A stretch of 64,000 nucleotides of DNA from Octadecabacter sp. B2R22 (lineage in GTDB: Bacteria > Pseudomonadota > Alphaproteobacteria > Rhodobacterales > Rhodobacteraceae): assembly GCF_018861045.1 (NCBI RefSeq), contig NZ_JAHKQJ010000007.1, forward strand, positions 1-64,000. Direction: 5' to 3'. Positions 1-64,000 of this stretch are shown piece by piece. A program made the translations under genes and the position numbers. The notes beneath the pieces are model-generated. The model had not been told where the DNA came from. It was given only the letters and a program-made list of their open reading frames with translations, and did no database searches. How positions within the stretch are numbered: the stretch's first letter is position 1; each line of letters opens with the position of its first letter.

Positions 1-35
1 ACCGGACACGTGTCTGATACGTTGCAGGTGAAAAC

Positions 36-743
36 TCACGACGATGAGGACAGTATCAAATGAGTGAAGATGTTGTCAGCTACATAGAACCCCCAATGTA
101 GCCCGTATGAGAGTGTCGCGCCGTTGTGTGTTGCGAGCATGAGGCTCGGTACAATTGCGCCGAAACAGATGGCAGCAATCGTAAAACGCGCGACGTAAAA
201 GGCTGTGACGTCGTTGAATATCAACGACAAATGAAACAGTCCAAACAGGATCGCCGTCAGAACGCCGATTTGCGGTGTTTGCCACCCAAGTGCGGAAAAC
301 AGCAAAACAATCGTAAGGATCAGGACTTGCTGAAAGAGGATCTCAAAGGATTTGGGCACGTAATAGACGGCATTTGCAAACACGAACTCTGGGGGATCAA
401 GAGGCGCGATGGACAGGTCGATCTCTGGCAATGCCGGAAGAACGACGAGGGTAAACACGGCCATCATGCCAATCACCGCGAGGATCGGAAGGACGCCATG
501 GGCAAGTGGCTGCCACTTGCGCAAGCGGTGCTGGAACAGCAGGGCCGCCAAGACTGTGAAACCAAGATAGTAAGCAGAGAAGAGGAGCGGCGCATCCTTG
601 TAGCCGTTGGGTAGACCCGCCGCATCCTTGATTTCATAATATCCGAATGATGAAACAGACCACAGCACCCCGATCATCAAAATATCGATGATCGGGCGAG
701 CGTATGGCCTGTCGCCATCGGATAGAGTTGCCCAAGTGGTCAA
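36..743 (-). CDS. CPBP-like multi-pass membrane protein with degenerate active site
   Basis: A 235-residue hydrophobic protein with about seven membrane segments. The C-terminal half resembles CPBP (Abi/Rce1-type) intramembrane proteases: a second motif of the form FxxxH is present (FGLFH, about residue 167) and a later His-Trp-Gly stretch (about 217) stands where the third motif would be. The first motif, normally EExxxR, is only E-x5-QQ (about 133-140), so proteolytic activity is doubtful. The start is a TTG with a GAGGA sequence about four bases upstream; no better ATG is seen. It lies 14 bases after the DUF1566 gene and is the third gene of the operon that begins with the ferric-reductase-like protein. 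Family placement is by motif only. Confidence 0.6.
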   Translation of the reverse strand: MTTWATLSDGDRPYARPIIDILMIGVLWSVSSFGYYEIKDAAGLPNGYKDAPLLFSAYYLGFTVLAALLFQHRLRKWQPLAHGVLPILAVIGMMAVFTLVVLPALPEIDLSIAPLDPPEFVFANAVYYVPKSFEILFQQVLILTIVLLFSALGWQTPQIGVLTAILFGLFHLSLIFNDVTAFYVARFTIAAICFGAIVPSLMLATHNGATLSYGLHWGFYVADNIFTHLILSSSS

Positions 744-757
744 CGCGTCCTCGCTAT

Positions 758-2002
758 CTATTCAACGTCGCGCACAAGACGCACGAAGTTGTTGATACGT
801 TGCGCGTCACCTTGCGGGCCGTTGCCTTCTGGGAAGTCTGCCGCATCGCCGAGCTTTGGGTCAGACCGCTGTGACCCTGCGCCATGCACGTCTGTCCAGA
901 CGTCGTCGAAATACCCCATCGCGCGACCGAAACTGATGTAGGCGCCGGCGCTGCCCGGTTCGTCCGTCCAGTTGGAATGGGTGGTCGATGACCAAACCCA
1001 GCCAAAGTCGTCCTGGTCAGCTTCGTTGGTGATTTGTGTGCTTTCAAAGACGGGATCAATCGCAGGTGAGTCCGTCGTGTCAGGCGAACGGGTGTAATCT
1101 ACGATGCCTTGCAATTCTTTGATGTTGGGCAGGCGCCAGTCGTCGTGACCGAGGTAGCTTTCCGCGTTGGCAGTTTGCGCAAAAGCAAGTGCCGCTTCCC
1201 AAGAGATCGCTTCGCCGTTGTCGGCTTGTGACCACATCAAACCAGTAGAGGCGTCTGTCACTGTGCCATCACCGTTGTCCGTGTAATCGTTCACGCCGTA
1301 GCCCGTGTCACCGCGCACATACATCACGAAGAATGGCTTGGGTTGACCATGCAGCGTCAGCCCGTAGCCTTTGATCCGACCGTCAGCAAAGTTCACACCA
1401 AACAAGGTCGCGTCGTTCGTCGCGTTGGTTCCGGAGACATAAAGGTTGGTTGAAACCATCTGGCTGTCGATGATCCGTTCACCTGCGGCGGTGTCGCCAT
1501 AGGCAAAATCGAAATAATCGCGATCAATAAAGGGGATCAGGCCAGAGGTGTCTTCGCTCTCGTAACCCGACGGATCAACGCCGTCGAAATTCATTAGGGA
1601 ATACATCTCTTTGATCGTCGGGACGCGCCAGTCGTCATACCCGCCAAGATCATAGTCTTGCGCACTTGCGAGGGCGTCTTCATAGCTCATCTTGTCTTCG
1701 GCAAGGATGTCCCCGTCGCCGTTCATGTCCGGCGTCTGCGCCCACATCAATCCTGTGATGTTGTCAGTGATCGTGCCGTCGCCATTGTCGGTATAGCTGG
1801 TTTGCGTGTCGGCGACCTGCGCGTCTTGACCAAAGAACGCCTCGCCCGCTGCGGGGCAATCGATGGCCTGCGTGGCATCATAGCAGGTGGACTGCATCGT
1901 GTCAGGGATCGGGAACGGGGCCTCGGCCAGTGCAACGCTTGCAGCAATTGCATAAGTCGGCAGTGCCAGTGAAACGGAAGTGAAAAGTGATCTTTTCGTC
2001 AT
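758..2002 (-). CDS. Exported DUF1566 (Lcl C-terminal-like) protein with two domain copies
   Basis: A 414-residue protein. The ATG at 2002 follows a good AAGGAG and opens a signal peptide of about 27 residues ending near VALA-EA. Two copies of the DUF1566 domain follow, at about 67-210 and 255-405. Each starts with a DNGDGT(I/V)TD segment and GLMW(A/S)Q and continues with GYDDWR or GHDDWRLPN(T)IKE. DUF1566 domains are found in secreted proteins and in Legionella collagen-like adhesin; their biochemical role is unsettled. The gene lies 25 bases after the ferric-reductase-like gene and 14 before the CPBP-like gene, so the three are probably cotranscribed. Export to the periplasm or surface is inferred from the leader. 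Confidence 0.85.
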   Translation of the reverse strand: MTKRSLFTSVSLALPTYAIAASVALAEAPFPIPDTMQSTCYDATQAIDCPAAGEAFFGQDAQVADTQTSYTDNGDGTITDNITGLMWAQTPDMNGDGDILAEDKMSYEDALASAQDYDLGGYDDWRVPTIKEMYSLMNFDGVDPSGYESEDTSGLIPFIDRDYFDFAYGDTAAGERIIDSQMVSTNLYVSGTNATNDATLFGVNFADGRIKGYGLTLHGQPKPFFVMYVRGDTGYGVNDYTDNGDGTVTDASTGLMWSQADNGEAISWEAALAFAQTANAESYLGHDDWRLPNIKELQGIVDYTRSPDTTDSPAIDPVFESTQITNEADQDDFGWVWSSTTHSNWTDEPGSAGAYISFGRAMGYFDDVWTDVHGAGSQRSDPKLGDAADFPEGNGPQGDAQRINNFVRLVRDVE

Positions 2003-2027
2003 TGTTTTTCTCCTTGGGTGATTGCGC

Positions 2028-3374
2028 TTAGCGCATGTTGAACAGTTCTTGATGGAAGGCTTTGCGGGGCAGTCCGTGGGCTGAAAGATCACGGCGCAGC
2101 GCGTCACCAAATCCAGCTGGGCCGCAGAACCAGACGCTTGCGGTTTTCCAATCGGGAACAGCGGCGCGCAGTTTGTCAGGTGTCAGAAACCCGTCTTGAT
2201 CATCGACCAATACATGCAGGTTCACACCAGCCGCTTTGGCATCCGCCACCAGCTTCTCGCGCGCTTCGGGGGCAAGCTTTGTCGTGGTGTGGAACAAATC
2301 TACCTTTTGCGCATTGGGCGTTCTGGCAAGCTGTTTCATCCGTGCGATGAAGGGCGTGATGCCGATCCCGCCGCCGATCCAAATTTGACGTGGGGCCGTG
2401 TCGGAAAAGGTAAACCCGCCGTAAGGCCCTTCGACGATCGCCTTGCGACCAACCTCTACTTGTTCGGGTAGATGGTCCGTGTAGTCGCCCAACCCCTTGG
2501 TAATGAACGTGATGCAGGGATCACTGGCATCCCAGGCAGAGGCCATCGTGAACGGGTGCGCGCCCTCTTTCTTGTCAAAGGTGACAAAGGCAAACTGACC
2601 GCTTTTATGGCCTTTCCATCCGTCATCCAGCCGGATCGTTGTTTCGAGCACCTTCATTTCACCAAAGCTGTGCTGTGCCTCTACGGTGCCATTGACCTTC
2701 CGCTTTTTTCCGACCTGTCGTGTCAGAACAATCACAGCCGAAACCGTTCCGGCGACCAGCAAAAGCGCCGTGACGATGCCGACAGGCTGCGTCCACGATG
2801 CGAAATCCATCAACACAACGGAGTGGAACACGAGGACGAGATAGGCCACCGCGATGAACAGGTGGGTCTTTGCAAAAAGCCGGTACGGAAAGCGCTTGAT
2901 CAGCGCCAATGCGATCAAAAGAACCGCGACATAGAACGCCTTTTCACCAAGCCCTTCGGCTGGTTCACGAAAGCCATTCAGGAACGATTCAATCGTAACG
3001 GTGTCCACTGCTTCACCGGCAGGGCGCTCGCCCCGCTCGGGGGCCGCCAAAAGACCGAGCGTCATGGCCCATTTAGGCGCGTTTACCACCACCCAGTGGA
3101 AAATCGCGGTCACCAAACCCGCAATACCGAGCCATTTATGCAAACGGTACGATTTGTCCAAACCGCCCAGCCAAGGCTCTAGCCAAACGGGCCGCACAGC
3201 AAGGATCATCGCCACGCTCATTGCGCCCATGGCGATCACGCCGGAAAGCTGCAAAAGCAGGTTGCGGGAATTCATAATACTTAGGATTTCGGGCAATGGC
3301 AGGTTGGCAATAAGCCACAGCGCTGTAAGCCCACCCATGAGTCCCCAAAGAGAGATTTTGATATTCCTTAACAT
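2028..3374 (-). CDS. Ferric reductase-like flavocytochrome (FRE/NOX-type membrane oxidoreductase)
   Basis: A 448-residue protein. About six membrane helices (1-225) carry histidines placed as haem ligands (YRLHKW, AIFHW, AKTHLF, LVFHS). A FAD-binding barrel follows (about 230-325, with an HPFTMAS motif) and then an NAD(P)-binding fold (about 330-448, with GGGIGITPF). The family moves electrons from NAD(P)H through FAD and haem across the membrane to an outside acceptor; the acceptor here is unknown. It is first in a leftward operon with the DUF1566 and CPBP-like genes and is divergent from a sensor kinase gene, which suggests that the two-component system controls it. Confidence 0.88.
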   Translation of the reverse strand: MLRNIKISLWGLMGGLTALWLIANLPLPEILSIMNSRNLLLQLSGVIAMGAMSVAMILAVRPVWLEPWLGGLDKSYRLHKWLGIAGLVTAIFHWVVVNAPKWAMTLGLLAAPERGERPAGEAVDTVTIESFLNGFREPAEGLGEKAFYVAVLLIALALIKRFPYRLFAKTHLFIAVAYLVLVFHSVVLMDFASWTQPVGIVTALLLVAGTVSAVIVLTRQVGKKRKVNGTVEAQHSFGEMKVLETTIRLDDGWKGHKSGQFAFVTFDKKEGAHPFTMASAWDASDPCITFITKGLGDYTDHLPEQVEVGRKAIVEGPYGGFTFSDTAPRQIWIGGGIGITPFIARMKQLARTPNAQKVDLFHTTTKLAPEAREKLVADAKAAGVNLHVLVDDQDGFLTPDKLRAAVPDWKTASVWFCGPAGFGDALRRDLSAHGLPRKAFHQELFNMR

Positions 3375-3575
3375 GACCGTTGTCCTCGCAGATTCGATTT
3401 GGTGATCATTCTGGCGGGGAATTGTGCAGCCAACGACACGCCGTCGGCTTTATCGCACGTCACGAGGAAAGCGCATTTATGTTAATACTGTCAGAGGCTT
3501 AAAGGGATTTTCGGAGTTAGGGCCCATTACCACTATCTGCATGATCTCTGCACAATGCTGTGTCATGAAGGAGAA
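3375..3575. promoter_or_regulatory. Divergent intergenic region between the flavocytochrome operon and the sensor kinase
   Basis: About 200 bases without a credible gene. It must hold promoters for both the leftward oxidoreductase operon and the rightward kinase/regulator genes. The response regulator encoded at 4979 is a natural candidate to bind here. I see no clear direct repeat that I would call its operator. Confidence 0.4.
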
Positions 3576-4982
3576 ATGGAGCGATTGCGCAGTTCATTAA
3601 CCATCAAGATTTTCCTCGCCATCGCAGCAACTGCCGCCTTGGTTATCGGGACGATGGCGTTGCTTGTGGCCTTGTCGATGCGCGACGGGTTCTCGCAATA
3701 TTTGCTCCGAGGAGAATTGATCCGGTTTGACAAACTGGTGCAAGAACTGGCGCAGTCCCACGATCCCGAGGCACCCGGTTGGCCTGATCTGGCGGACGAC
3801 CCACACGCATGGAACGACTTTGTGCGCGCGCATTTCACTCCGCCCGGAGGCACGGATCAAGACAACGTCAATGCCGATACCTTGATGATCGGGGATCGCC
3901 TTGCTTTGCTTGATGGATCAGGCCGCTACATTGCTGGCACAACGGAGCGCACTGCCGTCTCTCAGCGGCGGCCCATTTGTTTAGACCGCCATTGTTACGG
4001 TAGCGACGGACTTGGTTATATTCGCTTGAACGCACCTCTACAGGCCGAAGTTGCGCGTGATGCCTTCTTCCTCAAAGGACAATACGCATCGCTGGTTTAT
4101 TCGGCATTGATTGCCCTGTTTGTCTCTGCGGCGGCTGCGTACTTGATCGCACGGCAAATCCTGACCCCGATCAAGCGGCTGGAAGTCGGGGCGAAAACGC
4201 TTGCTTCAGGTGACTACGAAACGCGGATCACACAAGATCGAACCGACGAGTTGGGCGACCTGATTTCGCATTACAATGCGCTTGCGCGATCGCTGGCGCA
4301 GACCACGCAGGCAGAGCGGGAATGGATATCGAACACCTCGCATGAATTGCAAACCCCGCTTGCCGTCCTGCGCGCACAGATCGAGGCCCTGCAGGACGGG
4401 GTACGCAAACCCGACGAAGCCACACTGGCTGAAATGCACGCGGCGCAAATGCGTTTGTCGCGGCTTGTGCAGGACCTCAAGATTCTGTCGTATTCTCGAG
4501 AGTCCAACCTTGCCACCGACATGGGCAGCGAAGATCTGGTTGAAATCGCTTCCGAGGCCGCGGAGGCCGCACGGCCCGCCCTTGAGGCGGCAGGCATCGA
4601 CATTCAATGCGTTTTTCCCGAAACCCTTCTGCTGGGCTGCGACAGGCTTCGGATTGCTCAGATCATCGACAACCTGTTGCAGAACACGCGTCGCTATACG
4701 GATGCGCCCGGCAAGGTGCGGCTGCGGATCTGGCTCAGCGATGGCTTTGCACATTTGGCGATTGACGACACGCCGCCAACGCCACCTCACGAAACGCTGC
4801 CTCGGATTTTCGACCGTTTTAGCCGTGCAGAAGAATCGCGTTCGCGTGCCCTCGGTGGCTCGGGATTGGGCCTGTCTGTCTGCAAGGCAATTGTCGAGGC
4901 ACATGGGGGAACGATCACAGCCGCGACGTCAGATCTGGGCGGCTTGAATATCACTATTGCGCTACCGGAGAAGCGGAAATGA
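3576..4982 (+). CDS. BaeS-like sensor histidine kinase
   Basis: A 468-residue inner-membrane kinase. Membrane helices are at about 11-34 and 171-194, enclosing a periplasmic sensor of about 135 residues; HAMP is at 195-245. The H-box SHELQTPL has the phospho-acceptor His256, and N, G1 and G2 boxes occupy the C-terminal third (GGSGLGLSVCKAIV). The wording around the H-box and the partner regulator resemble E. coli BaeS. The sensor domain has two cysteines, 135 and 140, in a C-x4-C arrangement with a nearby His139, which could sense redox state or a metal; this is inference. The stop overlaps the regulator start (ATGA). The start is uncertain: AAGGAG lies only two bases before ATG 3576, an earlier in-frame ATG is at 3555, and a TTG at 3585 would be better spaced. 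Confidence 0.88.
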   Translation: MERLRSSLTIKIFLAIAATAALVIGTMALLVALSMRDGFSQYLLRGELIRFDKLVQELAQSHDPEAPGWPDLADDPHAWNDFVRAHFTPPGGTDQDNVNADTLMIGDRLALLDGSGRYIAGTTERTAVSQRRPICLDRHCYGSDGLGYIRLNAPLQAEVARDAFFLKGQYASLVYSALIALFVSAAAAYLIARQILTPIKRLEVGAKTLASGDYETRITQDRTDELGDLISHYNALARSLAQTTQAEREWISNTSHELQTPLAVLRAQIEALQDGVRKPDEATLAEMHAAQMRLSRLVQDLKILSYSRESNLATDMGSEDLVEIASEAAEAARPALEAAGIDIQCVFPETLLLGCDRLRIAQIIDNLLQNTRRYTDAPGKVRLRIWLSDGFAHLAIDDTPPTPPHETLPRIFDRFSRAEESRSRALGGSGLGLSVCKAIVEAHGGTITAATSDLGGLNITIALPEKRK

Positions 4983-5659
4983 CCAAACCACGAATTTTGA
5001 TCGTCGAGGATGAAATGGCCCTTGCGGAAGTTGTCCGCGACTATCTCCTCGCGGATGGGATGGAGGTGGACATGCTGGCTGAGGGCACACACGCGGTGCA
5101 AACTGCCTTCGGCACGGCCTATGACCTTATCATTCTCGATATCATGCTTCCGGGTGTTGACGGCCTCACCATTTGCCGCGAACTGCGCCAGAAATCCGAT
5201 GTACCCATCATAATGACAACGGCGCGGGTCGAGGAAATCGACCGGCTCCTCGGGCTTGAACTTGGCGCGGACGACTATGTCTGCAAACCCTATTCACCCC
5301 GCGAGCTGGTCGCGCGTGTGCGTGCCGTCCTGCGTCGCCGCCCCCCCGCAGGGCTGGCCCCCAAGGTCGAAACGAACGCGGGACTCCAAATAGACGCGGA
5401 CAGCTGGAAGGCCGAGCTGGACGGGGTTGATCTGGAACTCACACGGCGAGAACTTTCCTTGCTGGCAGCGCTGGTCAAGCGCCCGGGCCGGGTGTTTTCA
5501 CGCGATCAACTCCTGACGTTGGCGTTTCCCGACAGTGCGGAGGTGTTTGATCGGACAATCGACAGTCACATTCGCAACATCCGTCGCAAGATCAGTTCAA
5601 ACAGCGACTGGGACCCGATCCGGTCGGTTTATGGGGTGGGCTACGCATACGAAGGTTAG
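4979..5659 (+). CDS. BaeR-like OmpR-family response regulator
   Basis: A 226-residue regulator: receiver domain 1-120 with acidic pocket Glu10/Asp11 and phospho-acceptor Asp54, conserved lysine near 103, and a winged-helix DNA-binding domain at about 130-226 ending in the usual VYGVGY segment. The receiver contains VEEIDRLLGLE and ADDYVCKPYSPRE, and the DNA-binding half has DRTIDSHI, closely matching E. coli BaeR. BaeR controls envelope-stress and efflux genes; the targets here are more likely the flanking oxidoreductase operon and exported proteins. It is translationally coupled to the kinase by a four-base overlap. Confidence 0.9.
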   Translation: MTKPRILIVEDEMALAEVVRDYLLADGMEVDMLAEGTHAVQTAFGTAYDLIILDIMLPGVDGLTICRELRQKSDVPIIMTTARVEEIDRLLGLELGADDYVCKPYSPRELVARVRAVLRRRPPAGLAPKVETNAGLQIDADSWKAELDGVDLELTRRELSLLAALVKRPGRVFSRDQLLTLAFPDSAEVFDRTIDSHIRNIRRKISSNSDWDPIRSVYGVGYAYEG

Positions 5660-5782
5660 GGTTTGGTTGAACGGGTCTAGCTTCGGCGGGAAGTCGCCTT
5701 CGTTTTTCCTGCACAATCTCTTCATTCTGTCTCCAATGTGTCAGGACATATCTCAGGTTAACCAGACGCTAAAGGAATCAAC

Positions 5783-6424
5783 ATGCCCAGAATATTCACC
5801 CCAACGGCCCTAATGCTCGTTCTACCCGCTATTGCCACAGCCGACACTTTTTCGGCAGATGTATGGGCCGACAATTGGTTTGAAATGCGCGTTAACGGCG
5901 AACAAGTCGCCGAAGACAGCGTACCCATCACAACCGAACGGTCGTTCAATGCCGAAAGCTTCACATTTGAAGCAGAGCGCCCCTTTGTCATCGGGCTGGT
6001 GGCAAAGGACTTCATCGAAAACGACACCGGCCTTGAATACATCAGGACCGGACGCCAACAGATGGGCGATGGCGGAGTGATTTTCCAGATCAAAGATGCG
6101 GCTGGGGAAACCGTCGTGGTCAGCAATTCTGATTGGCAGTGCCTCGTCACCCACACCGCGCCCCTCGACAAAAATTGCGAGGATGAAAGCGATCCGGTCG
6201 CGGGAGAAGGCTCCTGTACCTTCGACATTTCGGCAGAGCCAGACGGTTGGGATACCGCTGATTTCGACGCCTCAGGCTGGCCAATGGCCGACGTCTACAC
6301 CTCGGCACAAGTCGATCCAAAGATGGGCTACGACGATGTCACATGGTCCTCGGGCGCGGAATTTATCTGGGGGCCGGACCTTGAACAAAGCAACATCGTC
6401 CTGTGCCGCCTCACTGTGGAATAG
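5783..6424 (+). CDS. Exported protein of unknown function, beta-rich with four cysteines
   Basis: A 213-residue protein with a signal peptide of about 20 residues ending in TATA-DTF. The mature part alternates short hydrophobic and polar stretches rich in Trp, Asp and Gly, as in a galactose-binding-like or PA14-like beta sandwich (ADNWFEMRVNGE near the start). Four cysteines (in DWQCL, DKNCED, GSCTF and IVLCRL) could form two disulfides after export. I do not recognise a named family. It begins 123 bases after the response regulator gene and precedes a second exported protein, so the pair probably belongs to the same regulon. Confidence 0.7.
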   Translation: MPRIFTPTALMLVLPAIATADTFSADVWADNWFEMRVNGEQVAEDSVPITTERSFNAESFTFEAERPFVIGLVAKDFIENDTGLEYIRTGRQQMGDGGVIFQIKDAAGETVVVSNSDWQCLVTHTAPLDKNCEDESDPVAGEGSCTFDISAEPDGWDTADFDASGWPMADVYTSAQVDPKMGYDDVTWSSGAEFIWGPDLEQSNIVLCRLTVE

Positions 6425-6461
6425 GACCACACCCCCTTCGTTTACATAAAGGAAAACACCG

Positions 6462-6995
6462 ATGACCAAGACCTTCACACTTGCCACAGCCGCCTTGTTT
6501 CTGTCAGCCGCAGTCGCCCAAGCCGATACAGTTGAGATCAACCTCATCGATATGCTCGACAATACGCAAGACGGATATTGCCTCGACATTTCGGGTGGTC
6601 AGGGGGCGCAAGCCGACCCAAGCAACGGACTTCAGGGTCATACCTGCTACAGCCCGTCGGGCGAGATCTTCGTGGACCAAGGTTTTGACACCGAACGGTT
6701 CGCCGACGGCCAACTTTACATGCCGGAATTTGATGTTTGCGCCGAAGTTTCATCAACCGAAGCTGGCGCGACCGTCGGCTTGGCCGATTGCAGTGATGAC
6801 GTGAAACAAGACTTCGTCTTCTCTGGCGAAGGCGAGATTGTTCCCGCATCGGCGCCCGAAATGTGCCTGACGCTTGCCGAAGACACTCGGACGGGCCGCA
6901 GCGACACCAACCAGATCAAAGAACTCGCACTAGAGGCCTGCAGTGAAGACAGCGCGGCTAGCCAGACGTGGAGCCATCGTACTGCAGGCGAGTAA
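6462..6995 (+). CDS. Exported ricin-type lectin-like protein
   Basis: A 177-residue protein with a signal peptide (cleavage near AQA-DT, residue 21). Six cysteines come in two similar sets (GYCLDIS, HTCYS, FDVCAEV, LADCSDD, EMCLTL, LEACSED), and the chain ends in SQTW, a QxW element typical of ricin-B beta-trefoil repeats. This suggests a carbohydrate- or glycan-binding periplasmic or surface protein; the ligand is unknown. An AAAGGAAA sequence precedes the ATG. It is 37 bases after the preceding exported protein and probably shares its transcript; a hairpin follows at 7020-7051. Confidence 0.68.
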   Translation: MTKTFTLATAALFLSAAVAQADTVEINLIDMLDNTQDGYCLDISGGQGAQADPSNGLQGHTCYSPSGEIFVDQGFDTERFADGQLYMPEFDVCAEVSSTEAGATVGLADCSDDVKQDFVFSGEGEIVPASAPEMCLTLAEDTRTGRSDTNQIKELALEACSEDSAASQTWSHRTAGE

Positions 6996-7019
6996 TTTAA
7001 CTCTGACTAGTCAAAACTG

Positions 7020-7051
7020 GGCCGCTTTTGGTATTTCCACCGAAAGCGGCC
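7020..7051 (+). terminator. Strong hairpin after the two exported-protein genes
   Basis: GGCCGCTTTT at 7020-7029 pairs with GAAAGCGGCC at 7042-7051, and an inner GGT/ACC extends the stem to about 13 pairs around a six-base loop. No T-run follows, so it is terminator-like but not a textbook intrinsic terminator. Confidence 0.6.
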
Positions 7052-7395
7052 CCTTGGCGCTGCCGCAGGGAAAATTTGGATTGTCCCTCAAGCCGACCTT
7101 AGGCTGTCAAAATTCCACTCGAACTGTTGGTACGTGCAGCTAAAGTCCGCTTCGAGCCCAATATGTCATCTTTCTGTGCCGCAGCGAATGTCGGGTTTAA
7201 TAAGCACTAACGAATTGACCTTTGGGATTCTGGCCCTCCCAGTATTTAGAAATTGTATGCAAAATCTGTTCGGCCCACAGTCTGATGACTTGCTTTTCCA
7301 GAACGTTTTCGGCTGTTGAATTTTTTGCAGCCCACCCATTCGAGTGAATTCAAGCGGGAAGAGCGGCCCTATGAAACTAGGATAGCTGTCCGTGT
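7052..7395. other. Intergenic stretch with no recognisable gene
   Basis: About 340 bases between the hairpin and the LysR stop codon. It is somewhat more A+T-rich than its surroundings. Short open frames here lack a ribosome-binding site and any family resemblance. I see no repeat, tRNA or mobile-element end. Confidence 0.5.
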
Positions 7396-8340
7396 CTATT
7401 CCTCAGTTGGCGTTGCCAAGTGCAAAGCCGGAGATTCTTTGGCAACGTATTCGCGCATGTGTGCCGTGAATGCAGCGAGCAATGGGCTTTCAAGTCGATT
7501 GCTTGATGATACCATTCCGACAGACGTGGATGAAAGCGTGAGTTGCACTGGGAGCTCGGCCAACCTGCTGTTCTCCCCTCGGTGACGCAGTGCGTACCTC
7601 GGCAGTACGGTCAAAAAGTCGGTGTGGCGGAGCATCTCTAATATGGCTCCGGCGGATCCACTTTGAAACGCAATTTTCAGATTTCTGACACCAAGATACG
7701 TCAGCGCCGCGGCCATGTCTGACTGTAACTGGCTTTCGTCTGCGTGGCTGACCCAAGTGGCTTTTTCAAGGTCGTCCGCAGTGATCGTGCTTTGTTTAAG
7801 CAACCAATGTTCAGCGCGCCCTGCAATAACATGAGCGTCTTGGAACAACGGCGCGACGGTTAAGTCATCAATGGATGCTGTCAGCAAACGCAAGGGGCAA
7901 ATAATGACGTCCAACTGGTTCAAGAGAATCCGACGCTCAAGTTGCGGGAAATACTCCGAGACAAGCTTCACCTCAATTTCGGGTCGATGTTGCAAGAAAC
8001 TTGAAATGGCTTCGCCGACCAACCGCTGACACAAGAACGGCGGTGCGCCGATCTTGAGCTCTCCGCTCATGCCCTCCAAAACAATCTGTATATCTTCCAG
8101 CGCGCGGCGACGCGTGGCGTCTATAGTGCGCCCATGATTGGCCAGTTTTTTACACACCTCGGTTGGCATCAACGGGCGGCGGCTGCGCTCAAATAGCTGG
8201 GTGCCGATTCTGATTTCGAGGTCCGTGATCATACGGCTGAGCGCGGACTGCGATGTGCCTAGGCGTTTGGCAGCCTCATTGAACGTGCCGAACTCAAGGA
8301 TGGCCGCAAGCTGCTCAAGATGTCTGGGGTCGATGTTCAT
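7396..8340 (-). CDS. LysR-family transcriptional regulator
   Basis: A 314-residue protein with an N-terminal winged helix-turn-helix (1-60; FGTFNEAAKRLGTSQSALSRMI) and a LysR-type effector-binding domain (about 90-300). It is divergent from the sulfatase/TRAP/hydroxylase operon, the usual arrangement for a LysR activator of a catabolic operon; the effector would then be the imported sulfate ester or its product. Regulation of that operon is inferred from position only. Confidence 0.9.
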   Translation of the reverse strand: MNIDPRHLEQLAAILEFGTFNEAAKRLGTSQSALSRMITDLEIRIGTQLFERSRRPLMPTEVCKKLANHGRTIDATRRRALEDIQIVLEGMSGELKIGAPPFLCQRLVGEAISSFLQHRPEIEVKLVSEYFPQLERRILLNQLDVIICPLRLLTASIDDLTVAPLFQDAHVIAGRAEHWLLKQSTITADDLEKATWVSHADESQLQSDMAAALTYLGVRNLKIAFQSGSAGAILEMLRHTDFLTVLPRYALRHRGENSRLAELPVQLTLSSTSVGMVSSSNRLESPLLAAFTAHMREYVAKESPALHLATPTEE

Positions 8341-8449
8341 ATCAAAATCGCAAGTTAAGTTGTTGAATCATGACTAGACAGATATGTTTTGGGCGTCAAA
8401 GCTAAACGCCAGCAGTTTTAAACGCATTTGTTCGGGGAGGAGCACGGTC
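8341..8449. promoter_or_regulatory. LysR-sulfatase divergent control region with inverted repeat
   Basis: About 110 bases between the divergent genes. An inverted repeat, GGCGT at 8392-8396 and ACGCC at 8406-8410, fits the spacing of a LysR site. A strong ribosome-binding sequence, GGGGAGGAG, lies at 8434-8442 and serves the GTG at 8450, not the sulfatase ATG. Confidence 0.4.
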
Positions 8450-8527
8450 GTGAAACTTAATGGCGACACTTGGGGTGGTCCGCGCGCCGACGCGCGAAAC
8501 GTGTCGCGGTTGTGTGCTTATGTCTAA
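8450..8527 (+). CDS. Putative 25-residue leader peptide overlapping the sulfatase start
   Basis: A GTG at 8450 stands seven bases after a near-perfect ribosome-binding site (GGGGAGGAG, 8434-8442) and opens a 25-codon frame that ends in TAA at 8525-8527. The sulfatase ATG at 8520 lies inside its last codons (ATGTCTAA overlap) and has no ribosome-binding site of its own. The simplest reading is that translation of this short frame delivers ribosomes to the sulfatase by coupling. The peptide starts VKLNGDTWGGPR and shows no signal sequence or known domain. It may be only a coupling device; whether the peptide has a function is unknown. Confidence 0.5.
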   Translation: MKLNGDTWGGPRADARNVSRLCAYV

Positions 8528-10151
8528 GAGCAGCAAGAACGTTCTTTTCATTATGGCTGACCAACTGCGTTGGGATTACCTGAGCTGTTACGGCGCAGAC
8601 CACATCGACACGCCCAATCTGGATTGGTTGGCCTCTCAGGGGGTCAGGTTCAACAAGACCTATGTGCAATCCCCGATCTGCGGACCCAGCCGCATGAGCT
8701 TTTACACAGGGCGATATGTCCGCTCGCACGGGTCGACCTGGAATGGATTTCCGTTGCGGATTGGTGAGCCGACTTTGGGCGATCACCTGCGCGAGATCGG
8801 GGCGAAATGTTCACTTGTGGGCAAGACGCATATGACGCCGGATCGCGAAGGTATGAAACGATTGGGGATTTCACCCGAAAGCACCATCGGCGCCCTCGTG
8901 TCTGAATGCGGATTTGACGTGAAGGTGCGTGACGACGGCACCAATAATTCTGCCTATCCGGGTCGCCATGGACAGGATTACGATCAGTACCTGCGCGATC
9001 ACGGTATGGACGGCGAAAATCCTTGGGAGGAATGGGCCAACACCGCGATTGGACCTGATGGGAAAATGCGGTCTGGCTGGCTTTTGGACAACGCGCCACT
9101 GGCCGCCCGCGTCCCGAAAGAGCATTCTGAAACCGCGTGGCTGACGACACGGGGCATCGAATATATTGAAGAACAGGGCGATCAACCTTGGTTATGCCAC
9201 CTGAGTTACATCAAACCACACTGGCCCTATTTGGCCCCCGCGCCTTACAACGATATGTACACGGCACAAGACCTTCCGCCCGTCAATCGCAGCGCTAAAG
9301 AACGTGACGCCACGCATCCCTTGATGCAAGCGTGGATGAACATGCGGGTCTGCCAAACCATGTCCAAAGACGAGGTGCGCGATTTGGTGGCACCCTGTTA
9401 CATGGGCCTAATAAAAGAGCTCGACGATCAAATGGGCCGCCTTTTTGCTTACCTCCGCGAAAGTGGTCGCATGGAGGACACGATGATCGTGTTCTGCTCT
9501 GATCATGGCGACAACATGGGCGATCATTGGCTGGGTGAGAAAGACCTGTTCTACGATTGCTCAGCGCGCATTCCGCTTTTGGTTTATGATCCGCGCGCTG
9601 AGGCAGACGCGACGCGTGGAACAAGCACGGACGCCTTGGTCGAAGCAATTGATCTTGCCCCGACCTTCCTTGAGTTCATGGGCGGGCAAGCCAAGCCGCA
9701 CATCATGGAAGGCCGCTCTCTTACGCCACTGCTGCACGGTCAAGACACAGACTGGCGCAGCTTTGCCGTCTCCGAATATGATTACTCCACGCGTGACGCG
9801 AGGCAGGACGTTGGCGTCGATCAGTCCGATGCGCGCCTGACGATGATCTTTGATGGACGTTGGAAATACACATACGTCGAGAAAATGGACCCAATGCTTT
9901 TCGATCTGCAAAATGATCCGGGCGAGCTGAGAGATCTGGGCACTGATCCCGACTTTGCGGGCGAGGTCGCGCGGCTTCAGGCGCTTCACTTTGAATGGAC
10001 GCGCCGCCACCACAACCGGATTACGCGCACAGCTGAGGCCGTCAACAAGATGGCCGCAAACAAGGAACCCCCCGGTATTCTCATCGGGTTTCGGGACAAG
10101 GAAGAACTTGAGGGCGAAGGGAGGACTTTGCCCAACCACACGATTGGATAA
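8520..10151 (+). CDS. Type I sulfatase (formylglycine-dependent), cytoplasmic
   Basis: A 543-residue member of the alkaline phosphatase superfamily. It has the sulfatase signature C-x-P-S-R with Cys54 (SPICGPSR), which an FGE-type enzyme would convert to formylglycine, metal-binding Asp14 (IMADQ), and a C-terminal SDHGD(N)MGDH...K element. There is no signal peptide, so the substrate must be brought into the cytoplasm. Close relatives include choline/aryl sulfatases and phosphonate monoester hydrolases, and the motifs alone do not decide between them. It is first in an operon with a TAXI-TRAP importer and an aromatic hydroxylase. The start ATG lacks a ribosome-binding site and overlaps the short leader frame; an upstream ATG at 8460 is possible but less good. 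Confidence 0.88.
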   Translation: MSKSSKNVLFIMADQLRWDYLSCYGADHIDTPNLDWLASQGVRFNKTYVQSPICGPSRMSFYTGRYVRSHGSTWNGFPLRIGEPTLGDHLREIGAKCSLVGKTHMTPDREGMKRLGISPESTIGALVSECGFDVKVRDDGTNNSAYPGRHGQDYDQYLRDHGMDGENPWEEWANTAIGPDGKMRSGWLLDNAPLAARVPKEHSETAWLTTRGIEYIEEQGDQPWLCHLSYIKPHWPYLAPAPYNDMYTAQDLPPVNRSAKERDATHPLMQAWMNMRVCQTMSKDEVRDLVAPCYMGLIKELDDQMGRLFAYLRESGRMEDTMIVFCSDHGDNMGDHWLGEKDLFYDCSARIPLLVYDPRAEADATRGTSTDALVEAIDLAPTFLEFMGGQAKPHIMEGRSLTPLLHGQDTDWRSFAVSEYDYSTRDARQDVGVDQSDARLTMIFDGRWKYTYVEKMDPMLFDLQNDPGELRDLGTDPDFAGEVARLQALHFEWTRRHHNRITRTAEAVNKMAANKEPPGILIGFRDKEELEGEGRTLPNHTIG

Positions 10152-10174
10152 ACAGACTGTTTGGGAGGAACATT

Positions 10175-11221
10175 ATGTCTAAGAAAACCACGATAACGGG
10201 GGCCTTACTGGCCTTGGGATTAACGACGGGGGCGCATGCGCAGGCAAACTTGACGGGAGAGACAACGCCTGCGACGCAAACCGCAGCGCAGGCAATGTTA
10301 GGGGTCGCCGAACTTGCGGCAGCTTCGGGCCTTGCCAATATTCAGGTTGCGACGGGTCAAACACTGACCAACTCAATTCAGAACGTCGCAGAAGGTAAAA
10401 CGGACATCGCAGCGGCACCATTTGTTTTGCCGTTCCTGCTGTCCAGAGGGGCTGGACCCTACGCCAGCGTTGGGCCAGAGGCTGGTGCCGAATTGGCGTC
10501 CAACCTTTCGGTTCTTTATACTTATCAGCTTTCGGTGTTCGCACTGTCTTCCTATGAAAGTAGCAATTTTGGCGGGTGGGATTCGATCGAAGGCGCGACT
10601 ATCTACAATGGCCCACCACGTGGCGCGGCCTTGAATAAGGCACGGGCGATGGCCCGCCTTGTTTCAGGATTGGACGACGGCGAAGGCTACACCGGTATTC
10701 AGGTCAACTGGGGCCAGATGGTGTCCACGATCACCGAAGGGTCAGCAGATGCGCATATTCTGCCCGTAAACTTTCCGGATGCACGTCATGCGCAAGCTGC
10801 ATCTTCAGGTGGAATGGTTGTTTATTCCTTCCCAAAGGAAATCTTTGAGGGGGAAGCAGGAACAAACTTTAGCAATGCGCCGGGCAACGCTGCCGTGGTT
10901 GAGCCAATCGTCGATGATCTTGTCGGACCCAACATTCGCATCGTGTCCGAGGACGGAATGTTTCGCGGCTATGCCGACATTGGTGGGGACGTTGTGAACG
11001 TATCGATGGACGAAGAACTGGCCTATCAACTCACCAAGACCTTCCTTGACGGGTTGGAACAGATCACCGCAAGAACCCCTGCGATGGCCAGTGGCTGGTT
11101 GGGCGAAACGGACATCGCCATGACCGGAATGTGTGGTCCAAATCCCCTGAAATACCATCCAGGTGCCGTTCGTGCGTGGGAAGAAGCAGGCTATGTGTTG
11201 CCCGAATGCGCGCTGCCATAA
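10175..11221 (+). CDS. TAXI-family TRAP transporter solute-binding protein
   Basis: A 348-residue periplasmic protein with a signal peptide (cleavage near AHA-QAN, residue 22). The mature protein has the two-lobed TAXI layout, with an early segment about finding and sampling (ATGQTLTNSIQNVAEGKTDIAAAPF) typical of the family. It would capture the substrate and pass it to the fused permease encoded next. Ribosome-binding site GGGAGGA precedes the ATG. It lies 23 bases after the sulfatase. TAXI proteins have few known ligands in bacteria; here the neighbours suggest an organic sulfate ester. Confidence 0.88.
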   Translation: MSKKTTITGALLALGLTTGAHAQANLTGETTPATQTAAQAMLGVAELAAASGLANIQVATGQTLTNSIQNVAEGKTDIAAAPFVLPFLLSRGAGPYASVGPEAGAELASNLSVLYTYQLSVFALSSYESSNFGGWDSIEGATIYNGPPRGAALNKARAMARLVSGLDDGEGYTGIQVNWGQMVSTITEGSADAHILPVNFPDARHAQAASSGGMVVYSFPKEIFEGEAGTNFSNAPGNAAVVEPIVDDLVGPNIRIVSEDGMFRGYADIGGDVVNVSMDEELAYQLTKTFLDGLEQITARTPAMASGWLGETDIAMTGMCGPNPLKYHPGAVRAWEEAGYVLPECALP

Positions 11222-11234
11222 GGGTCTGAAAAAT

Positions 11235-11258
11235 GAGGGCGGCAATTTTGCCGCTCTC
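11235..11258 (+). promoter_or_regulatory. Intercistronic hairpin between binding protein and permease
   Basis: GAGGGCGGCAA (11235-11245) and TTGCCGCTCTC (11248-11258) form an 11-pair stem with one G-T pair and a two-base loop. There is no T-run. Such hairpins after transporter binding-protein genes commonly protect the upstream mRNA or partly terminate, giving more binding protein than permease. Confidence 0.65.
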
Positions 11259-11284
11259 TCCAAATTCTTGGCGCAGGCGGCAAT

Positions 11285-13639
11285 ATGAACCAGACTTCAA
11301 GTCCTGATACCCATCTGGAGGCAAAGCCGCGCGGGGTTCTGTTTTGGCTATCCTTGTTTATCGTTGTCGCAGGATTGACGAATGCGATCCCCGGGGTTCC
11401 CGGACTGGACGACGGATTGCGCAATCTGACCGGGCTCGATTGGCTCAAGATCCGCAAATTCCCGACAGAGTGGTTTTACCCGTTTGCCTTTGCATGCATG
11501 ATGCTGTGCGTCGTGTTGAAGCATTCAGCATGGAAATCATGGGAAAACGAACCCACCGGTAAACGCCGCCTTGGGTTGCTGATGGATATCGCGATGGTCG
11601 CCGCGGCCTTCACAGTCTCCGTCACTTACGTCGTTGAAATTGAATCGATCTGTTTGATCGATCAGATCACCGGCGAGAGGGCACGCCTAACCGCAGAGGC
11701 GCTGAGGATCGAAACCGAGATCGCCACGACCATGGGCCTTCCTCCACCCTCAACCGTCGAAGACCCCAGTTGTGTCGGTAATACGGGTGGCTGGTTGGTT
11801 CTGATTGTTGGCCTGACGGTTCTGATTTTTCTGGCCTACAATATCCGCGTTTGGGGTCTGGCCCTTGTTCTGGTGGCCCTTGCCGTGGCGCTTTACACCA
11901 TCGTCACGGTCCTTGTTTGGTATTTTCATGGCCCTGAAGACATCAATAAATACCTGATGACCAAACTTGCTGGAGAGCCTCGCCTTCTGTCAGACGGGCG
12001 ACCGCGTGTGCACGACATTCTGGTCAATAATGCATCCGGCCTGATGGGCCGGTTCATGGATATAATGCTCAATACGATATTCCCTTATCTCGTACTGGGA
12101 TCGCTGTTCGGTGCCTCTGCCGGAGGGCAGTCGCTTATCAAACTCGCGTTTCGTTGGACGCGGAGGTTACGCGGCGGGCCAGCCCATGCCGCGATCGTTT
12201 CCTCGGCGATGTTCGGGACCATTTCTGGCGGGCCAATCGTCAACGTTCTGTCGACGGGTGTTCTGACGATCCCGATGATGGTCAAGCGTGGTTATTCTAA
12301 AGTGTTTGCCGGAGGCGTTGAGGCGGCCGCGTCATCAGGTGGATCAATCATGCCACCTATCATGGGGATTGCGGCATTTGTATTGGCGTCTCTCACGGTC
12401 GTTCCTTACTCGCAGGTCATCATTGCTGCGATTATTCCAGCCGTTGCTTACTTCTTTTGCTTGTTCCTGTCGGTCGTCTTTCAAGCCCGCAAACAGAACA
12501 TCAAAGCGATCGGTGAGTTGACCGATGATATGCGCATGTCGCCGCAGGATATATTGAACCTGACCATGATATTCGGGCCAATTCTTTTGATCTTGTCCTT
12601 GCTGCTGGCGACGAAAGATACGGTGGGCTGCGGGGTACTGGGTGGTATTTTGGGTGCGGAGCGGAGCTTTGTGGATGGCACCTGCGTGGTCCAAAGCCTG
12701 TCATGGTTTCAACAGACCGTCCAAAATGCTGCCGGAGACGCTGGGAGTGCGGGGTGGTGGGCGGTCATCCTTCTGATCGCGCTGTTGTTTTTGGATCCGA
12801 ACGTGCGCCAAAAGCCCGCCAAGATTGTCGATGCATTGTCAGATGCCGGCATTCTGGTGTCGTCGCTTTATCTCATGTTTCTGGCCGTTTCCGTTATCGA
12901 CTTCTGCCTACAATTCACGGGCCTGCCGAACTTTATTTCTCTGGACGTCTTGGGGTGGCTCAATTCGCTGAACCTTGGACAAGACGGGTCCGTCGGTTTC
13001 CAGCTGCTCGCGCTGTTTGTCACGATGTTCATCGCGATCTTGCTGGGCATGGGCATGCCCGCTGTTCCTGCCTACATCAACGTCGCGTTGTTGATGGGCC
13101 CGGTTCTGGCGGGGCTCGGGATTGCGACCTTTACTGCGCATATGTTCATCTTCTATTTCGCAGTCGCCAGCGCGATAACCCCGCCCATAGCCTTGGCCGC
13201 ATTTGCCGCCGCGTCCATCACTGGCGCAGGTCCGATGGCCACTGGATTTTCTGCTGTAAAGTCGGGCATCGTCATGTTCGTGATCCCGTTCATTTTTGCG
13301 CTTTATCCAGAAATTCTACTGATCGAAGCAGCCGTTATCGATCCGGTCAAAAGCGCCAGTGGGGCGCAAATCTACTTGGCCGGGTATGACGGTGAGACGA
13401 ACTGGACAGCGCTCGCCCTCATCCTTGGCAAGACCGCCCTCGCGCTCTATTTACTGGCAAGCTCGCTTGCCGGATTTGACAAGCGCAAGCTGGCGAGTTG
13501 GGAAATCTTTATGCGCTTGGGTCTGGCCGTGACAATCATGTCGTTCAATACAACTCTTCAGGTTGCGGGTATCACGGGCGCCGTGATCATGATTGTTTGG
13601 CATGCAACGTCGAAGAGGCAAGGGCTGATACAAGCGTGA
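11285..13639 (+). CDS. TRAP transporter fused permease (DctQM type, TAXI family)
   Basis: A 784-residue inner-membrane protein joining the small (4-helix) and large (12-helix) TRAP subunits. The DctM part carries GTISGGPIVNVLSTG and the glycine/serine-rich SSGGSIMPPIMG segment, and later GMGMPAVPAYI and ASAITPPIALAAFAAA, all family hallmarks. It forms the Na+-coupled import channel for the cargo captured by the TAXI protein upstream. Its stop overlaps the GTG start of the flavin hydroxylase. Confidence 0.9.
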   Translation: MNQTSSPDTHLEAKPRGVLFWLSLFIVVAGLTNAIPGVPGLDDGLRNLTGLDWLKIRKFPTEWFYPFAFACMMLCVVLKHSAWKSWENEPTGKRRLGLLMDIAMVAAAFTVSVTYVVEIESICLIDQITGERARLTAEALRIETEIATTMGLPPPSTVEDPSCVGNTGGWLVLIVGLTVLIFLAYNIRVWGLALVLVALAVALYTIVTVLVWYFHGPEDINKYLMTKLAGEPRLLSDGRPRVHDILVNNASGLMGRFMDIMLNTIFPYLVLGSLFGASAGGQSLIKLAFRWTRRLRGGPAHAAIVSSAMFGTISGGPIVNVLSTGVLTIPMMVKRGYSKVFAGGVEAAASSGGSIMPPIMGIAAFVLASLTVVPYSQVIIAAIIPAVAYFFCLFLSVVFQARKQNIKAIGELTDDMRMSPQDILNLTMIFGPILLILSLLLATKDTVGCGVLGGILGAERSFVDGTCVVQSLSWFQQTVQNAAGDAGSAGWWAVILLIALLFLDPNVRQKPAKIVDALSDAGILVSSLYLMFLAVSVIDFCLQFTGLPNFISLDVLGWLNSLNLGQDGSVGFQLLALFVTMFIAILLGMGMPAVPAYINVALLMGPVLAGLGIATFTAHMFIFYFAVASAITPPIALAAFAAASITGAGPMATGFSAVKSGIVMFVIPFIFALYPEILLIEAAVIDPVKSASGAQIYLAGYDGETNWTALALILGKTALALYLLASSLAGFDKRKLASWEIFMRLGLAVTIMSFNTTLQVAGITGAVIMIVWHATSKRQGLIQA

Positions 13640-15204
13640 CGTCCGAGATAGATACAGATGTGGCGATCGTCGGGGCCGGACCGGTTGGCTTGCTGTTGGC
13701 GATATTGTTAGGCCGCGCCGGTAAGTCCGTCACCATAGCCGAAAAATGGCCCCACATCTATGAGCGCCCCCGCGCCGTAACGATGGATGCGGAAGTAGCA
13801 CGTATCCTTGCCACTTTGGGCATTGATTGCGACACCGATCCCGCCTTCGAGAACCACAAAGAGCTGTATTACTGGAAGAACGCGGACCTACAGGACTTGC
13901 AAATTGTCGACTGGGAAAGCCTCGCGCCGTGTGGCTGGCATGTCACCTATTGGTTCAACCAGCCCGAACTCGAAGCACGCCTGATCAAGATGGTTGAGAC
14001 ATTGCCCACCGTGACGCTTTTGCGTGGGTGGACGGCTGTGGATCTTTCGCAGGACAACGACCGTGTGCAGGTTATCACTCAAGATACAGCCACCAATCAA
14101 AGCCGCAAAACCCTGACTGCGCAGTTTGTTGTTGGGGCGGACGGGGCCAATAGCTTTGTGCGTGACAGTCTTGGGTTACCGGTGATCGACAAAGGCTATT
14201 TTTTCGATTGGCTCATCCTCGATATGATCCCGCATGCGGGGTATAAAACCTCGCCTGCACAGTGGCAGTTGTGCGATCCCAAACGCCCCACAACCATTGT
14301 GCCCGGCGGCCCTGGCCGTCGGCGTTGGGAATTCATGGTGTTGCCGTCCGAGAACACGGACGACATGGCCAAGCCAGAAACTGCGTGGCGCCTGTTGGAG
14401 CCATGGGGGCTGACACCTGAAACTGCGGAACTGGAACGCAGTGCTGTCTACCGTTTCCAAGCCCAATACGCAGATCAATGGCTGGCGGGGCGCTGCATGA
14501 TAGCAGGGGACGCCGCACACCTGATGCCCCCCTTTGCGGGCGAGGGGATGTGTGCAGGCTTGCGCGATGCTGTGGCACTGGGATGGCGGTTATCTGGTAT
14601 TCTTGACGGAAGATTCTCCGCGAAGGTGCTAGACAGCTATGAAAGCGAACGCATCGCCCACGCCAAACATTACATTCAGTTTAGCCAAGACCTTGGCGAG
14701 ATTATCTGCATCGCCGATCCCGACAAAGCTGCAGCACGCGATGCGCGGATGATGGAGAATCTCGCGGCACGCGACCACAAGCCGATCACAGGGGATTTGG
14801 TAAAGCTCGGCTCAGGAGTGTGGTGCGACGATAGCCCCGGCGCAGGAGAGCTTTCCCCCCAAGGTATCGTGCGGTTTGACGGTAGACAGGACCGGTTTGA
14901 TCAGGCTGTCGGGCAAGGCTGGATGGTGCTGGCGTTGGAGTGTGCAACTGAAGGCGTGTTGAACCACGTGCATCAGATTGCACTCGCCAAGCTTGATGGC
15001 CAGTTACTGTCGGTTGGGCCGGATGGCGTTGGATACGATGTCATCACAAAAGACGCCACATATGCCGATTGGGCGCGAGAGATCGATGCGCGATACATGA
15101 TCGTGCGCCCCGACTTTTATGTTGCAGCGACCGCTAGAACCACCACACAATTGGCAAATTGCTTAGACACGATCATCGATAAGCTCGGCATTAGGACGAT
15201 TTGA
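13636..15204 (+). CDS. FAD-dependent aromatic hydroxylase (MhpA/PheA-like)
   Basis: A 522-residue class A flavoprotein monooxygenase. It has the Rossmann motif GAGPVG (near residue 15), the DG motif in GADGANSFVR, and the GDAAH motif (GDAAHLMPP) that binds the FAD ribityl chain. The C-terminal thioredoxin-like part seen in phenol-type hydroxylases is present (about 400-522). Such enzymes put a hydroxyl group onto a phenolic ring using NAD(P)H and O2. The start is taken as GTG 13636, which shares GTGA with the TRAP permease stop. Placed after a sulfatase and importer, it probably acts on the phenol released by desulfation; no ring-cleavage gene is seen nearby. Confidence 0.85.
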   Translation: MTSEIDTDVAIVGAGPVGLLLAILLGRAGKSVTIAEKWPHIYERPRAVTMDAEVARILATLGIDCDTDPAFENHKELYYWKNADLQDLQIVDWESLAPCGWHVTYWFNQPELEARLIKMVETLPTVTLLRGWTAVDLSQDNDRVQVITQDTATNQSRKTLTAQFVVGADGANSFVRDSLGLPVIDKGYFFDWLILDMIPHAGYKTSPAQWQLCDPKRPTTIVPGGPGRRRWEFMVLPSENTDDMAKPETAWRLLEPWGLTPETAELERSAVYRFQAQYADQWLAGRCMIAGDAAHLMPPFAGEGMCAGLRDAVALGWRLSGILDGRFSAKVLDSYESERIAHAKHYIQFSQDLGEIICIADPDKAAARDARMMENLAARDHKPITGDLVKLGSGVWCDDSPGAGELSPQGIVRFDGRQDRFDQAVGQGWMVLALECATEGVLNHVHQIALAKLDGQLLSVGPDGVGYDVITKDATYADWAREIDARYMIVRPDFYVAATARTTTQLANCLDTIIDKLGIRTI

Positions 15205-15941
15205 CTATTCAGATAGTGGTTGATTGGCAATTCAGTCACGAGAGCACACGACAAGAGCTAAAAGCAGCCATTGGTGAAGCTGCAGCGAAGGTCGGGAAAG
15301 TCCGCATTGCAGTCATCGGCTCCATCAAAATGCTGCGCGATCGATCAATGTCCGCTTCGGGGAAGCTGCACCGCAGCATCTGTTCAACTCGCGAATGTCC
15401 GCTCTGGGCCGAGAATGCCCAAAATTTTGCTTCCGTATTGGCGTACCGCCAATATAGGCCTTGGTTGTTGATGCCAGAAGACTCTAAAATGAGGGCCGGT
15501 TGCAACGCTTACGCCGAGCCGAGACAGCAGTCCGATGGGGCGTATGACAGTGGGATTGGTCACAGCGCGCCACGCTAGACCACCCAAAACCACGCCGGCC
15601 AGAGCCATTTTAGGTAAAAGCGCGACCCCTATCCCCTGTGACACGAGGTCAAGCGCCGTTGTTGTTCGACCAACTTCGTAACTCCATTGCACAGGGGTAA
15701 CTTACTTGTGCCCGCGGTAGCAACGCTCCGGACATGACCATGGGTCAGGGCTGTCACGGGCACTCTGGGCTCGGGATACTTAAAAAGACGGTGCAGACGT
15801 CCAACAACGAGAACTCGCGACTCGCGCGCAGAACGCACTAAACCTCATGGAACGCAGTAAGACCGAAACATGAATGTTTCAACGCTTGTTTCAAGAACTG
15901 AAATTTAGGAGGTGTGGCGTGGCTCAAGTTATTGAAAACGT
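15205..15941. other. Decayed non-coding stretch between the catabolic operon and tRNA-Cys
   Basis: About 740 bases with no intact gene. Apart from the LysR remnant described separately, short frames on both strands have no family resemblance or ribosome-binding site. The contrast with the tightly packed rest of the window suggests gene loss or an old insertion boundary. No terminal inverted repeats or integrase fragments were recognised. Confidence 0.55.
15501..15692 (-). pseudogene. Remnant of a LysR-family regulator (C-terminal part of effector domain)
   Basis: An open stretch of about 64 codons on the minus strand reads like the end of a LysR effector domain: TTTALDLVSQGIGVALLPKMAL, a short linker, then a strand-like TVIRPIGLLSRLG. 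The normal SPAAQ-type ending is missing because the frame diverges after that point, and no DNA-binding half is found upstream. The piece is therefore a fragment of a broken gene. Its exact limits are uncertain. Confidence 0.5.
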
Positions 15942-16015
15942 TGGAGGCGAGTACCGGAATCGAACCGGTGTACACGGATTTGCAATCCGCTGCGTAACCA
16001 CTCCGCCAACTCGCC
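15942..16015 (-). tRNA. tRNA-Cys (GCA), CCA end encoded
   Basis: On the minus strand the acceptor GGCGAGT (16009-16015) pairs with ACTCGCC (15946-15952), followed by discriminator T and encoded CCA. The anticodon loop reads TTGCAAA, giving GCA for cysteine, and the T arm has GGTTCGATTCC. Total 74 bases with CCA. The 3' end faces the decayed region and catabolic locus at lower coordinates. Confidence 0.95.
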
Positions 16016-16169
16016 GCCTGTGGTCTGAGTGGTCGTTTAGCCGCGTTGTCCGGCAGGTTCAATAGTCCGTTTTGCATCAATGCATTGGAGTTGTGCGCAA
16101 TGGCCGTTGCTCCGCCTCGGGGGCTGTGGCATGTTGGGGCAACAGATACTGAACGAAAGAGTTTAGCTC

Positions 16170-16823
16170 GTGACTGACTTTCAAAACCGCAGGACATTGA
16201 TGGTGGATACGCAGGTGCGTCCTTCAGATGTGACCAAATTCCCGATCATCGATGCGTTGCTGGATATTCCGCGTGAAGAATACGTGCCGGACGCATTGCG
16301 CGATGCCGCTTACATCGGCGAAAATATCGACCTTGGTGAAGGGCGCGTTTTGCTTGAACCGCGTACCTTGGCAAAGATTCTCGATGCAGCAGATGTGCAG
16401 AAAACCGATGTGGTTCTCGATTTGGGCTGTGGTTTGGGATATTCAACTGCAGTTCTGGCCCATATGGCCGAATTCGTCGTGGCCGTCGAAGATGACGAAG
16501 CCCGCGCAGAAGAGGCCCAGCAGAACCTGTCGGCCCATGGTGTGGACAACGCTGCTGTATTCGCAGGGCCGCTTGCGCAAGGGGCCGCCAAAAACGGTCC
16601 ATATGATCTGGTTCTGCTGCAAGGTTCCGTTGAAGAAATTCCTGATGATCTTACGTCTCAGATCAAAGAGGGCGGCCGCATCGTTGCAATTTTTGCAGAA
16701 GGTGCATTGGGCGTGGTCCGCGTCGGACGCAAGATTGATGGCGTGATGAATTGGCGCATGGCATTCAATGCGACTGCACCGGTCCTGTCCGGTTTTGAAA
16801 AAGCGGCGGCGTTTGCGTTCTAG
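16170..16823 (+). CDS. PCMT-family (protein-L-isoaspartate) methyltransferase-like protein
   Basis: A 217-residue SAM-dependent methyltransferase fold: SAM-binding glycine loop VLDLGCGLGYSTA (about 82-94), acidic end of strand two (VAVEDDE) and a PCMT-like N-terminal segment (RPSDVTKFPIIDAL, EEYVP). The family repairs isoaspartyl residues, but many alphaproteobacterial members upstream of tolC lack proof of that activity. It precedes a TolC-type gene by 65 bases, an arrangement I know from many alphaproteobacteria. Confidence 0.82.
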   Translation: MTDFQNRRTLMVDTQVRPSDVTKFPIIDALLDIPREEYVPDALRDAAYIGENIDLGEGRVLLEPRTLAKILDAADVQKTDVVLDLGCGLGYSTAVLAHMAEFVVAVEDDEARAEEAQQNLSAHGVDNAAVFAGPLAQGAAKNGPYDLVLLQGSVEEIPDDLTSQIKEGGRIVAIFAEGALGVVRVGRKIDGVMNWRMAFNATAPVLSGFEKAAAFAF

Positions 16824-16888
16824 GAACGAAAAATTGCAGCCGTCTTACGACCTATATTGAGTTGCGAGAGCATCGAAGGACCGTTGAA

Positions 16889-18253
16889 ATGCCAGCTATC
16901 AAACTGATCACCGCCATTTGCCTCATGGGCGCTATGCTGGTTTCACCCGCGCGGGCCGAAAGCTTGGCTGATGCGTTGCGGGATTCTTATCACAATTCAG
17001 GGCTACTGGATCAGAACCGTGCGTTGTTGCGGGCGGCTGATGAAGATGTTGCACAGTCTTTGGCCGCGCTTCGCCCTATCGTGACTTGGCAAACACAGGC
17101 TGTCTATTCCGAGACAGGCGGCGGCTCTACCAGTCTGTCTGATGACATCACGGCGTCTGCTTCTATTTCACTGAGCTTGCTGTTGGCTGATGGCGGGGCC
17201 AGTGCGCTGGCAACAGAATCGCAAAAGGAATTGGTGCTGCAAACACGCGAAGGCCTTGTTCAGGTTGAACAGGAGATCCTTTTCCGCGCGGTTGAGGCTT
17301 ATATGCAAGTCCGCCGTGCGTCCGAATTCCTTGCGTTGCGTCGCAGCAACGTTGGGGTAATCAACCAAGAACTGCGTGCTGCGCGGGACCGGTTTGAGGT
17401 GGGTGAAGTGACACGCACCGATGTGTCTCTTGCTGAGGCACGTTTGGCTGCCGCTCAAAGCCTATTGGCTGCCGCGGAAGGGGACCTCGCACAGGCGAAT
17501 GAAGAATTCCGCGCTGCCGTAGGGCGCGCACCGGGGCGTCTTGATGTGGTTAATCCCGCAAGCGTCGAATCCAATATTGAAACAGCGCGGGCGTTTGCCA
17601 TGCGTCGCCACCCTGATGTGATTGGGGCGCAGCATGGTGTTGCATCGGCTGAACTTAACATTCGTCGCGCACAAGCAGGCTTACAGCCGGATTTGACCTT
17701 GGGCGGCGGCGTATCCCTTGATGAAGACGGAGACGTTACGCGCCAGCTTAGCCTCACGTATGGCGGCACGATCTACCAAGGCGGCCAATTGCAATCCTTG
17801 ATCCGGCAGGCACAAGCCCGCCGTGATGCAGCGCGCTCCGGCCTGCTTGTGACAACGCAGGCGGTGAACCAGAACGTTGGCAACGCCTATGCTATCCTGC
17901 GTGTGGCTCGCGCCAGCCGCGAAGCCGCCGGTCTGCAAATCACCGCGTCGCGCACAGCTTTCCGCGGCGTTCGCGAAGAGGCAACGCTTGGCGCGCGCAC
18001 AACACTTGATGTCTTGAACGCAGAGCAGGAATTGCTTGATGCGCAAGCCAGCCAGATTTCGGCTCAAGCCGATGAGGTGGTCGCAAGCTACCGTGTGCTG
18101 GCCACGATGGGGCTTTTGACCGCGGATCATTTGAACCTTGGTGTTCAGTCTTATGACCCTGCAGCCTACTATAACCTCGTGCGCGAAGCACCGGCGACGC
18201 ATTCCCGTCAGGGGCAGGCGCTGGATCGTGTGTTGCAGTCGATCGGCGACTAA
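16889..18253 (+). CDS. tolC: TolC-family outer-membrane efflux/secretion channel
   Basis: A 454-residue outer-membrane factor with a signal peptide of about 22 residues (ending ARA-ES). The body has two repeated long helical segments with the usual RDRFEVGEVTRTDVSLAEARLAAA and EEATLGARTTLDVLNAEQELLDAQ motifs, the two halves of the TolC barrel-tunnel. It serves tripartite drug efflux and type I secretion, and could be the exit channel for the RTX protein encoded at 46348. The start ATG at 16889 has GAAGGA eight bases upstream; a TTG further up is less likely. Confidence 0.93.
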   Translation: MPAIKLITAICLMGAMLVSPARAESLADALRDSYHNSGLLDQNRALLRAADEDVAQSLAALRPIVTWQTQAVYSETGGGSTSLSDDITASASISLSLLLADGGASALATESQKELVLQTREGLVQVEQEILFRAVEAYMQVRRASEFLALRRSNVGVINQELRAARDRFEVGEVTRTDVSLAEARLAAAQSLLAAAEGDLAQANEEFRAAVGRAPGRLDVVNPASVESNIETARAFAMRRHPDVIGAQHGVASAELNIRRAQAGLQPDLTLGGGVSLDEDGDVTRQLSLTYGGTIYQGGQLQSLIRQAQARRDAARSGLLVTTQAVNQNVGNAYAILRVARASREAAGLQITASRTAFRGVREEATLGARTTLDVLNAEQELLDAQASQISAQADEVVASYRVLATMGLLTADHLNLGVQSYDPAAYYNLVREAPATHSRQGQALDRVLQSIGD

Positions 18254-18398
18254 TCGGCATGAAGGCGAAGTCCCGCGCTTAGGTGGTGAGTGGTAGGCTA
18301 AGGATTAGTGTCTCAAATCCCGACTATCTGTTGTTTGAAACACGGTGTCAGGTTAAAGTCATCGCTGAGGCAACAGTAGTAAAAATGCGGGATCAGCA

Positions 18399-19421
18399 AT
18401 GTCCGAACCGGTAACCAATGTAGAAATCGAGGATGTCCTGACGTCTATCCGCCGCCTGGTGAGTGATGGAGATAAGGCCCGTACGCGTGACACTGCCCCA
18501 ATTGCAGCCGAACTCGAGGCGGTCCTTGCGGTCCCGTCTTCGGACAATGACACTCCCGAATCGGACAGCGCGGCGCTGCCTGACAAATTGGTCCTCACGC
18601 CCGCCTTCCTTGTTGGGGGCAGCACTGAGCAATCGGAAGCCCCCGAAGATGAGGGTGAGGGCGACCAAGTTGAAGCCGCAAATGAAGGTGAAGCCGATCT
18701 TGCGGATCAGTTTGCAGACGCCTCAGACGATGACGACGATGTTGTTCCGTTGGAATTGACGGACATGGTTTGGGACGACGCACACGAACAGGACGACGAT
18801 GGTTTTGAAGACGACGGCGACGACGGTGTCCACGTTGCAGTCGAAACGCCGGATCGCTCCGAGTTGGTGGCAACCATCGCTGAGCTAGAGGCAGCGATCA
18901 GCAGTGGTGAAGACGACTACGAACCAGACGGCAGTGAGATTGATGTAAGCGAACATATGGCTAAAACAATCGCTTGGCCGGGGACGATTGCGCGATCCGC
19001 CGAACAGATACGAGATGCCGAAACTGCTGAGACCTTGGATGAAGACGACGTCGCAAGTATTGACGACGATGACAAGGTCATGGAGTTTCATCACAAAGCC
19101 GTCGACGATCTGGTGTCCGTAGCTGATCAAGACGAAGCCGCGATGGAAGACGTTTCAAACGATGAAAACGTTGATCCAGCCAGCGATGACAGCAAGCCGG
19201 AGGCACCAGATACCGAAGCCGATGTTTACGCGGACGATGATCTTGATGGTCTTCTCGAAGCAGGCGGCGTGGCGTTGGACGAAGAAGCATTGCGCGCTTT
19301 GGTGTCCGATGTTGTGCGCGAAGAACTTTCAGGGCCTTTGGGGGAACGTATTACCCGCAACGTGCGCAAGCTGGTCCGCCGCGAGATTTATCGCGTCTTG
19401 TCGAGCCAAGAATTCGATTAA
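18399..19421 (+). CDS. PopZ-like acidic polar-organizer protein (DUF2497 type)
   Basis: A 340-residue protein with three parts: an N-terminal segment (about 6-25, NVEIEDVLTSIRRLVSDG) like the PopZ first helix, a long disordered region very rich in Asp and Glu (about 30-285), and a C-terminal helical segment (about 293-340, EALRALVSDVVREELSGPLGERITRNVRKLVRREI) like the PopZ oligomerisation helices. PopZ forms polar condensates that hold the chromosome origin in Caulobacter. The tolC neighbourhood also matches alphaproteobacterial PopZ loci, though valS, usually adjacent, is 8 kb away. The family call is by pattern, and the protein is longer than Caulobacter PopZ (about 177 residues). Confidence 0.6.
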   Translation: MSEPVTNVEIEDVLTSIRRLVSDGDKARTRDTAPIAAELEAVLAVPSSDNDTPESDSAALPDKLVLTPAFLVGGSTEQSEAPEDEGEGDQVEAANEGEADLADQFADASDDDDDVVPLELTDMVWDDAHEQDDDGFEDDGDDGVHVAVETPDRSELVATIAELEAAISSGEDDYEPDGSEIDVSEHMAKTIAWPGTIARSAEQIRDAETAETLDEDDVASIDDDDKVMEFHHKAVDDLVSVADQDEAAMEDVSNDENVDPASDDSKPEAPDTEADVYADDDLDGLLEAGGVALDEEALRALVSDVVREELSGPLGERITRNVRKLVRREIYRVLSSQEFD

Positions 19422-19464
19422 CCGACCGGACTTAGGCGGCGCTCGGTTTTCATGGTCCCGTCTT

Positions 19465-20928
19465 TCATGGCCCTGGCGGGATATCTTCGGCCAATTCAAA
19501 CAATAAATCTACATCCAGACAGGTCTCAAGGTGTGCGGCAAGCGCATCTAAAGTCGTTTCCACACCCGCGTCATATGACATCGCCTCAATAGGGGCCCCG
19601 AGTGCCGCCATAAAAGCGGAGCGAAACCCGTCAGCTGCAAACAACCCGTGCAAATAACAGCCCTTAACGCGGCCAGTGCGACTTGCGGCGCCTTCTGGCC
19701 GTCCGTTCAGGGTAAGCCAGCTGTTTTCCATGTCAGGGCCAGTGGTTGCACCCAAATGGATCTCATAGCCTGTCAGAACGTCTCCTGTGGCGTCGTAACG
19801 CGCATCACTCAACGCGACACGCTTTTGCGCCGTCATGGTCGTTGTGACGTCCAGCAGGCCTAAACCATCCACGCTTGTCGCGTCGCCTTCGATGCCGTCG
19901 GGGTCCGCGATCGTGCGTCCGAGCATCTGATAGCCGCCACAGATACCCAAGACATGCCCGCCGCGCCTAACATGTGCATGCAGGTCGATGTCCCAGCCTT
20001 GGGCGCGGAAATGGGCCAGATCAGCAATCGTGGATTTTGACCCGGGGATTAACACAAGGTCTGCGTCTGCGGGCAGGGGACGCCCGGCTTCGATAATTTC
20101 TACAGTGACGTCCGGCTGGGCGGCCAGCGGATCAAGATCATCAAAATTAGCGATGCGGTTGAGTCGTGGAACGACGACCTTGATCGCGCCGCCCTTGCGG
20201 GTTGCGACATCCATCACGTCTTCGGCAGGAAGTTTCCAAGCGTCTTCAAACCACGGAACGATCCCCAATTCAGCCCAGCCCGTATGCTCGGCTATTGCCG
20301 TCATGCCATCTGCAAAAAGCGTAGGGTCTCCGCGGAACTTATTGATCGCAAAGGCCTTAATGCGAGATCGGTCATCGGGCGGCAGGATAACATCGGTCCC
20401 AACCAGTTGCGCAATGACCCCGCCACGGTCGATATCCCCAACTAAGATGACTGGACAGTCAGCGGCTTCTGCAAACCCCATATTGGCGATGTCGCCGGCC
20501 CGAAGATTGACCTCGGCTGGCGATCCTGCACCCTCGATCAGGATAAGATCATGATTTGCGGCGAGCCGGTGGTAGCTTTCCAAAACTTTCGGGATCAGCT
20601 CTGCTTTGCGGCTTCCGTATTCGCGGGCCTTCATCGTGGCGAACCGTTGCCCTTGAACGATCACCTGCGCACCAATGTCACTCTCGGGCTTGAGAAGGAC
20701 AGGGTTCATATCCGTATGCGGGTCGAGTTGTGATGCGCGGGCCTGGAGCGCCTGTGCGCGGCCAATCTCACCGCCATTCGCGGTTACAGCGGCATTGTTG
20801 GACATGTTTTGCGGCTTGAACGGCGCAACAGACAACCCGCGTCGCACAGCAGCGCGACACAGCCCTGCCACCAACATGGATTTCCCCACGTTGGAGCCTG
20901 CACCTTGGATCATGATTGCCTTCGCCAT
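19465..20928 (-). CDS. cobQ: Cobyric acid synthase
   Basis: A 487-residue glutamine-dependent amidotransferase that amidates four side chains of adenosyl-cobyrinic acid diamide in vitamin B12 synthesis. The N-terminal P-loop-like dethiobiotin-synthase fold starts [18 protein letters not shown] and has [10 protein letters not shown]. The C-terminal class I glutaminase-like domain has the nucleophile cysteine in [12 protein letters not shown] (about residue 330). Length is normal for the family. Other B12 genes are not in this window and no cobalamin riboswitch is evident upstream. Confidence 0.95.
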
Positions 20929-21063
20929 GAGAGGTCCTCCATGGTCTTACCTAACAGCCATACCGCCCGAGGGAAGAGCAATGAACGCCCCGTCGGTTGT
21001 TCTTTGGCGCATCGTGGGGGGCTGTCTGTCACCTCACTCGCGCGAACGGGGCTGGGCAAAAGA

Positions 21064-21095
21064 AAAACGCGACCCCGAGCAGAGGATCGCGTTTT
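21064..21095 (-). terminator. Intrinsic terminator after the DUF6280-type gene
   Basis: Read on the minus strand, AAAACGCGA pairs with TCGCGTTTT around a 14-base loop and runs straight into a T-rich tract. It lies 24 bases after the stop of the leftward gene at 21119. Confidence 0.75.
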
Positions 21096-21118
21096 CTGGC
21101 AGTCAAAACTGGGTTTGC

Positions 21119-21451
21119 TTAAGCGGCGCGGGTTTCTAACTCGGCAGCTTCTGCAACAGCGCGGCGTTCACTTTCTTCGCGAGAGAGCGCAACAGATGTA
21201 CGTACACCTTTGCCGACAAAATCCATCAGGCCGGTTACAACACGTTCGTTCGGGTCGATTCCAGCGCAGGACAATACTTCGCGGCCATCACGAGAGCGCG
21301 CCCAGCGGGCGATCTGTTCGGGGCCGTTGCCGTATTTCTTGTCGTCTGCAATTGCGTCGTCCAATGCAGCCAGTACCACAGCAGCGAAGAGTTTCCGCGC
21401 GCGGTTGCCTTGTTCATTGTTAAACGCTGTGCCGTCGACGAAATCACGCAT
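21119..21451 (-). CDS. Small conserved cytoplasmic protein, DUF6280-type
   Basis: A 110-residue soluble protein beginning MRDFVDGTAFNNEQGNRARKLF, with a predominantly helical pattern and one cysteine (LSCAGIDP). It matches my memory of a small protein conserved in Rhodobacteraceae and annotated as DUF6280; no function is known to me. It is monocistronic, with a terminator at 21064-21095, and is divergent from efp. Confidence 0.7.
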   Translation of the reverse strand: MRDFVDGTAFNNEQGNRARKLFAAVVLAALDDAIADDKKYGNGPEQIARWARSRDGREVLSCAGIDPNERVVTGLMDFVGKGVRTSVALSREESERRAVAEAAELETRAA

Positions 21452-21675
21452 ATTGGATCCTTCTTTGTTTTTAGTCTTGTATCGGGCGTAGGAGGCAATA
21501 TGCCTATTCTTATCCGATTCGGGGTTCTTAATTTGGAATATCAGCTATGCGTTTTATGCATACCTCTCCCATTTCGTGAACAGTATTTGGTTGGCTTGCA
21601 CGGGGTCACCACCCAAGATATAGGGCGCGTCAACCTTCCTTCAACCTTTTGACATTATTTGGACACATTTGGCCC

Positions 21676-22239
21676 ATGGTAAAAATCAACGGCAATGAAA
21701 TCCGCATCGGTAACGTGCTGGAGCATAATGGTGGCCTTTGGGTCGCAGTAAAAACGGATCATGTGAAACCCGGTAAGGGTGGCGCATTCGCACAAGTCGA
21801 AATGCGCAACCTTCGCAACGGGTCGAAGTTGAACGAACGCTTCCGGTCCGCCGATAAGGTCGAGAAGGTCCGTTTGGAGCAAAAAGATCAACAATTCCTC
21901 TACGAAACAGACGGAATGTTGACGTTCATGGACACCGAAACCTACGAGCAGATCGAGCTTCCGGCCGAGCTGCTGGGCGAACGTCGCCCCTTTTTGCAGG
22001 ACGGTATGATCGCAGTTGTCGAATTCCACGAGGCAGAAGCCCTCAACATGCAGTTGCCACAAAAAGTGACCTGCAAGATCGTTGAGACCGAGCCAGTGGT
22101 CAAAGGTCAGACGGCAGCGAATTCGTTCAAGCCTGCAATCCTTGATAACGGCGTGCGTGTTATGGTGCCGCCGTTCGTCGGTCAGGACGAAGACATCATC
22201 GTAAGCACGGAAACAATGGAATACGTCGAACGCGCCTAA
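21676..22239 (+). CDS. efp: Translation elongation factor P
   Basis: A 187-residue EF-P, which relieves ribosome stalling at polyproline stretches. The KOW-like domain I has the modification loop KPGKGGA with Lys34, the residue that is lysylated by EpmA in many bacteria. Domains II and III follow, with the conserved FLQDGM and [13 protein letters not shown] segments. The start is set at ATG 21676 (MVKINGNEI) by family comparison; an earlier in-frame start would add nine non-conserved residues. It is convergent with ygfZ, with nine bases between stops. Confidence 0.96.
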
Positions 22240-22248
22240 GCGCGTCGT

Positions 22249-22983
22249 CTAGGGCAGGCGCAGGGTTGCTGTGCCTGCCTGCATCTCTTCGGTGGCACGA
22301 CCAAACCGAAGATGCGCAAGCGCGTGATTGCCGCTTTGCGTGTATAGGGTTCCAACAGATTTGCCGTCCGCCGTGATCTCGGTTCCGACGGGCGCATGCC
22401 CTTCGATCTCAACCTGAACCAGCCCCTTTTTCAGCTCTGTCTTATGCTTCATACGTGCGGCGATCTCTTGGCCGACGTAGCAGCCTTTGCGAAAGTCGAT
22501 GCCATTGAGGCGCTCGAACCCGGCCTCAAGAATATAGGTGTCGGGGGTCAGCTCGATCCCCGTTTCTGGAATAACGTGGGCCACGCGCAGGGCATCCCAA
22601 TCGGTCTCGTCACTGATGTCTTTGGTCTCGTAGGCGCGCCATCCCATGTTTGAATCGCGCGGATCAGCAAAGGCGCCGTCGGGGGCAGGGCCCGTGCCGC
22701 GCGACACCACATTGAAGCTTTCTGCAATGTCGACTTTGGCGCGCAGCCGATACATTGCCAGCCGTTGCGCCAGATTGGCCGCATGGGACGAGGCCACATC
22801 CAGCACCAAAGCATCCCCGTCCTCGAGCACAAAGAAATCCGCGATGAATTTACCCTGAGGCGTCAGCAACGCCGCATAGACCAAACCATCAGACGTCTTG
22901 GTCACGTCGTTGGTGATCAATCCCTGAAGAAAGTCACGGCTGTCTTCGCCAGACAATTGGATAAGGCTGCGATCGTTCATCAC
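22249..22983 (-). CDS. ygfZ: YgfZ/GcvT-type folate-binding protein
   Basis: A 244-residue protein related to the T-protein of glycine cleavage. It has the YgfZ signature K-G-C-Y-x-G-Q-E (FRKGCYVGQE, about residue 170). YgfZ uses folate to support some iron-sulfur enzymes such as MiaB. Its ATG overlaps the TGA of the ABC exporter gene by the four-base ATGA, so it is translated with that gene. Confidence 0.92.
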   Translation of the reverse strand: MMNDRSLIQLSGEDSRDFLQGLITNDVTKTSDGLVYAALLTPQGKFIADFFVLEDGDALVLDVASSHAANLAQRLAMYRLRAKVDIAESFNVVSRGTGPAPDGAFADPRDSNMGWRAYETKDISDETDWDALRVAHVIPETGIELTPDTYILEAGFERLNGIDFRKGCYVGQEIAARMKHKTELKKGLVQVEIEGHAPVGTEITADGKSVGTLYTQSGNHALAHLRFGRATEEMQAGTATLRLP

Positions 22984-24851
22984 TGTGGTCCTCCGCGACG
23001 GAACAGGCGTGTTAGCCAGCTTCCCTTTGTCGGTATTGCCGACTGAGGTGCGGCTACGTGCGCTGGGCGGTTTGTGTCGTCCACGACCTGCTTTCCATCG
23101 CGGAATTGCAGGCGGTACAGGTCAGCATAAAGCCCCCCGCGTGCCAACAATTCTGCGTGCGTGCCCTGATCCACCACAGCCCCTTTGTCGAGAACGACGA
23201 TCTTATGGGCGTTCTGGATTGTCGACAGGCGGTGCGCGATCACCAGTGTTGTGCGACCCTCTGCGAGCCGATCCAGTGCGCTTTGAACGATGGATTCGGA
23301 CTTCGTATCAAGCGCACTGGTTGCCTCATCGAGCAGCAGGATCGGTGTGTCCCGCAATAAGGCCCGGGCAATAGCGACGCGCTGACGTTGACCGCCCGAC
23401 AGGTTGGACCCGCGCGGTCCGGCGGGGCTGTCCAAACCAGCAGGCATTTTGTCGAGAAAATCCATAACGTGTGCGTCAGACAACGTTTTCTTTAGCGCGT
23501 CATCACTGACGTCTTCGCGGCCCAGCAAAATGTTATCGCGCAGGGTTTCGTCAAACAGGGCAGCGTCTTGGGACACCGTCGAGACCATTCCGCGCAAATC
23601 CGTCAGCGCCAGCGCATCAATAGAAGTACCGTTCAAGGTCACCGCGCCAGATTGTGGTTCAACAAGGCGCGTCAGAACATTGAACAGCGTGCTTTTGCCC
23701 GCTCCCGATGCGCCAACCAATGCCGTGGTTTGTCCAGCTTGCGCGACAAAGCTTGCTCCGTTCAAGACAGGCAGATCGCCGTAGCTCAGGGACACGTTGT
23801 CAAATGTGATCGTGGGTGCATCCGTTGGTGCGGCGACAGGTGTGTCGGGGGACAGCAGCGTCGGTTGTTCGTCAAACAGATCAAGCAGGCGGTCAATCGC
23901 CGCGGCGGCTGCTTGCCAAAGGCCTGCGATGCTGGCCAGCCGTCGAAGGGGATCAAACGCGATCGCCATAGCCGTAAAGAACGCCATAAACTGACCGACG
24001 GTTTTCTCACCGTCAATGATCTCGGAACCGCCATATAGGATCACAGCGAGAAACCCCAAACCCGCCATGATATCGACGGTGCTGGACATCAATCCTTGTC
24101 CGGCCGCGGCTTCGGTTTCTGAACTGATGCGTCGGCGGATCAGGCCCGCGTAACGTTTGGATTGGTAGGCTTCCATGCTGTTCAGTTTGATTTGGGAAAT
24201 CCCGTGAAAGACTTCGTCAAGGCGCGTCGACATGTCCGCTGACACCTTACGCGATGCCAGTGCCTTGCGGCGCACGAAGGTCTGCAATCCAAAAGAAGGC
24301 AACACGACCACCGGAATGCCGACCAATGCGATCAGCATCCAGCGCCAGTCAATCATCGCGGCAACAAGAAACAAGCTCGTCACAGCGATAAAATCGCGCG
24401 CAACGCCCGTTAGCAAGCTGGTCCAAACCCGCCCCAAGGCCTGTACGTCGCCTTGCACACGTTCGATCAACTGGCCCGGTGGGTGGGATTGATGAAAGGA
24501 CAAATCCAACCGCATCAGGTGGGACATCAAGTCACTGCGCATCTTTGCGGCGCATTTTGCGGACACGTATTTCATGATCACACGTTGCGCCAAGGCGGTC
24601 ACCGCACGCGCTGCAAAGATTGCAAAGATCAAAAGACCCACGATCCAAATGCTTCCGCGGTCGCCACCGACGAACACATTATCGAACATGGGCTGCATCA
24701 TATAGCTCAGGGAACCAAAGGTGGCGCCCTCAAACATCATCAAGATCGTCGCAACGACGAGCCATTTGGACTGTTTTTTGAGGTAGCCGTGCCACAGCCA
24801 GCCAAACATGGCCTTGCTGGTGCGGTCTTGGTTTAAAGTGGTGTTGGTCAT
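22980..24851 (-). CDS. MsbA-like ABC exporter (fused permease and ATPase)
   Basis: A 623-residue half-transporter: six membrane helices (about 20-310) followed by an ATP-binding domain with Walker A GASGAGKST, signature LSGGQRQRVAIARAL, Walker B ILLLDEATSALD and the H-loop (VIAHRLS). It would work as a homodimer flipping lipid or lipid-linked cargo, as MsbA does. The start is uncertain between ATGs at 24851, 24875 and 24890; 24851 has GGAAC eight bases upstream. It is followed by ygfZ in an overlapping operon. Confidence 0.9.
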   Translation of the reverse strand: MTNTTLNQDRTSKAMFGWLWHGYLKKQSKWLVVATILMMFEGATFGSLSYMMQPMFDNVFVGGDRGSIWIVGLLIFAIFAARAVTALAQRVIMKYVSAKCAAKMRSDLMSHLMRLDLSFHQSHPPGQLIERVQGDVQALGRVWTSLLTGVARDFIAVTSLFLVAAMIDWRWMLIALVGIPVVVLPSFGLQTFVRRKALASRKVSADMSTRLDEVFHGISQIKLNSMEAYQSKRYAGLIRRRISSETEAAAGQGLMSSTVDIMAGLGFLAVILYGGSEIIDGEKTVGQFMAFFTAMAIAFDPLRRLASIAGLWQAAAAAIDRLLDLFDEQPTLLSPDTPVAAPTDAPTITFDNVSLSYGDLPVLNGASFVAQAGQTTALVGASGAGKSTLFNVLTRLVEPQSGAVTLNGTSIDALALTDLRGMVSTVSQDAALFDETLRDNILLGREDVSDDALKKTLSDAHVMDFLDKMPAGLDSPAGPRGSNLSGGQRQRVAIARALLRDTPILLLDEATSALDTKSESIVQSALDRLAEGRTTLVIAHRLSTIQNAHKIVVLDKGAVVDQGTHAELLARGGLYADLYRLQFRDGKQVVDDTNRPAHVAAPQSAIPTKGSWLTRLFRRGGPQ

Positions 24852-24998
24852 TTGGGTTCCGTTGCCTTGTTTCATACGGTCTACGCGCATTCGTGAGGGG
24901 GGGGAAGGTGTGGCACGATTACTGGCATTGACGCGGCGCGCGGTGTGGATAATGTCGCCCTAAAGACACCTCATATTTCACAGTTAAGGACGTATCGC

Positions 24999-26234
24999 AT
25001 GTTTGCCAATGGTCTGCCCTATCTCGCTATTCCGGGACCTTCAGTGATGCCTGACCGCGTGTTGCGCGCAATGCATCGGCCCGCGCCGAATATATACACG
25101 GGCGAATTGCACGACGTCACGCGCAGCTTGATCCCTGATCTGAAGGCCGTCGCCGGAACCAAACACAATGTCGCTATCTATATCGGGAACGGGCATGGCG
25201 TCTGGGAAGCAGCTTTGTCCAACGTGATTGGCGAAGGCGATACTGTTCTTGTGCTTGCAACGGGTCGTTTCTGCGTCGGTTGGGGCGAAATGGCGGATGG
25301 CCTTGGCGCGAAGGTTGAAACGCTTGATTTCGGCATGAGCAGCGCAGTCGATGTCGCGCAGGTCGAAGCCGCACTAAAGGCGGATACCGAAGGTAAGATT
25401 AAAGCCATCATGACTGTCTTGGTGGATACATCCACTGGTGTTTTAAATGATATCAATGGAATACGTGGCGCAATTGATTCGGTAGGGCACGACGCGTTAT
25501 TCATGGTGGATTGTATCGCATCCATGGGCTGTGACGAATTTCATATGGATGATTGGGGCGTCGATATTGCCGTCGCCGCAAGCCAAAAGGGCCTGATGAC
25601 ACCGCCAGGGATTGGCTTCGTTTGGTTTAATGACAAAGCCGATGCTGTGCGGGGCGACATGAAACGCGTGTCCCGCTATTGGGACTGGCGGCCGCGCACG
25701 TCCGTTGAAGAATACTATCAGTACTTTAATGGCACGGCGCCGACGCACCACCTTTATGGGCTGCGCGAAGCCCTCGATATGATCAATGAGGAAGGTCTGT
25801 CGAACGTCTGGGCCCGCCACGATGGCTTGGCGCGTGCGATTTGGGCTGCGGCTGATGCGTGGGGGGCAGATGGCCCGCTTGAGATAAATGTAGCTGAACC
25901 ATCACAACGGTCGCGCGCTGTGACGTCTGTTAAGTTGGACGAAGGGCAGGGCGATTCCTTAAGGGAATGGTGCGAAGACAAGATGGGTGTGACGTTGGGG
26001 ATCGGTCTGGGCCGTGCACCCGCAAGTGCGTATTTCCGATTGGGTCACATGGGCCACGTAAATGGCCACATGGTCATGGGCTTTTTGGGGACCATTGATG
26101 CGGGGCTAAAGGCGCTGGGCATTCCTCACGGAAAAGGCGCGCTTGAGGCCGCATCCGCTGTTCTGGCCGATCTAGCGGGCGCCGATACGAGCCGCTCGAA
26201 TGTGGATAAGCCCGTCGAGAAATGCTGCGGATAG
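24999..26234 (+). CDS. Class V aminotransferase, serine/alanine-glyoxylate type
   Basis: A 411-residue PLP enzyme of the alanine-, serine- or aspartate-glyoxylate aminotransferase group. It has the opening PGPSVMPDRVL, the cofactor-binding stretch GNGHGVWEAAL, the Asp in FMVDCIASMG and the PLP lysine in AASQKGLMTPPG (about residue 195). Its substrate cannot be fixed from sequence; glyoxylate-linked amino transfer is the best inference. The start ATG 24999 has AAGGA nine bases upstream. The last 63 bases overlap a small membrane-protein gene on the other strand. Confidence 0.88.
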   Translation: MFANGLPYLAIPGPSVMPDRVLRAMHRPAPNIYTGELHDVTRSLIPDLKAVAGTKHNVAIYIGNGHGVWEAALSNVIGEGDTVLVLATGRFCVGWGEMADGLGAKVETLDFGMSSAVDVAQVEAALKADTEGKIKAIMTVLVDTSTGVLNDINGIRGAIDSVGHDALFMVDCIASMGCDEFHMDDWGVDIAVAASQKGLMTPPGIGFVWFNDKADAVRGDMKRVSRYWDWRPRTSVEEYYQYFNGTAPTHHLYGLREALDMINEEGLSNVWARHDGLARAIWAAADAWGADGPLEINVAEPSQRSRAVTSVKLDEGQGDSLREWCEDKMGVTLGIGLGRAPASAYFRLGHMGHVNGHMVMGFLGTIDAGLKALGIPHGKGALEAASAVLADLAGADTSRSNVDKPVEKCCG

Positions 26235-26354
26235 CATGACCCAAACAATGCCTTTGATGGCTGCGAGTGTGAAAAACGCCATAAAGAGCGTTACCCCCGC
26301 CGTTACCAAAAAGGCGTTGGTGTAGTTTTCGACGCGTTGAATTGGGCGGCTCAT
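26172..26354 (-). CDS. Small two-helix membrane protein
   Basis: A 60-residue protein with a basic N-terminus (MSRPIQRVENY) and two adjacent hydrophobic segments (about 13-32 and 35-50) ending in a basic tail. GGAGG stands at the right distance before the ATG. Its 3' end lies antisense within the aminotransferase gene. It sits 57 bases after the HisC-like gene on the same strand and may share its transcript. No family recognised. Confidence 0.65.
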   Translation of the reverse strand: MSRPIQRVENYTNAFLVTAGVTLFMAFFTLAAIKGIVWVMLSAAFLDGLIHIRAARIGAR

Positions 26355-26411
26355 TTTGATCCTCCGGCTAGGTTGGTGACTCCACCTTAGCGCGGTGACC
26401 TGAAAAATCAC

Positions 26412-27548
26412 TTAAACCTTTTGTGCACTGTCTTTTGCGGCGACTAATGCCTTGGGAAGCGCCTTGGCGAACAGTTTCATGTCCTTGTTCGGCCCACACG
26501 ACACCCTGATGCAGCGATCTTGTGGTGCAACGAAAGGCATGCGGACGAAAACTCCTTGTTCGATCAGGGATGCAAGCACAGCTCGCGCGAAATCACCGTC
26601 ACCGCCGCAATCAATCGCTACGAAATTGGTGGCCGATGGGACCGCCTTTAGGTCATTGTCTTCAGCAATCTGATAAAGGGTCGCGCGCGCCTGTAAGACC
26701 TTCTCGCGCATCTTTTCAAGCCAATCCACGTCTTCCAACGCGGCAAGAGCGCCAGCTTGGCTGACGCGGCTCATGCCGAAATGGTTGCGCACGCGGTTGA
26801 AGGCGGAAATCAGACGTTTAGGGCCAATCGCATAACCGACCCGCGCGCCCGCCATGCCGTAAGCCTTTGAAAAGGTACGCAGGCGGATGACGCGTTCGTC
26901 CGCGGTATTGATCGGCGGCGCGATCCCGTTGGGCCCAAGTTCAACATAGGCTTCGTCCAGCACCAAAAGACAGCCGTCAGGGATGCTCTGGATCATTTGT
27001 TTTAGTGTTCCAGCCGTGTGCCATGTCCCCATCGGGTTGTCTGGGTTGGACAGGTAAATCAGTTTCGCGCCAACCTCGCGGGCCTTTGCGACCAAGTGAT
27101 CGGGGTCCTCGTGATCTGCTGTGTAGTTGACTGTGTGGATCACTCCGCCATAGCCCGTGACATGATAATTGAACGTCGGATAGGCGCCAGCGCTGGTCAC
27201 AACGGGCGTGCCTTCGGTCACGGTGAGGCGCACAAGGCTGTCCAACAAACCGTCAATACCGGCCCCAACCACAATCTCATCAGCGGCAACGCCATGTTTT
27301 ACGGCCAATGCATTTCGTAGATCGTGGCTTTCGGGGTCGCCATACATCCACGTCTCTTTGATGGCCATTCGCATGGCACGGACCGCCTCGGGCGACGCAC
27401 CAAAGGCGTTCTCGTTCGCGCCAAGCCTAGCCTTGAATGGAACACCCGCAGCGCGTTCCTGCGCTTCTGGTCCGACAAAAGGAACCGTCGCCGGAAGGCG
27501 AGCGGCAAGGGCGGTCAGGCGCGGGTCATTGTCTGAGCTACGGGACAT
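26412..27548 (-). CDS. HisC-like class I/II aminotransferase
   Basis: A 378-residue PLP enzyme of the histidinol-phosphate aminotransferase type. It has an LGANENAFGASP start, the substrate-loop tyrosine region SAGAYPTFNYH, NPDNPMGT, the LDEAY aspartate and the PLP lysine in RTFSKAYGMAGARVGYA. The N-terminus differs from the usual Rhodobacteraceae HisC, so this may be a paralogue acting on aromatic or another amino acid; I therefore give no symbol. The ATG 27548 lacks a clear ribosome-binding site, and an upstream GTG at 27602 would add 18 residues. Confidence 0.83.
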   Translation of the reverse strand: MSRSSDNDPRLTALAARLPATVPFVGPEAQERAAGVPFKARLGANENAFGASPEAVRAMRMAIKETWMYGDPESHDLRNALAVKHGVAADEIVVGAGIDGLLDSLVRLTVTEGTPVVTSAGAYPTFNYHVTGYGGVIHTVNYTADHEDPDHLVAKAREVGAKLIYLSNPDNPMGTWHTAGTLKQMIQSIPDGCLLVLDEAYVELGPNGIAPPINTADERVIRLRTFSKAYGMAGARVGYAIGPKRLISAFNRVRNHFGMSRVSQAGALAALEDVDWLEKMREKVLQARATLYQIAEDNDLKAVPSATNFVAIDCGGDGDFARAVLASLIEQGVFVRMPFVAPQDRCIRVSCGPNKDMKLFAKALPKALVAAKDSAQKV

Positions 27549-27623
27549 AGGGGGAGTTTGGTCCGTCTGTTCCCCTTTGAAAAGAGTTAACACAGAGACC
27601 ACCTATAATTTAGGAGAATAAAT

Positions 27624-27788
27624 ATGCCTAAACTTACACGACGCGGATTTCTTGCCACATCTGGTGCAGCCTTAGGGGTGCGTGGCGTTACACCACTCGC
27701 GCGGAGCGGTTCTGGCCGCCGAATTTTGACGCTGGTTTACGACAAATCGCTCGGCATGATGCGCGCGGTGGAACGGGTGGTTCACTAG
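27624..27788 (+). CDS. 54-residue Tat-signal microprotein
   Basis: A short gene with TAGGAG seven bases before ATG 27624. The protein begins MPKLTRRGFLATSGAALGVRG, a full twin-arginine leader (RRGFL), and ends after only about 25 mature residues with ILTLVYDKSLGMMRAVERVV. The cargo is far smaller than any usual Tat substrate. It could be a genuine microprotein or the surviving ends of a larger deleted gene. It is divergent from the HisC-like gene and convergent with valS, 15 bases from its stop. Confidence 0.55.
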   Translation: MPKLTRRGFLATSGAALGVRGVTPLARSGSGRRILTLVYDKSLGMMRAVERVVH

Positions 27789-27803
27789 GAACCACCCTGT
27801 CGT

Positions 27804-30800
27804 TTAGATTTCGTTGAGCTGAGCCAAAGCAGCAGACAGCTGCGCGATTTCTTCGGTCCGCAGCGCAAGGTTTGCCTTGGCTTCTTCGACCACTTCAGCC
27901 GTTGCGTTTTCGGCGAACTTGGGGTTGCCCAAGCGCCCGCGCAAACCGCCAGCCTCTTTTTCAACCTTGCCCAAAGACTTGGTGATACGCGCTTTTTCGG
28001 CGTCCACGTCGATGATGTCGGCCAATGGCAGCGCAAAGGTCGCGCCTTTGGTTCCGACCATCATGGATCCTTTAGGGGCCGCGCCAACAGTCAGGCTATC
28101 AACCCGCGCAAGACGTTTGATCAGGGCTTCATTGCCCGCCCAAGCAGCTTTTGCGGCGTCATCGGCCTCTGTTTGGATCAGCGGCACATATAGGCCAGCT
28201 GGAACGTTCATCTGCGCACGGGTTGAGCGGATGTTTTCGATGATCTGGATCACCCAAGACATCTCGCTGTCGGCTTGCGCGTCGATCAGGTCTGCCCCGT
28301 ACTCAGGCCAGTCCTGATGAACGAGAAGGGAGGTGTTCCCATCCAGGGCCCACAGTTCTTCGGTGATGAACGGCATGATCGGGTGCATCAGGATCAGACA
28401 CTGGTTCAAGACCCAGTTCATTACCTGTTGGGTTTCTAGTTTCTCGGCGTCGCTGCCATCCATCAACAATGGCTTGGACAGCTCTACGTACCAATCGCAA
28501 ACCTTGCCCCAAACGAACTTGTACAGCGTGTCGGCTGCGTCGTTGAAACGGTAAGTATCAAGCGCGGCGTTGACATCTGCCAGTGCCGTCGCGGTCTCTC
28601 CGATGATCCATTTGTTCACGGATTGCGTGATATGGGTCGGGTATGGGTCCGATATGGGTCCGGTATGGGCGCGATCTGCCCCGAAGGCCCCATTCATTTC
28701 GGCAAATCGACAGGCATTCCAAAGCTTTGTGCCGAAATTCCGGTATCCGGCGATGCGCTGCGTGTCGAGCTTGAGTGCGCCGCCCAAAGAGGCCATCGCC
28801 GCGTTGGTAAATCTTAACGCGTCGGCACCGTATTCGTCGATGATATCGAGCGGGTCGATGACGTTGCCCGTGGATTTGGACATTTTCTTACCCTTGGCAT
28901 CGCGCACGAGGCCATGGAGGTAGATCGTGTCAAACGGGATATCGCCAACAACAGCGAGCTGCATCATCATCATCCGCGCGACCCAGAAGAATAGAATGTC
29001 CTGCCCTGTGATCAGATCGGATGTTGGGAAGTATTTGGCGAGCTCGTCGGTTTCTTCGGGCCAGCCGAGCGTACCGATGGGCCAAAGGCCGGAGGAGAAC
29101 CATGTGTCGAGGACGTCGGGGTCGCGGAACATAGGCAACTGCATCGGGCCTTCGAATGTGCGAATTGTCCCTTCGTCGCGCGTGTCGAGCAATTTGAGCT
29201 GCTCTTCAAGGACGGCGGTCGCCTCAAGGACATCAGCCACAATGCGGAACTCTGTGCCGTCGACGTTCTGTGCCATGGCTTTCGCGATGGCTTCTTCTTC
29301 GGTTGCTGCGCAAACCGAGAACCAGTCGTTCTGGCCCGGGTAGTACCAAACCGGGATCTGGTGGCCCCACCACAGCTGGCGGGAGATGCACCATGGTTCG
29401 ATGTTCTCGAGCCAGTGATAATATGTTTTCTCGCCGGACTCGGGCAGGATTTTCACAGTCCCGTCCTTAACCGCGTCCAACGCAGGTTTCACTATTTTGT
29501 CGGTCTCGACGAACCATTGGTCCGTGAGCATGGGTTCGATGACGACCTTGGATCGGTCGCCAAACGGCTGCATGATTTTCTTGTTTTCGACCATCGGAAC
29601 GGTCTCGGTCACGTCGACTTTTTCACCGTCGTCGTTTTTCACTTTGCGGGTGACGTCGTGCATGACGGCCAACCCCTCGGCGGTGATGTCAGCGATCACT
29701 TTTTCACGGGCCTCAAACCGGTCCAATCCGCGGTAGGCATCGGGGACAAGGTTCATCGCGGCAATCATCGACTCGTCGAATTCCTGTTCGCCATTGGCGA
29801 TAGCTTGGGCGGTTGCAGCTTCCTCAACGTAGGGCTTACCGTCGGCGCGCATCGCGCCTTTGGTGTCCATGAGGGAGTACATCGGGATGCCGCCACGTTT
29901 GGCGACCATGTAGTCGTTGAAGTCGTGGGCACCGGTGATTTTCACCGCACCAGAGCCGAATTCCATGTCTGGATAGTCGTCGGTGATGATCGGGATCAAG
30001 CGACGGGACTCTTTCGGGCCAACCGGAATTTCGCATAGTTTTCCGATGATTGGGGCGTAACGTTCATCCCGCGGGTTCACCGCAACTGCGCCGTCACCCA
30101 GCATGGTTTCGGGGCGCGTGGTCGCGATAGAGATATAGTTGCGCTCTTCGCTAAGTATTACGTTTCCGTCTTCATCTTTCTCTTCGTAGGTGTAGGTCGC
30201 CCCACCCGCGAGCGGGTATTTGAAATGCCACATGTGGCCGTCGACCTCAACGTTCTCGACTTCAAGATCTGAGATCGCAGTCTCAAAGTGCGGGTCCCAA
30301 TTGACCAGACGTTTGCCGCGATAGATGAGGCCTTTGTTGTACATCTCAACGAACACCTTAATCACGGCGTCGTGGAAATTCCCCTGCGCATCTGCGGGGG
30401 CACCGGGGGCGCCGGACATGGTGAAGGCTTCGCGCGCCCAATCGCAGGACGCGCCGAGGCGTTTGAGTTGGTTGATAATCTGGCCGCCGGATTCACCCTT
30501 CCATTCCCAGACCTTTTCTAAGAATTTTTCGCGCCCAAGTTCGGTGCGTTTGGGTTCGCCGTTTTCGGCAAGCTTACGTTCCACAACCATTTGCGTGGCG
30601 ATGCCCGCGTGGTCGGTCCCCGGCTGCCAAAGGGTGTCGAACCCGCGCATGCGGTGCCAGCGCACAAGGATGTCTTGAAGCGTGTTGTTGAAGGCATGGC
30701 CCATGTGCAAAACGCCCGTGACGTTTGGCGGAGGGATCATCACACAATAAGTGTCATCACGTTTGGCATTGGCACCGGCCTTAAAGGCGTCAGCGGACAA

Positions 30801-30860
30801 CCAGCGGTCAGTGATACGGGCTTCAGCCTCGTGTGCGTCAAATTTCTTTTCCATGGGCAT
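27804..30860 (-). CDS. valS: Valyl-tRNA synthetase
   Basis: A 1018-residue class I synthetase. It has the HIGH element as HMGH ([14 protein letters not shown], near residue 50), the editing domain (about 210-400), the KMSKS loop as [11 protein letters not shown] (about 640), the anticodon domain and a C-terminal coiled coil (about 950-1018) typical of ValRS. An in-frame ATG two codons downstream (30854) is an alternative start. A variable linker (about 730-745) is encoded by an 11-base tandem repeat, noted separately. It is monocistronic as far as seen. Confidence 0.97.
28631..28674. repeat. Four tandem copies of an 11-base unit inside valS
   Basis: TATGGGTCGGG, TATGGGTCCGA, TATGGGTCCGG and TATGGGCGCGA stand head to tail at 28631, 28642, 28653 and 28664. 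They encode the minus-strand protein stretch around [10 protein letters not shown] in a poorly conserved linker of ValRS. Because 11 is not a multiple of three, gain or loss of one unit would shift the frame of an essential gene. Confidence 0.9.
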
Positions 30861-31154
30861 GGGGGTGTGCCTTTCATCAAGTTGGGCATGAAATAGCCAA
30901 AGGGGACGGAAAGGGAAAGCGGCTGCGGGCGGAAACCACGAAAATTGGCGCCGGTTAATGGAATATGAACAGATGTTAACGGTTTGTTAGTACTTCGCGT
31001 TGCAAAATTAACTTGGGGATGCAGCGGGATGGGCTGCAACCCCGCAAAACAGGGTGCATGTTAATACGAGTTCCTATCGACCCGTATGTAGGCACCACTT
31101 ACCCAGAAATTCCGTCTACGCATGACCCCTGTTTTGCCGCCTCCCGGCTCGGGG

Positions 31155-31751
31155 TTACCGCCTGCCGAGCGGTTCACGGTCCCCGACGCGAATAACGGCA
31201 GGGTCATAGGGCTCGCGGGCGAAGACCGTGTGCACCATGGGGGTGAAATATTCGATAGGCTTGTGCGGGTAGTCGGGGTCAAATGACGACTGATCCCAGC
31301 GTTCACAGAAGGTCGCGCAGTCATCGAAATAGGGGTGGCCTGCGTAGGCTTGGCGTTTTTCAGGGTCTGCGCCGACATGTTCGCCGTAATATACCAGCTG
31401 GAAATCACCGTGCTTTTCGACGACCCATGTGACCTGCTCGCGCACAAAGGGGCGCAGGATCGTCGCCGCGTATTCGTCATGATTGTAAGGGGCGAAGATG
31501 TCGCCAATGTCGTGCAGGAGCGTGCCGACAATCCAGTCGATATCTGCGCCATCGGCCTCTGCGCGGGTTGCGGATTGCAAGGAGTGCCCAAGGCGGGTGA
31601 TCTGATATCCCGACAGGCTTTCGTCCAAACTGACCAGCGCGGTCAATAGGCGGTCCGCGGTGCCCTTGGTGTATTCGACTTCGTGTTTCGTCAAAAATGC
31701 GTAGTCTTCGGCGTCGCCGTCTTTCATTTGGGTGAACTTTACACGATCCAT
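31155..31751 (-). CDS. HD-domain protein of the PhnZ/inositol-oxygenase-like type
   Basis: A 198-residue protein with an HD-fold metal site: a first His in LGHSLQSATRAEADGAD, the HD pair in LLHDIGD (about 82-88), and a later His and Tyr in VEKHGDFQLVYYGEHVG. The spacing and acidic ITRLGHSLQSA motif resemble the small HD proteins that include the diiron oxygenase PhnZ, so the reaction may be oxidative and not phosphohydrolytic. No phosphonate genes are nearby. The start is set at ATG 31751 with AGAGG upstream. The 294 bases between it and valS hold no gene I can support. Confidence 0.7.
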   Translation of the reverse strand: MDRVKFTQMKDGDAEDYAFLTKHEVEYTKGTADRLLTALVSLDESLSGYQITRLGHSLQSATRAEADGADIDWIVGTLLHDIGDIFAPYNHDEYAATILRPFVREQVTWVVEKHGDFQLVYYGEHVGADPEKRQAYAGHPYFDDCATFCERWDQSSFDPDYPHKPIEYFTPMVHTVFAREPYDPAVIRVGDREPLGRR

Positions 31752-31977
31752 ATGGGGCCTCTTTTTGTGTGCGTGCAACTTGCCGTAAGTGCAATTGCGT
31801 TCATCATGGCGAGGGGCGCGATCTGGCGCAATGAAATTGGCCCGTTAGGAATGATGGCGTGTTCGCGGTTTCGTTGATGGACAGTGAAGTCTGCTTGGGG
31901 GATGCTAGCTTTATGAACGGAGTAGTAACCATACTTGCGCTACAAGGATCGGAACTTACACGGCACAGGGGGCGTTT

Positions 31978-33030
31978 ATGTCTCTGACGAGGTTTATGCG
32001 ATCCCTGTTCGGGCGGCACGGCCACAGTGAGACAGGGGGCATCCGCAAACGCGGAGCAGCCACCCATGTCATCATTCTGGATGGGACGATGTCATCGCTC
32101 GAGGATGGGTATGAAACCCACGCCGGCCAGCTGTATAAGTTGTTGCGCGAGGCTGGAACCGGAGCGAACCTGACGGTCTACTACGAACCGGGCATCCAAT
32201 GGAAAGAATGGCGCGCGACATTGGACGTCATGCAAGGGCGTGGCATCAACCGGCAGATCAAGCGCGCCTATGGTGTGTTGGCATCGCGCTACCGTGTTGG
32301 TGATACGATTGTGTTGGCGGGGTATTCACGCGGGGCTTATGCTGTGCGGTCGTTGGCGGGCGTTGTGGATATGGTCGGACTTGTGAAATCTGACTGTGCA
32401 ACCGAGCGAAACATTCAACTGGCATATCGGCATTATCGCCGTGGCGGGCGCGGTGCGGCGGCCGAAGCCTTTCGTAAACGCATGTGCCATACAGACGTCG
32501 AGATCGAAGCGGTCGCTGTGTGGGATACGGTCAAAGCCCTTGGAATGCGGCTGCCGATTCTGTGGCGTTGGTCGCTTGTCGATCATGAATTCCACAACCA
32601 TGCGCTGGGCGCTTCGGTGAAGAACGGGTTTCATGCCTTGGCCATTGATGAAACGAGGGAGGCGTACACGCCGGTTTTGTGGTCCTGTCCCCCAGGCTGG
32701 GAAGGGCGTGTTGAACAGCTTTGGTTCCCTGGGACCCACGGCGATGTTGGCGGACAGATTGACGGCGTGGACGCGGTTCGCCCGCTCTCAAACATGTCGC
32801 TGGTTTGGATGTTGGACCGTTTGGAAGCCTGTGGCTTGCCTTTGCCCGAAAGCTGGCTGGGTCGATTTCCGACGGATCAAACGGCCCCTTCGATTGGCCG
32901 CTGGAAGGGTTGGTCCAAATTGTTTTTGGCGCGCAAAGCCCGTGTGGTGGGGCGCGACCCTTCGGAACGGCTGCACCCATCCCTACTTGGTCGCAAAACA
33001 CGCATCCGTCGCGTGCCATTGCCAAATTGA
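31978..33030 (+). CDS. DUF2235 alpha/beta hydrolase (Tle1-like)
   Basis: A 350-residue protein of the DUF2235 family, which includes the Tle1 phospholipase effectors of type VI secretion. It has the nucleophile elbow GYSRGAYAVRSLAG (about 122-135), an early ILDGTMSSLEDG segment in place of the common FDGT, and the catalytic His-containing region PGTHGDVGG (about 250). There is no signal peptide, immunity protein or type VI gene nearby, so a housekeeping lipase or esterase role is at least as likely as a toxin role. A hairpin follows directly. Confidence 0.8.
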   Translation: MSLTRFMRSLFGRHGHSETGGIRKRGAATHVIILDGTMSSLEDGYETHAGQLYKLLREAGTGANLTVYYEPGIQWKEWRATLDVMQGRGINRQIKRAYGVLASRYRVGDTIVLAGYSRGAYAVRSLAGVVDMVGLVKSDCATERNIQLAYRHYRRGGRGAAAEAFRKRMCHTDVEIEAVAVWDTVKALGMRLPILWRWSLVDHEFHNHALGASVKNGFHALAIDETREAYTPVLWSCPPGWEGRVEQLWFPGTHGDVGGQIDGVDAVRPLSNMSLVWMLDRLEACGLPLPESWLGRFPTDQTAPSIGRWKGWSKLFLARKARVVGRDPSERLHPSLLGRKTRIRRVPLPN

Positions 33031-33055
33031 AGCCGCCTTTGGCGGCTGCTGTTTT
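33031..33055 (+). terminator. Terminator hairpin after the DUF2235 gene
   Basis: AGCCGCC (33031-33037) pairs with GGCGGCT (33041-33047) around TTT and is followed by GCTGTTTTC. It begins immediately after the stop codon and lies between two convergent genes. Confidence 0.7.
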
Positions 33056-33106
33056 CATTGGCGCGTTTGGTAAAGCTGAGCCAATCTCGGGCGCTCGCGC
33101 TCGCTG

Positions 33107-33970
33107 TTAGGCTACTTTTTCAAGCCGAACTTGTGGTGTCAGCCCCAAAGCGCGGCAGATGTCGCGGCTGAGTTCTGGTTTGTTAAGCGTGTAAAAGTGC
33201 AGGTGTTCGACACCTTCGTTTAGCAAATCGTCGCAGAGTTCGCTGGCTTGCGCCACGGCGAGGAGATCAGCCGTTTCCTGTGTGTCGGCATGGCCGAATG
33301 CATCCGAGAGGACCTTGGGGATCGCGGCGCCACAGCTTGCGGCGAACTTTTGGATGCCAGTCCAGTTTTCGATCGGCAGAATGCCGGGCAGGATGGGCGC
33401 GGTAATGCCCGCATCTGCGCAAGCATCACGGAACCGCAAGAACGTGTCCGGCTCAAAGAAGAACTGAGTGATAGCCTGCGTTGCACCAGCATCAAACTTG
33501 GCCTTGAGGTGATCGATGCAGGCTTGCGGGTTTGTGGCGTCAGGGTGAGGTTCGGGATAGGCGCCCACGGTCACATCAAACCCCTTGTCAGCAAGGGCCC
33601 GTGTCAATTCAACCGAACCGGAAAAGCCATCTTTAGCAGGCGTGAAGCCGCCGCTGCCCTTTGGCGGGTCACCACGCAATGCAACGATGTGGTTTACGCC
33701 AGCCGCTTTATAGCTGTCCGCGATAGACAAGGTTTCTTCGCGTGTGGCGTCAACGCAGGTCAGGTGCGCGGCCACGGTGAGATCCGTCGTTGTGCCGATT
33801 GTGTCCACAGCCTCATGGGTGAGTTTGCGGGTCGTGCCACCAGCACCATAGGTCACAGATACGAATTCAGGCGCGAACGGTGCCAAGACCTGCACGCAGT
33901 CCCACAGCCGGAAGGAGGCTTGCAGGGATTTGGGCGGGAAGAATTCGAAGGATACGGACGGGGTGGACAT
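33107..33970 (-). CDS. metF: Methylenetetrahydrofolate reductase
   Basis: A 287-residue FAD enzyme that reduces 5,10-methylene-THF to 5-methyl-THF for methionine synthesis. It has the family opening SFEFFPPKS, FVSVTYGAGG, the substrate loop VALRGDPP and the FAD/folate segment ITQFFFEPDTFLRF. It is divergent from metR, and a MetR box lies in the 91-base gap, so MetR control is expected. Confidence 0.96.
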   Translation of the reverse strand: MSTPSVSFEFFPPKSLQASFRLWDCVQVLAPFAPEFVSVTYGAGGTTRKLTHEAVDTIGTTTDLTVAAHLTCVDATREETLSIADSYKAAGVNHIVALRGDPPKGSGGFTPAKDGFSGSVELTRALADKGFDVTVGAYPEPHPDATNPQACIDHLKAKFDAGATQAITQFFFEPDTFLRFRDACADAGITAPILPGILPIENWTGIQKFAASCGAAIPKVLSDAFGHADTQETADLLAVAQASELCDDLLNEGVEHLHFYTLNKPELSRDICRALGLTPQVRLEKVA

Positions 33971-34014
33971 GGGATTCTCCTGAAGGTTGCGCCTTTATCG
34001 CGGATCGGTGTATG

Positions 34015-34027
34015 TGAAGCAAATTCA
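34015..34027. promoter_or_regulatory. MetR-binding site between metF and metR
   Basis: TGAAGCAAATTCA is an exact match to the established MetR consensus TGAA-N5-TTCA. It lies roughly midway between the two divergent start codons, 45 bases from metF and 35 from metR, suited to both activation of metF and autoregulation. Confidence 0.8.
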
Positions 34028-34061
34028 TAACCTTCAATAAGATCATGAGGATCGTTGCGAT

Positions 34062-34976
34062 ATGCACATTGAGTTCCGTCATCTGCGCACCATCAAGGCG
34101 ATTCATGACACAGGCGGATTGGCCCGCGCCGCCGAGACCTTGGGCATCACGCAATCTGCGTTGAGCCATCAAATTAAAGGGATTGAGGATCAGGCGGGCG
34201 TGGAATTATTTGTGCGCCGCTCCAAGCCTCTGAAGCTGTCGGCAGCCGGATTGCGGATGTTGGCTGCGGCCGAACGGATCCTGCCCGAGGTGGCCGCTTT
34301 AGAGCAGGAATTTACCGGATTGGTGCAAGGACGGGCAGGGCGCATGCATATTGCGATCGAATGTCATGCCTGTTTTGAGTGGCTGTTTCCCGTTCTCGAA
34401 GGGTTCCGTAAAGCTTGGCCTGATGTAGATGTCGATATCCGCCCGGGTTTGGCGTTTGATGCCTTACCTGCATTGCGCAAAGAAGAGGTTGATTTGGTCG
34501 TGTCCTCGGACCCTGAGGACATACCGGGTGTCACGTTCCTGCCGCTGTTCGACTACGAACCAATTTTCGTGGCCGCCACCAATCATCCATTGGCAGCGAA
34601 AGAATGGATCGACGCGGAAGATTTTCGTAATGAAACCTTAATCACCTATCCGGTCGAACGGGCACGGCTTGATGTGTTTTCACAATTGTTGACCCCAGCG
34701 AAGGTCGCACCAAAAGACCTGCGCCAAGTTGAACTGACTGCGGTGATCCTGCTGTTGGTCGCGTCCAATCGCGGCGTTGCTGTTCTGCCTGATTGGGTAG
34801 TGCGGCAAACCTCATATGGGTCGGACTACATCACGCGCCCGTTGACGGAAAAAGGGCTGACCCGACGCCTTTATGCAGCGGTACGCGAAGAAGAAGCAGA
34901 CCTGCCATATGTGGCGCATCTTGTGCGAAATGCCCGTCAAGAAGCGGTGAAACTTCAACGGCCAGATATCGTTTAG
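34062..34976 (+). CDS. metR: MetR-type LysR regulator of methionine synthesis
   Basis: A 304-residue LysR protein. The opening MHIEFRHLRTIKAIHDTGGLARAAETLGITQSALSHQIK is characteristic of MetR, which uses homocysteine as co-inducer. The effector domain occupies about 90-295. Its position opposite metF, with a consensus MetR box between them, supports the call. Confidence 0.92.
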   Translation: MHIEFRHLRTIKAIHDTGGLARAAETLGITQSALSHQIKGIEDQAGVELFVRRSKPLKLSAAGLRMLAAAERILPEVAALEQEFTGLVQGRAGRMHIAIECHACFEWLFPVLEGFRKAWPDVDVDIRPGLAFDALPALRKEEVDLVVSSDPEDIPGVTFLPLFDYEPIFVAATNHPLAAKEWIDAEDFRNETLITYPVERARLDVFSQLLTPAKVAPKDLRQVELTAVILLLVASNRGVAVLPDWVVRQTSYGSDYITRPLTEKGLTRRLYAAVREEEADLPYVAHLVRNARQEAVKLQRPDIV

Positions 34977-35125
34977 ACAGCATGATCGTCCAAATTCCAG
35001 TCGCAGTGGGCTAAAACCGTTCAATATCGATCTTGCTGCCCCTTGTCGGTTTAACTGCACTCCCCTATACGCCGCTTCGAATGAGTGCGTGGGCAATGCG
35101 GCCCGATCGTACAAAGGAGACCACC

Positions 35126-35911
35126 ATGGCTTTAAGTGCAAATCTAAACGTGATGATGAAAACCGCGCGCCGCGCAGGTCGCGCGTTGCTTAAGGACTTC
35201 GGTGAGGTCGAGAATTTGCAGGTCTCCACTAAAGGACCGGGCGACTTTGTAAGCCGCGCAGATCGCAACGCGGAATACATGATCAAAGAAGCGTTGATGG
35301 AAGCGCGTCCAACCTACGGGTTCTTGGGCGAAGAAGGCACAGAAGTCGAAGGCGAGGACCCAACACGTCGTTGGATCGTTGACCCGCTGGACGGCACAAC
35401 CAACTTCTTGCACGGCATGCCGCACTGGGCTGTTTCGATCGCGCTTGAGCACAAAGGCGAGATCGTCATCGGTGTGATTTATGACCCTGTTAAGGACGAG
35501 TTGTTCTTTGCGGAAAAAGGGTCAGGCGCATGGATGAACGAAAAGCGCATGCGCGTGTCTGGCCGCAACAAGATGATCGAAAGCGTGTTCGCAACGGGTC
35601 TGCCGTTTGCGGGCCGATCTGATTTGCCAGAAACGTTGCAAGACCTTGCACGTATCTTGCCAACCTGTGCCGGTGTGCGCCGTTGGGGCGCAGCTGCGCT
35701 TGATTTGGCCTATGTTGCAGCTGGCCGTTACGACGGGTTCTGGGAACGTCGTCTGCACCCGTGGGACATGGCTGCGGGTCTTCTGATCGTGCGCGAGGCA
35801 GGTGGCATCGTTGAGCCGTTGACTGTCGGTGGTGACATCATGGGCGACAAAGCCGTGATTTGTGCCGCAGAACCAATCTTTGACCAGTTCGCGAAAGTCA
35901 TCCGCAACTAA
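35126..35911 (+). CDS. Inositol monophosphatase family protein (SuhB-like)
   Basis: A 261-residue Mg-dependent, Li-sensitive-type phosphatase. Metal-binding motifs are GEEGTE (about 67-72), WIVDPLDGTTNFLHG (about 81-95) and WDMAAGLLIVREAGG (about 211). Substrates in bacteria include inositol-1-phosphate; SuhB members also affect rRNA antitermination. AAAGGAGA stands five bases before ATG 35126. It is convergent with the VOC gene, nine bases apart. Confidence 0.92.
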   Translation: MALSANLNVMMKTARRAGRALLKDFGEVENLQVSTKGPGDFVSRADRNAEYMIKEALMEARPTYGFLGEEGTEVEGEDPTRRWIVDPLDGTTNFLHGMPHWAVSIALEHKGEIVIGVIYDPVKDELFFAEKGSGAWMNEKRMRVSGRNKMIESVFATGLPFAGRSDLPETLQDLARILPTCAGVRRWGAAALDLAYVAAGRYDGFWERRLHPWDMAAGLLIVREAGGIVEPLTVGGDIMGDKAVICAAEPIFDQFAKVIRN

Positions 35912-35920
35912 ACGTGCGGA

Positions 35921-36304
35921 TTAAAGTTCAGCAAAAAGATCGATCTGATATCCGTCAGGGTCTTTGACCGTGGCGTACCGTTGACCCCAAAACGCATCCC
36001 AAGGTTCAACCGTCAGGGTATGACCTGCGGCCTTTAGCGCCGCAGCCGCCGCGTCAACTTCGGCAGGGGTATCGCAGAGCATTGCGAAACTGGAATGATT
36101 GGGCGGCACGGGCGCATGCCCCGTTAACTGTTCCATCAAAGCGGCGGTGTCGATCATCAAACGTACGTCGCCCGGCTTGGTTATGGGTTCAACGTGCTGA
36201 TCTTCCGCGCCCCATTTAGGGAATTCAAACCCCAGTAATTCGTAGAACGCGACCGTTTTGGCCATATCTTTCGAGGAAACCGCCACGGCATCTAATCGGA
36301 TCAT
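35921..36304 (-). CDS. VOC-family (glyoxalase-like) protein
   Basis: A 127-residue single vicinal-oxygen-chelate module with the paired beta-alpha-beta-beta-beta pattern, an AVSSKDMAKTVAFYELLGFE start and a DPDGYQIDLFAEL end with the metal-ligand glutamate position. The substrate is unknown. It starts one base after the GFA gene stop and is the last gene of the putA-rhomboid-GFA-VOC run. ATG 36304 is chosen as it gives the conserved MIRLDAVAV opening. Confidence 0.85.
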   Translation of the reverse strand: MIRLDAVAVSSKDMAKTVAFYELLGFEFPKWGAEDQHVEPITKPGDVRLMIDTAALMEQLTGHAPVPPNHSSFAMLCDTPAEVDAAAAALKAAGHTLTVEPWDAFWGQRYATVKDPDGYQIDLFAEL

Positions 36305-36305
36305 G

Positions 36306-36671
36306 TCAGGCCTTTCGATCAGAGGGGTGATTAACCCCGTCATTCCATGCGATGGGTTCATGCTCTGCAGGGTTCACACCATCGATGCCGCCCATATTGA
36401 CCCCGTATTCATTGGGGTTGGAGCGACGTTGGTGGTGCGTGTAAATCCCGCAGGTCTTGCAAAAATGGTGTTTTGCTGTGCCGGTGTTAAAGGAATAAAG
36501 CGTCAAGTTTTCGGCACCCTTTACCACTTCCAGATCGCCGACATTCACGGTGACGGCTGGGGCACCACGGCGCCTGCAAAACGAACAATCGCACCGCCGC
36601 GCAGAGTTCAGACCATCCGCCAGCGTGACCTTCAGCTCAACAGCGCCGCAGTGGCATGTCACTTTGGTCAT
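36306..36671 (-). CDS. GFA-family zinc protein (CENP-V/glutathione-formaldehyde-like)
   Basis: A 121-residue protein with the cysteine pattern of the GFA family: CHCGAVEL near the start, CDCSFCRRRG (about 30) and CKTCGIYTHHQRRSNP (about 75-90), which bind zinc. Family members were linked to glutathione-dependent formaldehyde handling, but the enzymatic role is disputed. Its ATG overlaps the rhomboid stop (ATGA) and its stop is one base from the VOC start. Confidence 0.9.
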   Translation of the reverse strand: MTKVTCHCGAVELKVTLADGLNSARRCDCSFCRRRGAPAVTVNVGDLEVVKGAENLTLYSFNTGTAKHHFCKTCGIYTHHQRRSNPNEYGVNMGGIDGVNPAEHEPIAWNDGVNHPSDRKA

Positions 36672-37408
36672 CGGTTTCTCCGCACAATCGGGACATTGGA
36701 AGTCGGGTAATGGGTCTCAGGGTGTGGCGGGTGGCCGTGGGTGCGATCCCAATATTTGGTGGCCCCGCGGCGCAACCAAATCGGGATTGTAATCACCATG
36801 CCAGCGATGAACCCGCCAACATGTGCCCAGTAGGCTGTGCCGCCGCCATTGAGATCACTGCCGAGGCCGTTAAACACCTGCAACGCCATCCAGACGCCCA
36901 ACACGACGAACGATGGCAGGGAAAAGATGCGAAAGAAGATCACAAAGAAAAAGAAAATGTCGACCCGCGCCTTTGGGAACAACAGCAAATAGCCCCCCAT
37001 AACGCCAGCAATCGCGCCGGATGCACCGACCATCGGGATTTGGCTTCCTGTGTTGGGAAGGTATTGCAGGTAAGCGGCGGCAAGCCCGCTGGCGATGTAG
37101 AAAATCAAGAACGGGACATGCCCGAACTCTTCTTCCATATTGTCGCCAAAAATCCACAAAAACAGCATGTTACCAGCGATATGCATGAGGCCGCCATGCA
37201 GAAACATATGGGTAAACATGCCTGTGTAGCCATCACCGCTTTCAAACAGTACGGGCCAGAAAGCGTAGTCAATCAGGAACTGATTTGAGCTGCTGACATT
37301 CGTGAGAACGCCATATTGCCACGCAAAGACTGCGATGTTGATCGCGATCAAAGCGTAGGTGACATATGGCGTGCGTTCGGACGGGTTGTGATCTCGAATA
37401 GGTAACAT
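36668..37408 (-). CDS. Rhomboid-family intramembrane serine protease
   Basis: A 246-residue protein with about six membrane helices. The catalytic serine is in GASGAIAG (about 129-136), the catalytic histidine in YWAHVGGFIAGM (about 205), and the oxyanion asparagine in HIAGNMLFLW. It starts at ATG 37408 with the familiar MLPIRDHNPSERTPYV opening; an upstream TTG is less likely. It follows putA by 39 bases on the same strand and overlaps the GFA gene. Confidence 0.93.
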   Translation of the reverse strand: MLPIRDHNPSERTPYVTYALIAINIAVFAWQYGVLTNVSSSNQFLIDYAFWPVLFESGDGYTGMFTHMFLHGGLMHIAGNMLFLWIFGDNMEEEFGHVPFLIFYIASGLAAAYLQYLPNTGSQIPMVGASGAIAGVMGGYLLLFPKARVDIFFFFVIFFRIFSLPSFVVLGVWMALQVFNGLGSDLNGGGTAYWAHVGGFIAGMVITIPIWLRRGATKYWDRTHGHPPHPETHYPTSNVPIVRRNR

Positions 37409-37447
37409 CGTGTGACCGTCCGCCAATCACGACGGGCGGTCAAGGAA

Positions 37448-40400
37448 TTATGCGCCCACTTCCGCCAGAAGCGCCGCATTACCGCCCGCTGCGGTTGTAT
37501 CGACACAGATATGGCGTTCGTGCAGCACGTGCCCCGCATCCAGCGCACCTGTGATCAGCGGAACAATGGGGCCTGTGCGTTTCGCCAGCGCCTGTTCAAA
37601 GACACGCGCCGAGGCGTCATCGCCGTTCCAAACCACTGCAGCGCAGTTCACGTGTGCGAGGTCGGGCGCTGTGTCGTTCAGCAGCATCGGTATCCCACCA
37701 AGGTCGAGCACTTGATCCGCCTGCGCTTGTCGATCTGGCCCAAGGCACAGGATCGGCCCGCGCGGATGCGAGGACAACCGATTAGATTCACCCGTCGGGC
37801 CGGGCAAATCCACGGGCGCTGCGGGTGGTGTAGGGGCGTCTACGTGTTCAGCAAAGCGCGGCATATACATCGGTCCGCCTGCCTTTGGCCCCGTGCCAGA
37901 AAGTCCTTCTCCGCCGAAGGGCTGGCTGCCGACGACTGCGCCGATTTGATTGCGGTTTACGTAGATGTTGCCGGCGTCAACTTGGTCCAAAACTTGTTCG
38001 ACGCGGTCATCGATGCGGGTATGCAGGCCAAAGGTCAGTCCGTATCCGGTGGCGTTGATGTCCTCGATCACCTTGTTCAGATCGCGGGCCTTGTAGGTGG
38101 CCACGTGCAGCACAGGGCCAAAGATTTCGCGTTTCAGATCGGCGATGCTATCTACCTTGATGACGGTTGGCGCGACGAAGGTGCCATCACCAGGGGTGGG
38201 CAGTGCGTGCAGCACTCGGCCTTCGGCATCAGCCACGTCAATGTGGTCTTGGATCGTTTTCCGCGCCGCCTCGTCGATGACAGGGCCAACATCTGTGGAC
38301 AACATCCAAGGATCGCCCATGCGCAGCTCATCCATCGCGCCTTTCAGCATGTGCAGCACTTTGTCGGCGACGTCTTCCTGGACATACAGACAGCGCAACG
38401 CCGAACACCGCTGACCCGCGGATTGGAACGCTGATTGCAAGATATCGCGCACGGCATGTTCGGGCAGGGCGGTGGAATCGACGATCATTGCATTTAGCCC
38501 GCCAGTTTCAGCGATCAACGGTGTGCCGGGTTTGCAGGTGTCAGCCATGGCCGCGCGGATTTTCAACGCGGTGGCGGTCGATCCGGTAAAGGCAACGCCA
38601 CCCAGCCGCGCATCAGCTGTAACAGCCGCCCCGATATCGCCGCCACCCGGCAACAGGTGCAACACTTCGGTCGGAACGCCAGCGCTGTGCATCAACTGCA
38701 CCGCGCGATGCGCGATCAGGCCGGTTTGTTCCGCGGGCTTTGCAAGGACCCCATTCCCAGCCGCAAGCGCCGCCGCAATCTGTCCCGTGAAAATCGCGAG
38801 AGGGAAGTTCCACGGCGAAATACAGGCCCAGATTCCACGTGGAGTTGGGCCGCGTTCTTCGGCTTCTGCGGCGTAATAGTACAAGAAATCAACGGCTTCA
38901 CGCAGTTCCCCGACACAGTCGAGCATGGTCTTTCCCGCTTCGCGGTGCAGCAGGCCAAAGAGTTCATTTGCATTGTCTTCATAAGATTTCGCAATGGCGC
39001 GCAAAACAGTGGCGCGATCTTTAACAGGGATATTCCACGGCGTTGCCGCGCCCATTGCGAATTGTGCGTCATCAATGCTGGCCCATGTAATATGCCCGAC
39101 AATGTCATCAGGTTTGGCGGGATTGCGCACAGGGTGTGGGGTGGATGACGACGGGTCTGAAGACGTCAGGGGCGCTGCACGCCATTGATGGGTTTCAAAA
39201 GGTTTGCGACCCACCTCGATCGCATCAAGTGTGGGTTGATGCGTGATGTCCCAACCGCGTGAATTGGCACGATGGGGGCGGAACAGCTGCGGTCCTTTTG
39301 GAAGGTCGGGCGTATTTCCGATGCCCTCGAATGGGTCGGCTGCGACGACTACGGGCGGGACGGTTTCATCGACGATCTGGTTGACGAACGATGAATTTGC
39401 GCCGTTTTCCAGCAGGCGTCGTACAAGGTAGGCCAGCAGGTCTTCGTGCGCACCAACGGGGGCATAAATCCGGCAGCGGGTGTCGTTATCCTTTAGCACA
39501 ATCTTATGCAGTGTTTCACCCATGCCGTGCAGACGCTGGAACTCAAAGGTGTCTTTCGGTGTGTCGCGCGCCATGTGCAAGATTGCGGAAACTGTATGGG
39601 CATTATGCGTGGCAAATTGCGGGTAGATGTGATCAGTGAGTGTGAGGAGTTTGCGTGCGTTAGATATATAGCTCACATCTGTGTGGTTTTTTGATGTGAA
39701 GACAGGAAAGCCATCTAACCCCATAACTTGGGCACGCTTAATCTCGGCGTCCCAATAGGCCCCCTTTACAAGCCGCACCATCAGTTTGCGATCCGTGCGT
39801 TGGGCCAAGTCCGCAAGCCTGTCAATCACATGACCCGCACGTTGACCAAACGCTTGAACAACTACGCCAAAGCCATCCCATCCCGCAAGGGCAGGGTCGC
39901 TGACCACGGCCTCGATCACGTCAAGTGAGAGCGAAAGGCGGTCGGCCTCCTCTGCGTCTACATTGAAACCCTGACCCGCCGATTTGGCCAGCATGGCGAG
40001 ACTGCGCAGACGCGGGACAAGTTCGGCCATGACACGGTCGCGCTGGGCTTCTTCGTAACGCGGGTGGAGCGCCGAGAGTTTGACGGAAATCCCGGGATTT
40101 TCGGCGACAGTGCCATGGGTGCAGGCGACGGCAATGGATGAAATCGCGCGGGAATAGGCCAAATGATAGTGTTTTGCGTCCTCATCTGTGCGCGCCGCTT
40201 CGCCGAGCATATCGTAGCTATAGGTGAACCCTTGCGCCTCCATTCCGGCGGCCCGTTTCATTGCAGCATTAATGTCTACGCCCAGAACGAACTGCCGCCC
40301 CATTTCGCGCATGGCACGGGCTACAGCAGTGCGGATGACGGGTTCACCCAATCGTTTGATTGCACGGCGCAAAGGCTGTGCCATGCCGCGATCATCTTCC

Positions 40401-40801
40401 AGTACTCGTCCGGTCAACATCAGGGCCCAAGTCGATGCGTTCACAAGGCTAGAGGCGGATTTGCCCAAGTGGGTGCCCCAATTGGATGGGGCGATCTTAT
40501 CGTCAATCAACGCGTCTATCGTATCGGCGTCAGGGACCCGCAGAAGCGCCTCAGCCAGACACATCAGCGCGATGCCTTCATCTGTAGAAAGCCCGTATTC
40601 GGCCAAGAAGACCTCCATCAAGCCAGGGTCGGACGCAGCCCGAATGCGGCTAACAAGGTCAGCCCCCGCCGCGGCAATATCTGCGCGATCTTGTGGTGAC
40701 AGCTTGGCCGTCTCGACAAGCGAATTAACGGCAGCCGTTTCGTCTTGGAGGTATGTTGCGTCGATCTGTTGGCGAAAGCGGTTTGCTGAAAGGTGGGGCA
40801 T
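37448..40801 (-). CDS. putA: Bifunctional proline dehydrogenase / P5C dehydrogenase
   Basis: A 1117-residue PutA that oxidises proline to glutamate. The FAD-binding proline dehydrogenase barrel spans about 150-450 (RLVKGAYWD and the RRLLEN end). The aldehyde dehydrogenase domain spans about 510-980, with the catalytic Cys in SAGQRCSALRCLYV and the Glu in IAETGGLNAMIVD. A C-terminal extension (about 1000-1117) follows. No ribbon-helix-helix DNA-binding domain is present at the N-terminus, so repression is not by PutA itself; the divergent Lrp-type regulator fits. ATG 40801 has GGAGG upstream. Confidence 0.96.
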   Translation of the reverse strand: MPHLSANRFRQQIDATYLQDETAAVNSLVETAKLSPQDRADIAAAGADLVSRIRAASDPGLMEVFLAEYGLSTDEGIALMCLAEALLRVPDADTIDALIDDKIAPSNWGTHLGKSASSLVNASTWALMLTGRVLEDDRGMAQPLRRAIKRLGEPVIRTAVARAMREMGRQFVLGVDINAAMKRAAGMEAQGFTYSYDMLGEAARTDEDAKHYHLAYSRAISSIAVACTHGTVAENPGISVKLSALHPRYEEAQRDRVMAELVPRLRSLAMLAKSAGQGFNVDAEEADRLSLSLDVIEAVVSDPALAGWDGFGVVVQAFGQRAGHVIDRLADLAQRTDRKLMVRLVKGAYWDAEIKRAQVMGLDGFPVFTSKNHTDVSYISNARKLLTLTDHIYPQFATHNAHTVSAILHMARDTPKDTFEFQRLHGMGETLHKIVLKDNDTRCRIYAPVGAHEDLLAYLVRRLLENGANSSFVNQIVDETVPPVVVAADPFEGIGNTPDLPKGPQLFRPHRANSRGWDITHQPTLDAIEVGRKPFETHQWRAAPLTSSDPSSSTPHPVRNPAKPDDIVGHITWASIDDAQFAMGAATPWNIPVKDRATVLRAIAKSYEDNANELFGLLHREAGKTMLDCVGELREAVDFLYYYAAEAEERGPTPRGIWACISPWNFPLAIFTGQIAAALAAGNGVLAKPAEQTGLIAHRAVQLMHSAGVPTEVLHLLPGGGDIGAAVTADARLGGVAFTGSTATALKIRAAMADTCKPGTPLIAETGGLNAMIVDSTALPEHAVRDILQSAFQSAGQRCSALRCLYVQEDVADKVLHMLKGAMDELRMGDPWMLSTDVGPVIDEAARKTIQDHIDVADAEGRVLHALPTPGDGTFVAPTVIKVDSIADLKREIFGPVLHVATYKARDLNKVIEDINATGYGLTFGLHTRIDDRVEQVLDQVDAGNIYVNRNQIGAVVGSQPFGGEGLSGTGPKAGGPMYMPRFAEHVDAPTPPAAPVDLPGPTGESNRLSSHPRGPILCLGPDRQAQADQVLDLGGIPMLLNDTAPDLAHVNCAAVVWNGDDASARVFEQALAKRTGPIVPLITGALDAGHVLHERHICVDTTAAGGNAALLAEVGA

Positions 40802-40922
40802 TGGGGCCTCCTGATGCCAAAAACTAGGTTTATTTATTTCCTTTGATATCCTATATAGTCGGATCAAATGGACTTAAGGTGGCTTAAATTGAAGGCGCTT
40901 TAATTAAAGGTGGGGATAATTT
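40802..40922. promoter_or_regulatory. putA-putR divergent promoter region
   Basis: An A+T-rich gap of 121 bases between divergent genes, with TATATAG near 40852 and several TTTAATTAA-like tracts of the kind Lrp-type proteins prefer. It is the expected site for proline-responsive activation of putA. No single exact operator is claimed. Confidence 0.45.
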
Positions 40923-41402
40923 GTGACCGAACGAACTTTTGAGATGGACGGGTTTGATCGCAAGATTCTCGACGTCATTGCAGTTGACGGTAGAATCAGC
41001 GTGACCGAGTTGTCAAAGCGGATTGGCCTGTCGAAATCCCCGACCCAAGCACGCCTGCGGCGGCTTGAGGAAAATGGCGTTGTGCGCGGGTACCGCGCTT
41101 TATTGGACCCAATTCGGCTGGGGCGCGACCACGTTGCGTTCGTTGAGGTGAAGCTTACCGATACGCGAGAAGCAGCGTTGGCTGAGTTTAACAACGCGGT
41201 GTTGCAGATTCCTGAGATCGAACAATGCCATCTGATCGCGGGCGCGTTCGATTATTTGCTAAAGGTCCGTACGGCCTCCATGACGAGCTACCGCGTTGTT
41301 TTGGCTGAACGTTTGTCGACGCTACCTTATTTGGCGAACACGTCGACCTATGTTGCCATGCAGTCTGTCAAAGAAGAAGCCGTTGCTCCGCCAGTTGGAT
41401 GA
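40923..41402 (+). CDS. putR: Lrp/AsnC-family regulator, PutR type
   Basis: A 159-residue protein with an N-terminal helix-turn-helix (about 10-60; SVTELSKRIGLSKSPTQARLRRLE) and a C-terminal RAM ligand-binding domain (about 70-145). Its opening MDGFDRKIL and position divergent from putA match PutR, the proline-responsive activator of putA in alphaproteobacteria. The start is GTG 40923 after GGTGGGG, or ATG 40944. Confidence 0.88.
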   Translation: MTERTFEMDGFDRKILDVIAVDGRISVTELSKRIGLSKSPTQARLRRLEENGVVRGYRALLDPIRLGRDHVAFVEVKLTDTREAALAEFNNAVLQIPEIEQCHLIAGAFDYLLKVRTASMTSYRVVLAERLSTLPYLANTSTYVAMQSVKEEAVAPPVG

Positions 41403-41453
41403 TCGCAAAGGCGTGAGTTGACGCGGCGCAGTTTTGGGCCATTCTTTGGGGTC

Positions 41454-42005
41454 ATGAAAGCGCTAAAACATTTGTGCCTTGCTGCGAGCCCGTTCTTTGT
41501 CTCACCGGCCTTTGCTGTGTGTCCCGAAGACGTAGGCGTTGGTGAAGCCCTTGTAGAAATCGTTGAAAACATGCGCGACGCGCCAAGCGAAGCCTCAGCG
41601 CGCCAGTTTTCGAATGCAATGTGGGAAATCTGGTTGGATGCCCCCGATGAACTGGCACAGGCGATGCTGGACGAGGGCTTGGCCACGCAGCGATACGGTG
41701 ACTACGACGCAAGCCGCGCTGTTTTGAGCGAGCTTATTGCGTACTGCCCGACCTATGCCGAAGGGTATAATCAACGGGCCTATGCCGCGTTTTTGTCTTT
41801 TGATTTTGAGGCAGCATTGGTTGATCTGGATATCGCGATAGATTTGCAGCCCGTCCACTTGGGCGCCCTAACAGGCAAAGCGCGCACCTTGATCGAATTA
41901 GGCCGCGACGACGAGGCACAGGTGGTTTTGCGTGAAGCTTTGGACATCAATCCTTGGCTTGCGGAACGTCATTTGCTGGATGGGTCAATCGAAAGCGATA
42001 TCTGA
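41454..42005 (+). CDS. Exported tetratricopeptide-repeat protein
   Basis: A 183-residue protein with a signal peptide of about 21 residues (ending AFA-VCP) and about three TPR units (about 75-175), such as GDYDASRAVLSELIAYCPTYAEGYNQRAYAAF and FEAALVDLDIAIDLQPVHLGALTGKA. TPR proteins mediate protein contacts; the partner is unknown. ATG 41454 is chosen because it opens the leader. It lies just before tRNA-Leu. Confidence 0.82.
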   Translation: MKALKHLCLAASPFFVSPAFAVCPEDVGVGEALVEIVENMRDAPSEASARQFSNAMWEIWLDAPDELAQAMLDEGLATQRYGDYDASRAVLSELIAYCPTYAEGYNQRAYAAFLSFDFEAALVDLDIAIDLQPVHLGALTGKARTLIELGRDDEAQVVLREALDINPWLAERHLLDGSIESDI

Positions 42006-42057
42006 CTAGACGCCGCGCAACATTTGCCTATGTTCGCACTCGTTGCCTAACCCGTGT

Positions 42058-42143
42058 GCCCGCGTGGTGGAATGGTAGACACTGGAGACTTAAAATCTCT
42101 TGGCCGTATGGCCGTGCCGGTTCGAGTCCGGCCGCGGGTACCA
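42058..42143 (+). tRNA. tRNA-Leu (TAA), CCA end encoded
   Basis: Acceptor GCCCGCG (42058-42064) pairs with CGCGGGT before discriminator A and encoded CCA (42141-42143). The anticodon loop has TAA within GACTTAAAATC. A long variable arm (TTGGCCGTATGGCC) identifies a class II tRNA, and the T arm reads GGTTCGAGTCC. Confidence 0.95.
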
Positions 42144-42184
42144 ACACTTTCTCAAAAGCGATGAACCGACGGCCGGCTGATGTG

Positions 42185-42973
42185 TTACATCCGTGCTGCT
42201 GACAGGGCGATGGCCTGTTGGTACACGGTTGCGGCATTCCATTCGTTCAACACGCGGAAGTTGGCGCTGCCTTCTTGATAGCCTTGTCCGGGTTGCCAGC
42301 CTTTTTGGCGCAAGAAGTTCGCTGTGGACGCAAGGCTGTCAGTTACAGAATAGAGATCAACACGCCCATTGCCATCAGCATCGACGCCATAGCGCAGCGC
42401 GTTGCCTGGAAGGAACTGTGTGTGGCCCATTTCACCGTGGGCTGCGCCACGCTGGTTCGCGCCGAGCCCGCCTTGGTCCACCAACATCAACGCGGCAATC
42501 GCGTGTGGTGTGAAGAACCCAGAACGGCGGCAGTCATACGCGACGGTCGTGATGCTATCGACAACTGGTGTGTTGCCCATTGTACGCCCGAACCCTGTTT
42601 CCATGCCGTGGATAGCCAGCAAGATGCCCGCTGGGACGCCATAAGCGCTTTCGAGAGAGGCATAGAAGTTGGCGTTTTGATTGTATTGACGGCGCATTTG
42701 GCCAGCAAAGCTATCAAGGCTGCCGAGGCGGATGCGGATAAACTCGTTCAACTCATAGCGCACACCCGTTTGGTTGCGGTCAGCGTTGATTGTGGATTGC
42801 GAATATTGCGCATTGGCCAAGGCAGACAGGCCAGCTTGCCCGACACCTGCAGCGGCGGCTTCGGCGGCAAAGGCTTGTTTCCAAGCGGCAAAACCGCTGC
42901 TGTCGTTGCCACAAGGCGCGGCAAGTGTAGGTGAGGCGAGGGCCGCAAAGGCGGCGGCAAGAACGAAACGCAT
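42185..42973 (-). CDS. Lytic murein transglycosylase (MltB-like)
   Basis: A 262-residue periplasmic enzyme with a signal peptide (ending TLA-AP, residue 19). It is of the SLT_2/MltB type, with the catalytic glutamate in HGMETGFGRTMGNTPVVD (about residue 125) and GHTQFLPGNALRYGVDADG. It cleaves the glycan strands of peptidoglycan to make anhydro-muropeptides. It has no lipobox, so it is soluble. There is no peptidoglycan-binding domain at the C-terminus. Confidence 0.93.
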   Translation of the reverse strand: MRFVLAAAFAALASPTLAAPCGNDSSGFAAWKQAFAAEAAAAGVGQAGLSALANAQYSQSTINADRNQTGVRYELNEFIRIRLGSLDSFAGQMRRQYNQNANFYASLESAYGVPAGILLAIHGMETGFGRTMGNTPVVDSITTVAYDCRRSGFFTPHAIAALMLVDQGGLGANQRGAAHGEMGHTQFLPGNALRYGVDADGNGRVDLYSVTDSLASTANFLRQKGWQPGQGYQEGSANFRVLNEWNAATVYQQAIALSAARM

Positions 42974-43076
42974 TAAGAGTACTCCGATTGAATGGTTGAT
43001 CAGAAGCTAACATGTTTTGTTCAAGTGGGTAGTCAGGTTTTCAAGGCCTTTTCTCTTTTCGGCGTTGCATCGCCAA

Positions 43077-43895
43077 TTAAAGAGAAAGGATATCTGCGAT
43101 AACATCGATCGCGGCGCGGATGGCGGGGTCTTGGCGGGCGTCCTGATGGGTGACAAGCCACTGCGAATGGGACAGCTGTGGGATGGGGTCGGAAAGCCGC
43201 ACCATGGTTTCAGACGGATCACCTATAAACGTTGGCAGGATGGCACGGCCAAACCCAGCATTGGCCAGCTCGTACGCTATTTGTGGCGTTGAGGCCGTTG
43301 CGACGATCTGATCGCTATAGTGGCGAAGCAACCAACGTTGGGATGACCCTGCATGATCGCTCGGGGCTGGGGCAATGTAGCCCTTAACTGATGGATCGGT
43401 TCCGTAAATCGCGAACTCTACAGGGCGAACTTTTTGTCTTGCAAGCCAAGGGTGGTCTGGAGGCGCATTTCGAACTCCTATGTCCGCTTCGCGTCGTGCA
43501 ATATCTAGGTGGTTGATCGTATCCAAGAATGCGGGGCGCCAATCAGGGGAGTTCGGAAGGTGACGCGCCAAATGCTTGAGCGTCCAAGTGCCGGATGTGA
43601 TCCGAACCAGAGGCGCAGGGTCTGTGTTGTTGCGCCAGCGCCTAAGGCGATTTCGCACTTCGTTGAGGCTTGTTATTTCGTCGGCCAGCGAACGCCCGTC
43701 CTCGGTAAGGGCGACGGATGGTCCGTTGCGGTCCAGAAGGGTTCTGCCAAGTTCCGCTTCAAGGTGCCGCATGCGGCGTGACACCGTTGGCAGTGGGATC
43801 CCCATGCGTTGTCCAGCAGATGTAAGGTTGCCCGCTTCAACGACCGCAAGAAAGAGAGCGAGGTCATCAAGGCTAATTTCATTTTTGAAAGCCAT
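43077..43895 (-). CDS. LysR-family transcriptional regulator
   Basis: A 272-residue LysR protein: helix-turn-helix at about 5-62 (AGNLTSAGQRMGIPLPTVSRRMRHLEAELG) and an effector domain to the end. The target is unknown; the only divergent open frame is a short doubtful one at 43975. The start ATG 43895 (MAFKNEISLDD) is preferred to an upstream ATG at 43925. Confidence 0.88.
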   Translation of the reverse strand: MAFKNEISLDDLALFLAVVEAGNLTSAGQRMGIPLPTVSRRMRHLEAELGRTLLDRNGPSVALTEDGRSLADEITSLNEVRNRLRRWRNNTDPAPLVRITSGTWTLKHLARHLPNSPDWRPAFLDTINHLDIARREADIGVRNAPPDHPWLARQKVRPVEFAIYGTDPSVKGYIAPAPSDHAGSSQRWLLRHYSDQIVATASTPQIAYELANAGFGRAILPTFIGDPSETMVRLSDPIPQLSHSQWLVTHQDARQDPAIRAAIDVIADILSL

Positions 43896-43974
43896 GTTTG
43901 AAAATTGCGCAGTTTTAGGCGTCAATCAAGGGGTTATGTTTGGAACCTATTCGCATCAGTTCCAAAGGTGAAAA

Positions 43975-44184
43975 ATGATATCGCTTATTTCTTGGGGCCC
44001 AAACGGTCAAAAAACCTATGCAAGAGACGAACAAGAACACTTTGAACGCCTGGTGAAAAGTCACAAGAAATGGTCATCGCGGCGTCGGCGGCTGCGATTG
44101 ACTGTTTTTCTGTTCGGGCGTGCGAAGGTCAGTCGCGCTTCCCAGCGAACTTCTCGGTCCATTCTTCGCGTTGATCATCTGTGA
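43975..44184 (+). CDS. Doubtful short gene divergent from the LysR regulator
   Basis: A 69-codon frame beginning [33 protein letters not shown], after an AAAGGTGAA sequence at a usable distance from the ATG. The position, divergent from a LysR gene, is where its target would be. The last third is very basic and antisense to the metG 3' end (56-base overlap), which looks non-native, so this may be the 5' stub of a lost gene. Confidence 0.25.
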
Positions 44185-45841
44185 TTTTCGCAAACAAGTT
44201 GTCAGGCACCGTGAATTCGTGACCTTCTGGAAGAGCGGCAATCGCCACCGCCATATCCGTCGGCCATTCCGTGTCCAGAGTGTTCATCGCAGACAGCAAT
44301 TTAGCGGATGCTGATGGGATGAACGGCGCGGACAGCACCGCGTAGATGCGGATCAGGTTTAGCGCGAGGCGAATTTGCGCGGCAGCTTGGTCTGGGTCTT
44401 CTTTGAACACGGCCCAAGGCGCGGCGGCTTGCAGGTATTCATTCCCCGCAGCCCAAATCGCGCGTAGTTCAGCGGCGGCCTTGCGGATTTCGATCTTGTC
44501 CATTGCGTCTTGATAGCTGGTCAATCGGGTCTGAAGATCGGCAATCAGCTGGGTTTCGGCGTCGCCATAGGTTCCGCCCGATGGGACGTTCTCTGAGAAC
44601 TTAGAACGGCAGAATTTGGTGACGCGGCTGACGAAATTGCCCAGAACATCGGCAAGGTCTTTGTTGCAGTCCGTTTGGAACTGGTCCCACGTGAATTCGG
44701 AATCCGACGTTTCTGGCGCACGGCTGAGCAACCACCAGCGCCAGTAATCGGCGGGCAGGATTTCCAACGCCTGGTCCATAAACACGCCGCGTCCGCGCGA
44801 CGTCGAGAACTGGCCGCCATCATAGTTCAGGTAGTTAAACGACTTGAGGTAATCGACGCGCTTCCATGGTTCGCCCGACCCAATGATGGTCGCGGGGAAG
44901 GACAGCGTATGGAATGGCACGTTATCCTTGCCCATAAACTGGGTGTAACGCACATCGTCGGCGCCTTTGTCGGTGCGCCACCAGCGCGCCCAATCGTCGC
45001 CTTTGCCTGCATCGACCCATTCTTGCGAACACGCGATGTATTCGATGGGCGCATCAAACCAGACGTAGAAAACCTTGCCTTCCATCCCAGGCCAATCCTC
45101 GTCGCCTTTTTTGACAGGAACGCCCCAATCGAGGTCACGCGTAATGCCACGGTCTTGCAGCCCGTCACCATCATGGAGCCACTTCTTGGCGATGGACGTC
45201 GTCAAAACCGGCCAGCCATCTTGGCTGTCGATCCATGCGTCGATGTCGTCTTTCAGTTTGGATTGCAGCAGATAAAGGTGCTTGGTTTCGCGCATTTCCA
45301 GATCAGTGGACCCAGAGATCGTGGAGTGCGGTTCGATCAGATCAACCGGATCGAGCAGCTTGCCGCAATTGTCGCATTGATCGCCGCGGGCGTCTTCATA
45401 TCCGCAGTTGGGGCAGGTGCCCTCAATATAGCGATCCGGCAGGTAGCGGCCGTCAGCATGGGAATACATCTGCGTTTCCATGCGTTCTTCGATCAACCCG
45501 TTGTCGGCCAAGACGCCCGCGAAATGCTGAGTCAGCTTGCGGTTCTGTTCGCTGCTGGAGCGTCCGTAGTGATCAAAGGACAGCGAGAACCCCTCGGCGA
45601 GTTCCGCCTGAACGGTCCACATCTCAGCGCAGTAATCTGCAACGGGTTTACCTGCTTTGGCCGCTGCCAATTCTGCTGGGGTGCCGTGTTCATCGGTCGC
45701 ACAGAGAAACAAAACCTCATCCCCCCGTCCACGCAGGTAGCGGGCATACAGGTCGGCGGGCAGTTGGCTGCCCACGAGGTTACCAAGATGTTTGATCCCG
45801 TTGATGTAGGGAATTGCGGAGGTGATAAGGTGGCGCGCCAT
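44129..45841 (-). CDS. metG: Methionyl-tRNA synthetase
   Basis: A 570-residue class I synthetase. The opening [20 protein letters not shown] carries the HIGH-equivalent element. A zinc-binding [20 protein letters not shown] insert is at about 142-161, and the KMSKS-equivalent loop is [12 protein letters not shown] (about 350), a variant known in part of the MetRS family. The anticodon-binding helical domain follows. It lacks the C-terminal tRNA-binding (Trbp111-like) extension of some bacterial MetRS. Confidence 0.96.
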
Positions 45842-46347
45842 GTAAACCGTCTATTATCTGAATGAAATTTCGCTTTATCAGGGGTGCATGGACCTTACCA
45901 GACCTTCCAACACTTTCCGCAAGGGCCAAAAGGCGTGCGGGACGCCTTGCTAGGGCATGAACCGTATCGAGCCGCGGATTTTATCTCGCCAAGAGAAGGG
46001 GGGCATAGGGCATCGGCGGAAGGACACCCCCCCCGGTATTTGAAACAATACCTTTTTCATGAGTTTCGGTCGCGACTGCGCCTCAGCAGCCGCCCAATCG
46101 TTGAGGAACTAAGCGGCGTGTGATGTGGGGTGCGAACAGCCAATTGGTTTGTCGTTCCAAGGGGTTACGTCGGCAATGGAACACCGCAGAACTTGCAAAG
46201 AGCGTTCCGGTGCTGGATAGTCCCCATATCCAGTGTCGATTTAGGCGAAATTTATGCGCCTGTGAGGCTGACATCTATTCGTAACGACCAACTATCTTGA
46301 CGCGCCAAAAACTTTACCACCAATGATTTTTCTAAAAGGGAATTGAT
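45842..46347. other. Intergenic stretch of about 500 bases without a recognised gene
   Basis: It contains a small perfect hairpin, AAGGCGT/ACGCCTT at 45930-45948, a run of eight C residues near 46027, and the RTX gene's ribosome-binding site AAGGGA near 46337. Short frames here lack ribosome-binding sites and family resemblance. It should hold promoters for metG and the RTX gene. Confidence 0.5.
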
Positions 46348-47919
46348 ATGACGACCTATATTTACGACACCAATCAAACGACGAATCTCGACCTAGGGTC
46401 CGGCGACGAATACTATCTACTTCCAGGTGTTTCGCACTACAGCACTATTGGCAGTGTTATTGATTTAACTTCGGGGTCTGCAGGTGTTGATATCTCGGTG
46501 TTGGGTGCGATCGTTGGTACATCTCGGGCTTTGGGTTTAGACGATGCGACTGACGTGCACGTCCTGATTGGCACAACAGGGAGCGTTACAGCTGTCGAAA
46601 GCCAATTCGGCATCTATTCCAATGGCGACGACGTGCATCTGACCAATCTCGGAACGATCAGTTCAGGACAGCTGTATTTCGCAGGTGAGAACGCCGAAAT
46701 TATCAATACGGGCACGATCACAGGATTATTTACTGATATATCAACCATTGCCGCGATAAACGGAAGCGGTGATAATTTTTCTTTCATGAATTCCGGTACC
46801 GTGACCTCCGTGTCGAGCGATATTTTCCAGATCTCTAATAATGCTACGATTTCGAACAGCGGTTCGCTTATTGGGGTGAGTAACGGGTTTGATCTTAATA
46901 CATCGGTGGGGGAGAGCGTTACGATTTCAAACAGTGGACTGATCCAAACCAATGCAGATGCAATCACGTCTTCAAGTGGCAACTTGACCTTGAAAAATTC
47001 AGGGACAGTGGATGGTGAAATCACGTCGTCAGGTACAAGTGCTGAAGATACGATCGTGAACACTGGGACCATTTTGGGGGATATTTCGCTGAGTGGCGGT
47101 GCGGATGTGGTTCGTAACTTTGGCGCGATTGATGGTGATATTTTCCTTGGCGATGATGCTGACATTTACAGATCTATTGTAAATGGCGTTGTGGCTGGCG
47201 CGATTGAAGGGGGTGACGGTAATGACATTATTAGCGGCGGTATTGGTGAAGACGAACTCATTGGCGATGACGGCGATGACGTGCTGCGTGGTGGCGAACG
47301 CAACGATGCCCTGTTCGGCGGTTCGGGCGACGATGTACTAGACGGTGGCTCGGGTGATGATGTCATGCGTGGCCACGCAGACAACGACAGAATTTTCGGC
47401 AAGGACGGAGAGGACGTATTGTTTGGCGGCACTGGCGACGACATCCTAGATGGCGGTCTTGGCGAAGATGTCCTGTATGGTGAAGCCCAAAACGACAAGC
47501 TTTATGGCAAGGACGGAAATGACATCCTGTTTGGTGGCGACGGTGACGACATCTTGCGCGGGGATGCGGGCGATGATGCGCTTTATGGGGGGCTGGGAAC
47601 GGACCAGTTTTATGGCGGTCTTGGGAACGACACGTTTATTTTCAGCGATGTTTTGGAAAGCCCGGACAGTGCTGCACGCGATATCATTCGGGATTTCACC
47701 CAAGGCGAGGATCTTATCAACGTATCGCAGCTGAGCAGCCCAGCGTTTGATTTCATCGGGTCGTCAGGGTTCTCTGGTTCGGCACCCGAAATCCGCGCGG
47801 TGGTTGGGGCCACTGGCGACACGAACTTGTATCTTGATACAGATGGCAACGGGGCGGCGGACATGCGTATCCTTGTGTCCGGCGTCGATGGTCTGACCTC
47901 GGATGATTTCATCCTTTAA
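46348..47919 (+). CDS. RTX calcium-binding protein with N-terminal NSGT-repeat region
   Basis: A 523-residue protein with no signal peptide. Residues about 75-280 contain at least eight irregular repeats built on N(S/T)GT(I/V) (NLGTISS, NTGTITG, NSGTVTS, NSGSLIG, NSGTVDG, NTGTILG, NFGAIDG), a pattern seen in beta-helical surface proteins. Residues about 285-430 hold glycine/aspartate nonapeptide repeats (GGxGxDxLx) that bind calcium. The tail (about 430-523) resembles the serralysin-type C-terminal module that carries the type I secretion signal. No ABC/HlyD genes adjoin it; the TolC at 16889 could take part. Probably a surface or matrix protein. Its stop overlaps that of the MFS gene. Confidence 0.85.
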   Translation: MTTYIYDTNQTTNLDLGSGDEYYLLPGVSHYSTIGSVIDLTSGSAGVDISVLGAIVGTSRALGLDDATDVHVLIGTTGSVTAVESQFGIYSNGDDVHLTNLGTISSGQLYFAGENAEIINTGTITGLFTDISTIAAINGSGDNFSFMNSGTVTSVSSDIFQISNNATISNSGSLIGVSNGFDLNTSVGESVTISNSGLIQTNADAITSSSGNLTLKNSGTVDGEITSSGTSAEDTIVNTGTILGDISLSGGADVVRNFGAIDGDIFLGDDADIYRSIVNGVVAGAIEGGDGNDIISGGIGEDELIGDDGDDVLRGGERNDALFGGSGDDVLDGGSGDDVMRGHADNDRIFGKDGEDVLFGGTGDDILDGGLGEDVLYGEAQNDKLYGKDGNDILFGGDGDDILRGDAGDDALYGGLGTDQFYGGLGNDTFIFSDVLESPDSAARDIIRDFTQGEDLINVSQLSSPAFDFIGSSGFSGSAPEIRAVVGATGDTNLYLDTDGNGAADMRILVSGVDGLTSDDFIL

Positions 47920-49142
47920 CGTTTATCGCGGCTGCGTCCCACCAGTCGCCCGATCGTAAACGATGTGCGCGGAGCGTAAACGTAGGGGGTTCTGTCTTCT
48001 CGTGTTTCGCGCACACGCATCCGGTTCAGACCGAAGATCAGCAACAGGATGTGTCCCGCTGAGATAAAGTAGAACAGTGCGGAAGGGCCGAAGCTTTCGA
48101 TTAACAATGACGTCACCCACGGCGCCGCGATTGCGCCAACTGCGTAAAAGAACATCAATGCGGCCGACAATTCGATCCGTTCTTCGGAGGTCGCAAAGTC
48201 ATGAGCGTGGGATGCAGCAACCGAAAAAACAGGGAACGTCGTAAACCCGAAGAAGGCCGCACTGGCCATGACGCCGATAGTGCCAAGCCCCGATGCCGCG
48301 ACCGTCACGCCACATGACAGCACGGACGCCGCCGACAGCCAGATCAACACCCAGCGGCGATCAAATTTGTCCGCGAGCCAGCCTGCCGGATACTGCGCTG
48401 CCGCACCGCCCGCAACAAAGGCCGCAAGGAACAGGCCGATCTGGCTCGCCGCGAGGCCGACTTCCTGACCGTAGATCGGGCCGACCATACGAAACGACGC
48501 ACCGGATAAGGCCGCCACAAGAACCCCAGCCACCGCAAGCGGCGACATACGCCACGCAAGGCCCGGGCGTAGGCGCGGTGCCTTTGGCGTGTCAGGCTGG
48601 GGTACGCGGGTCAAAGCGAGCGGCAAAAGGGACGCGCAGCACAGGATCGTCAGCAGATTGTACGCCACATAGGTTTCCATGCTGGCCAAGCTCCCGATCA
48701 GAAGTTGCGCCATCAAACTGCCCCCCATATCGACAACACGATACATCCCCATGGCGCGACCACGGTTTTCATTGGTGACTTTCGCCTGCAGCCAGCTTTC
48801 GACCACGGTGTAGCAACCCGCGATGCAAGCACCTGACATCACACGTAAAAAAGCCCAAGCTGTCGGATCAAACACAAGGATATGGCCCGCCATACCAATC
48901 GCGCCCATGGACGTGAAAACCGCAAAGGCGCGCGAATGCCCGACGTCGCCCATCAAACGCGGCGCCCACCAGCAGCCGACAAAGAACCCGACAAAGTGCA
49001 TGGAGCCAAGAAATCCGACTTCACCCGTGCTGAAACCGCTTCCCAATCCGGTCAACGCATCCAGTGGCCCAACAGCCCCCGAAGAGAGCTGTAAGAGAAG
49101 GGCCGCCAAGAACAGGGCCGCAAAAGAGATGAACATCCGCAT
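47916..49142 (-). CDS. MFS transporter (YcaD/UMF-like)
   Basis: A 408-residue protein with about 12 membrane helices. It has an MFS-type GFFVGCWWAPRLMGDVGHSRAFA loop between helices two and three and GGAAAQYPAGWLADKFDRRWVL in the second half. It is probably an exporter; cargo unknown. The start is set at ATG 49142 (MRMFISFAAL); the longer open frame upstream has no MFS character. Its stop codon overlaps that of the RTX gene (TTAA shared). Confidence 0.85.
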   Translation of the reverse strand: MRMFISFAALFLAALLLQLSSGAVGPLDALTGLGSGFSTGEVGFLGSMHFVGFFVGCWWAPRLMGDVGHSRAFAVFTSMGAIGMAGHILVFDPTAWAFLRVMSGACIAGCYTVVESWLQAKVTNENRGRAMGMYRVVDMGGSLMAQLLIGSLASMETYVAYNLLTILCCASLLPLALTRVPQPDTPKAPRLRPGLAWRMSPLAVAGVLVAALSGASFRMVGPIYGQEVGLAASQIGLFLAAFVAGGAAAQYPAGWLADKFDRRWVLIWLSAASVLSCGVTVAASGLGTIGVMASAAFFGFTTFPVFSVAASHAHDFATSEERIELSAALMFFYAVGAIAAPWVTSLLIESFGPSALFYFISAGHILLLIFGLNRMRVRETREDRTPYVYAPRTSFTIGRLVGRSRDKR

Positions 49143-49311
49143 AAGGCCATAAACGCTAGAACTGCGGGCCAGCGCTAGGGTTAATTCGACATATTGTGTC
49201 GTGGAGGTCGTATCGGTTGAATTTATCACCGGCATGACCAAATCTCGGGAACTACGGGTTGTGCAGCGCCGTTCCAAGGTTATGTTTCCGCTTAGAAAAC
49301 GTGAGGGCGCT

Positions 49312-50352
49312 ATGAAACAGATCGAACTTGGCCGCACAGGCATTAACGTCAGCGATTGGTGCCTTGGCACGATGACATTTTCCACCCAAACGCCCGAAGA
49401 GGACGCGCATCGCCAGATCGACATGTGTCTCGATGCGGGGATCAATTTCATGGATACCGCGGAAATGTATCCAGTGAACCCGATCCGCAAAGCGACCGTC
49501 GGAGATTCCGAAAAATGCATCGCCAACTGGATCGCCAAAACAGGCCGCCGCAAGGATGCTATTATCGCAACCAAAGCAGGCGGCGATAGCCAGATGATCC
49601 GTGGTGGTGAAGGATATAGCCCCGAAAATATTCTCTCGATCTTGGACGGCAATCTGCAACGTCTCGGGACTGATTACATTGACCTTTACCAACTGCACTG
49701 GCCGATGCGTGGGTCTTATGCGTTTCGTCAAAATTGGTCGTTCGACCCGAGCAAACAGAACCGCCAGCAGACGATCGACCATATGGGCGGCGTTCTGGAA
49801 AAGCTGAAACAGGCGCAGCAGGATGGTAAAATCCGTGCGTTCGGCATGTCCAATGAATCCGCGTGGGGATCGACCAAGTGGATTGATATTGCCGAAGATA
49901 TCGGTGCGCCGCGCATGGCGTCCGTGCAAAACGAATATTCGCTTCTGCACCGTCTTTACGACACCGACATGGCTGAAATGTCGGTCAACGAAGACGTCGT
50001 TTGTTTCTCTTATTCGCCGCTCGCCACAGGTCTTTTGACCGGGAAGTACCAAAATGGTGCGGTTCCAGAAGGGTCGCGCATGACCCATGGGCCGAAACTC
50101 GGCGGGCGGGTCACACCTCGTGCTTTTGAAGCCGTAGACGCCTACCAAGACGTGGCCAACAAATACGGCATGAAACTGGAACATATGGCGATGGCATTTC
50201 AACGATCACGACCGTTCAAAGTCAGCGCGATCTTCGGCGCAACGACTTCCGAGCAATTGGCGTCTTTGTTGGGCGGTAAAGACATTGAACTCTCCGCAGA
50301 AGCAAAGGCCGATATTGACGCCGTGCACCGTCTGCACCCGATGCCGTATTAG
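49312..50352 (+). CDS. Aldo-keto reductase, Tas-like
   Basis: A 346-residue NADP(H)-dependent oxidoreductase barrel. Catalytic residues are the Asp and Tyr in MDTAEMYP (about 45-52), the Lys in IIATKAGG (about 83) and the His in YQLHWP (about 126). The length and segments such as LGTMTF, VSNESAWG and GATT closely follow E. coli Tas. The physiological substrate is unknown. ATG 49312 has GAGGG about five bases upstream. The stop overlaps the GNAT gene stop on the other strand. Confidence 0.9.
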   Translation: MKQIELGRTGINVSDWCLGTMTFSTQTPEEDAHRQIDMCLDAGINFMDTAEMYPVNPIRKATVGDSEKCIANWIAKTGRRKDAIIATKAGGDSQMIRGGEGYSPENILSILDGNLQRLGTDYIDLYQLHWPMRGSYAFRQNWSFDPSKQNRQQTIDHMGGVLEKLKQAQQDGKIRAFGMSNESAWGSTKWIDIAEDIGAPRMASVQNEYSLLHRLYDTDMAEMSVNEDVVCFSYSPLATGLLTGKYQNGAVPEGSRMTHGPKLGGRVTPRAFEAVDAYQDVANKYGMKLEHMAMAFQRSRPFKVSAIFGATTSEQLASLLGGKDIELSAEAKADIDAVHRLHPMPY

Positions 50353-50804
50353 GTCGTCAGATCAACGCTGAACCGTGGGCCTGCGCCTGTGATGTCTTTG
50401 AGGATGTCCATCGCGCGGTAAGCCGCAATTGCGGTCTTGTTACTCGGGTCCGTCCCGATGGTTAATCGGGTCGCGCCGATCTTTTTTGCGTGGGATTTCG
50501 CGGCAAGGATCAGCGCGGTGCCGACCCCTGCGCTGCGGTGGGTTTCAACGACGAACAGGTGGTGAATATCGAGGCGGATTTTGCCTTCGTGCAGAACCAT
50601 TGTTGGCGTAAGACCCGCATAACCCACGGGCGATCCGCCCTGTTTGGCGATCAACGCAATGCCCATCGGGGCAGGGCCAAAAAAGATGTCATCCAAATGG
50701 TCTAACGTGACCTGCGATTCATCCCCATGAAAGGCCGAAAGCGCACAGATCATGTTATAGAGCGCAGGCAGGTCGTCACGGGTGGCGAGGGCGATGTCGT
50801 TCAT
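50349..50804 (-). CDS. GNAT-family N-acetyltransferase
   Basis: A 151-residue acetyltransferase with the acetyl-CoA-binding motif A around VVETHRSAGVGTALILAAKSHAKKIG (about 85-110) and the later NKTAIAAYRAMDI segment. The acceptor is unknown. ATG 50804 gives the compact MNDIALATRDDLPAL opening typical of the family. The gene is convergent with the aldo-keto reductase, and the two stop codons overlap. Confidence 0.88.
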   Translation of the reverse strand: MNDIALATRDDLPALYNMICALSAFHGDESQVTLDHLDDIFFGPAPMGIALIAKQGGSPVGYAGLTPTMVLHEGKIRLDIHHLFVVETHRSAGVGTALILAAKSHAKKIGATRLTIGTDPSNKTAIAAYRAMDILKDITGAGPRFSVDLTT

Positions 50805-50881
50805 GAGCCATAAGAGGCGTTTTGAGGGCTTGCGTGTCAAGATGGTGGGGCTAGGGTTCTGGCAAATACAGGAGATTCCCA

Positions 50882-51793
50882 ATGCCTTTGACCATGAACC
50901 GCGACGTTTTCATCACTGCTGCCATCACCGGATCAGGCAGTACGCAAGATCGCAGCCCACATGTGCCGCGTTCTCCTGAACAGATTGCCGCGTCAGCGAT
51001 TGATGCCGCCAAGGCAGGGGCTGCCGTGGTCCATTGTCACGTGCGCGATCCTGAAAGTGGTGTGCCAAGCCGCCGCTTGGATCTTTACCGCGAACTCACG
51101 GATCGGATTCGGGCCGCTGATGTTGATGTCGTGTTGAACCTGACGGCGGGCATGGGCGGAGACATGGTGTTTGGTGGCGTTGAAAACCCGCTGCCCACCG
51201 TCGCAGGGACCGATATGGTCGGCGCGACCGAACGGGTTGCCCACGTTGCCGAGTGCTTGCCGGAAATCTGTACGCTTGATTGCGGAACGATGAACTTTGC
51301 CGAGGCTGACTACGTGATGACCAACACGCCCGGCATGCTGCGTGCGATGGGCCAGATGATGACGGACCTCGGGGTGAAGCCCGAAATCGAAGCTTTTGAT
51401 ACAGGCCACCTTTGGTTCGCCAAACAACTGGTCGCCGAAGGTATCCTAAAGCCGGACGCGCTCGTGCAGCTTTGCATGGGTGTGCCGTGGGGCGCGCCGG
51501 ATGACCTGAACACCTTCATGGCAATGGTGAATAACGTGCCGGACGAATGGACCTTCAGCGCCTTCGGTCTTGGCCGCAGCCAAATGCCGTTCGTTGCGGC
51601 GTCCGTGTTGGCGGGTGGCAATGTGCGTGTGGGGCTTGAGGATAACTTGATGCTCGATAAGGGCGTACTGGCGACCAATGCGCAACTCGTTGAACGGGCT
51701 CATGGGATCATTGAAAACCTTGGTGCGCGGGTCATTGGCCCAGCGGAAGTCCGTGAGAACCTTGGCTTGGTGAAGCAAGCGCCCCGAGGGTAA
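50882..51793 (+). CDS. Beta-keto acid cleavage enzyme (BKACE), probably dehydrocarnitine cleavage
   Basis: A 303-residue zinc enzyme of the BKACE family (formerly DUF849). The opening VFITAAITGSGS, the metal site VVHCHVRDPESG (His residues about 48-50) and FMAMVNNVPDEWTFSAFGLG are hallmarks. BKACEs condense a beta-keto acid with acetyl-CoA to give acetoacetate and a CoA ester. Because a carnitine 3-dehydrogenase/thioesterase fusion lies in the same run, the substrate is most likely 3-dehydrocarnitine, yielding betainyl-CoA. AGGAG precedes ATG 50882; ATG 50894 is an alternative start. Confidence 0.88.
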   Translation: MPLTMNRDVFITAAITGSGSTQDRSPHVPRSPEQIAASAIDAAKAGAAVVHCHVRDPESGVPSRRLDLYRELTDRIRAADVDVVLNLTAGMGGDMVFGGVENPLPTVAGTDMVGATERVAHVAECLPEICTLDCGTMNFAEADYVMTNTPGMLRAMGQMMTDLGVKPEIEAFDTGHLWFAKQLVAEGILKPDALVQLCMGVPWGAPDDLNTFMAMVNNVPDEWTFSAFGLGRSQMPFVAASVLAGGNVRVGLEDNLMLDKGVLATNAQLVERAHGIIENLGARVIGPAEVRENLGLVKQAPRG

Positions 51794-51798
51794 CACCC

Positions 51799-51987
51799 TT
51801 GAAACCTGTCATCTGTGCTATTTGGGTCAGCGTGCTTGCGGGAATGTCCGCCTGCACAGCTGTTCCCGCAGGTGACCCTTTGCCTGAACCCTTTGGTGTG
51901 ACAATGGTTGAGGAAACCACCTGTAACGGGTTGGGTGGGCGTATTGTGATGGGATCGGATGGCGCGTTTTGCTTGATGGATCCCTGA
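51799..51987 (+). CDS. Small lipoprotein with C-x3-GG-(x)n-C-DP motif
   Basis: A 62-residue frame starting at TTG 51799, with GAGGG eight bases upstream. A leader of about 18 residues ends in MSAC, a passable lipobox (Cys19). The mature part ends in TTCNGLGGRIVMGSDGAFCLMDP, a paired-cysteine motif also found in the lipoprotein at 52550. It begins five bases after the BKACE stop and eleven before the lipocalin-like gene. Function unknown. Confidence 0.6.
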   Translation: MKPVICAIWVSVLAGMSACTAVPAGDPLPEPFGVTMVEETTCNGLGGRIVMGSDGAFCLMDP

Positions 51988-51998
51988 CGAGGGGTGAA

Positions 51999-52553
51999 AT
52001 GAAGCGAATTATTAAGGCGTTGCCGTTTGTCGCTTTGGCGGCTTGTTTGGCTGAAGAACCGCAGGTTCCCGAAGGTGCGATCGTCACAGAACGGTTCAGG
52101 GATCAATCCGCGCAAATTGCATCCCAAACGGACGTAACACCTGACAGAATGGCGGGTGATTGGGTCATTCGGCAAAGATTTGCTGGCCAACCCGGGCCGT
52201 CCCATGAGATTTCCATCAGCACATTGCCGCAAGGTGCTTTGCAGATGAATGTGGTATCGTTTCGCTGTGCCGATGGTGTCTGCGCAGACGTTGAATCCCT
52301 TGTTTTACTTGAAGCCGCTGGCCCTGGTCGTTGGAAGCCGGCAGGGGATCAAACGGTTTTGTTTGATGGAGAAATCTGGGTGATGTGGATGGATTTTGAC
52401 ACCCGAACGGTGGCGATTGGCATTCCGACGGGGGAATTTGGCTGGATCATGGATAAAAATCCGACCGGAGGGGGGGATCGCATCACTGCGGCGCGGGACA
52501 TTATGGATTGGTTTGGTTATGATGTGTCACGACTCCAAGAGGTAAGAAGATGA
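51999..52553 (+). CDS. Lipocalin-like lipoprotein
   Basis: A 184-residue protein. ATG 51999 opens a short leader with a clean lipobox LAAC (Cys16), so it should be anchored to a membrane. The mature part has the lipocalin first-strand motif GDWVI (about 58) and beta-strand pattern, ending in a helix and tail (ITAARDIMDWFGYDVSRL) as in bacterial lipocalins. Ligand unknown. The stop overlaps the next lipoprotein gene by ATGA. Confidence 0.7.
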   Translation: MKRIIKALPFVALAACLAEEPQVPEGAIVTERFRDQSAQIASQTDVTPDRMAGDWVIRQRFAGQPGPSHEISISTLPQGALQMNVVSFRCADGVCADVESLVLLEAAGPGRWKPAGDQTVLFDGEIWVMWMDFDTRTVAIGIPTGEFGWIMDKNPTGGGDRITAARDIMDWFGYDVSRLQEVRR

Positions 52554-52879
52554 ATCGTGTATTTGTAGGATTAGGGTGCGCTTTGGCGTTGATGGGCTGT
52601 GACGAGATCGCAATGCCAACAGGCGGCGGCGCAGGGTTCCCGATGGCGAGCGCGGCAACTGGCGGTAGTAACGGGCGGATGGAATTCCTCGTGCTTGGGT
52701 CCACAATGGGCTTCGAGGAATGCCGTTCTCGTGGTGGGATCATCATCCGCGACAGTGGCAGTCCGATGATTGCATGTGATCCGCGTGTGCGCCGCGAACC
52801 TGTTCCGGCCAATGAATTTGATCATCCAGACAGTCCAGTTCCCCAGACTGCCAACGTCGCTGAGGCCGTAGACGGTTAA
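52550..52879 (+). CDS. Small lipoprotein related to the one at 51799
   Basis: A 109-residue protein with lipobox LMGC (Cys17), a glycine/alanine-rich stretch (about 24-42), then EECRSRGGIIIRDSGSPMIACDP, matching the C-x3-GG ... C-DP motif of the small lipoprotein two genes upstream. A proline-rich tail follows. It is coupled to the lipocalin gene by a four-base overlap and followed by a terminator. Function unknown. Confidence 0.65.
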   Translation: MNRVFVGLGCALALMGCDEIAMPTGGGAGFPMASAATGGSNGRMEFLVLGSTMGFEECRSRGGIIIRDSGSPMIACDPRVRREPVPANEFDHPDSPVPQTANVAEAVDG

Positions 52880-52919
52880 CGCCACAATAGGTCGTTATTT
52901 GGCTTGACGCCTCCCCTAA

Positions 52920-52945
52920 AAAAGCCTCGCATGAGCGGGGCTTTT
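52920..52945 (+). terminator. Strong intrinsic terminator before the carnitine dehydrogenase gene
   Basis: AAAAGCCTCGC (52920-52930) and GCGGGGCTTTT (52935-52945) form an 11-pair stem with one G-T pair and an ATGA loop, ending in four T residues. It closes the BKACE-lipoprotein run and sits 20 bases before the next gene start, so the fusion gene needs read-through or its own promoter. Confidence 0.8.
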
Positions 52946-52964
52946 GACATTAAAGGGGCAGACT

Positions 52965-54437
52965 TTGGCACAAGTAGCGGCAATCATCGGCGGTGGCGTA
53001 ATCGGGGGCGGCTGGGCCGCAAGGTTCCTGTTAAACGGTTGGGACGTAAAGGTTTTTGACCCTGACCCAGAGGCGCAGCGCAAGATCGGTGAAGTTCTTG
53101 AAAACGCGCGGGCGTCCTTGCCGGGCTTGTATGACATGCCGATGCCTGCCGAGGGCCAGTTGTCGTTTTGCGATACTCTTGCGGAGTGCGTGTCAGACGC
53201 GTCTTGGGTGCAAGAAAGCGTGCCAGAACGCCTTGAGCTAAAGCACAAAGTATTCGCCGAAATTCAGGCACATCTTGATCCCGAGGCCGTCATCGGGTCT
53301 TCGACATCTGGGTTCAAACCTTCCGAGCTTCAGCAAGGGGCCAAAGATCCGACGCAGATCATGGTCACGCACCCGTTTAACCCAGTATACCTTTTGCCGC
53401 TGATCGAACTGGTGCCGGGCGATAATAATGACCCGCGTGCCGTGGATTGGGCAAAGACGGTACTGGAACAGATCGGTATGTTCCCCCTTGTGGTCAAAAA
53501 AGAGATCGATGCGCATATCGCGGACCGTTTCCTCGAAGCCGTCTGGCGCGAGGCGCTTTGGCTGATCAAGGACGGGGTCGCCACAACAAGCGAAATCGAC
53601 GAAGCCATCCGCATGGGATTCGGGTTGCGCTGGGCGCAGATGGGGTTGTTCGAAACCTACCGTATCGCGGGCGGAGAGGCCGGAATGCGCCATTTCATCG
53701 AACAATTCGGCCCGTGCCTGTCTTGGCCGTGGACCAAATTGATGGATGTGCCCGAGCTTACCGATGAGCTGATCGACCAAATCGCGGACCAGTCGGACGC
53801 TCAGTCCGGCATGTACAGCATTCGCGAATTGGAACGCCATCGTGACGCCAACTTGGTTGGTATGATGCGCACGCTAAAAGCACGCGATTGGGGCGCAGGT
53901 GCCGTGTTGAATGGCCACGACAAGACCATGAACGAGCACAATGTAATCCCCAACTGTCTGACCGATGTCGCGGATATCACACGGCCCGTCAAAACGGTGG
54001 ATCGTGCAGTGCCGCTGGATTGGACCGATTACAATGGTCACATGAACGAAGCGCGTTATCTGCAGGCGTTTGGCGACGCCACAGATCGTTTGATGCTGAT
54101 TGTGGGCTGCACGCCAGACTATATCGCGTCGGGCGGGAGCTATTTCACCGCCGAAACGCACATCCGTCATCTGGATGAAGTGCACGCAGGGGCGCGGATC
54201 AGGGTCGAGACGCAGGTTTTGCTTGGCGAGGGTAAGAAAATGCAGCTGTTCCATACGATGTATGAAGGGGACCGCGCTTTGGCCACGGGTGAGCATATGC
54301 TTATCCACGTTGATCTGAAAACGCGCGCGGCCAGCAATCCTGCACCGCAGGTGGCCGCGGCGCTTACGGAACTTGCGACGGCACACGCTGAATTAGCGCT
54401 TCCAAACGGGGCTGGCGCGGCTGTCGGCAAACGCTGA
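52965..54437 (+). CDS. L-carnitine 3-dehydrogenase fused to betainyl-CoA thioesterase
   Basis: A 490-residue fusion. The N-terminal 3-hydroxyacyl-CoA-dehydrogenase-like part (1-320) has the NAD motif GGGVIGGGWAA and VTHPFNPVYLLPL with its catalytic His. The C-terminal hot-dog thioesterase (about 345-490) starts VPLDWTDYNGHMNEARYLQAFGDATD. This fusion is known from carnitine-degrading alphaproteobacteria: the first half oxidises carnitine to 3-dehydrocarnitine, and the second frees betaine from betainyl-CoA made by the BKACE. The start is set at TTG 52965 with AAAGGGG six bases upstream; an earlier TTG at 52944 lies within the terminator. Confidence 0.9.
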   Translation: MAQVAAIIGGGVIGGGWAARFLLNGWDVKVFDPDPEAQRKIGEVLENARASLPGLYDMPMPAEGQLSFCDTLAECVSDASWVQESVPERLELKHKVFAEIQAHLDPEAVIGSSTSGFKPSELQQGAKDPTQIMVTHPFNPVYLLPLIELVPGDNNDPRAVDWAKTVLEQIGMFPLVVKKEIDAHIADRFLEAVWREALWLIKDGVATTSEIDEAIRMGFGLRWAQMGLFETYRIAGGEAGMRHFIEQFGPCLSWPWTKLMDVPELTDELIDQIADQSDAQSGMYSIRELERHRDANLVGMMRTLKARDWGAGAVLNGHDKTMNEHNVIPNCLTDVADITRPVKTVDRAVPLDWTDYNGHMNEARYLQAFGDATDRLMLIVGCTPDYIASGGSYFTAETHIRHLDEVHAGARIRVETQVLLGEGKKMQLFHTMYEGDRALATGEHMLIHVDLKTRAASNPAPQVAAALTELATAHAELALPNGAGAAVGKR

Positions 54438-55189
54438 TGCGTGTTTTGATCACCGCAGGCGCGTCTGGCATCGGGTATGCGATGGGGCAGGCGTTTGAGG
54501 CGGCTGGCTATGACGTTTGGGTCACCGATGTTGATGAAGCGGCGCTCGCGGCGTGTCCGGATAACTGGACGACGCGGCGTGTGGATGCGGCATCCGAAAG
54601 CGACATGTCGGCCCTGTTTGCGGAGGTTTCAGCCACGGGGCCGTTAGACGTCGTGTGTGCAAATGCGGGTGTCGCAGGACCAACTGCGAAGGTCGAAGAC
54701 GTGGCGTGGGACGATTGGAAATCCTGTGTTGATGTTACTCTCGGTGGCGCGTTCCTCACGGCGAAATACGCGGCCCCCATCATGAAAACGGCGGGGGCAG
54801 GGGCGATCTTGCTCACGTCATCCACGGCTGGTGTCTTTGGCTATCCCAACCGAGCCCCTTATGCGGCGGCCAAGTGGGGCGTTATTGGATTGATGAAGAC
54901 ATTGGCGATGGAGCTTGGCCCGTTTGGTATTCGGGCGAATGCGATTTGCCCGGGGGCTGTCGAAGGTCCGCGCATGGAAGGCGTGCTCGAACGCGAAGCT
55001 GCTGCAAAGGGCATGTCGCGTGATGCTGTCTATGATGGCTACGCAGCAGGCACCTCGATGAAGACCTTTGTTCGTGCATCCGACATCGCGGATATGGCTG
55101 TCTTTTTGGCGTCCAGTGGCGCGGGGCGGGTTTCAGGGCAGGTGATTTCAGTTGATGGCCATACCGAAAACCCCGATCCAAAGCCGTAA
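54437..55189 (+). CDS. SDR-family oxidoreductase
   Basis: A 250-residue classical short-chain dehydrogenase: the N-terminal cofactor motif is AGASGIGYAMG, NAG follows at about 74, and the catalytic set is Ser (SSTAG) and YAAAK. The Asp at the end of the second strand (VTDVDE) suggests NAD. It overlaps the carnitine dehydrogenase stop (TGATG) and so is part of that operon. A role on D-carnitine or a related hydroxy acid is possible but not shown. Confidence 0.88.
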   Translation: MRVLITAGASGIGYAMGQAFEAAGYDVWVTDVDEAALAACPDNWTTRRVDAASESDMSALFAEVSATGPLDVVCANAGVAGPTAKVEDVAWDDWKSCVDVTLGGAFLTAKYAAPIMKTAGAGAILLTSSTAGVFGYPNRAPYAAAKWGVIGLMKTLAMELGPFGIRANAICPGAVEGPRMEGVLEREAAAKGMSRDAVYDGYAAGTSMKTFVRASDIADMAVFLASSGAGRVSGQVISVDGHTENPDPKP

Positions 55190-55262
55190 CAACACATAGT
55201 CCCTATATGGCTATGGCCAATCCTATCTGGCTTTTGGTGGTCAAAATCGTCATGAGTAGCGA

Positions 55263-56168
55263 ATGGACGCTTGGATTTACGTCACGATTTTAGCCGCTTT
55301 GGCCCAGACGGCCCGTTTCGGGCTGCAAAAACAACTGCGTGCCACACGGCTGAGCACGGCGGGTGCGACGTTTGCGCGGTTTGTCTATTCCGCGCCCTTG
55401 ATCGCGATTGGCGTCCTGATTTACGCTGCCCTCACGGGGCAAGACCTGCCCGAAATTCCTGCGCGTTTTTGGCCTTTTGCGTTGGCAGGTGGATTGGCGC
55501 AAATCTTGGCGACGATGTGCGTCGTGGCGCTGTTCGCGCACCGTAACTTTGCAGTTGGTATTACGTTCAAAAAGACAGAAGCCCTTTTGGCTGTTCTTGT
55601 CGGCCTTATCGTGTTGGGCGAAGGTGTCTCGAGCTGGGGTTTTGCAGTCATCTTGATCGGTGTGGCTGGTGTGTTGCTGCTGTCTGATCCGCCAACGGAA
55701 TCCAGTGATCCATGGCGCAAGCGGATCGTAAATCGTGCGACGGGGTTAGGTCTGGCGTCTGGTTTATTGTTTGCATGTTCCGGGGTTGGCTATCGCGGCG
55801 CGTCGCTTTCGCTGGAAACGGGGGATGTGTTTTTGCGCGCGACGTTGACGCTGGCTTGTGTGACGACCGCGCAGACCATCGCGATGGCCGTCTATCTACG
55901 TCTGCGTGAAGTGGGGGAAATCAGCCGCGTTGTGGCGAATTGGCGTATCGCGGGGCTGGTGGGGATCACCAGTATGATCGGATCAGCCAGTTGGTTTGTC
56001 GCGTTCACATTGCAAACCGTGGCCTACGTTAAGGCCTTGGGGCAGGTGGAACTGTTGTTTTCGCTGTTGGTTTCGCTTTTCTTTTTCAAAGAAAAGATCA
56101 CAGCGAGAGAACTTTGGGGCGGTGCCTTGTTGATGCTATCGGTTCTGGCGTTGATCCTAGTGACCTAG
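55263..56168 (+). CDS. EamA/DMT-family transporter
   Basis: A 301-residue inner-membrane protein with about ten helices in two EamA repeats (about 5-140 and 155-300). The second-half segment VEPVKALGQVELLFSLLVSLFFF-like sequence (AYVKALGQVELLF) and the FFKEKITARELWGG turn are typical of the family. It probably exports a small metabolite. Its stop overlaps that of the NUDIX gene in the palindrome CTAG. Confidence 0.87.
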   Translation: MDAWIYVTILAALAQTARFGLQKQLRATRLSTAGATFARFVYSAPLIAIGVLIYAALTGQDLPEIPARFWPFALAGGLAQILATMCVVALFAHRNFAVGITFKKTEALLAVLVGLIVLGEGVSSWGFAVILIGVAGVLLLSDPPTESSDPWRKRIVNRATGLGLASGLLFACSGVGYRGASLSLETGDVFLRATLTLACVTTAQTIAMAVYLRLREVGEISRVVANWRIAGLVGITSMIGSASWFVAFTLQTVAYVKALGQVELLFSLLVSLFFFKEKITARELWGGALLMLSVLALILVT

Positions 56169-56854
56169 ACGTCCAGCGGGCTACGTCCGCCGAGCCGCGT
56201 CACCAAATGCGCCTCATCATCGTTGCGAAAGAACGGCACACTGGGCGCCGGACCGCGCCGCAAAGATGCCGAAATTTCAGCCAAGACAACTTCCGTGATG
56301 AACGGCAGGTCGAGGGCGCGGGCTTCATCCAAAGGAACCCAGTGCAGATGGCTCAATTCATCTTCTGCATGGGTGAAATCATCGGGATCACTGGCCAGAC
56401 GGGACGCATCAACCGCAAAGAACCGAGCATCGAAACGACGGGGGCGGCCCTGTGGCGTGACCGCTCGAAAGACGAAATCAAGCGCAGATGCGTCAGGCAA
56501 ATGGCCTGATGCTGCAAACCCACGCCAGCCTTTGGGCGGGTCTGGCCAATTGGCGGCTCGACCCAATATCTGCCCCGTTTCTTCCCACAATTCCCGTATC
56601 GCGGCGGCGGCAAGGGCTGTCGCAGGTCGTGTGCTGTCTTCGCTTAGATTGGCCTGCGTGGTGGCTGGCAACGAGAGGTCTATCGCGCCGTCTACGGTAT
56701 CAACCGCGCCGCCCGGAAAGACATATTTGTTGGGCATAAAGGCCGCAGATGCCCCACGTTGCCCCATCAAAACACGCGGTTTTGTCTCACGATCACGCAG
56801 CACAATAACGGTTGCCGCATCGCGCACCGCTGTTTTGTCGATTTGATCGCTCAT
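56165..56854 (-). CDS. NUDIX hydrolase
   Basis: A 229-residue protein with a NUDIX box variant, AAIRELWEETGQI (about 75-87), within an extended GGAVDTVDG-to-EETG region. It resembles the larger NUDIX proteins that cleave CoA or nucleotide diphosphates (NUDT19/RppH-distant). ATG 56854 is used. It is probably transcribed with the DUF983 gene upstream on the same strand, 21 bases away. Confidence 0.9.
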   Translation of the reverse strand: MSDQIDKTAVRDAATVIVLRDRETKPRVLMGQRGASAAFMPNKYVFPGGAVDTVDGAIDLSLPATTQANLSEDSTRPATALAAAAIRELWEETGQILGRAANWPDPPKGWRGFAASGHLPDASALDFVFRAVTPQGRPRRFDARFFAVDASRLASDPDDFTHAEDELSHLHWVPLDEARALDLPFITEVVLAEISASLRRGPAPSVPFFRNDDEAHLVTRLGGRSPLDV

Positions 56855-56875
56855 CAAATAGTTTGCTTTCTCGGC

Positions 56876-57265
56876 TTATGTGGTGCCGCCAAACCCATGC
56901 ATTCTGCGGGACCATTGGATTGCGACGATCATGCCCTTAAAGCGCGGCAATAGAAAGAGCGACAACCCAACACAGATCACCGTCAACACAGAAGCAAATA
57001 ACAGCGGATCAGGTCGGAACTGAGAGAACCCGAGGTGCATCAAGATCGCCAGAACATGGCCGACGACAAGAATAGTCAGGTAGGCAGGGCCATCATCTGC
57101 TCGGTTATGGGACAAATCTTCGTTGCAGACAGGGCAGTGATCTACGACCTTCAAATACCCGTCAAAAATATTCCCTTCGCCGCAATTCGGGCAGCGCCGA
57201 CGCAACCCACGCAAGATTGCGGGCTTGGTCGGGCGTTCGGCAGTCTGTGCGACGTCTTGGGACAT
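56876..57265 (-). CDS. DUF983 membrane protein with zinc-ribbon
   Basis: A 129-residue protein. An N-terminal zinc ribbon has two CxxC pairs (RCPNCGEG and HCPVCNED, about 22-42), followed by a conserved RADDGPAYLTILVVGH motif and two membrane helices (about 62-82 and 85-106). This is the DUF983 family, often near cytochrome oxidase or NUDIX genes in alphaproteobacteria; function unknown. Confidence 0.9.
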   Translation of the reverse strand: MSQDVAQTAERPTKPAILRGLRRRCPNCGEGNIFDGYLKVVDHCPVCNEDLSHNRADDGPAYLTILVVGHVLAILMHLGFSQFRPDPLLFASVLTVICVGLSLFLLPRFKGMIVAIQWSRRMHGFGGTT

Positions 57266-57459
57266 CTGGTCACCTCATAAAACAAAATCTGCTTCTTTGT
57301 GGCCTGTTTCTAACGCCAGAGACTATGGGCGATAGTGTCGCGGTTCACAGGCTGCACAATTTTTTTGCGTAAAAGCGACGGAAACTCTGAGCTGACCCGT
57401 TTCACTTACATCAGCGGCCAAGACGTCGCTCTATACAAACCAAAGATTGGAACTAAAAA

Positions 57460-57990
57460 ATGAAGACCTTTATTCTTGTGGCAGCAATCGCAGCAGGCGC
57501 GACAGTAGCAGCAACCGCAGATGCACGTGACAACGACCGTGGCCAGCGTATGGAAATGCCAACATTCGAACAGCTCGACGTTAATGCAGACGGCGGCGTA
57601 ACGCTCGAAGAAATCGAAACAGCAATGCAGACACTTGCGGCTGAACGCTTTGCTGCTGCGGATACAAATGGCGACGGTGGCTTGTCCGCTGAGGAAATGA
57701 CCGCCCAACGTGACACTCAGCGCGCCGAACGTGCCCAAGAGCGCCTTGCCGAACGCATTGAGAATGCCGACACAAATGGTGACGGGCTTTTGCAGGCTGA
57801 CGAAATCACAGCCCAGATGGAAGACCGCCAAGAGGGCCAAGGCCGTCGTGGGCCAAACCTTGAACGTATGTTCGACCGCGTAGATGCCAACGAAGACGGC
57901 ACTGTCAGCGCGGAAGAATTCGAGGCAGCGAAATCACGTATGGCTGAACGCGGTGAGCGTGGCGAACGTGGCCAGCGCGGCGACAACTAA
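57460..57990 (+). CDS. Exported EF-hand protein
   Basis: A 176-residue protein with a signal peptide of about 22 residues and four EF-hand loops: DVNADGGVTLEE, DTNGDGGLSAEE, DTNGDGLLQADE and DANEDGTVSAEE. It should bind calcium in the periplasm. The C-terminal tail is rich in Arg, Gly and Glu. It stands alone, with a strong hairpin after it and an ECF sigma gene 86 bases downstream. Confidence 0.9.
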   Translation: MKTFILVAAIAAGATVAATADARDNDRGQRMEMPTFEQLDVNADGGVTLEEIETAMQTLAAERFAAADTNGDGGLSAEEMTAQRDTQRAERAQERLAERIENADTNGDGLLQADEITAQMEDRQEGQGRRGPNLERMFDRVDANEDGTVSAEEFEAAKSRMAERGERGERGQRGDN

Positions 57991-57999
57991 GAGAGACCT

Positions 58000-58028
58000 G
58001 TGGCACGGCGGACGACCCGCCGTGCCAC
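58000..58028 (+). terminator. Perfect 12-pair hairpin after the EF-hand gene
   Basis: GTGGCACGGCGG (58000-58011) pairs fully with CCGCCGTGCCAC (58017-58028) around a five-base loop. There is no T-run after it, so termination may be partial, leaving some read-through into the sigma-factor gene. Confidence 0.7.
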
Positions 58029-58076
58029 CCTATCTAACCTTGTGACGGCCCAACGACATGGATAGCACTACGTTCT

Positions 58077-58658
58077 ATGACAGACTCGGCGAAGACCTTA
58101 ACAGACGCGGATTTACTTGCGGCCTTTTCTGGCGGCGACCGCAGTGCTGCGCTGGAATTGACCCAGCGGTTGACCCCGCGTGTCATGGGGCAAGCCTACC
58201 GAATGCTGGGCAACCGGGCAGAAGCCGAAGATGTCGCGCAAGAAGCGATGTTGCGCCTGTGGAAGATCGCGCCAGATTGGGACCCGGAACGGGCCAAAGT
58301 GACGACGTGGCTGTACCGAGTTGTGGCGAACCTGTGCACGGACCGATTGCGAAAGTCCGGTCGTGGTGTGGACATCGACAGTATCGAAGAACCCGCCGAC
58401 ACAGCGCCCTCCGTGGCAGAAACACTGCAGGATAAAGCCCGCGCGCAGGCCTTGCGTTCAGCGCTGTGTGACCTGCCAGAACGACAGGCAGAAGCGGTCA
58501 CGCTGCGCCACTTAGAAGACCGAAGCAATCCGGAGATTGCAGAGATTATGAAGACCAATGTGCGCACAGTCGAAAGTCTGATAGCACGGGGAAAGCGTTC
58601 CTTGATCGCCAGGTTGGCGGGACGCAAAGCAGAATTGGGGTATGAAGATGACCACTGA
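58077..58658 (+). CDS. ECF-type RNA polymerase sigma factor
   Basis: A 193-residue group 4 sigma factor: region 2 (about 28-95; AEAEDVAQEAMLRLWK, TWLYRVVANLCTDRLRK) and region 4 (about 130-180; LPERQAEAVTLRHLEDRSNPEIAEIMKTNVRTVESLIARGKRSL). The next two genes, overlapping or adjacent, encode small membrane proteins that may regulate it. It differs from sigma-E-like ECFs with ChrR partners, and its promoter set is unknown. Confidence 0.92.
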   Translation: MTDSAKTLTDADLLAAFSGGDRSAALELTQRLTPRVMGQAYRMLGNRAEAEDVAQEAMLRLWKIAPDWDPERAKVTTWLYRVVANLCTDRLRKSGRGVDIDSIEEPADTAPSVAETLQDKARAQALRSALCDLPERQAEAVTLRHLEDRSNPEIAEIMKTNVRTVESLIARGKRSLIARLAGRKAELGYEDDH

Positions 58659-58998
58659 CATTGACGAAAAAATGCTGAATGAGGCCTTCGCGCAAATGCG
58701 TGTTGCTGATCCAGTGCCGTCAGAGGATCTGATGAACCGGATTATGCTGGATGCAGATATGGTCTTGGCCGATGACGCGACAGCGCCGCAACGGTCCAAA
58801 CCTGGATTTGGCGCGATGCTTTTGGACGTCATTGGCGGCTGGCCGACGTTTTCGGGCCTTGCTGCGGCGACCGTGGCTGGCGTTTGGATCGGGGCGGTTC
58901 AGCCCGCAGCCCTTACGGATTTTTCGACAGAACTATGGGGAGACACCATTGAGGTGCCGCTTCTTGAGAGCGATTTATTTGCGGCGTTGGAGGGTTAA
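58642..58998 (+). CDS. Small single-span membrane protein, possible anti-sigma factor
   Basis: A 118-residue protein with an acidic cytoplasmic N-terminal part (about 1-60) containing PVPSEDLMNRIMLDADMVL, one membrane segment (about 72-92) and a short outer tail. It overlaps the sigma gene by 17 bases. Position and topology suggest an anti-sigma role, but no zinc-binding HxxxCxxC motif is seen. ATG 58648 is an alternative start. Confidence 0.75.
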   Translation: MKMTTDIDEKMLNEAFAQMRVADPVPSEDLMNRIMLDADMVLADDATAPQRSKPGFGAMLLDVIGGWPTFSGLAAATVAGVWIGAVQPAALTDFSTELWGDTIEVPLLESDLFAALEG

Positions 58999-59000
58999 GA

Positions 59001-59498
59001 ATGGCGAATGAGCAAGGAAAAACAAAACGGTGGCGGCGCGTCTTGCTGGTGTCTTCACTGGCGCTGAACCTTGTGGTTCTTGGCGTTGTTGCAGGCGTTG
59101 TTCTTAACGGTGGCCCTCCTGGTTCTTCGCAACGCTTTGATTTGACGGCAGGCCCGCTGACACGCGCGATGGATGACGACAACCGCACTGCGGTTCGCAC
59201 GGCCCTGCGCGAGAGTGATGTTTTTCAACGTCGAGATCGCTCTGAGATGGAGGCTGACATGCAGGCGCTTGTGGCAACCATCCGTGCCGAGACCTTCGAC
59301 AGTGAGAAATTCCTGGAGATACTCGAGCGACAACGCCACCGGTTGCAAGTTGGGCAAGATGCGGTGCTGGATGTGGTGAGTGCCGAAATCTCCAATATGT
59401 CATCTCAGGAGAGGGCCGCCTTTGCGGATCGTCTTGAAAGACAATCCCGTCAAGCACCGCCTCCGCGCGAAGATCGCCGCGCCCCCCGCAAGAATTGA
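59001..59498 (+). CDS. Periplasmic Spy/CpxP-like sensor protein
   Basis: A 165-residue protein anchored by one N-terminal helix (about 13-35). The rest is a periplasmic helical domain with FDLTAGPLTRAMDDDNRTAVRTAL and MSSQERAAFADRLE, of the heavy-metal resistance/Spy/CpxP type that senses or chaperones misfolded proteins. It starts two bases after the previous gene. The stop directly abuts the diguanylate cyclase stop on the other strand (TGATCA). Confidence 0.85.
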   Translation: MANEQGKTKRWRRVLLVSSLALNLVVLGVVAGVVLNGGPPGSSQRFDLTAGPLTRAMDDDNRTAVRTALRESDVFQRRDRSEMEADMQALVATIRAETFDSEKFLEILERQRHRLQVGQDAVLDVVSAEISNMSSQERAAFADRLERQSRQAPPPREDRRAPRKN

Positions 59499-60878
59499 TC
59501 AAGCAGCCGACAAGCTGACTTTGTTACGCCCGCCGGTTTTCGCCGCATACAGCGCAACATCGGCAGAGTTCACCAATTCTTCGAGATCGGCTTCTTCGCC
59601 GTCGGCCTGCGGGCCGCCGTTCAGACTTACGCCAACAGACATCGTAACGCACAGTTCGGTCCCGTCTTCGCCTACGAAAAACGGGGTGTCGCCGATGAGT
59701 TTACAGAGCCGTTCTGCCGCTGTGCGCGCGTGCACGACGTCGCTATTTGGGATCGCGACCAAGAATTCCTCACCGCCAATACGCGCTAAAAGATCAACCG
59801 CCCGCAGGTTCCCTTGCAACCGCAATGCAACCTGCCGCAGCACTTCGTCACCTGCCTTGTGGCCATACGTGTCGTTGATCCCTTTGAAATGATCCAGATC
59901 GAGCGCCATGATCGCGAATTGACGGCCTGTCTTACGGCTTTGCTCAGAGAGCCTTGCCAGATGGGGCAGGGCATAACGGCGGTTAAACAAACCCGTCAAA
60001 GGATCTGTAATCGCAGCCTCAAGCCCCGATGCAACGGTGCGGCGCAAAGCGGCGGCTTCATGTTTGGCTTGCAGAAGAACGCGACACCGGTGCCGGATTT
60101 CATCATCCGCGACCGGAGATGTGACGATATCATTGGCCCCCAGATCAAGTGCCATAGCCGCGGCTTGACGGGAATTTGCGGGCAGCAGAGCTAGGATGCT
60201 GGAATGGCGGGTGCTGGACCGACTGCGCAATTCAGACAGCAGGCGAAACAAGACTGCATCGTCGAGCAGTCCTGAACGGAAATCCACAATATATAGATCC
60301 GCTGGCGCATTTCTTTCGGTGCCTGTGGTCAACTGCTCAATGGCGTTGCCAGAAACGTGGCAGTTATCAAGCTTCAGCGCGCCGCCTTCGGTTTTGCCTC
60401 CAATAGAGGCGATGACCACGCGCGATGGAGCGGTGAAGTCGCGGCAAGCCTCGGCAAATCCGAGGGCTGTGCGCGTTCCTTCTCGCATGCGGAGTTCTTG
60501 GCGGGCGTCACGGGCGCGCAACATGCTTCTGATGCGGGCCTGAAGGATATGATCATCAAAGGGTTTTGTAAGAACGTCATCCGCCCCGGCTTCCAGTGCG
60601 GCGACACGGTCTTGAGGGGAAGAAAACCCTCCCGTTGCAATAATTGGAATCAAACTTGTGTCTTCGTGTGCTTTCAGGGACTGGCAAAACGCCATGACCG
60701 CCGCAGTGTCCGTGCCGACGTCGATTAAGATAAGATCCGGAAGAGACGCCGTGATTGCGGCCTTGGCCTCGGCCACATTTGAACAAGGGCGAACGCGATA
60801 TTGCGCCGCAAGCAGCTTGACCTTCAAGATGATCCGGTTGGTGGCGACGCAGTCTATAATCAGTATGTCCCCAGGCAT
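59499..60878 (-). CDS. PleD-like response regulator diguanylate cyclase
   Basis: A 459-residue protein with receiver 1 (about 1-120; LILIDVG phospho-acceptor Asp), a degenerate receiver 2 (about 150-270) and a GGDEF domain (about 285-459). The A-site is GGEEF, and an inhibitory I-site RAVD stands five residues before it, so it should make cyclic di-GMP with product inhibition, as PleD does. The layout matches Caulobacter PleD. It is monocistronic as seen. Confidence 0.93.
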   Translation of the reverse strand: MPGDILIIDCVATNRIILKVKLLAAQYRVRPCSNVAEAKAAITASLPDLILIDVGTDTAAVMAFCQSLKAHEDTSLIPIIATGGFSSPQDRVAALEAGADDVLTKPFDDHILQARIRSMLRARDARQELRMREGTRTALGFAEACRDFTAPSRVVIASIGGKTEGGALKLDNCHVSGNAIEQLTTGTERNAPADLYIVDFRSGLLDDAVLFRLLSELRSRSSTRHSSILALLPANSRQAAAMALDLGANDIVTSPVADDEIRHRCRVLLQAKHEAAALRRTVASGLEAAITDPLTGLFNRRYALPHLARLSEQSRKTGRQFAIMALDLDHFKGINDTYGHKAGDEVLRQVALRLQGNLRAVDLLARIGGEEFLVAIPNSDVVHARTAAERLCKLIGDTPFFVGEDGTELCVTMSVGVSLNGGPQADGEEADLEELVNSADVALYAAKTGGRNKVSLSAA

Positions 60879-60963
60879 TCTTGAAACCTTTCACGCTTTG
60901 CATCAATCTACTGTTCACTAAGTTTGCCTATTAAATGGTTAAGAAACCCTTTCCGCGAAAGTA

Positions 60964-61251
60964 ATGAATGTGATGCCCCCCGAACGCGCTGAACAAATAG
61001 CTATTTTGGCACTGTCATGGCTTGGCCAGAGCGATGAACTTTTTCCTGTGTTTTTAGGGGCTTCGGGGGCAAACGCCGATGATCTGAGAGCACAGGCGGA
61101 AAACCCCGCTTTTCTGGCTTCGGTGCTCGATTTCCTCACGATGGATGATGCGTGGGTTGTTGAGTTTTGTGATGCTCACCGCCTTAAGTACGAAGAACCC
61201 TTAACGGCGCGTTATGCGCTACCGGGAGCAGAAGCGGTGCATTGGACATGA
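60964..61251 (+). CDS. DUF3572 protein
   Basis: A 95-residue helical cytoplasmic protein with PPERAEQIAILALSWLGQSDELFPVFLGASG and FLASVLDFLTMDDAWVVEFC, the DUF3572 pattern of alphaproteobacteria. Function unknown. The stop overlaps the HAD start (ATGA). Confidence 0.88.
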   Translation: MNVMPPERAEQIAILALSWLGQSDELFPVFLGASGANADDLRAQAENPAFLASVLDFLTMDDAWVVEFCDAHRLKYEEPLTARYALPGAEAVHWT

Positions 61252-61946
61252 CCCAGCAGGTGATAAAAGGGATGGTTTTTGACAAGGATGGCACCTTGTT
61301 TGATTTCAACGCGACATGGGGGGCTTGGGCGCGGGGAATGCTGGCCGCCGAGACGGCCAATGCGCCTGATATGCTAGAACCGCTTGCAAAGGCGCTGGGC
61401 TATAGCCTGGATGCCGGGCTTTTCGAGCCGCAAAGTATTGTGATTGCGGGCACCATTAAAGACGTGGCTCTGGCCGCGCTGCCCTACCTGCCGGACAGTG
61501 AAACGGGCTCGATCATTGCACGGTTTAATGCGGCAACGATGGATGTGCCGCAGGTTGAGGCCGCTCCTTTGGTGCCTTTCCTTGAGCGCCTGAAAAACGC
61601 GGGACTGAAACTTGGCGTGGCCACGAACGACGCTGAAGAACCTGCAAGGGCGCATCTGGATGTCGCTGGTGCGACGCCGTTCTTTGATTTTATCGCGGGG
61701 TTTGATTCCGGCTTCGGTGGCAAACCTGCGGCGGGTCAATTGCATGCATTCTGCGAGGCGACAGGGCTTTCGCCGGATGTTTGTGTCATGGTCGGTGACA
61801 GCACCCATGACCTGCACGCAGGCCGGTCTGCGGGGATGACAACGGTCGCTGTTTTGACTGGCGTTGCAGAGCATGCAGAGCTCGCTCCACATGCGGATGT
61901 GGTCCTGCGTTCAATCGCGGATTTGCCCGCGTGGTTGGGCGTCTAG
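61248..61946 (+). CDS. HAD-family phosphatase (Gph-like)
   Basis: A 232-residue phosphatase of the phosphoglycolate phosphatase type: motif I FDKDGTLFDF (nucleophile Asp about 12), motif II TNDAE (about 124), motif III lysine in GGKPAAGQ and motif IV VGDSTHDL. The natural substrate is unknown. ATG 61248 overlaps the DUF3572 stop. Confidence 0.92.
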   Translation: MTQQVIKGMVFDKDGTLFDFNATWGAWARGMLAAETANAPDMLEPLAKALGYSLDAGLFEPQSIVIAGTIKDVALAALPYLPDSETGSIIARFNAATMDVPQVEAAPLVPFLERLKNAGLKLGVATNDAEEPARAHLDVAGATPFFDFIAGFDSGFGGKPAAGQLHAFCEATGLSPDVCVMVGDSTHDLHAGRSAGMTTVAVLTGVAEHAELAPHADVVLRSIADLPAWLGV

Positions 61947-61991
61947 CGGTCGGATGCTCGTTTACGACAATAGATAAGGGTATTGCACTGT

Positions 61992-63104
61992 ATGGACATC
62001 GAGGTTCGCACCGAAGACTTCGACGCTTTCTTTGATGCTCCGTTCAATGCTTACGGAGCAGATAGCCCCTATGTTTCGCCCCTAAAGGGGGATTTGAAAC
62101 GGTTCTTATCACAAGCAAACCCGTTGGTGAGCGGCGCTGGTGAAGGCGCGTTAACCTATTTTACGGCCCATCGCGGAGGCCGCGCAGTTGGTCGGATTAC
62201 GGCGCATGTTCATGGCGCTTCGAACCGCATCCATGGTGTTGAACGGGGCTACTTTGGATACTTCGACTGTGCAGATGATGCCGAAGCCGCCAACGCGCTG
62301 CTAGGGGCCGCTGAAAACTGGTGCCGTGCGCGGGGTCTGACCGAGATTGCGGGAAATTTCAATCTCACGGCGATGCAGCAAATTGGTGTTGTCACAGAGG
62401 GGTTTGAACATGCTCCTTACTTGGATCAAACATGGTCACCGCCCCATATCGCCCGCCTATTGAGCGAGAACGGCTATGACGCGACGTTTCCGATGGCCAC
62501 GATGGAAACCAAAGACCTGCAATCCGCTTCCGAAATGGCCCTTGGTCCGAAACATCAGGCGATCCTTGATGATCCAGACTTTGTTTTTGCACCTATCACG
62601 CAGGGCACGATTGGCCAACGACTTGAAGAGGCGCGTTTGATCCTGAACGCGTCCTTCGCCGAGAACCCGATGTTCGTTCCCGTCAGTGCACAAGAGTTTC
62701 ATTTTCAGGCAAAGGATATGAAGTGGGTGATGGATAGACGCATCTCTGCGGTGCTTCATTACAAAGGTGAACCCGCGGGTTGCGTGATCTGTGTGCCGGA
62801 CATGAACCCGTTCTTGCGTCGTATTCGGTCGCGGATCGGGATCACGACACCTTGGCACTTTATCCGCCAAAGGATGGCAAATAAACGTGCTGTTTTGATA
62901 TTTGCGGGGATCATGCCGCATCTGCAAGGGCGGGGCGTGAACCCTGTGATCCTACATCATGTCCTAAAGAACGCGCGTGACGCGGGCTATATGTCTATCG
63001 GTAACACGTGGATTGCTGACGTGAACCCTATGTCGCTTGCTCAGGCGGAAAAGGCGGGCAGCAGCCGAATGCACCGCCTGCATTTGTTTGGCAAAGCGCT
63101 TTAG
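61992..63104 (+). CDS. GNAT-fold N-acetyltransferase-like protein
   Basis: A 370-residue protein with a double-length acetyltransferase layout. VGRITAHVHGASNRIHG and GYFGYFDCADD in the first half recall an acyl-CoA site, and GIMPHLQGRGVNPVILHHVLKNARDAGY (about 305-335) is a motif-A-like loop. Its substrate is unknown. ATG 61992 is used. It is convergent with dtd. Confidence 0.72.
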   Translation: MDIEVRTEDFDAFFDAPFNAYGADSPYVSPLKGDLKRFLSQANPLVSGAGEGALTYFTAHRGGRAVGRITAHVHGASNRIHGVERGYFGYFDCADDAEAANALLGAAENWCRARGLTEIAGNFNLTAMQQIGVVTEGFEHAPYLDQTWSPPHIARLLSENGYDATFPMATMETKDLQSASEMALGPKHQAILDDPDFVFAPITQGTIGQRLEEARLILNASFAENPMFVPVSAQEFHFQAKDMKWVMDRRISAVLHYKGEPAGCVICVPDMNPFLRRIRSRIGITTPWHFIRQRMANKRAVLIFAGIMPHLQGRGVNPVILHHVLKNARDAGYMSIGNTWIADVNPMSLAQAEKAGSSRMHRLHLFGKAL

Positions 63105-63113
63105 CCTGATGGT

Positions 63114-63554
63114 TCAGGCGTCGGTGTCCATCCAGATCGTGACAGGCCCATCATTGACCAAGGACACCGCCATATCCGCGCCAAACTGGCCGGTTTGCGT
63201 TGGAACCAAAGCGCCCATTTCAGCTGCAAAGGCTTCATAAAGCCGATTGCCGTCTTCAGGCGATGCCGCGGCAGAAAACCCCGGTCGATTGCCGCGTGAG
63301 GTGTCCGCCGCCAATGTGAACTGGCTGACAACCAAGGCTTGCCCGCCAATATCGGCAAGGGATCGGTTCATGCGCCCGTCGTCATCCTTAAATATGCGCA
63401 GTTTGGAAATCTTTGCCGCTAGTTTGGCCGGCAGATCATCAGTGTCGCCTTGCATGGCGCAGACCAACACCAAAACACCTGCCGCACATTCGCCAATCAA
63501 CGCGTCATCTACATGCACTTGTGCTGATTTTACGCGTTGAACTAGGGCCCGCAT
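63114..63554 (-). CDS. dtd: D-aminoacyl-tRNA deacylase
   Basis: A 146-residue DTD that removes D-amino acids (and Gly from tRNA-Ala) from tRNA. It has the active-site Thr region [17 protein letters not shown] (about 77-93) and the Gly-cisPro motif in [10 protein letters not shown] at the C-terminus (about 133-142). It directly follows the PfkB kinase stop (TAAATG). Confidence 0.95.
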
Positions 63555-64000
63555 TTAGAGACCGAGTTCCGCTGCCGTTGGCGGGTTCGCACCAGCACGG
63601 GACACAGTGACTGCCGCAGCGCGAACACCCAGATGCAGGGCTTCTTGGATTTCCTCTTTGGTGAGATGGGCAATCCGTTCTTTCGTCAGGCAACCAAGGC
63701 GGTCCAAGCCAGCCAAAGTACCTGCGTTGAATGTGTCGCCAGCGCCAACGGTGTCGACTACGACAGAGCGCTCTGATGGCACGTAGACTTCGTGCTCAGC
63801 AGTGTAACCGGTCACGCCATTTGCACCTTCGGTGATGCATACGAATTTGGCACCCTTGGTGATCAGACCGCGTGCAAGTTCCGCCAAATCACCTTCGCCT
63901 TCGAGCCAATGTAGGTCTTCGTCGCTGAGTTTGATCACGTCGGCCGTTGCCATCATGCGGTCGATCCGAGCGCGATAGGCGACCACATCCTTAATGAAGG
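63555..64000 (-). CDS. PfkB-family sugar kinase (fructokinase-like), C-terminal part; cut by window edge
   Basis: The last 148 or so residues of a ribokinase-type sugar kinase whose start lies beyond the window. It contains VVVDTVGAGDTFNAGTLAGL with the catalytic Asp of GAGD, VKLSDEDLHWLEG-like text (VIKLSDEDLHW) and VCITEGANG. The frame stays open to base 64000, so the apparent GTG at 63986 is not the start. The sugar is not certain. Confidence 0.88.
   Translation of the reverse strand, partial: FIKDVVAYRARIDRMMATADVIKLSDEDLHWLEGEGDLAELARGLITKGAKFVCITEGANGVTGYTAEHEVYVPSERSVVVDTVGAGDTFNAGTLAGLDRLGCLTKERIAHLTKEEIQEALHLGVRAAAVTVSRAGANPPTAAELGL

Follow-up and report, generated by a model that had tools for sequence, protein, structure and literature searches.

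We propose that an operon of Octadecabacter sp. B2R22 takes up an aryl sulfate intact, desulfates it in the cytoplasm and hydroxylates the freed phenol, a reading to which we give a probability of roughly 0.6. The operon lies in a window of 64,000 nucleotides, the whole stretch of DNA that was analysed (contig NZ_JAHKQJ010000007.1, positions 1-64,000). Its TAXI-type binding protein belongs to a clade whose pairing with leaderless sulfatases is, from gene neighbourhoods, real and wide, which makes intact import followed by internal desulfation the best explanation.

Gene content of the operon

A gene for a LysR-type regulator (7396..8340, minus strand; PF00126 and PF03466) stands divergent from the operon. 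On the plus strand follow genes for a formylglycine-type arylsulfatase predicted to be cytoplasmic (8520..10151; PF00884; 543 aa; the open reading frame opens at 8460), a TAXI-type TRAP solute-binding protein (10175..11221; 348 aa; signal peptide by eye), a TRAP permease with its small and large subunits fused in one chain (11285..13639; TIGR02123; 784 aa) and an FAD-dependent aromatic hydroxylase (13636..15204; NF004829), whose GTG start overlaps the permease stop. Gaps of 23 bases (sulfatase-TAXI) and 63 bases (TAXI-permease) and a 4-base overlap, GTGA, between permease and hydroxylase suggest that the four genes downstream of the LysR gene are co-transcribed. The gene order, reading frames, gaps, overlap and opposing LysR gene described in the first-pass annotation were all re-found in the sequence. 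Seven related loci have a LysR gene that clusters with this one, and the LysR protein is likely the regulator of the operon. The open frames of the operon are intact and the catalytic motif of the sulfatase is retained. A neighbourhood search for the same gene set, proposed earlier, found all five genes together again in a close relative (L032), at 85-95% protein identity. When the first 26 kb of the window were compared with 21 kb of this locus, the alignment was confined to 7154-15289. A short frame at 15384-15692 was rejected as the counterpart of the regulator-like gene downstream in L032, the match being poor (38% over 21 residues, E 0.034).

The sulfatase carries Cys54 within CGPSR, an instance of the CxPxR maturation motif. 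Its best matches among solved structures are 4upi (648 bits, over residues 5-537) and 4upl (631 bits), compared with at most 248 bits for solved phosphonate hydrolases. 4upi is described as SpAS1, an arylsulfatase of Ruegeria (Silicibacter) pomeroyi from the AS branch of the AS/PMH group, with a roughly 10^4-fold preference for sulfate over phosphate monoesters (PMC5488252). According to the same source, two positions separate arylsulfatases from phosphonate hydrolases, K101/H103 in SpAS1 versus Y105/T107 in RlPMH. K102/H104 of the window enzyme, within GKTHM in the alignment with 4upi, correspond to the SpAS1 pair. The PF00884 match and Cys54 in CGPSR bear out the earlier claim of a type I sulfatase with its cysteine in a CxPSR motif. 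A phosphonate monoester hydrolase was rejected, since neither diagnostic position has the expected residue (Y at the first, T or D at the second) and the scores are low; a choline sulfatase was rejected as well (TIGR03417, 213.9 versus a cut-off of 433.45). The top NCBIfam name, PehA phosphoric/sulfuric ester hydrolase, is sub-threshold at 342.6 bits versus a cut-off of 900. By sequence, the window enzyme is of the arylsulfatase type, in the SpAS1-like branch, rather than of the phosphonate-hydrolase type. Translated from the ATG at 8520, its first strand, VLFIMADQ, already starts at residue 8, which leaves no space for a leader. The longer version from 8460 adds no segment hydrophobic enough to count as one, and by this rule neither start yields a leader.

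The earlier assignment of a TAXI-TRAP importer held up. The binding protein exceeds the PF16868 cut-off, although it scores only 29.2 against the curated TIGR02122 cut-off of 84.35. Its AlphaFold2 model (pLDDT 90) has a predicted TAXI fold: among its seven top Foldseek chains, two are VCA0144 and five carry the name TAXI, either in the Foldseek output or in PMC11574862. Next to it, the fused permease scores 331.1 bits with TIGR02123 (cut-off 320.65). TAXI transporters are described as widespread, with few known ligands (PMC11574862, PMC12344293), and the available parts of these two sources name no sulfate ester among them. From its genomic context, we predict the window protein to be a sulfate-ester binder. 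Arg149, in the NGPPRGA loop, is invariant in alignment A1 (48/48), and a canonical TAXI protein of the same genome has GPAGGGT there. It was rejected as a general sulfate-binding residue: in the sulfatase-linked TAXI proteins of L131, L113 and L114, this position is occupied by Q, G and S, respectively. Because the arginine is not general among sulfatase-linked TAXI proteins, we make no sulfate-binding claim for it.

Sulfatase-TAXI pairing in related loci

Searching 84,980 species genomes for matches to the TAXI protein gave 277 relatives, and the best 80 of these were taken together with the window as 81 loci. The TAXI frame was present in 81/81 and a fused permease in 77/81; a sulfatase lay within 4.5 kb of the TAXI gene in 58/81. 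In 53 loci, from the best 80 of 277, the TAXI gene is flanked by 4.5 kb or more on either side; a sulfatase lay within that distance in 44 of them and not in the other nine, one of the nine (L072) having a sulfatase at 5.2 kb. The control set, drawn from 21 genomes, comprised 31 canonical TAXI genes that score above the TIGR02122 cut-off; none had a PF00884 gene within 4.5 kb, and one had such a gene at 5.1 kb, a control weakened by comparison by eye and by some short contigs. The difference between 44/53 and 0/31 is significant (Fisher, p=2.9e-15; 1.0e-13 counting the 5.1 kb case), although the 53 loci are not independent events because many are metagenome-assembled and mutually related. In the tree, sulfatase pairings are spread across several well-supported branches of a partly weakly supported backbone. 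The coupling of a sulfatase to a TAXI importer noted in the first pass is thus a recurrent feature of this clade. A search of open-access PMC, with subscription papers outside its scope, returned no title or abstract opening that links TAXI with a sulfatase. Of two papers whose text matched, one owed the TAXI match to the word taxid, and the other made no connection between the two in the matching passages.

The paired enzymes are diverse. Among 78 paired sulfatase ORFs, 29 are SpAS-like, 35 are of a second type (30 with CMPNR) and 14 make up the remainder (ten with CSPCR); by nucleophile motif, at least three sulfatase types (CGPSR, CMPNR and CSPCR) are paired with the TAXI clade. The sulfatase gene may stand upstream or downstream of the TAXI-permease genes. 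Annotated plasmids carry the orders permease-TAXI-sulfatase (M382), LysR-sulfatase-TAXI-permease (Pseudosulfitobacter) and TAXI-permease-SulP-sulfatase (Paracoccus marcusii). On a Leisingera plasmid, the TAXI-permease genes are preceded by a metallo-beta-lactamase-fold gene, and no sulfatase is annotated in the stretch. Relatives of the sulfatase are also found next to or near TTT importers.

The window and the fetched loci together supplied the 78 paired ORFs, each no more than 4.5 kb from a TAXI gene, and the leader test covered the 65 of them that have a recognisable first-strand motif. It flagged a leader in 1/65, that of L062, where the flag is unconvincing and stems from residues that precede the probable start codon. 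The same rule flagged a leader in 63/72 TAXI frames with the anchor motif. The sulfatase of the window is leaderless, as described earlier, and its assessable TAXI-coupled relatives agree, with the one doubtful exception of L062.

Maturation of the sulfatase and proposed fate of the phenol

The first-pass annotation had named the absence of a gene for a formylglycine-generating enzyme (FGE) from the genome as refuting the reading. Formally, this is the outcome. An FGE probe (E 1e-20) had no match in the genome of the strain and matched in 19 of the 101 genomes searched, and the TIGR03942 profile had no match in the strain either; neither a recognisable FGE nor an anaerobic maturase was found in this genome, which is 99.28% complete. 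The one protein in it with a PF03781 hit carries a signal peptide, as judged by eye, and is without the CxxxxC pair, which we take to be catalytic in FGE-family proteins and which is present in those of L071, L093, L103 and L117. We do not regard the absence as a decisive refutation of the operon reading. Of 19 genomes of the genus, including that of the strain, 16 carry this sulfatase family at E 1e-100; among these 16, several of which are incomplete, an FGE match was found in three and none in 13, the strain being one of the 13. Because 13/16 lack a match, maturation by an unknown route is likelier than refutation. In E. coli, an unknown enzyme is reported to modify cysteine-type sulfatases, often incompletely (PMC5870055). 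For variants of SpAS1, the FGE of M. tuberculosis is reported to have been employed (PMC5488252).

The hydroxylase had been described as MhpA/PheA-like. The MhpA label stands only at the level of the subfamily (NF004829, MhpA-like, 573.7 bits versus a cut-off of 390), whereas the neighbours of its relatives indicate a hydroxyquinol route instead. Relatives with 54-57% identity were studied on four plasmids among 71 records with a match; near the relative, a maleylacetate reductase gene was present on 4/4 and a ring-cleavage dioxygenase gene on 3/4. The window hydroxylase itself is rare, being found in 4/148 genomes at E 1e-80, with its own genome counted. In open-access PMC, no paper was found that mentions resorcinol hydroxylase, hydroxyquinol and maleylacetate reductase together.

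Neighbouring genes within 11 kb of TAXI were typed through representatives, which were searched against protein families and solved structures. Among the 81 loci (window plus best 80 of 277), the hydroxyquinol 1,2-dioxygenase type was found in eight, six of which also have a sulfatase; for the L043 dioxygenase, hydroxyquinol-type chains score 208-249 bits versus at most 126 for (chloro)catechol types. The flavin hydroxylase occurs in 6/81, with the window counted (weak in L093), and in L034 the permease gene is followed immediately by that of another kind of FAD ring hydroxylase. A LigM/DesA-like O-demethylase gene is near TAXI in 5/81, as is a metallo-beta-lactamase-fold gene in 5/81 (weak in L107). 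The five demethylase loci showed no formylglycine-type sulfatase in the DNA available, which speaks against a simple reading; four of them, but not L100, are near contig ends. Outside the 81, L131 has dioxygenase, LysR, metallo-beta-lactamase, demethylase, TAXI, permease and sulfatase genes in line and is the only locus with demethylase and sulfatase together; its demethylase scores 399 bits to LigM and falls below the NCBIfam cut-offs. AtsA is reported to share about 30% similarity with ElaC-family proteins (PMC5066984), and because of this resemblance we considered the metallo-beta-lactamase genes beside the LigM-like demethylase as candidate S4-type arylsulfatases, which we keep as a lead. 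Other loci of the clade have GMC oxidoreductase, aldehyde dehydrogenase, SDR or amidohydrolase genes, and its ligands therefore need not all be aromatic.

The genome of the strain encodes two sulfatases, that of the operon and a second, whose 509-aa frame is found again in other members of the genus. It has one intradiol dioxygenase, which by sequence is of the hydroxyquinol type (195-221 bits, with (chloro)catechol types reaching no more than 121). The gene lies on another contig, in a cassette with its own DctPQM importer (TRAP) and OsmC, nitroreductase-like and YciI genes. Much of this cassette adjoins TAXI-permease-sulfatase genes in L044, L053, L058, L061 (Granulosicoccaceae) and L097 (Dinoroseobacter). 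A single maleylacetate reductase probe, which matched in G057, had no match in this genome, so that the lower pathway is either incomplete by the probe test or unlike the textbook route. The cassette, where a maleylacetate reductase gene had been expected, did not show one; the gene beside the dioxygenase is isopropylmalate/homocitrate-synthase-like. Collectively, these neighbourhoods suggest a route through a hydroxyquinol-type phenol for the operon substrate.

Proposed route, rival explanations and known systems

From the gene content we infer the following route for the presumably co-transcribed and LysR-regulated genes. The periplasmic TAXI protein would bind a sulfated phenol and pass it to the fused TRAP permease, through which the intact ester would cross into the cytoplasm. 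There the SpAS1-like sulfatase, once its Cys54 had been matured to formylglycine, would split the ester into sulfate and free phenol, and the flavin hydroxylase would convert the phenol, most likely to a product of the hydroxyquinol (1,2,4-trihydroxybenzene) type for intradiol ring cleavage. The type of this product is a reasonable but weaker part of the proposal. Of the pathway as first annotated, the arylsulfatase type, the lack of a leader, the recurrence of sulfatase with TAXI and the aromatic genes in some loci speak in its favour, and the failure to find an FGE speaks against it. The proposed route is also weakened by the maleylacetate reductase that the probe did not find, by the dioxygenase lying on another contig in a cassette that has its own TRAP importer, by the nine of 53 loci with no sulfatase within 4.5 kb, by the scarcity of the flavin hydroxylase and by the demethylase loci that showed no formylglycine-type sulfatase. 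A wider proposal stands at about even odds in our judgement: that a whole clade of TAXI-TRAP systems, spread over Alpha- and Gammaproteobacteria, serves specifically to import intact sulfate esters, paired with at least three types of formylglycine-type cytoplasmic sulfatase or perhaps, in the demethylase loci, with a metallo-beta-lactamase-fold arylsulfatase instead, and that most genomes of the genus with this sulfatase family mature it by a route other than the known FGE or anaerobic maturases. Algae and plants release phenolics as sulfates. If the proposed route is correct, it would explain in part how marine bacteria use such compounds, keeping the sulfate on until the ester is in the cytoplasm, and the poorly understood TAXI importer family would gain a new class of ligand. 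The results also point to hosts whose formylglycine-type sulfatase has no recognisable maturase.

The ester might be imported intact and desulfated inside and still be non-aromatic (an alkyl, sugar or steroid sulfate), with the hydroxylase acting on another compound. The oxidoreductase, dehydrogenase, SDR and amidohydrolase genes of same-clade loci fit this explanation, as does the flavin hydroxylase being present in just six of the 81 loci. We consider it unlikely, since the nearest characterised relative of the sulfatase is an arylsulfatase, SpAS1 and SpAS2 are described as not hydrolysing choline-O-sulfate (PMC5870055), and genes near sulfatase-bearing relatives encode a dioxygenase of the hydroxyquinol type as well as FAD hydroxylases of two kinds. 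An aromatic ester is the likely substrate of the window operon. Pseudomonads import sulfate esters for sulfur through ABC systems, and by that precedent the ester could serve merely as a source of sulfate; seawater, however, is rich in sulfate, and the hydroxylase of the operon, together with the ring-cleavage genes of some related loci, indicates carbon use, making such scavenging improbable.

Loss of function is just as improbable an explanation. Here the sulfatase would be inactive in this strain for want of maturation, and the operon would be a decaying acquisition, consistent with the missing maturases and with the restriction of the L032 alignment to the operon and its immediate edges; yet the frames and the catalytic motif are kept, FGE matches are equally missing from most sulfatase-bearing genomes of the genus, some of them incomplete, and E. 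coli converts such cysteines with an unknown enzyme. More improbable still is a hydrolase acting on phosphonate or phosphate (di)esters, with an importer for an organophosphate or an unrelated acid. The sub-threshold PehA name would suit it, and promiscuity is described as characteristic of the superfamily that contains the AS/PMH group (PMC5488252), but the lysine-histidine pair is that of arylsulfatases and the solved phosphonate hydrolases score far below SpAS1.

The import, internal desulfation and hydroxylation of an aryl sulfate would share parts with several known systems. Relatives of the window hydroxylase are linked to dioxygenase and maleylacetate reductase genes, as in a hydroxyquinol pathway, and the strain has a dioxygenase of the matching type; unlike in such a pathway, this dioxygenase is unlinked to the operon and the reductase was not found by the probe. 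TAXI-TRAP systems of known ligand, for glutamate (VcGluP and a T. thermophilus protein) and orthophthalate (an Azoarcus system), are described in PMC11574862. They have the TAXI fold in common with the window protein, and the Azoarcus system is a precedent for an aromatic ligand, whereas the window protein is only about 17% identical to VcGluP and falls below the TIGR02122 cut-off. SpAS1 is the nearest solved relative of the window sulfatase and has the cysteine motif and the K/H pair in common with it; in the available part of its description (PMC5488252) it is handled as an isolated enzyme with no importer mentioned, whereas the window sulfatase adjoins TAXI-TRAP genes. A relative on the R. 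pomeroyi megaplasmid (53.5%) adjoins a TTT importer instead. In the use of choline-O-sulfate by BetC, a cytoplasmic sulfatase acts after import of the intact ester. The proposed route differs from it in its TAXI-TRAP importer and in a sulfatase far under the choline-sulfatase cut-off, and would share with it a formylglycine-type sulfatase and an ester that is imported intact before it is cleaved.

Boundaries of the operon

When the first 26 kb of the window was aligned at the DNA level with 21 kb of L032, a close relative's locus carrying the whole five-gene set, the sole aligning block was found at positions 7154-15289 (87% identity). This block stops near both ends of the operon, and a tRNA-Cys gene is located at 15942-16015, an arrangement suggestive of a possible cassette exchange. 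Between the operon and the tRNA gene, a short frame on the minus strand (15384-15692) weakly resembles the final part of the LysR substrate domain, scoring 27.6 bits against a cut-off of 28, and may be the remnant of a regulator gene. The window also encodes a protein with a ricin-type lectin domain (6462-6995) and a calcium-binding protein with RTX repeats (46348-47919).

Candidate genes for sulfatase maturation and phenol degradation

The only PF03781 protein of the genome (contig C7:1368420-1369250; L001:1351-2343) has a signal peptide, identified by eye, and lacks the FGE cysteine pair (CxxxxC); it is therefore probably not a formylglycine-generating enzyme. On contig C6, a hydroxyquinol-dioxygenase cassette (L126:8843-16367) also holds genes for a GntR regulator, a DctPQM importer, OsmC, YciI, and nitroreductase-like and isopropylmalate/homocitrate-synthase-like proteins. 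Maleylacetate reductase was not found among the genes of this cassette, which is followed by a malonyl-CoA decarboxylase gene.

Neighbours of related TAXI genes

FGE-family genes with the cysteine pair lie close to CMPNR-type TAXI-permease-sulfatase clusters in L071, L093 and L103. In L046, the gene for the DMSP lyase DddP (8161-9783; 883 bits) is immediately ahead of the TAXI gene, and DddP-cluster genes are likewise close to TAXI in L048 and L051. A SulP anion transporter gene (L114:13479-15242) is positioned between the TAXI-permease and sulfatase genes, and its product perhaps exports released sulfate.
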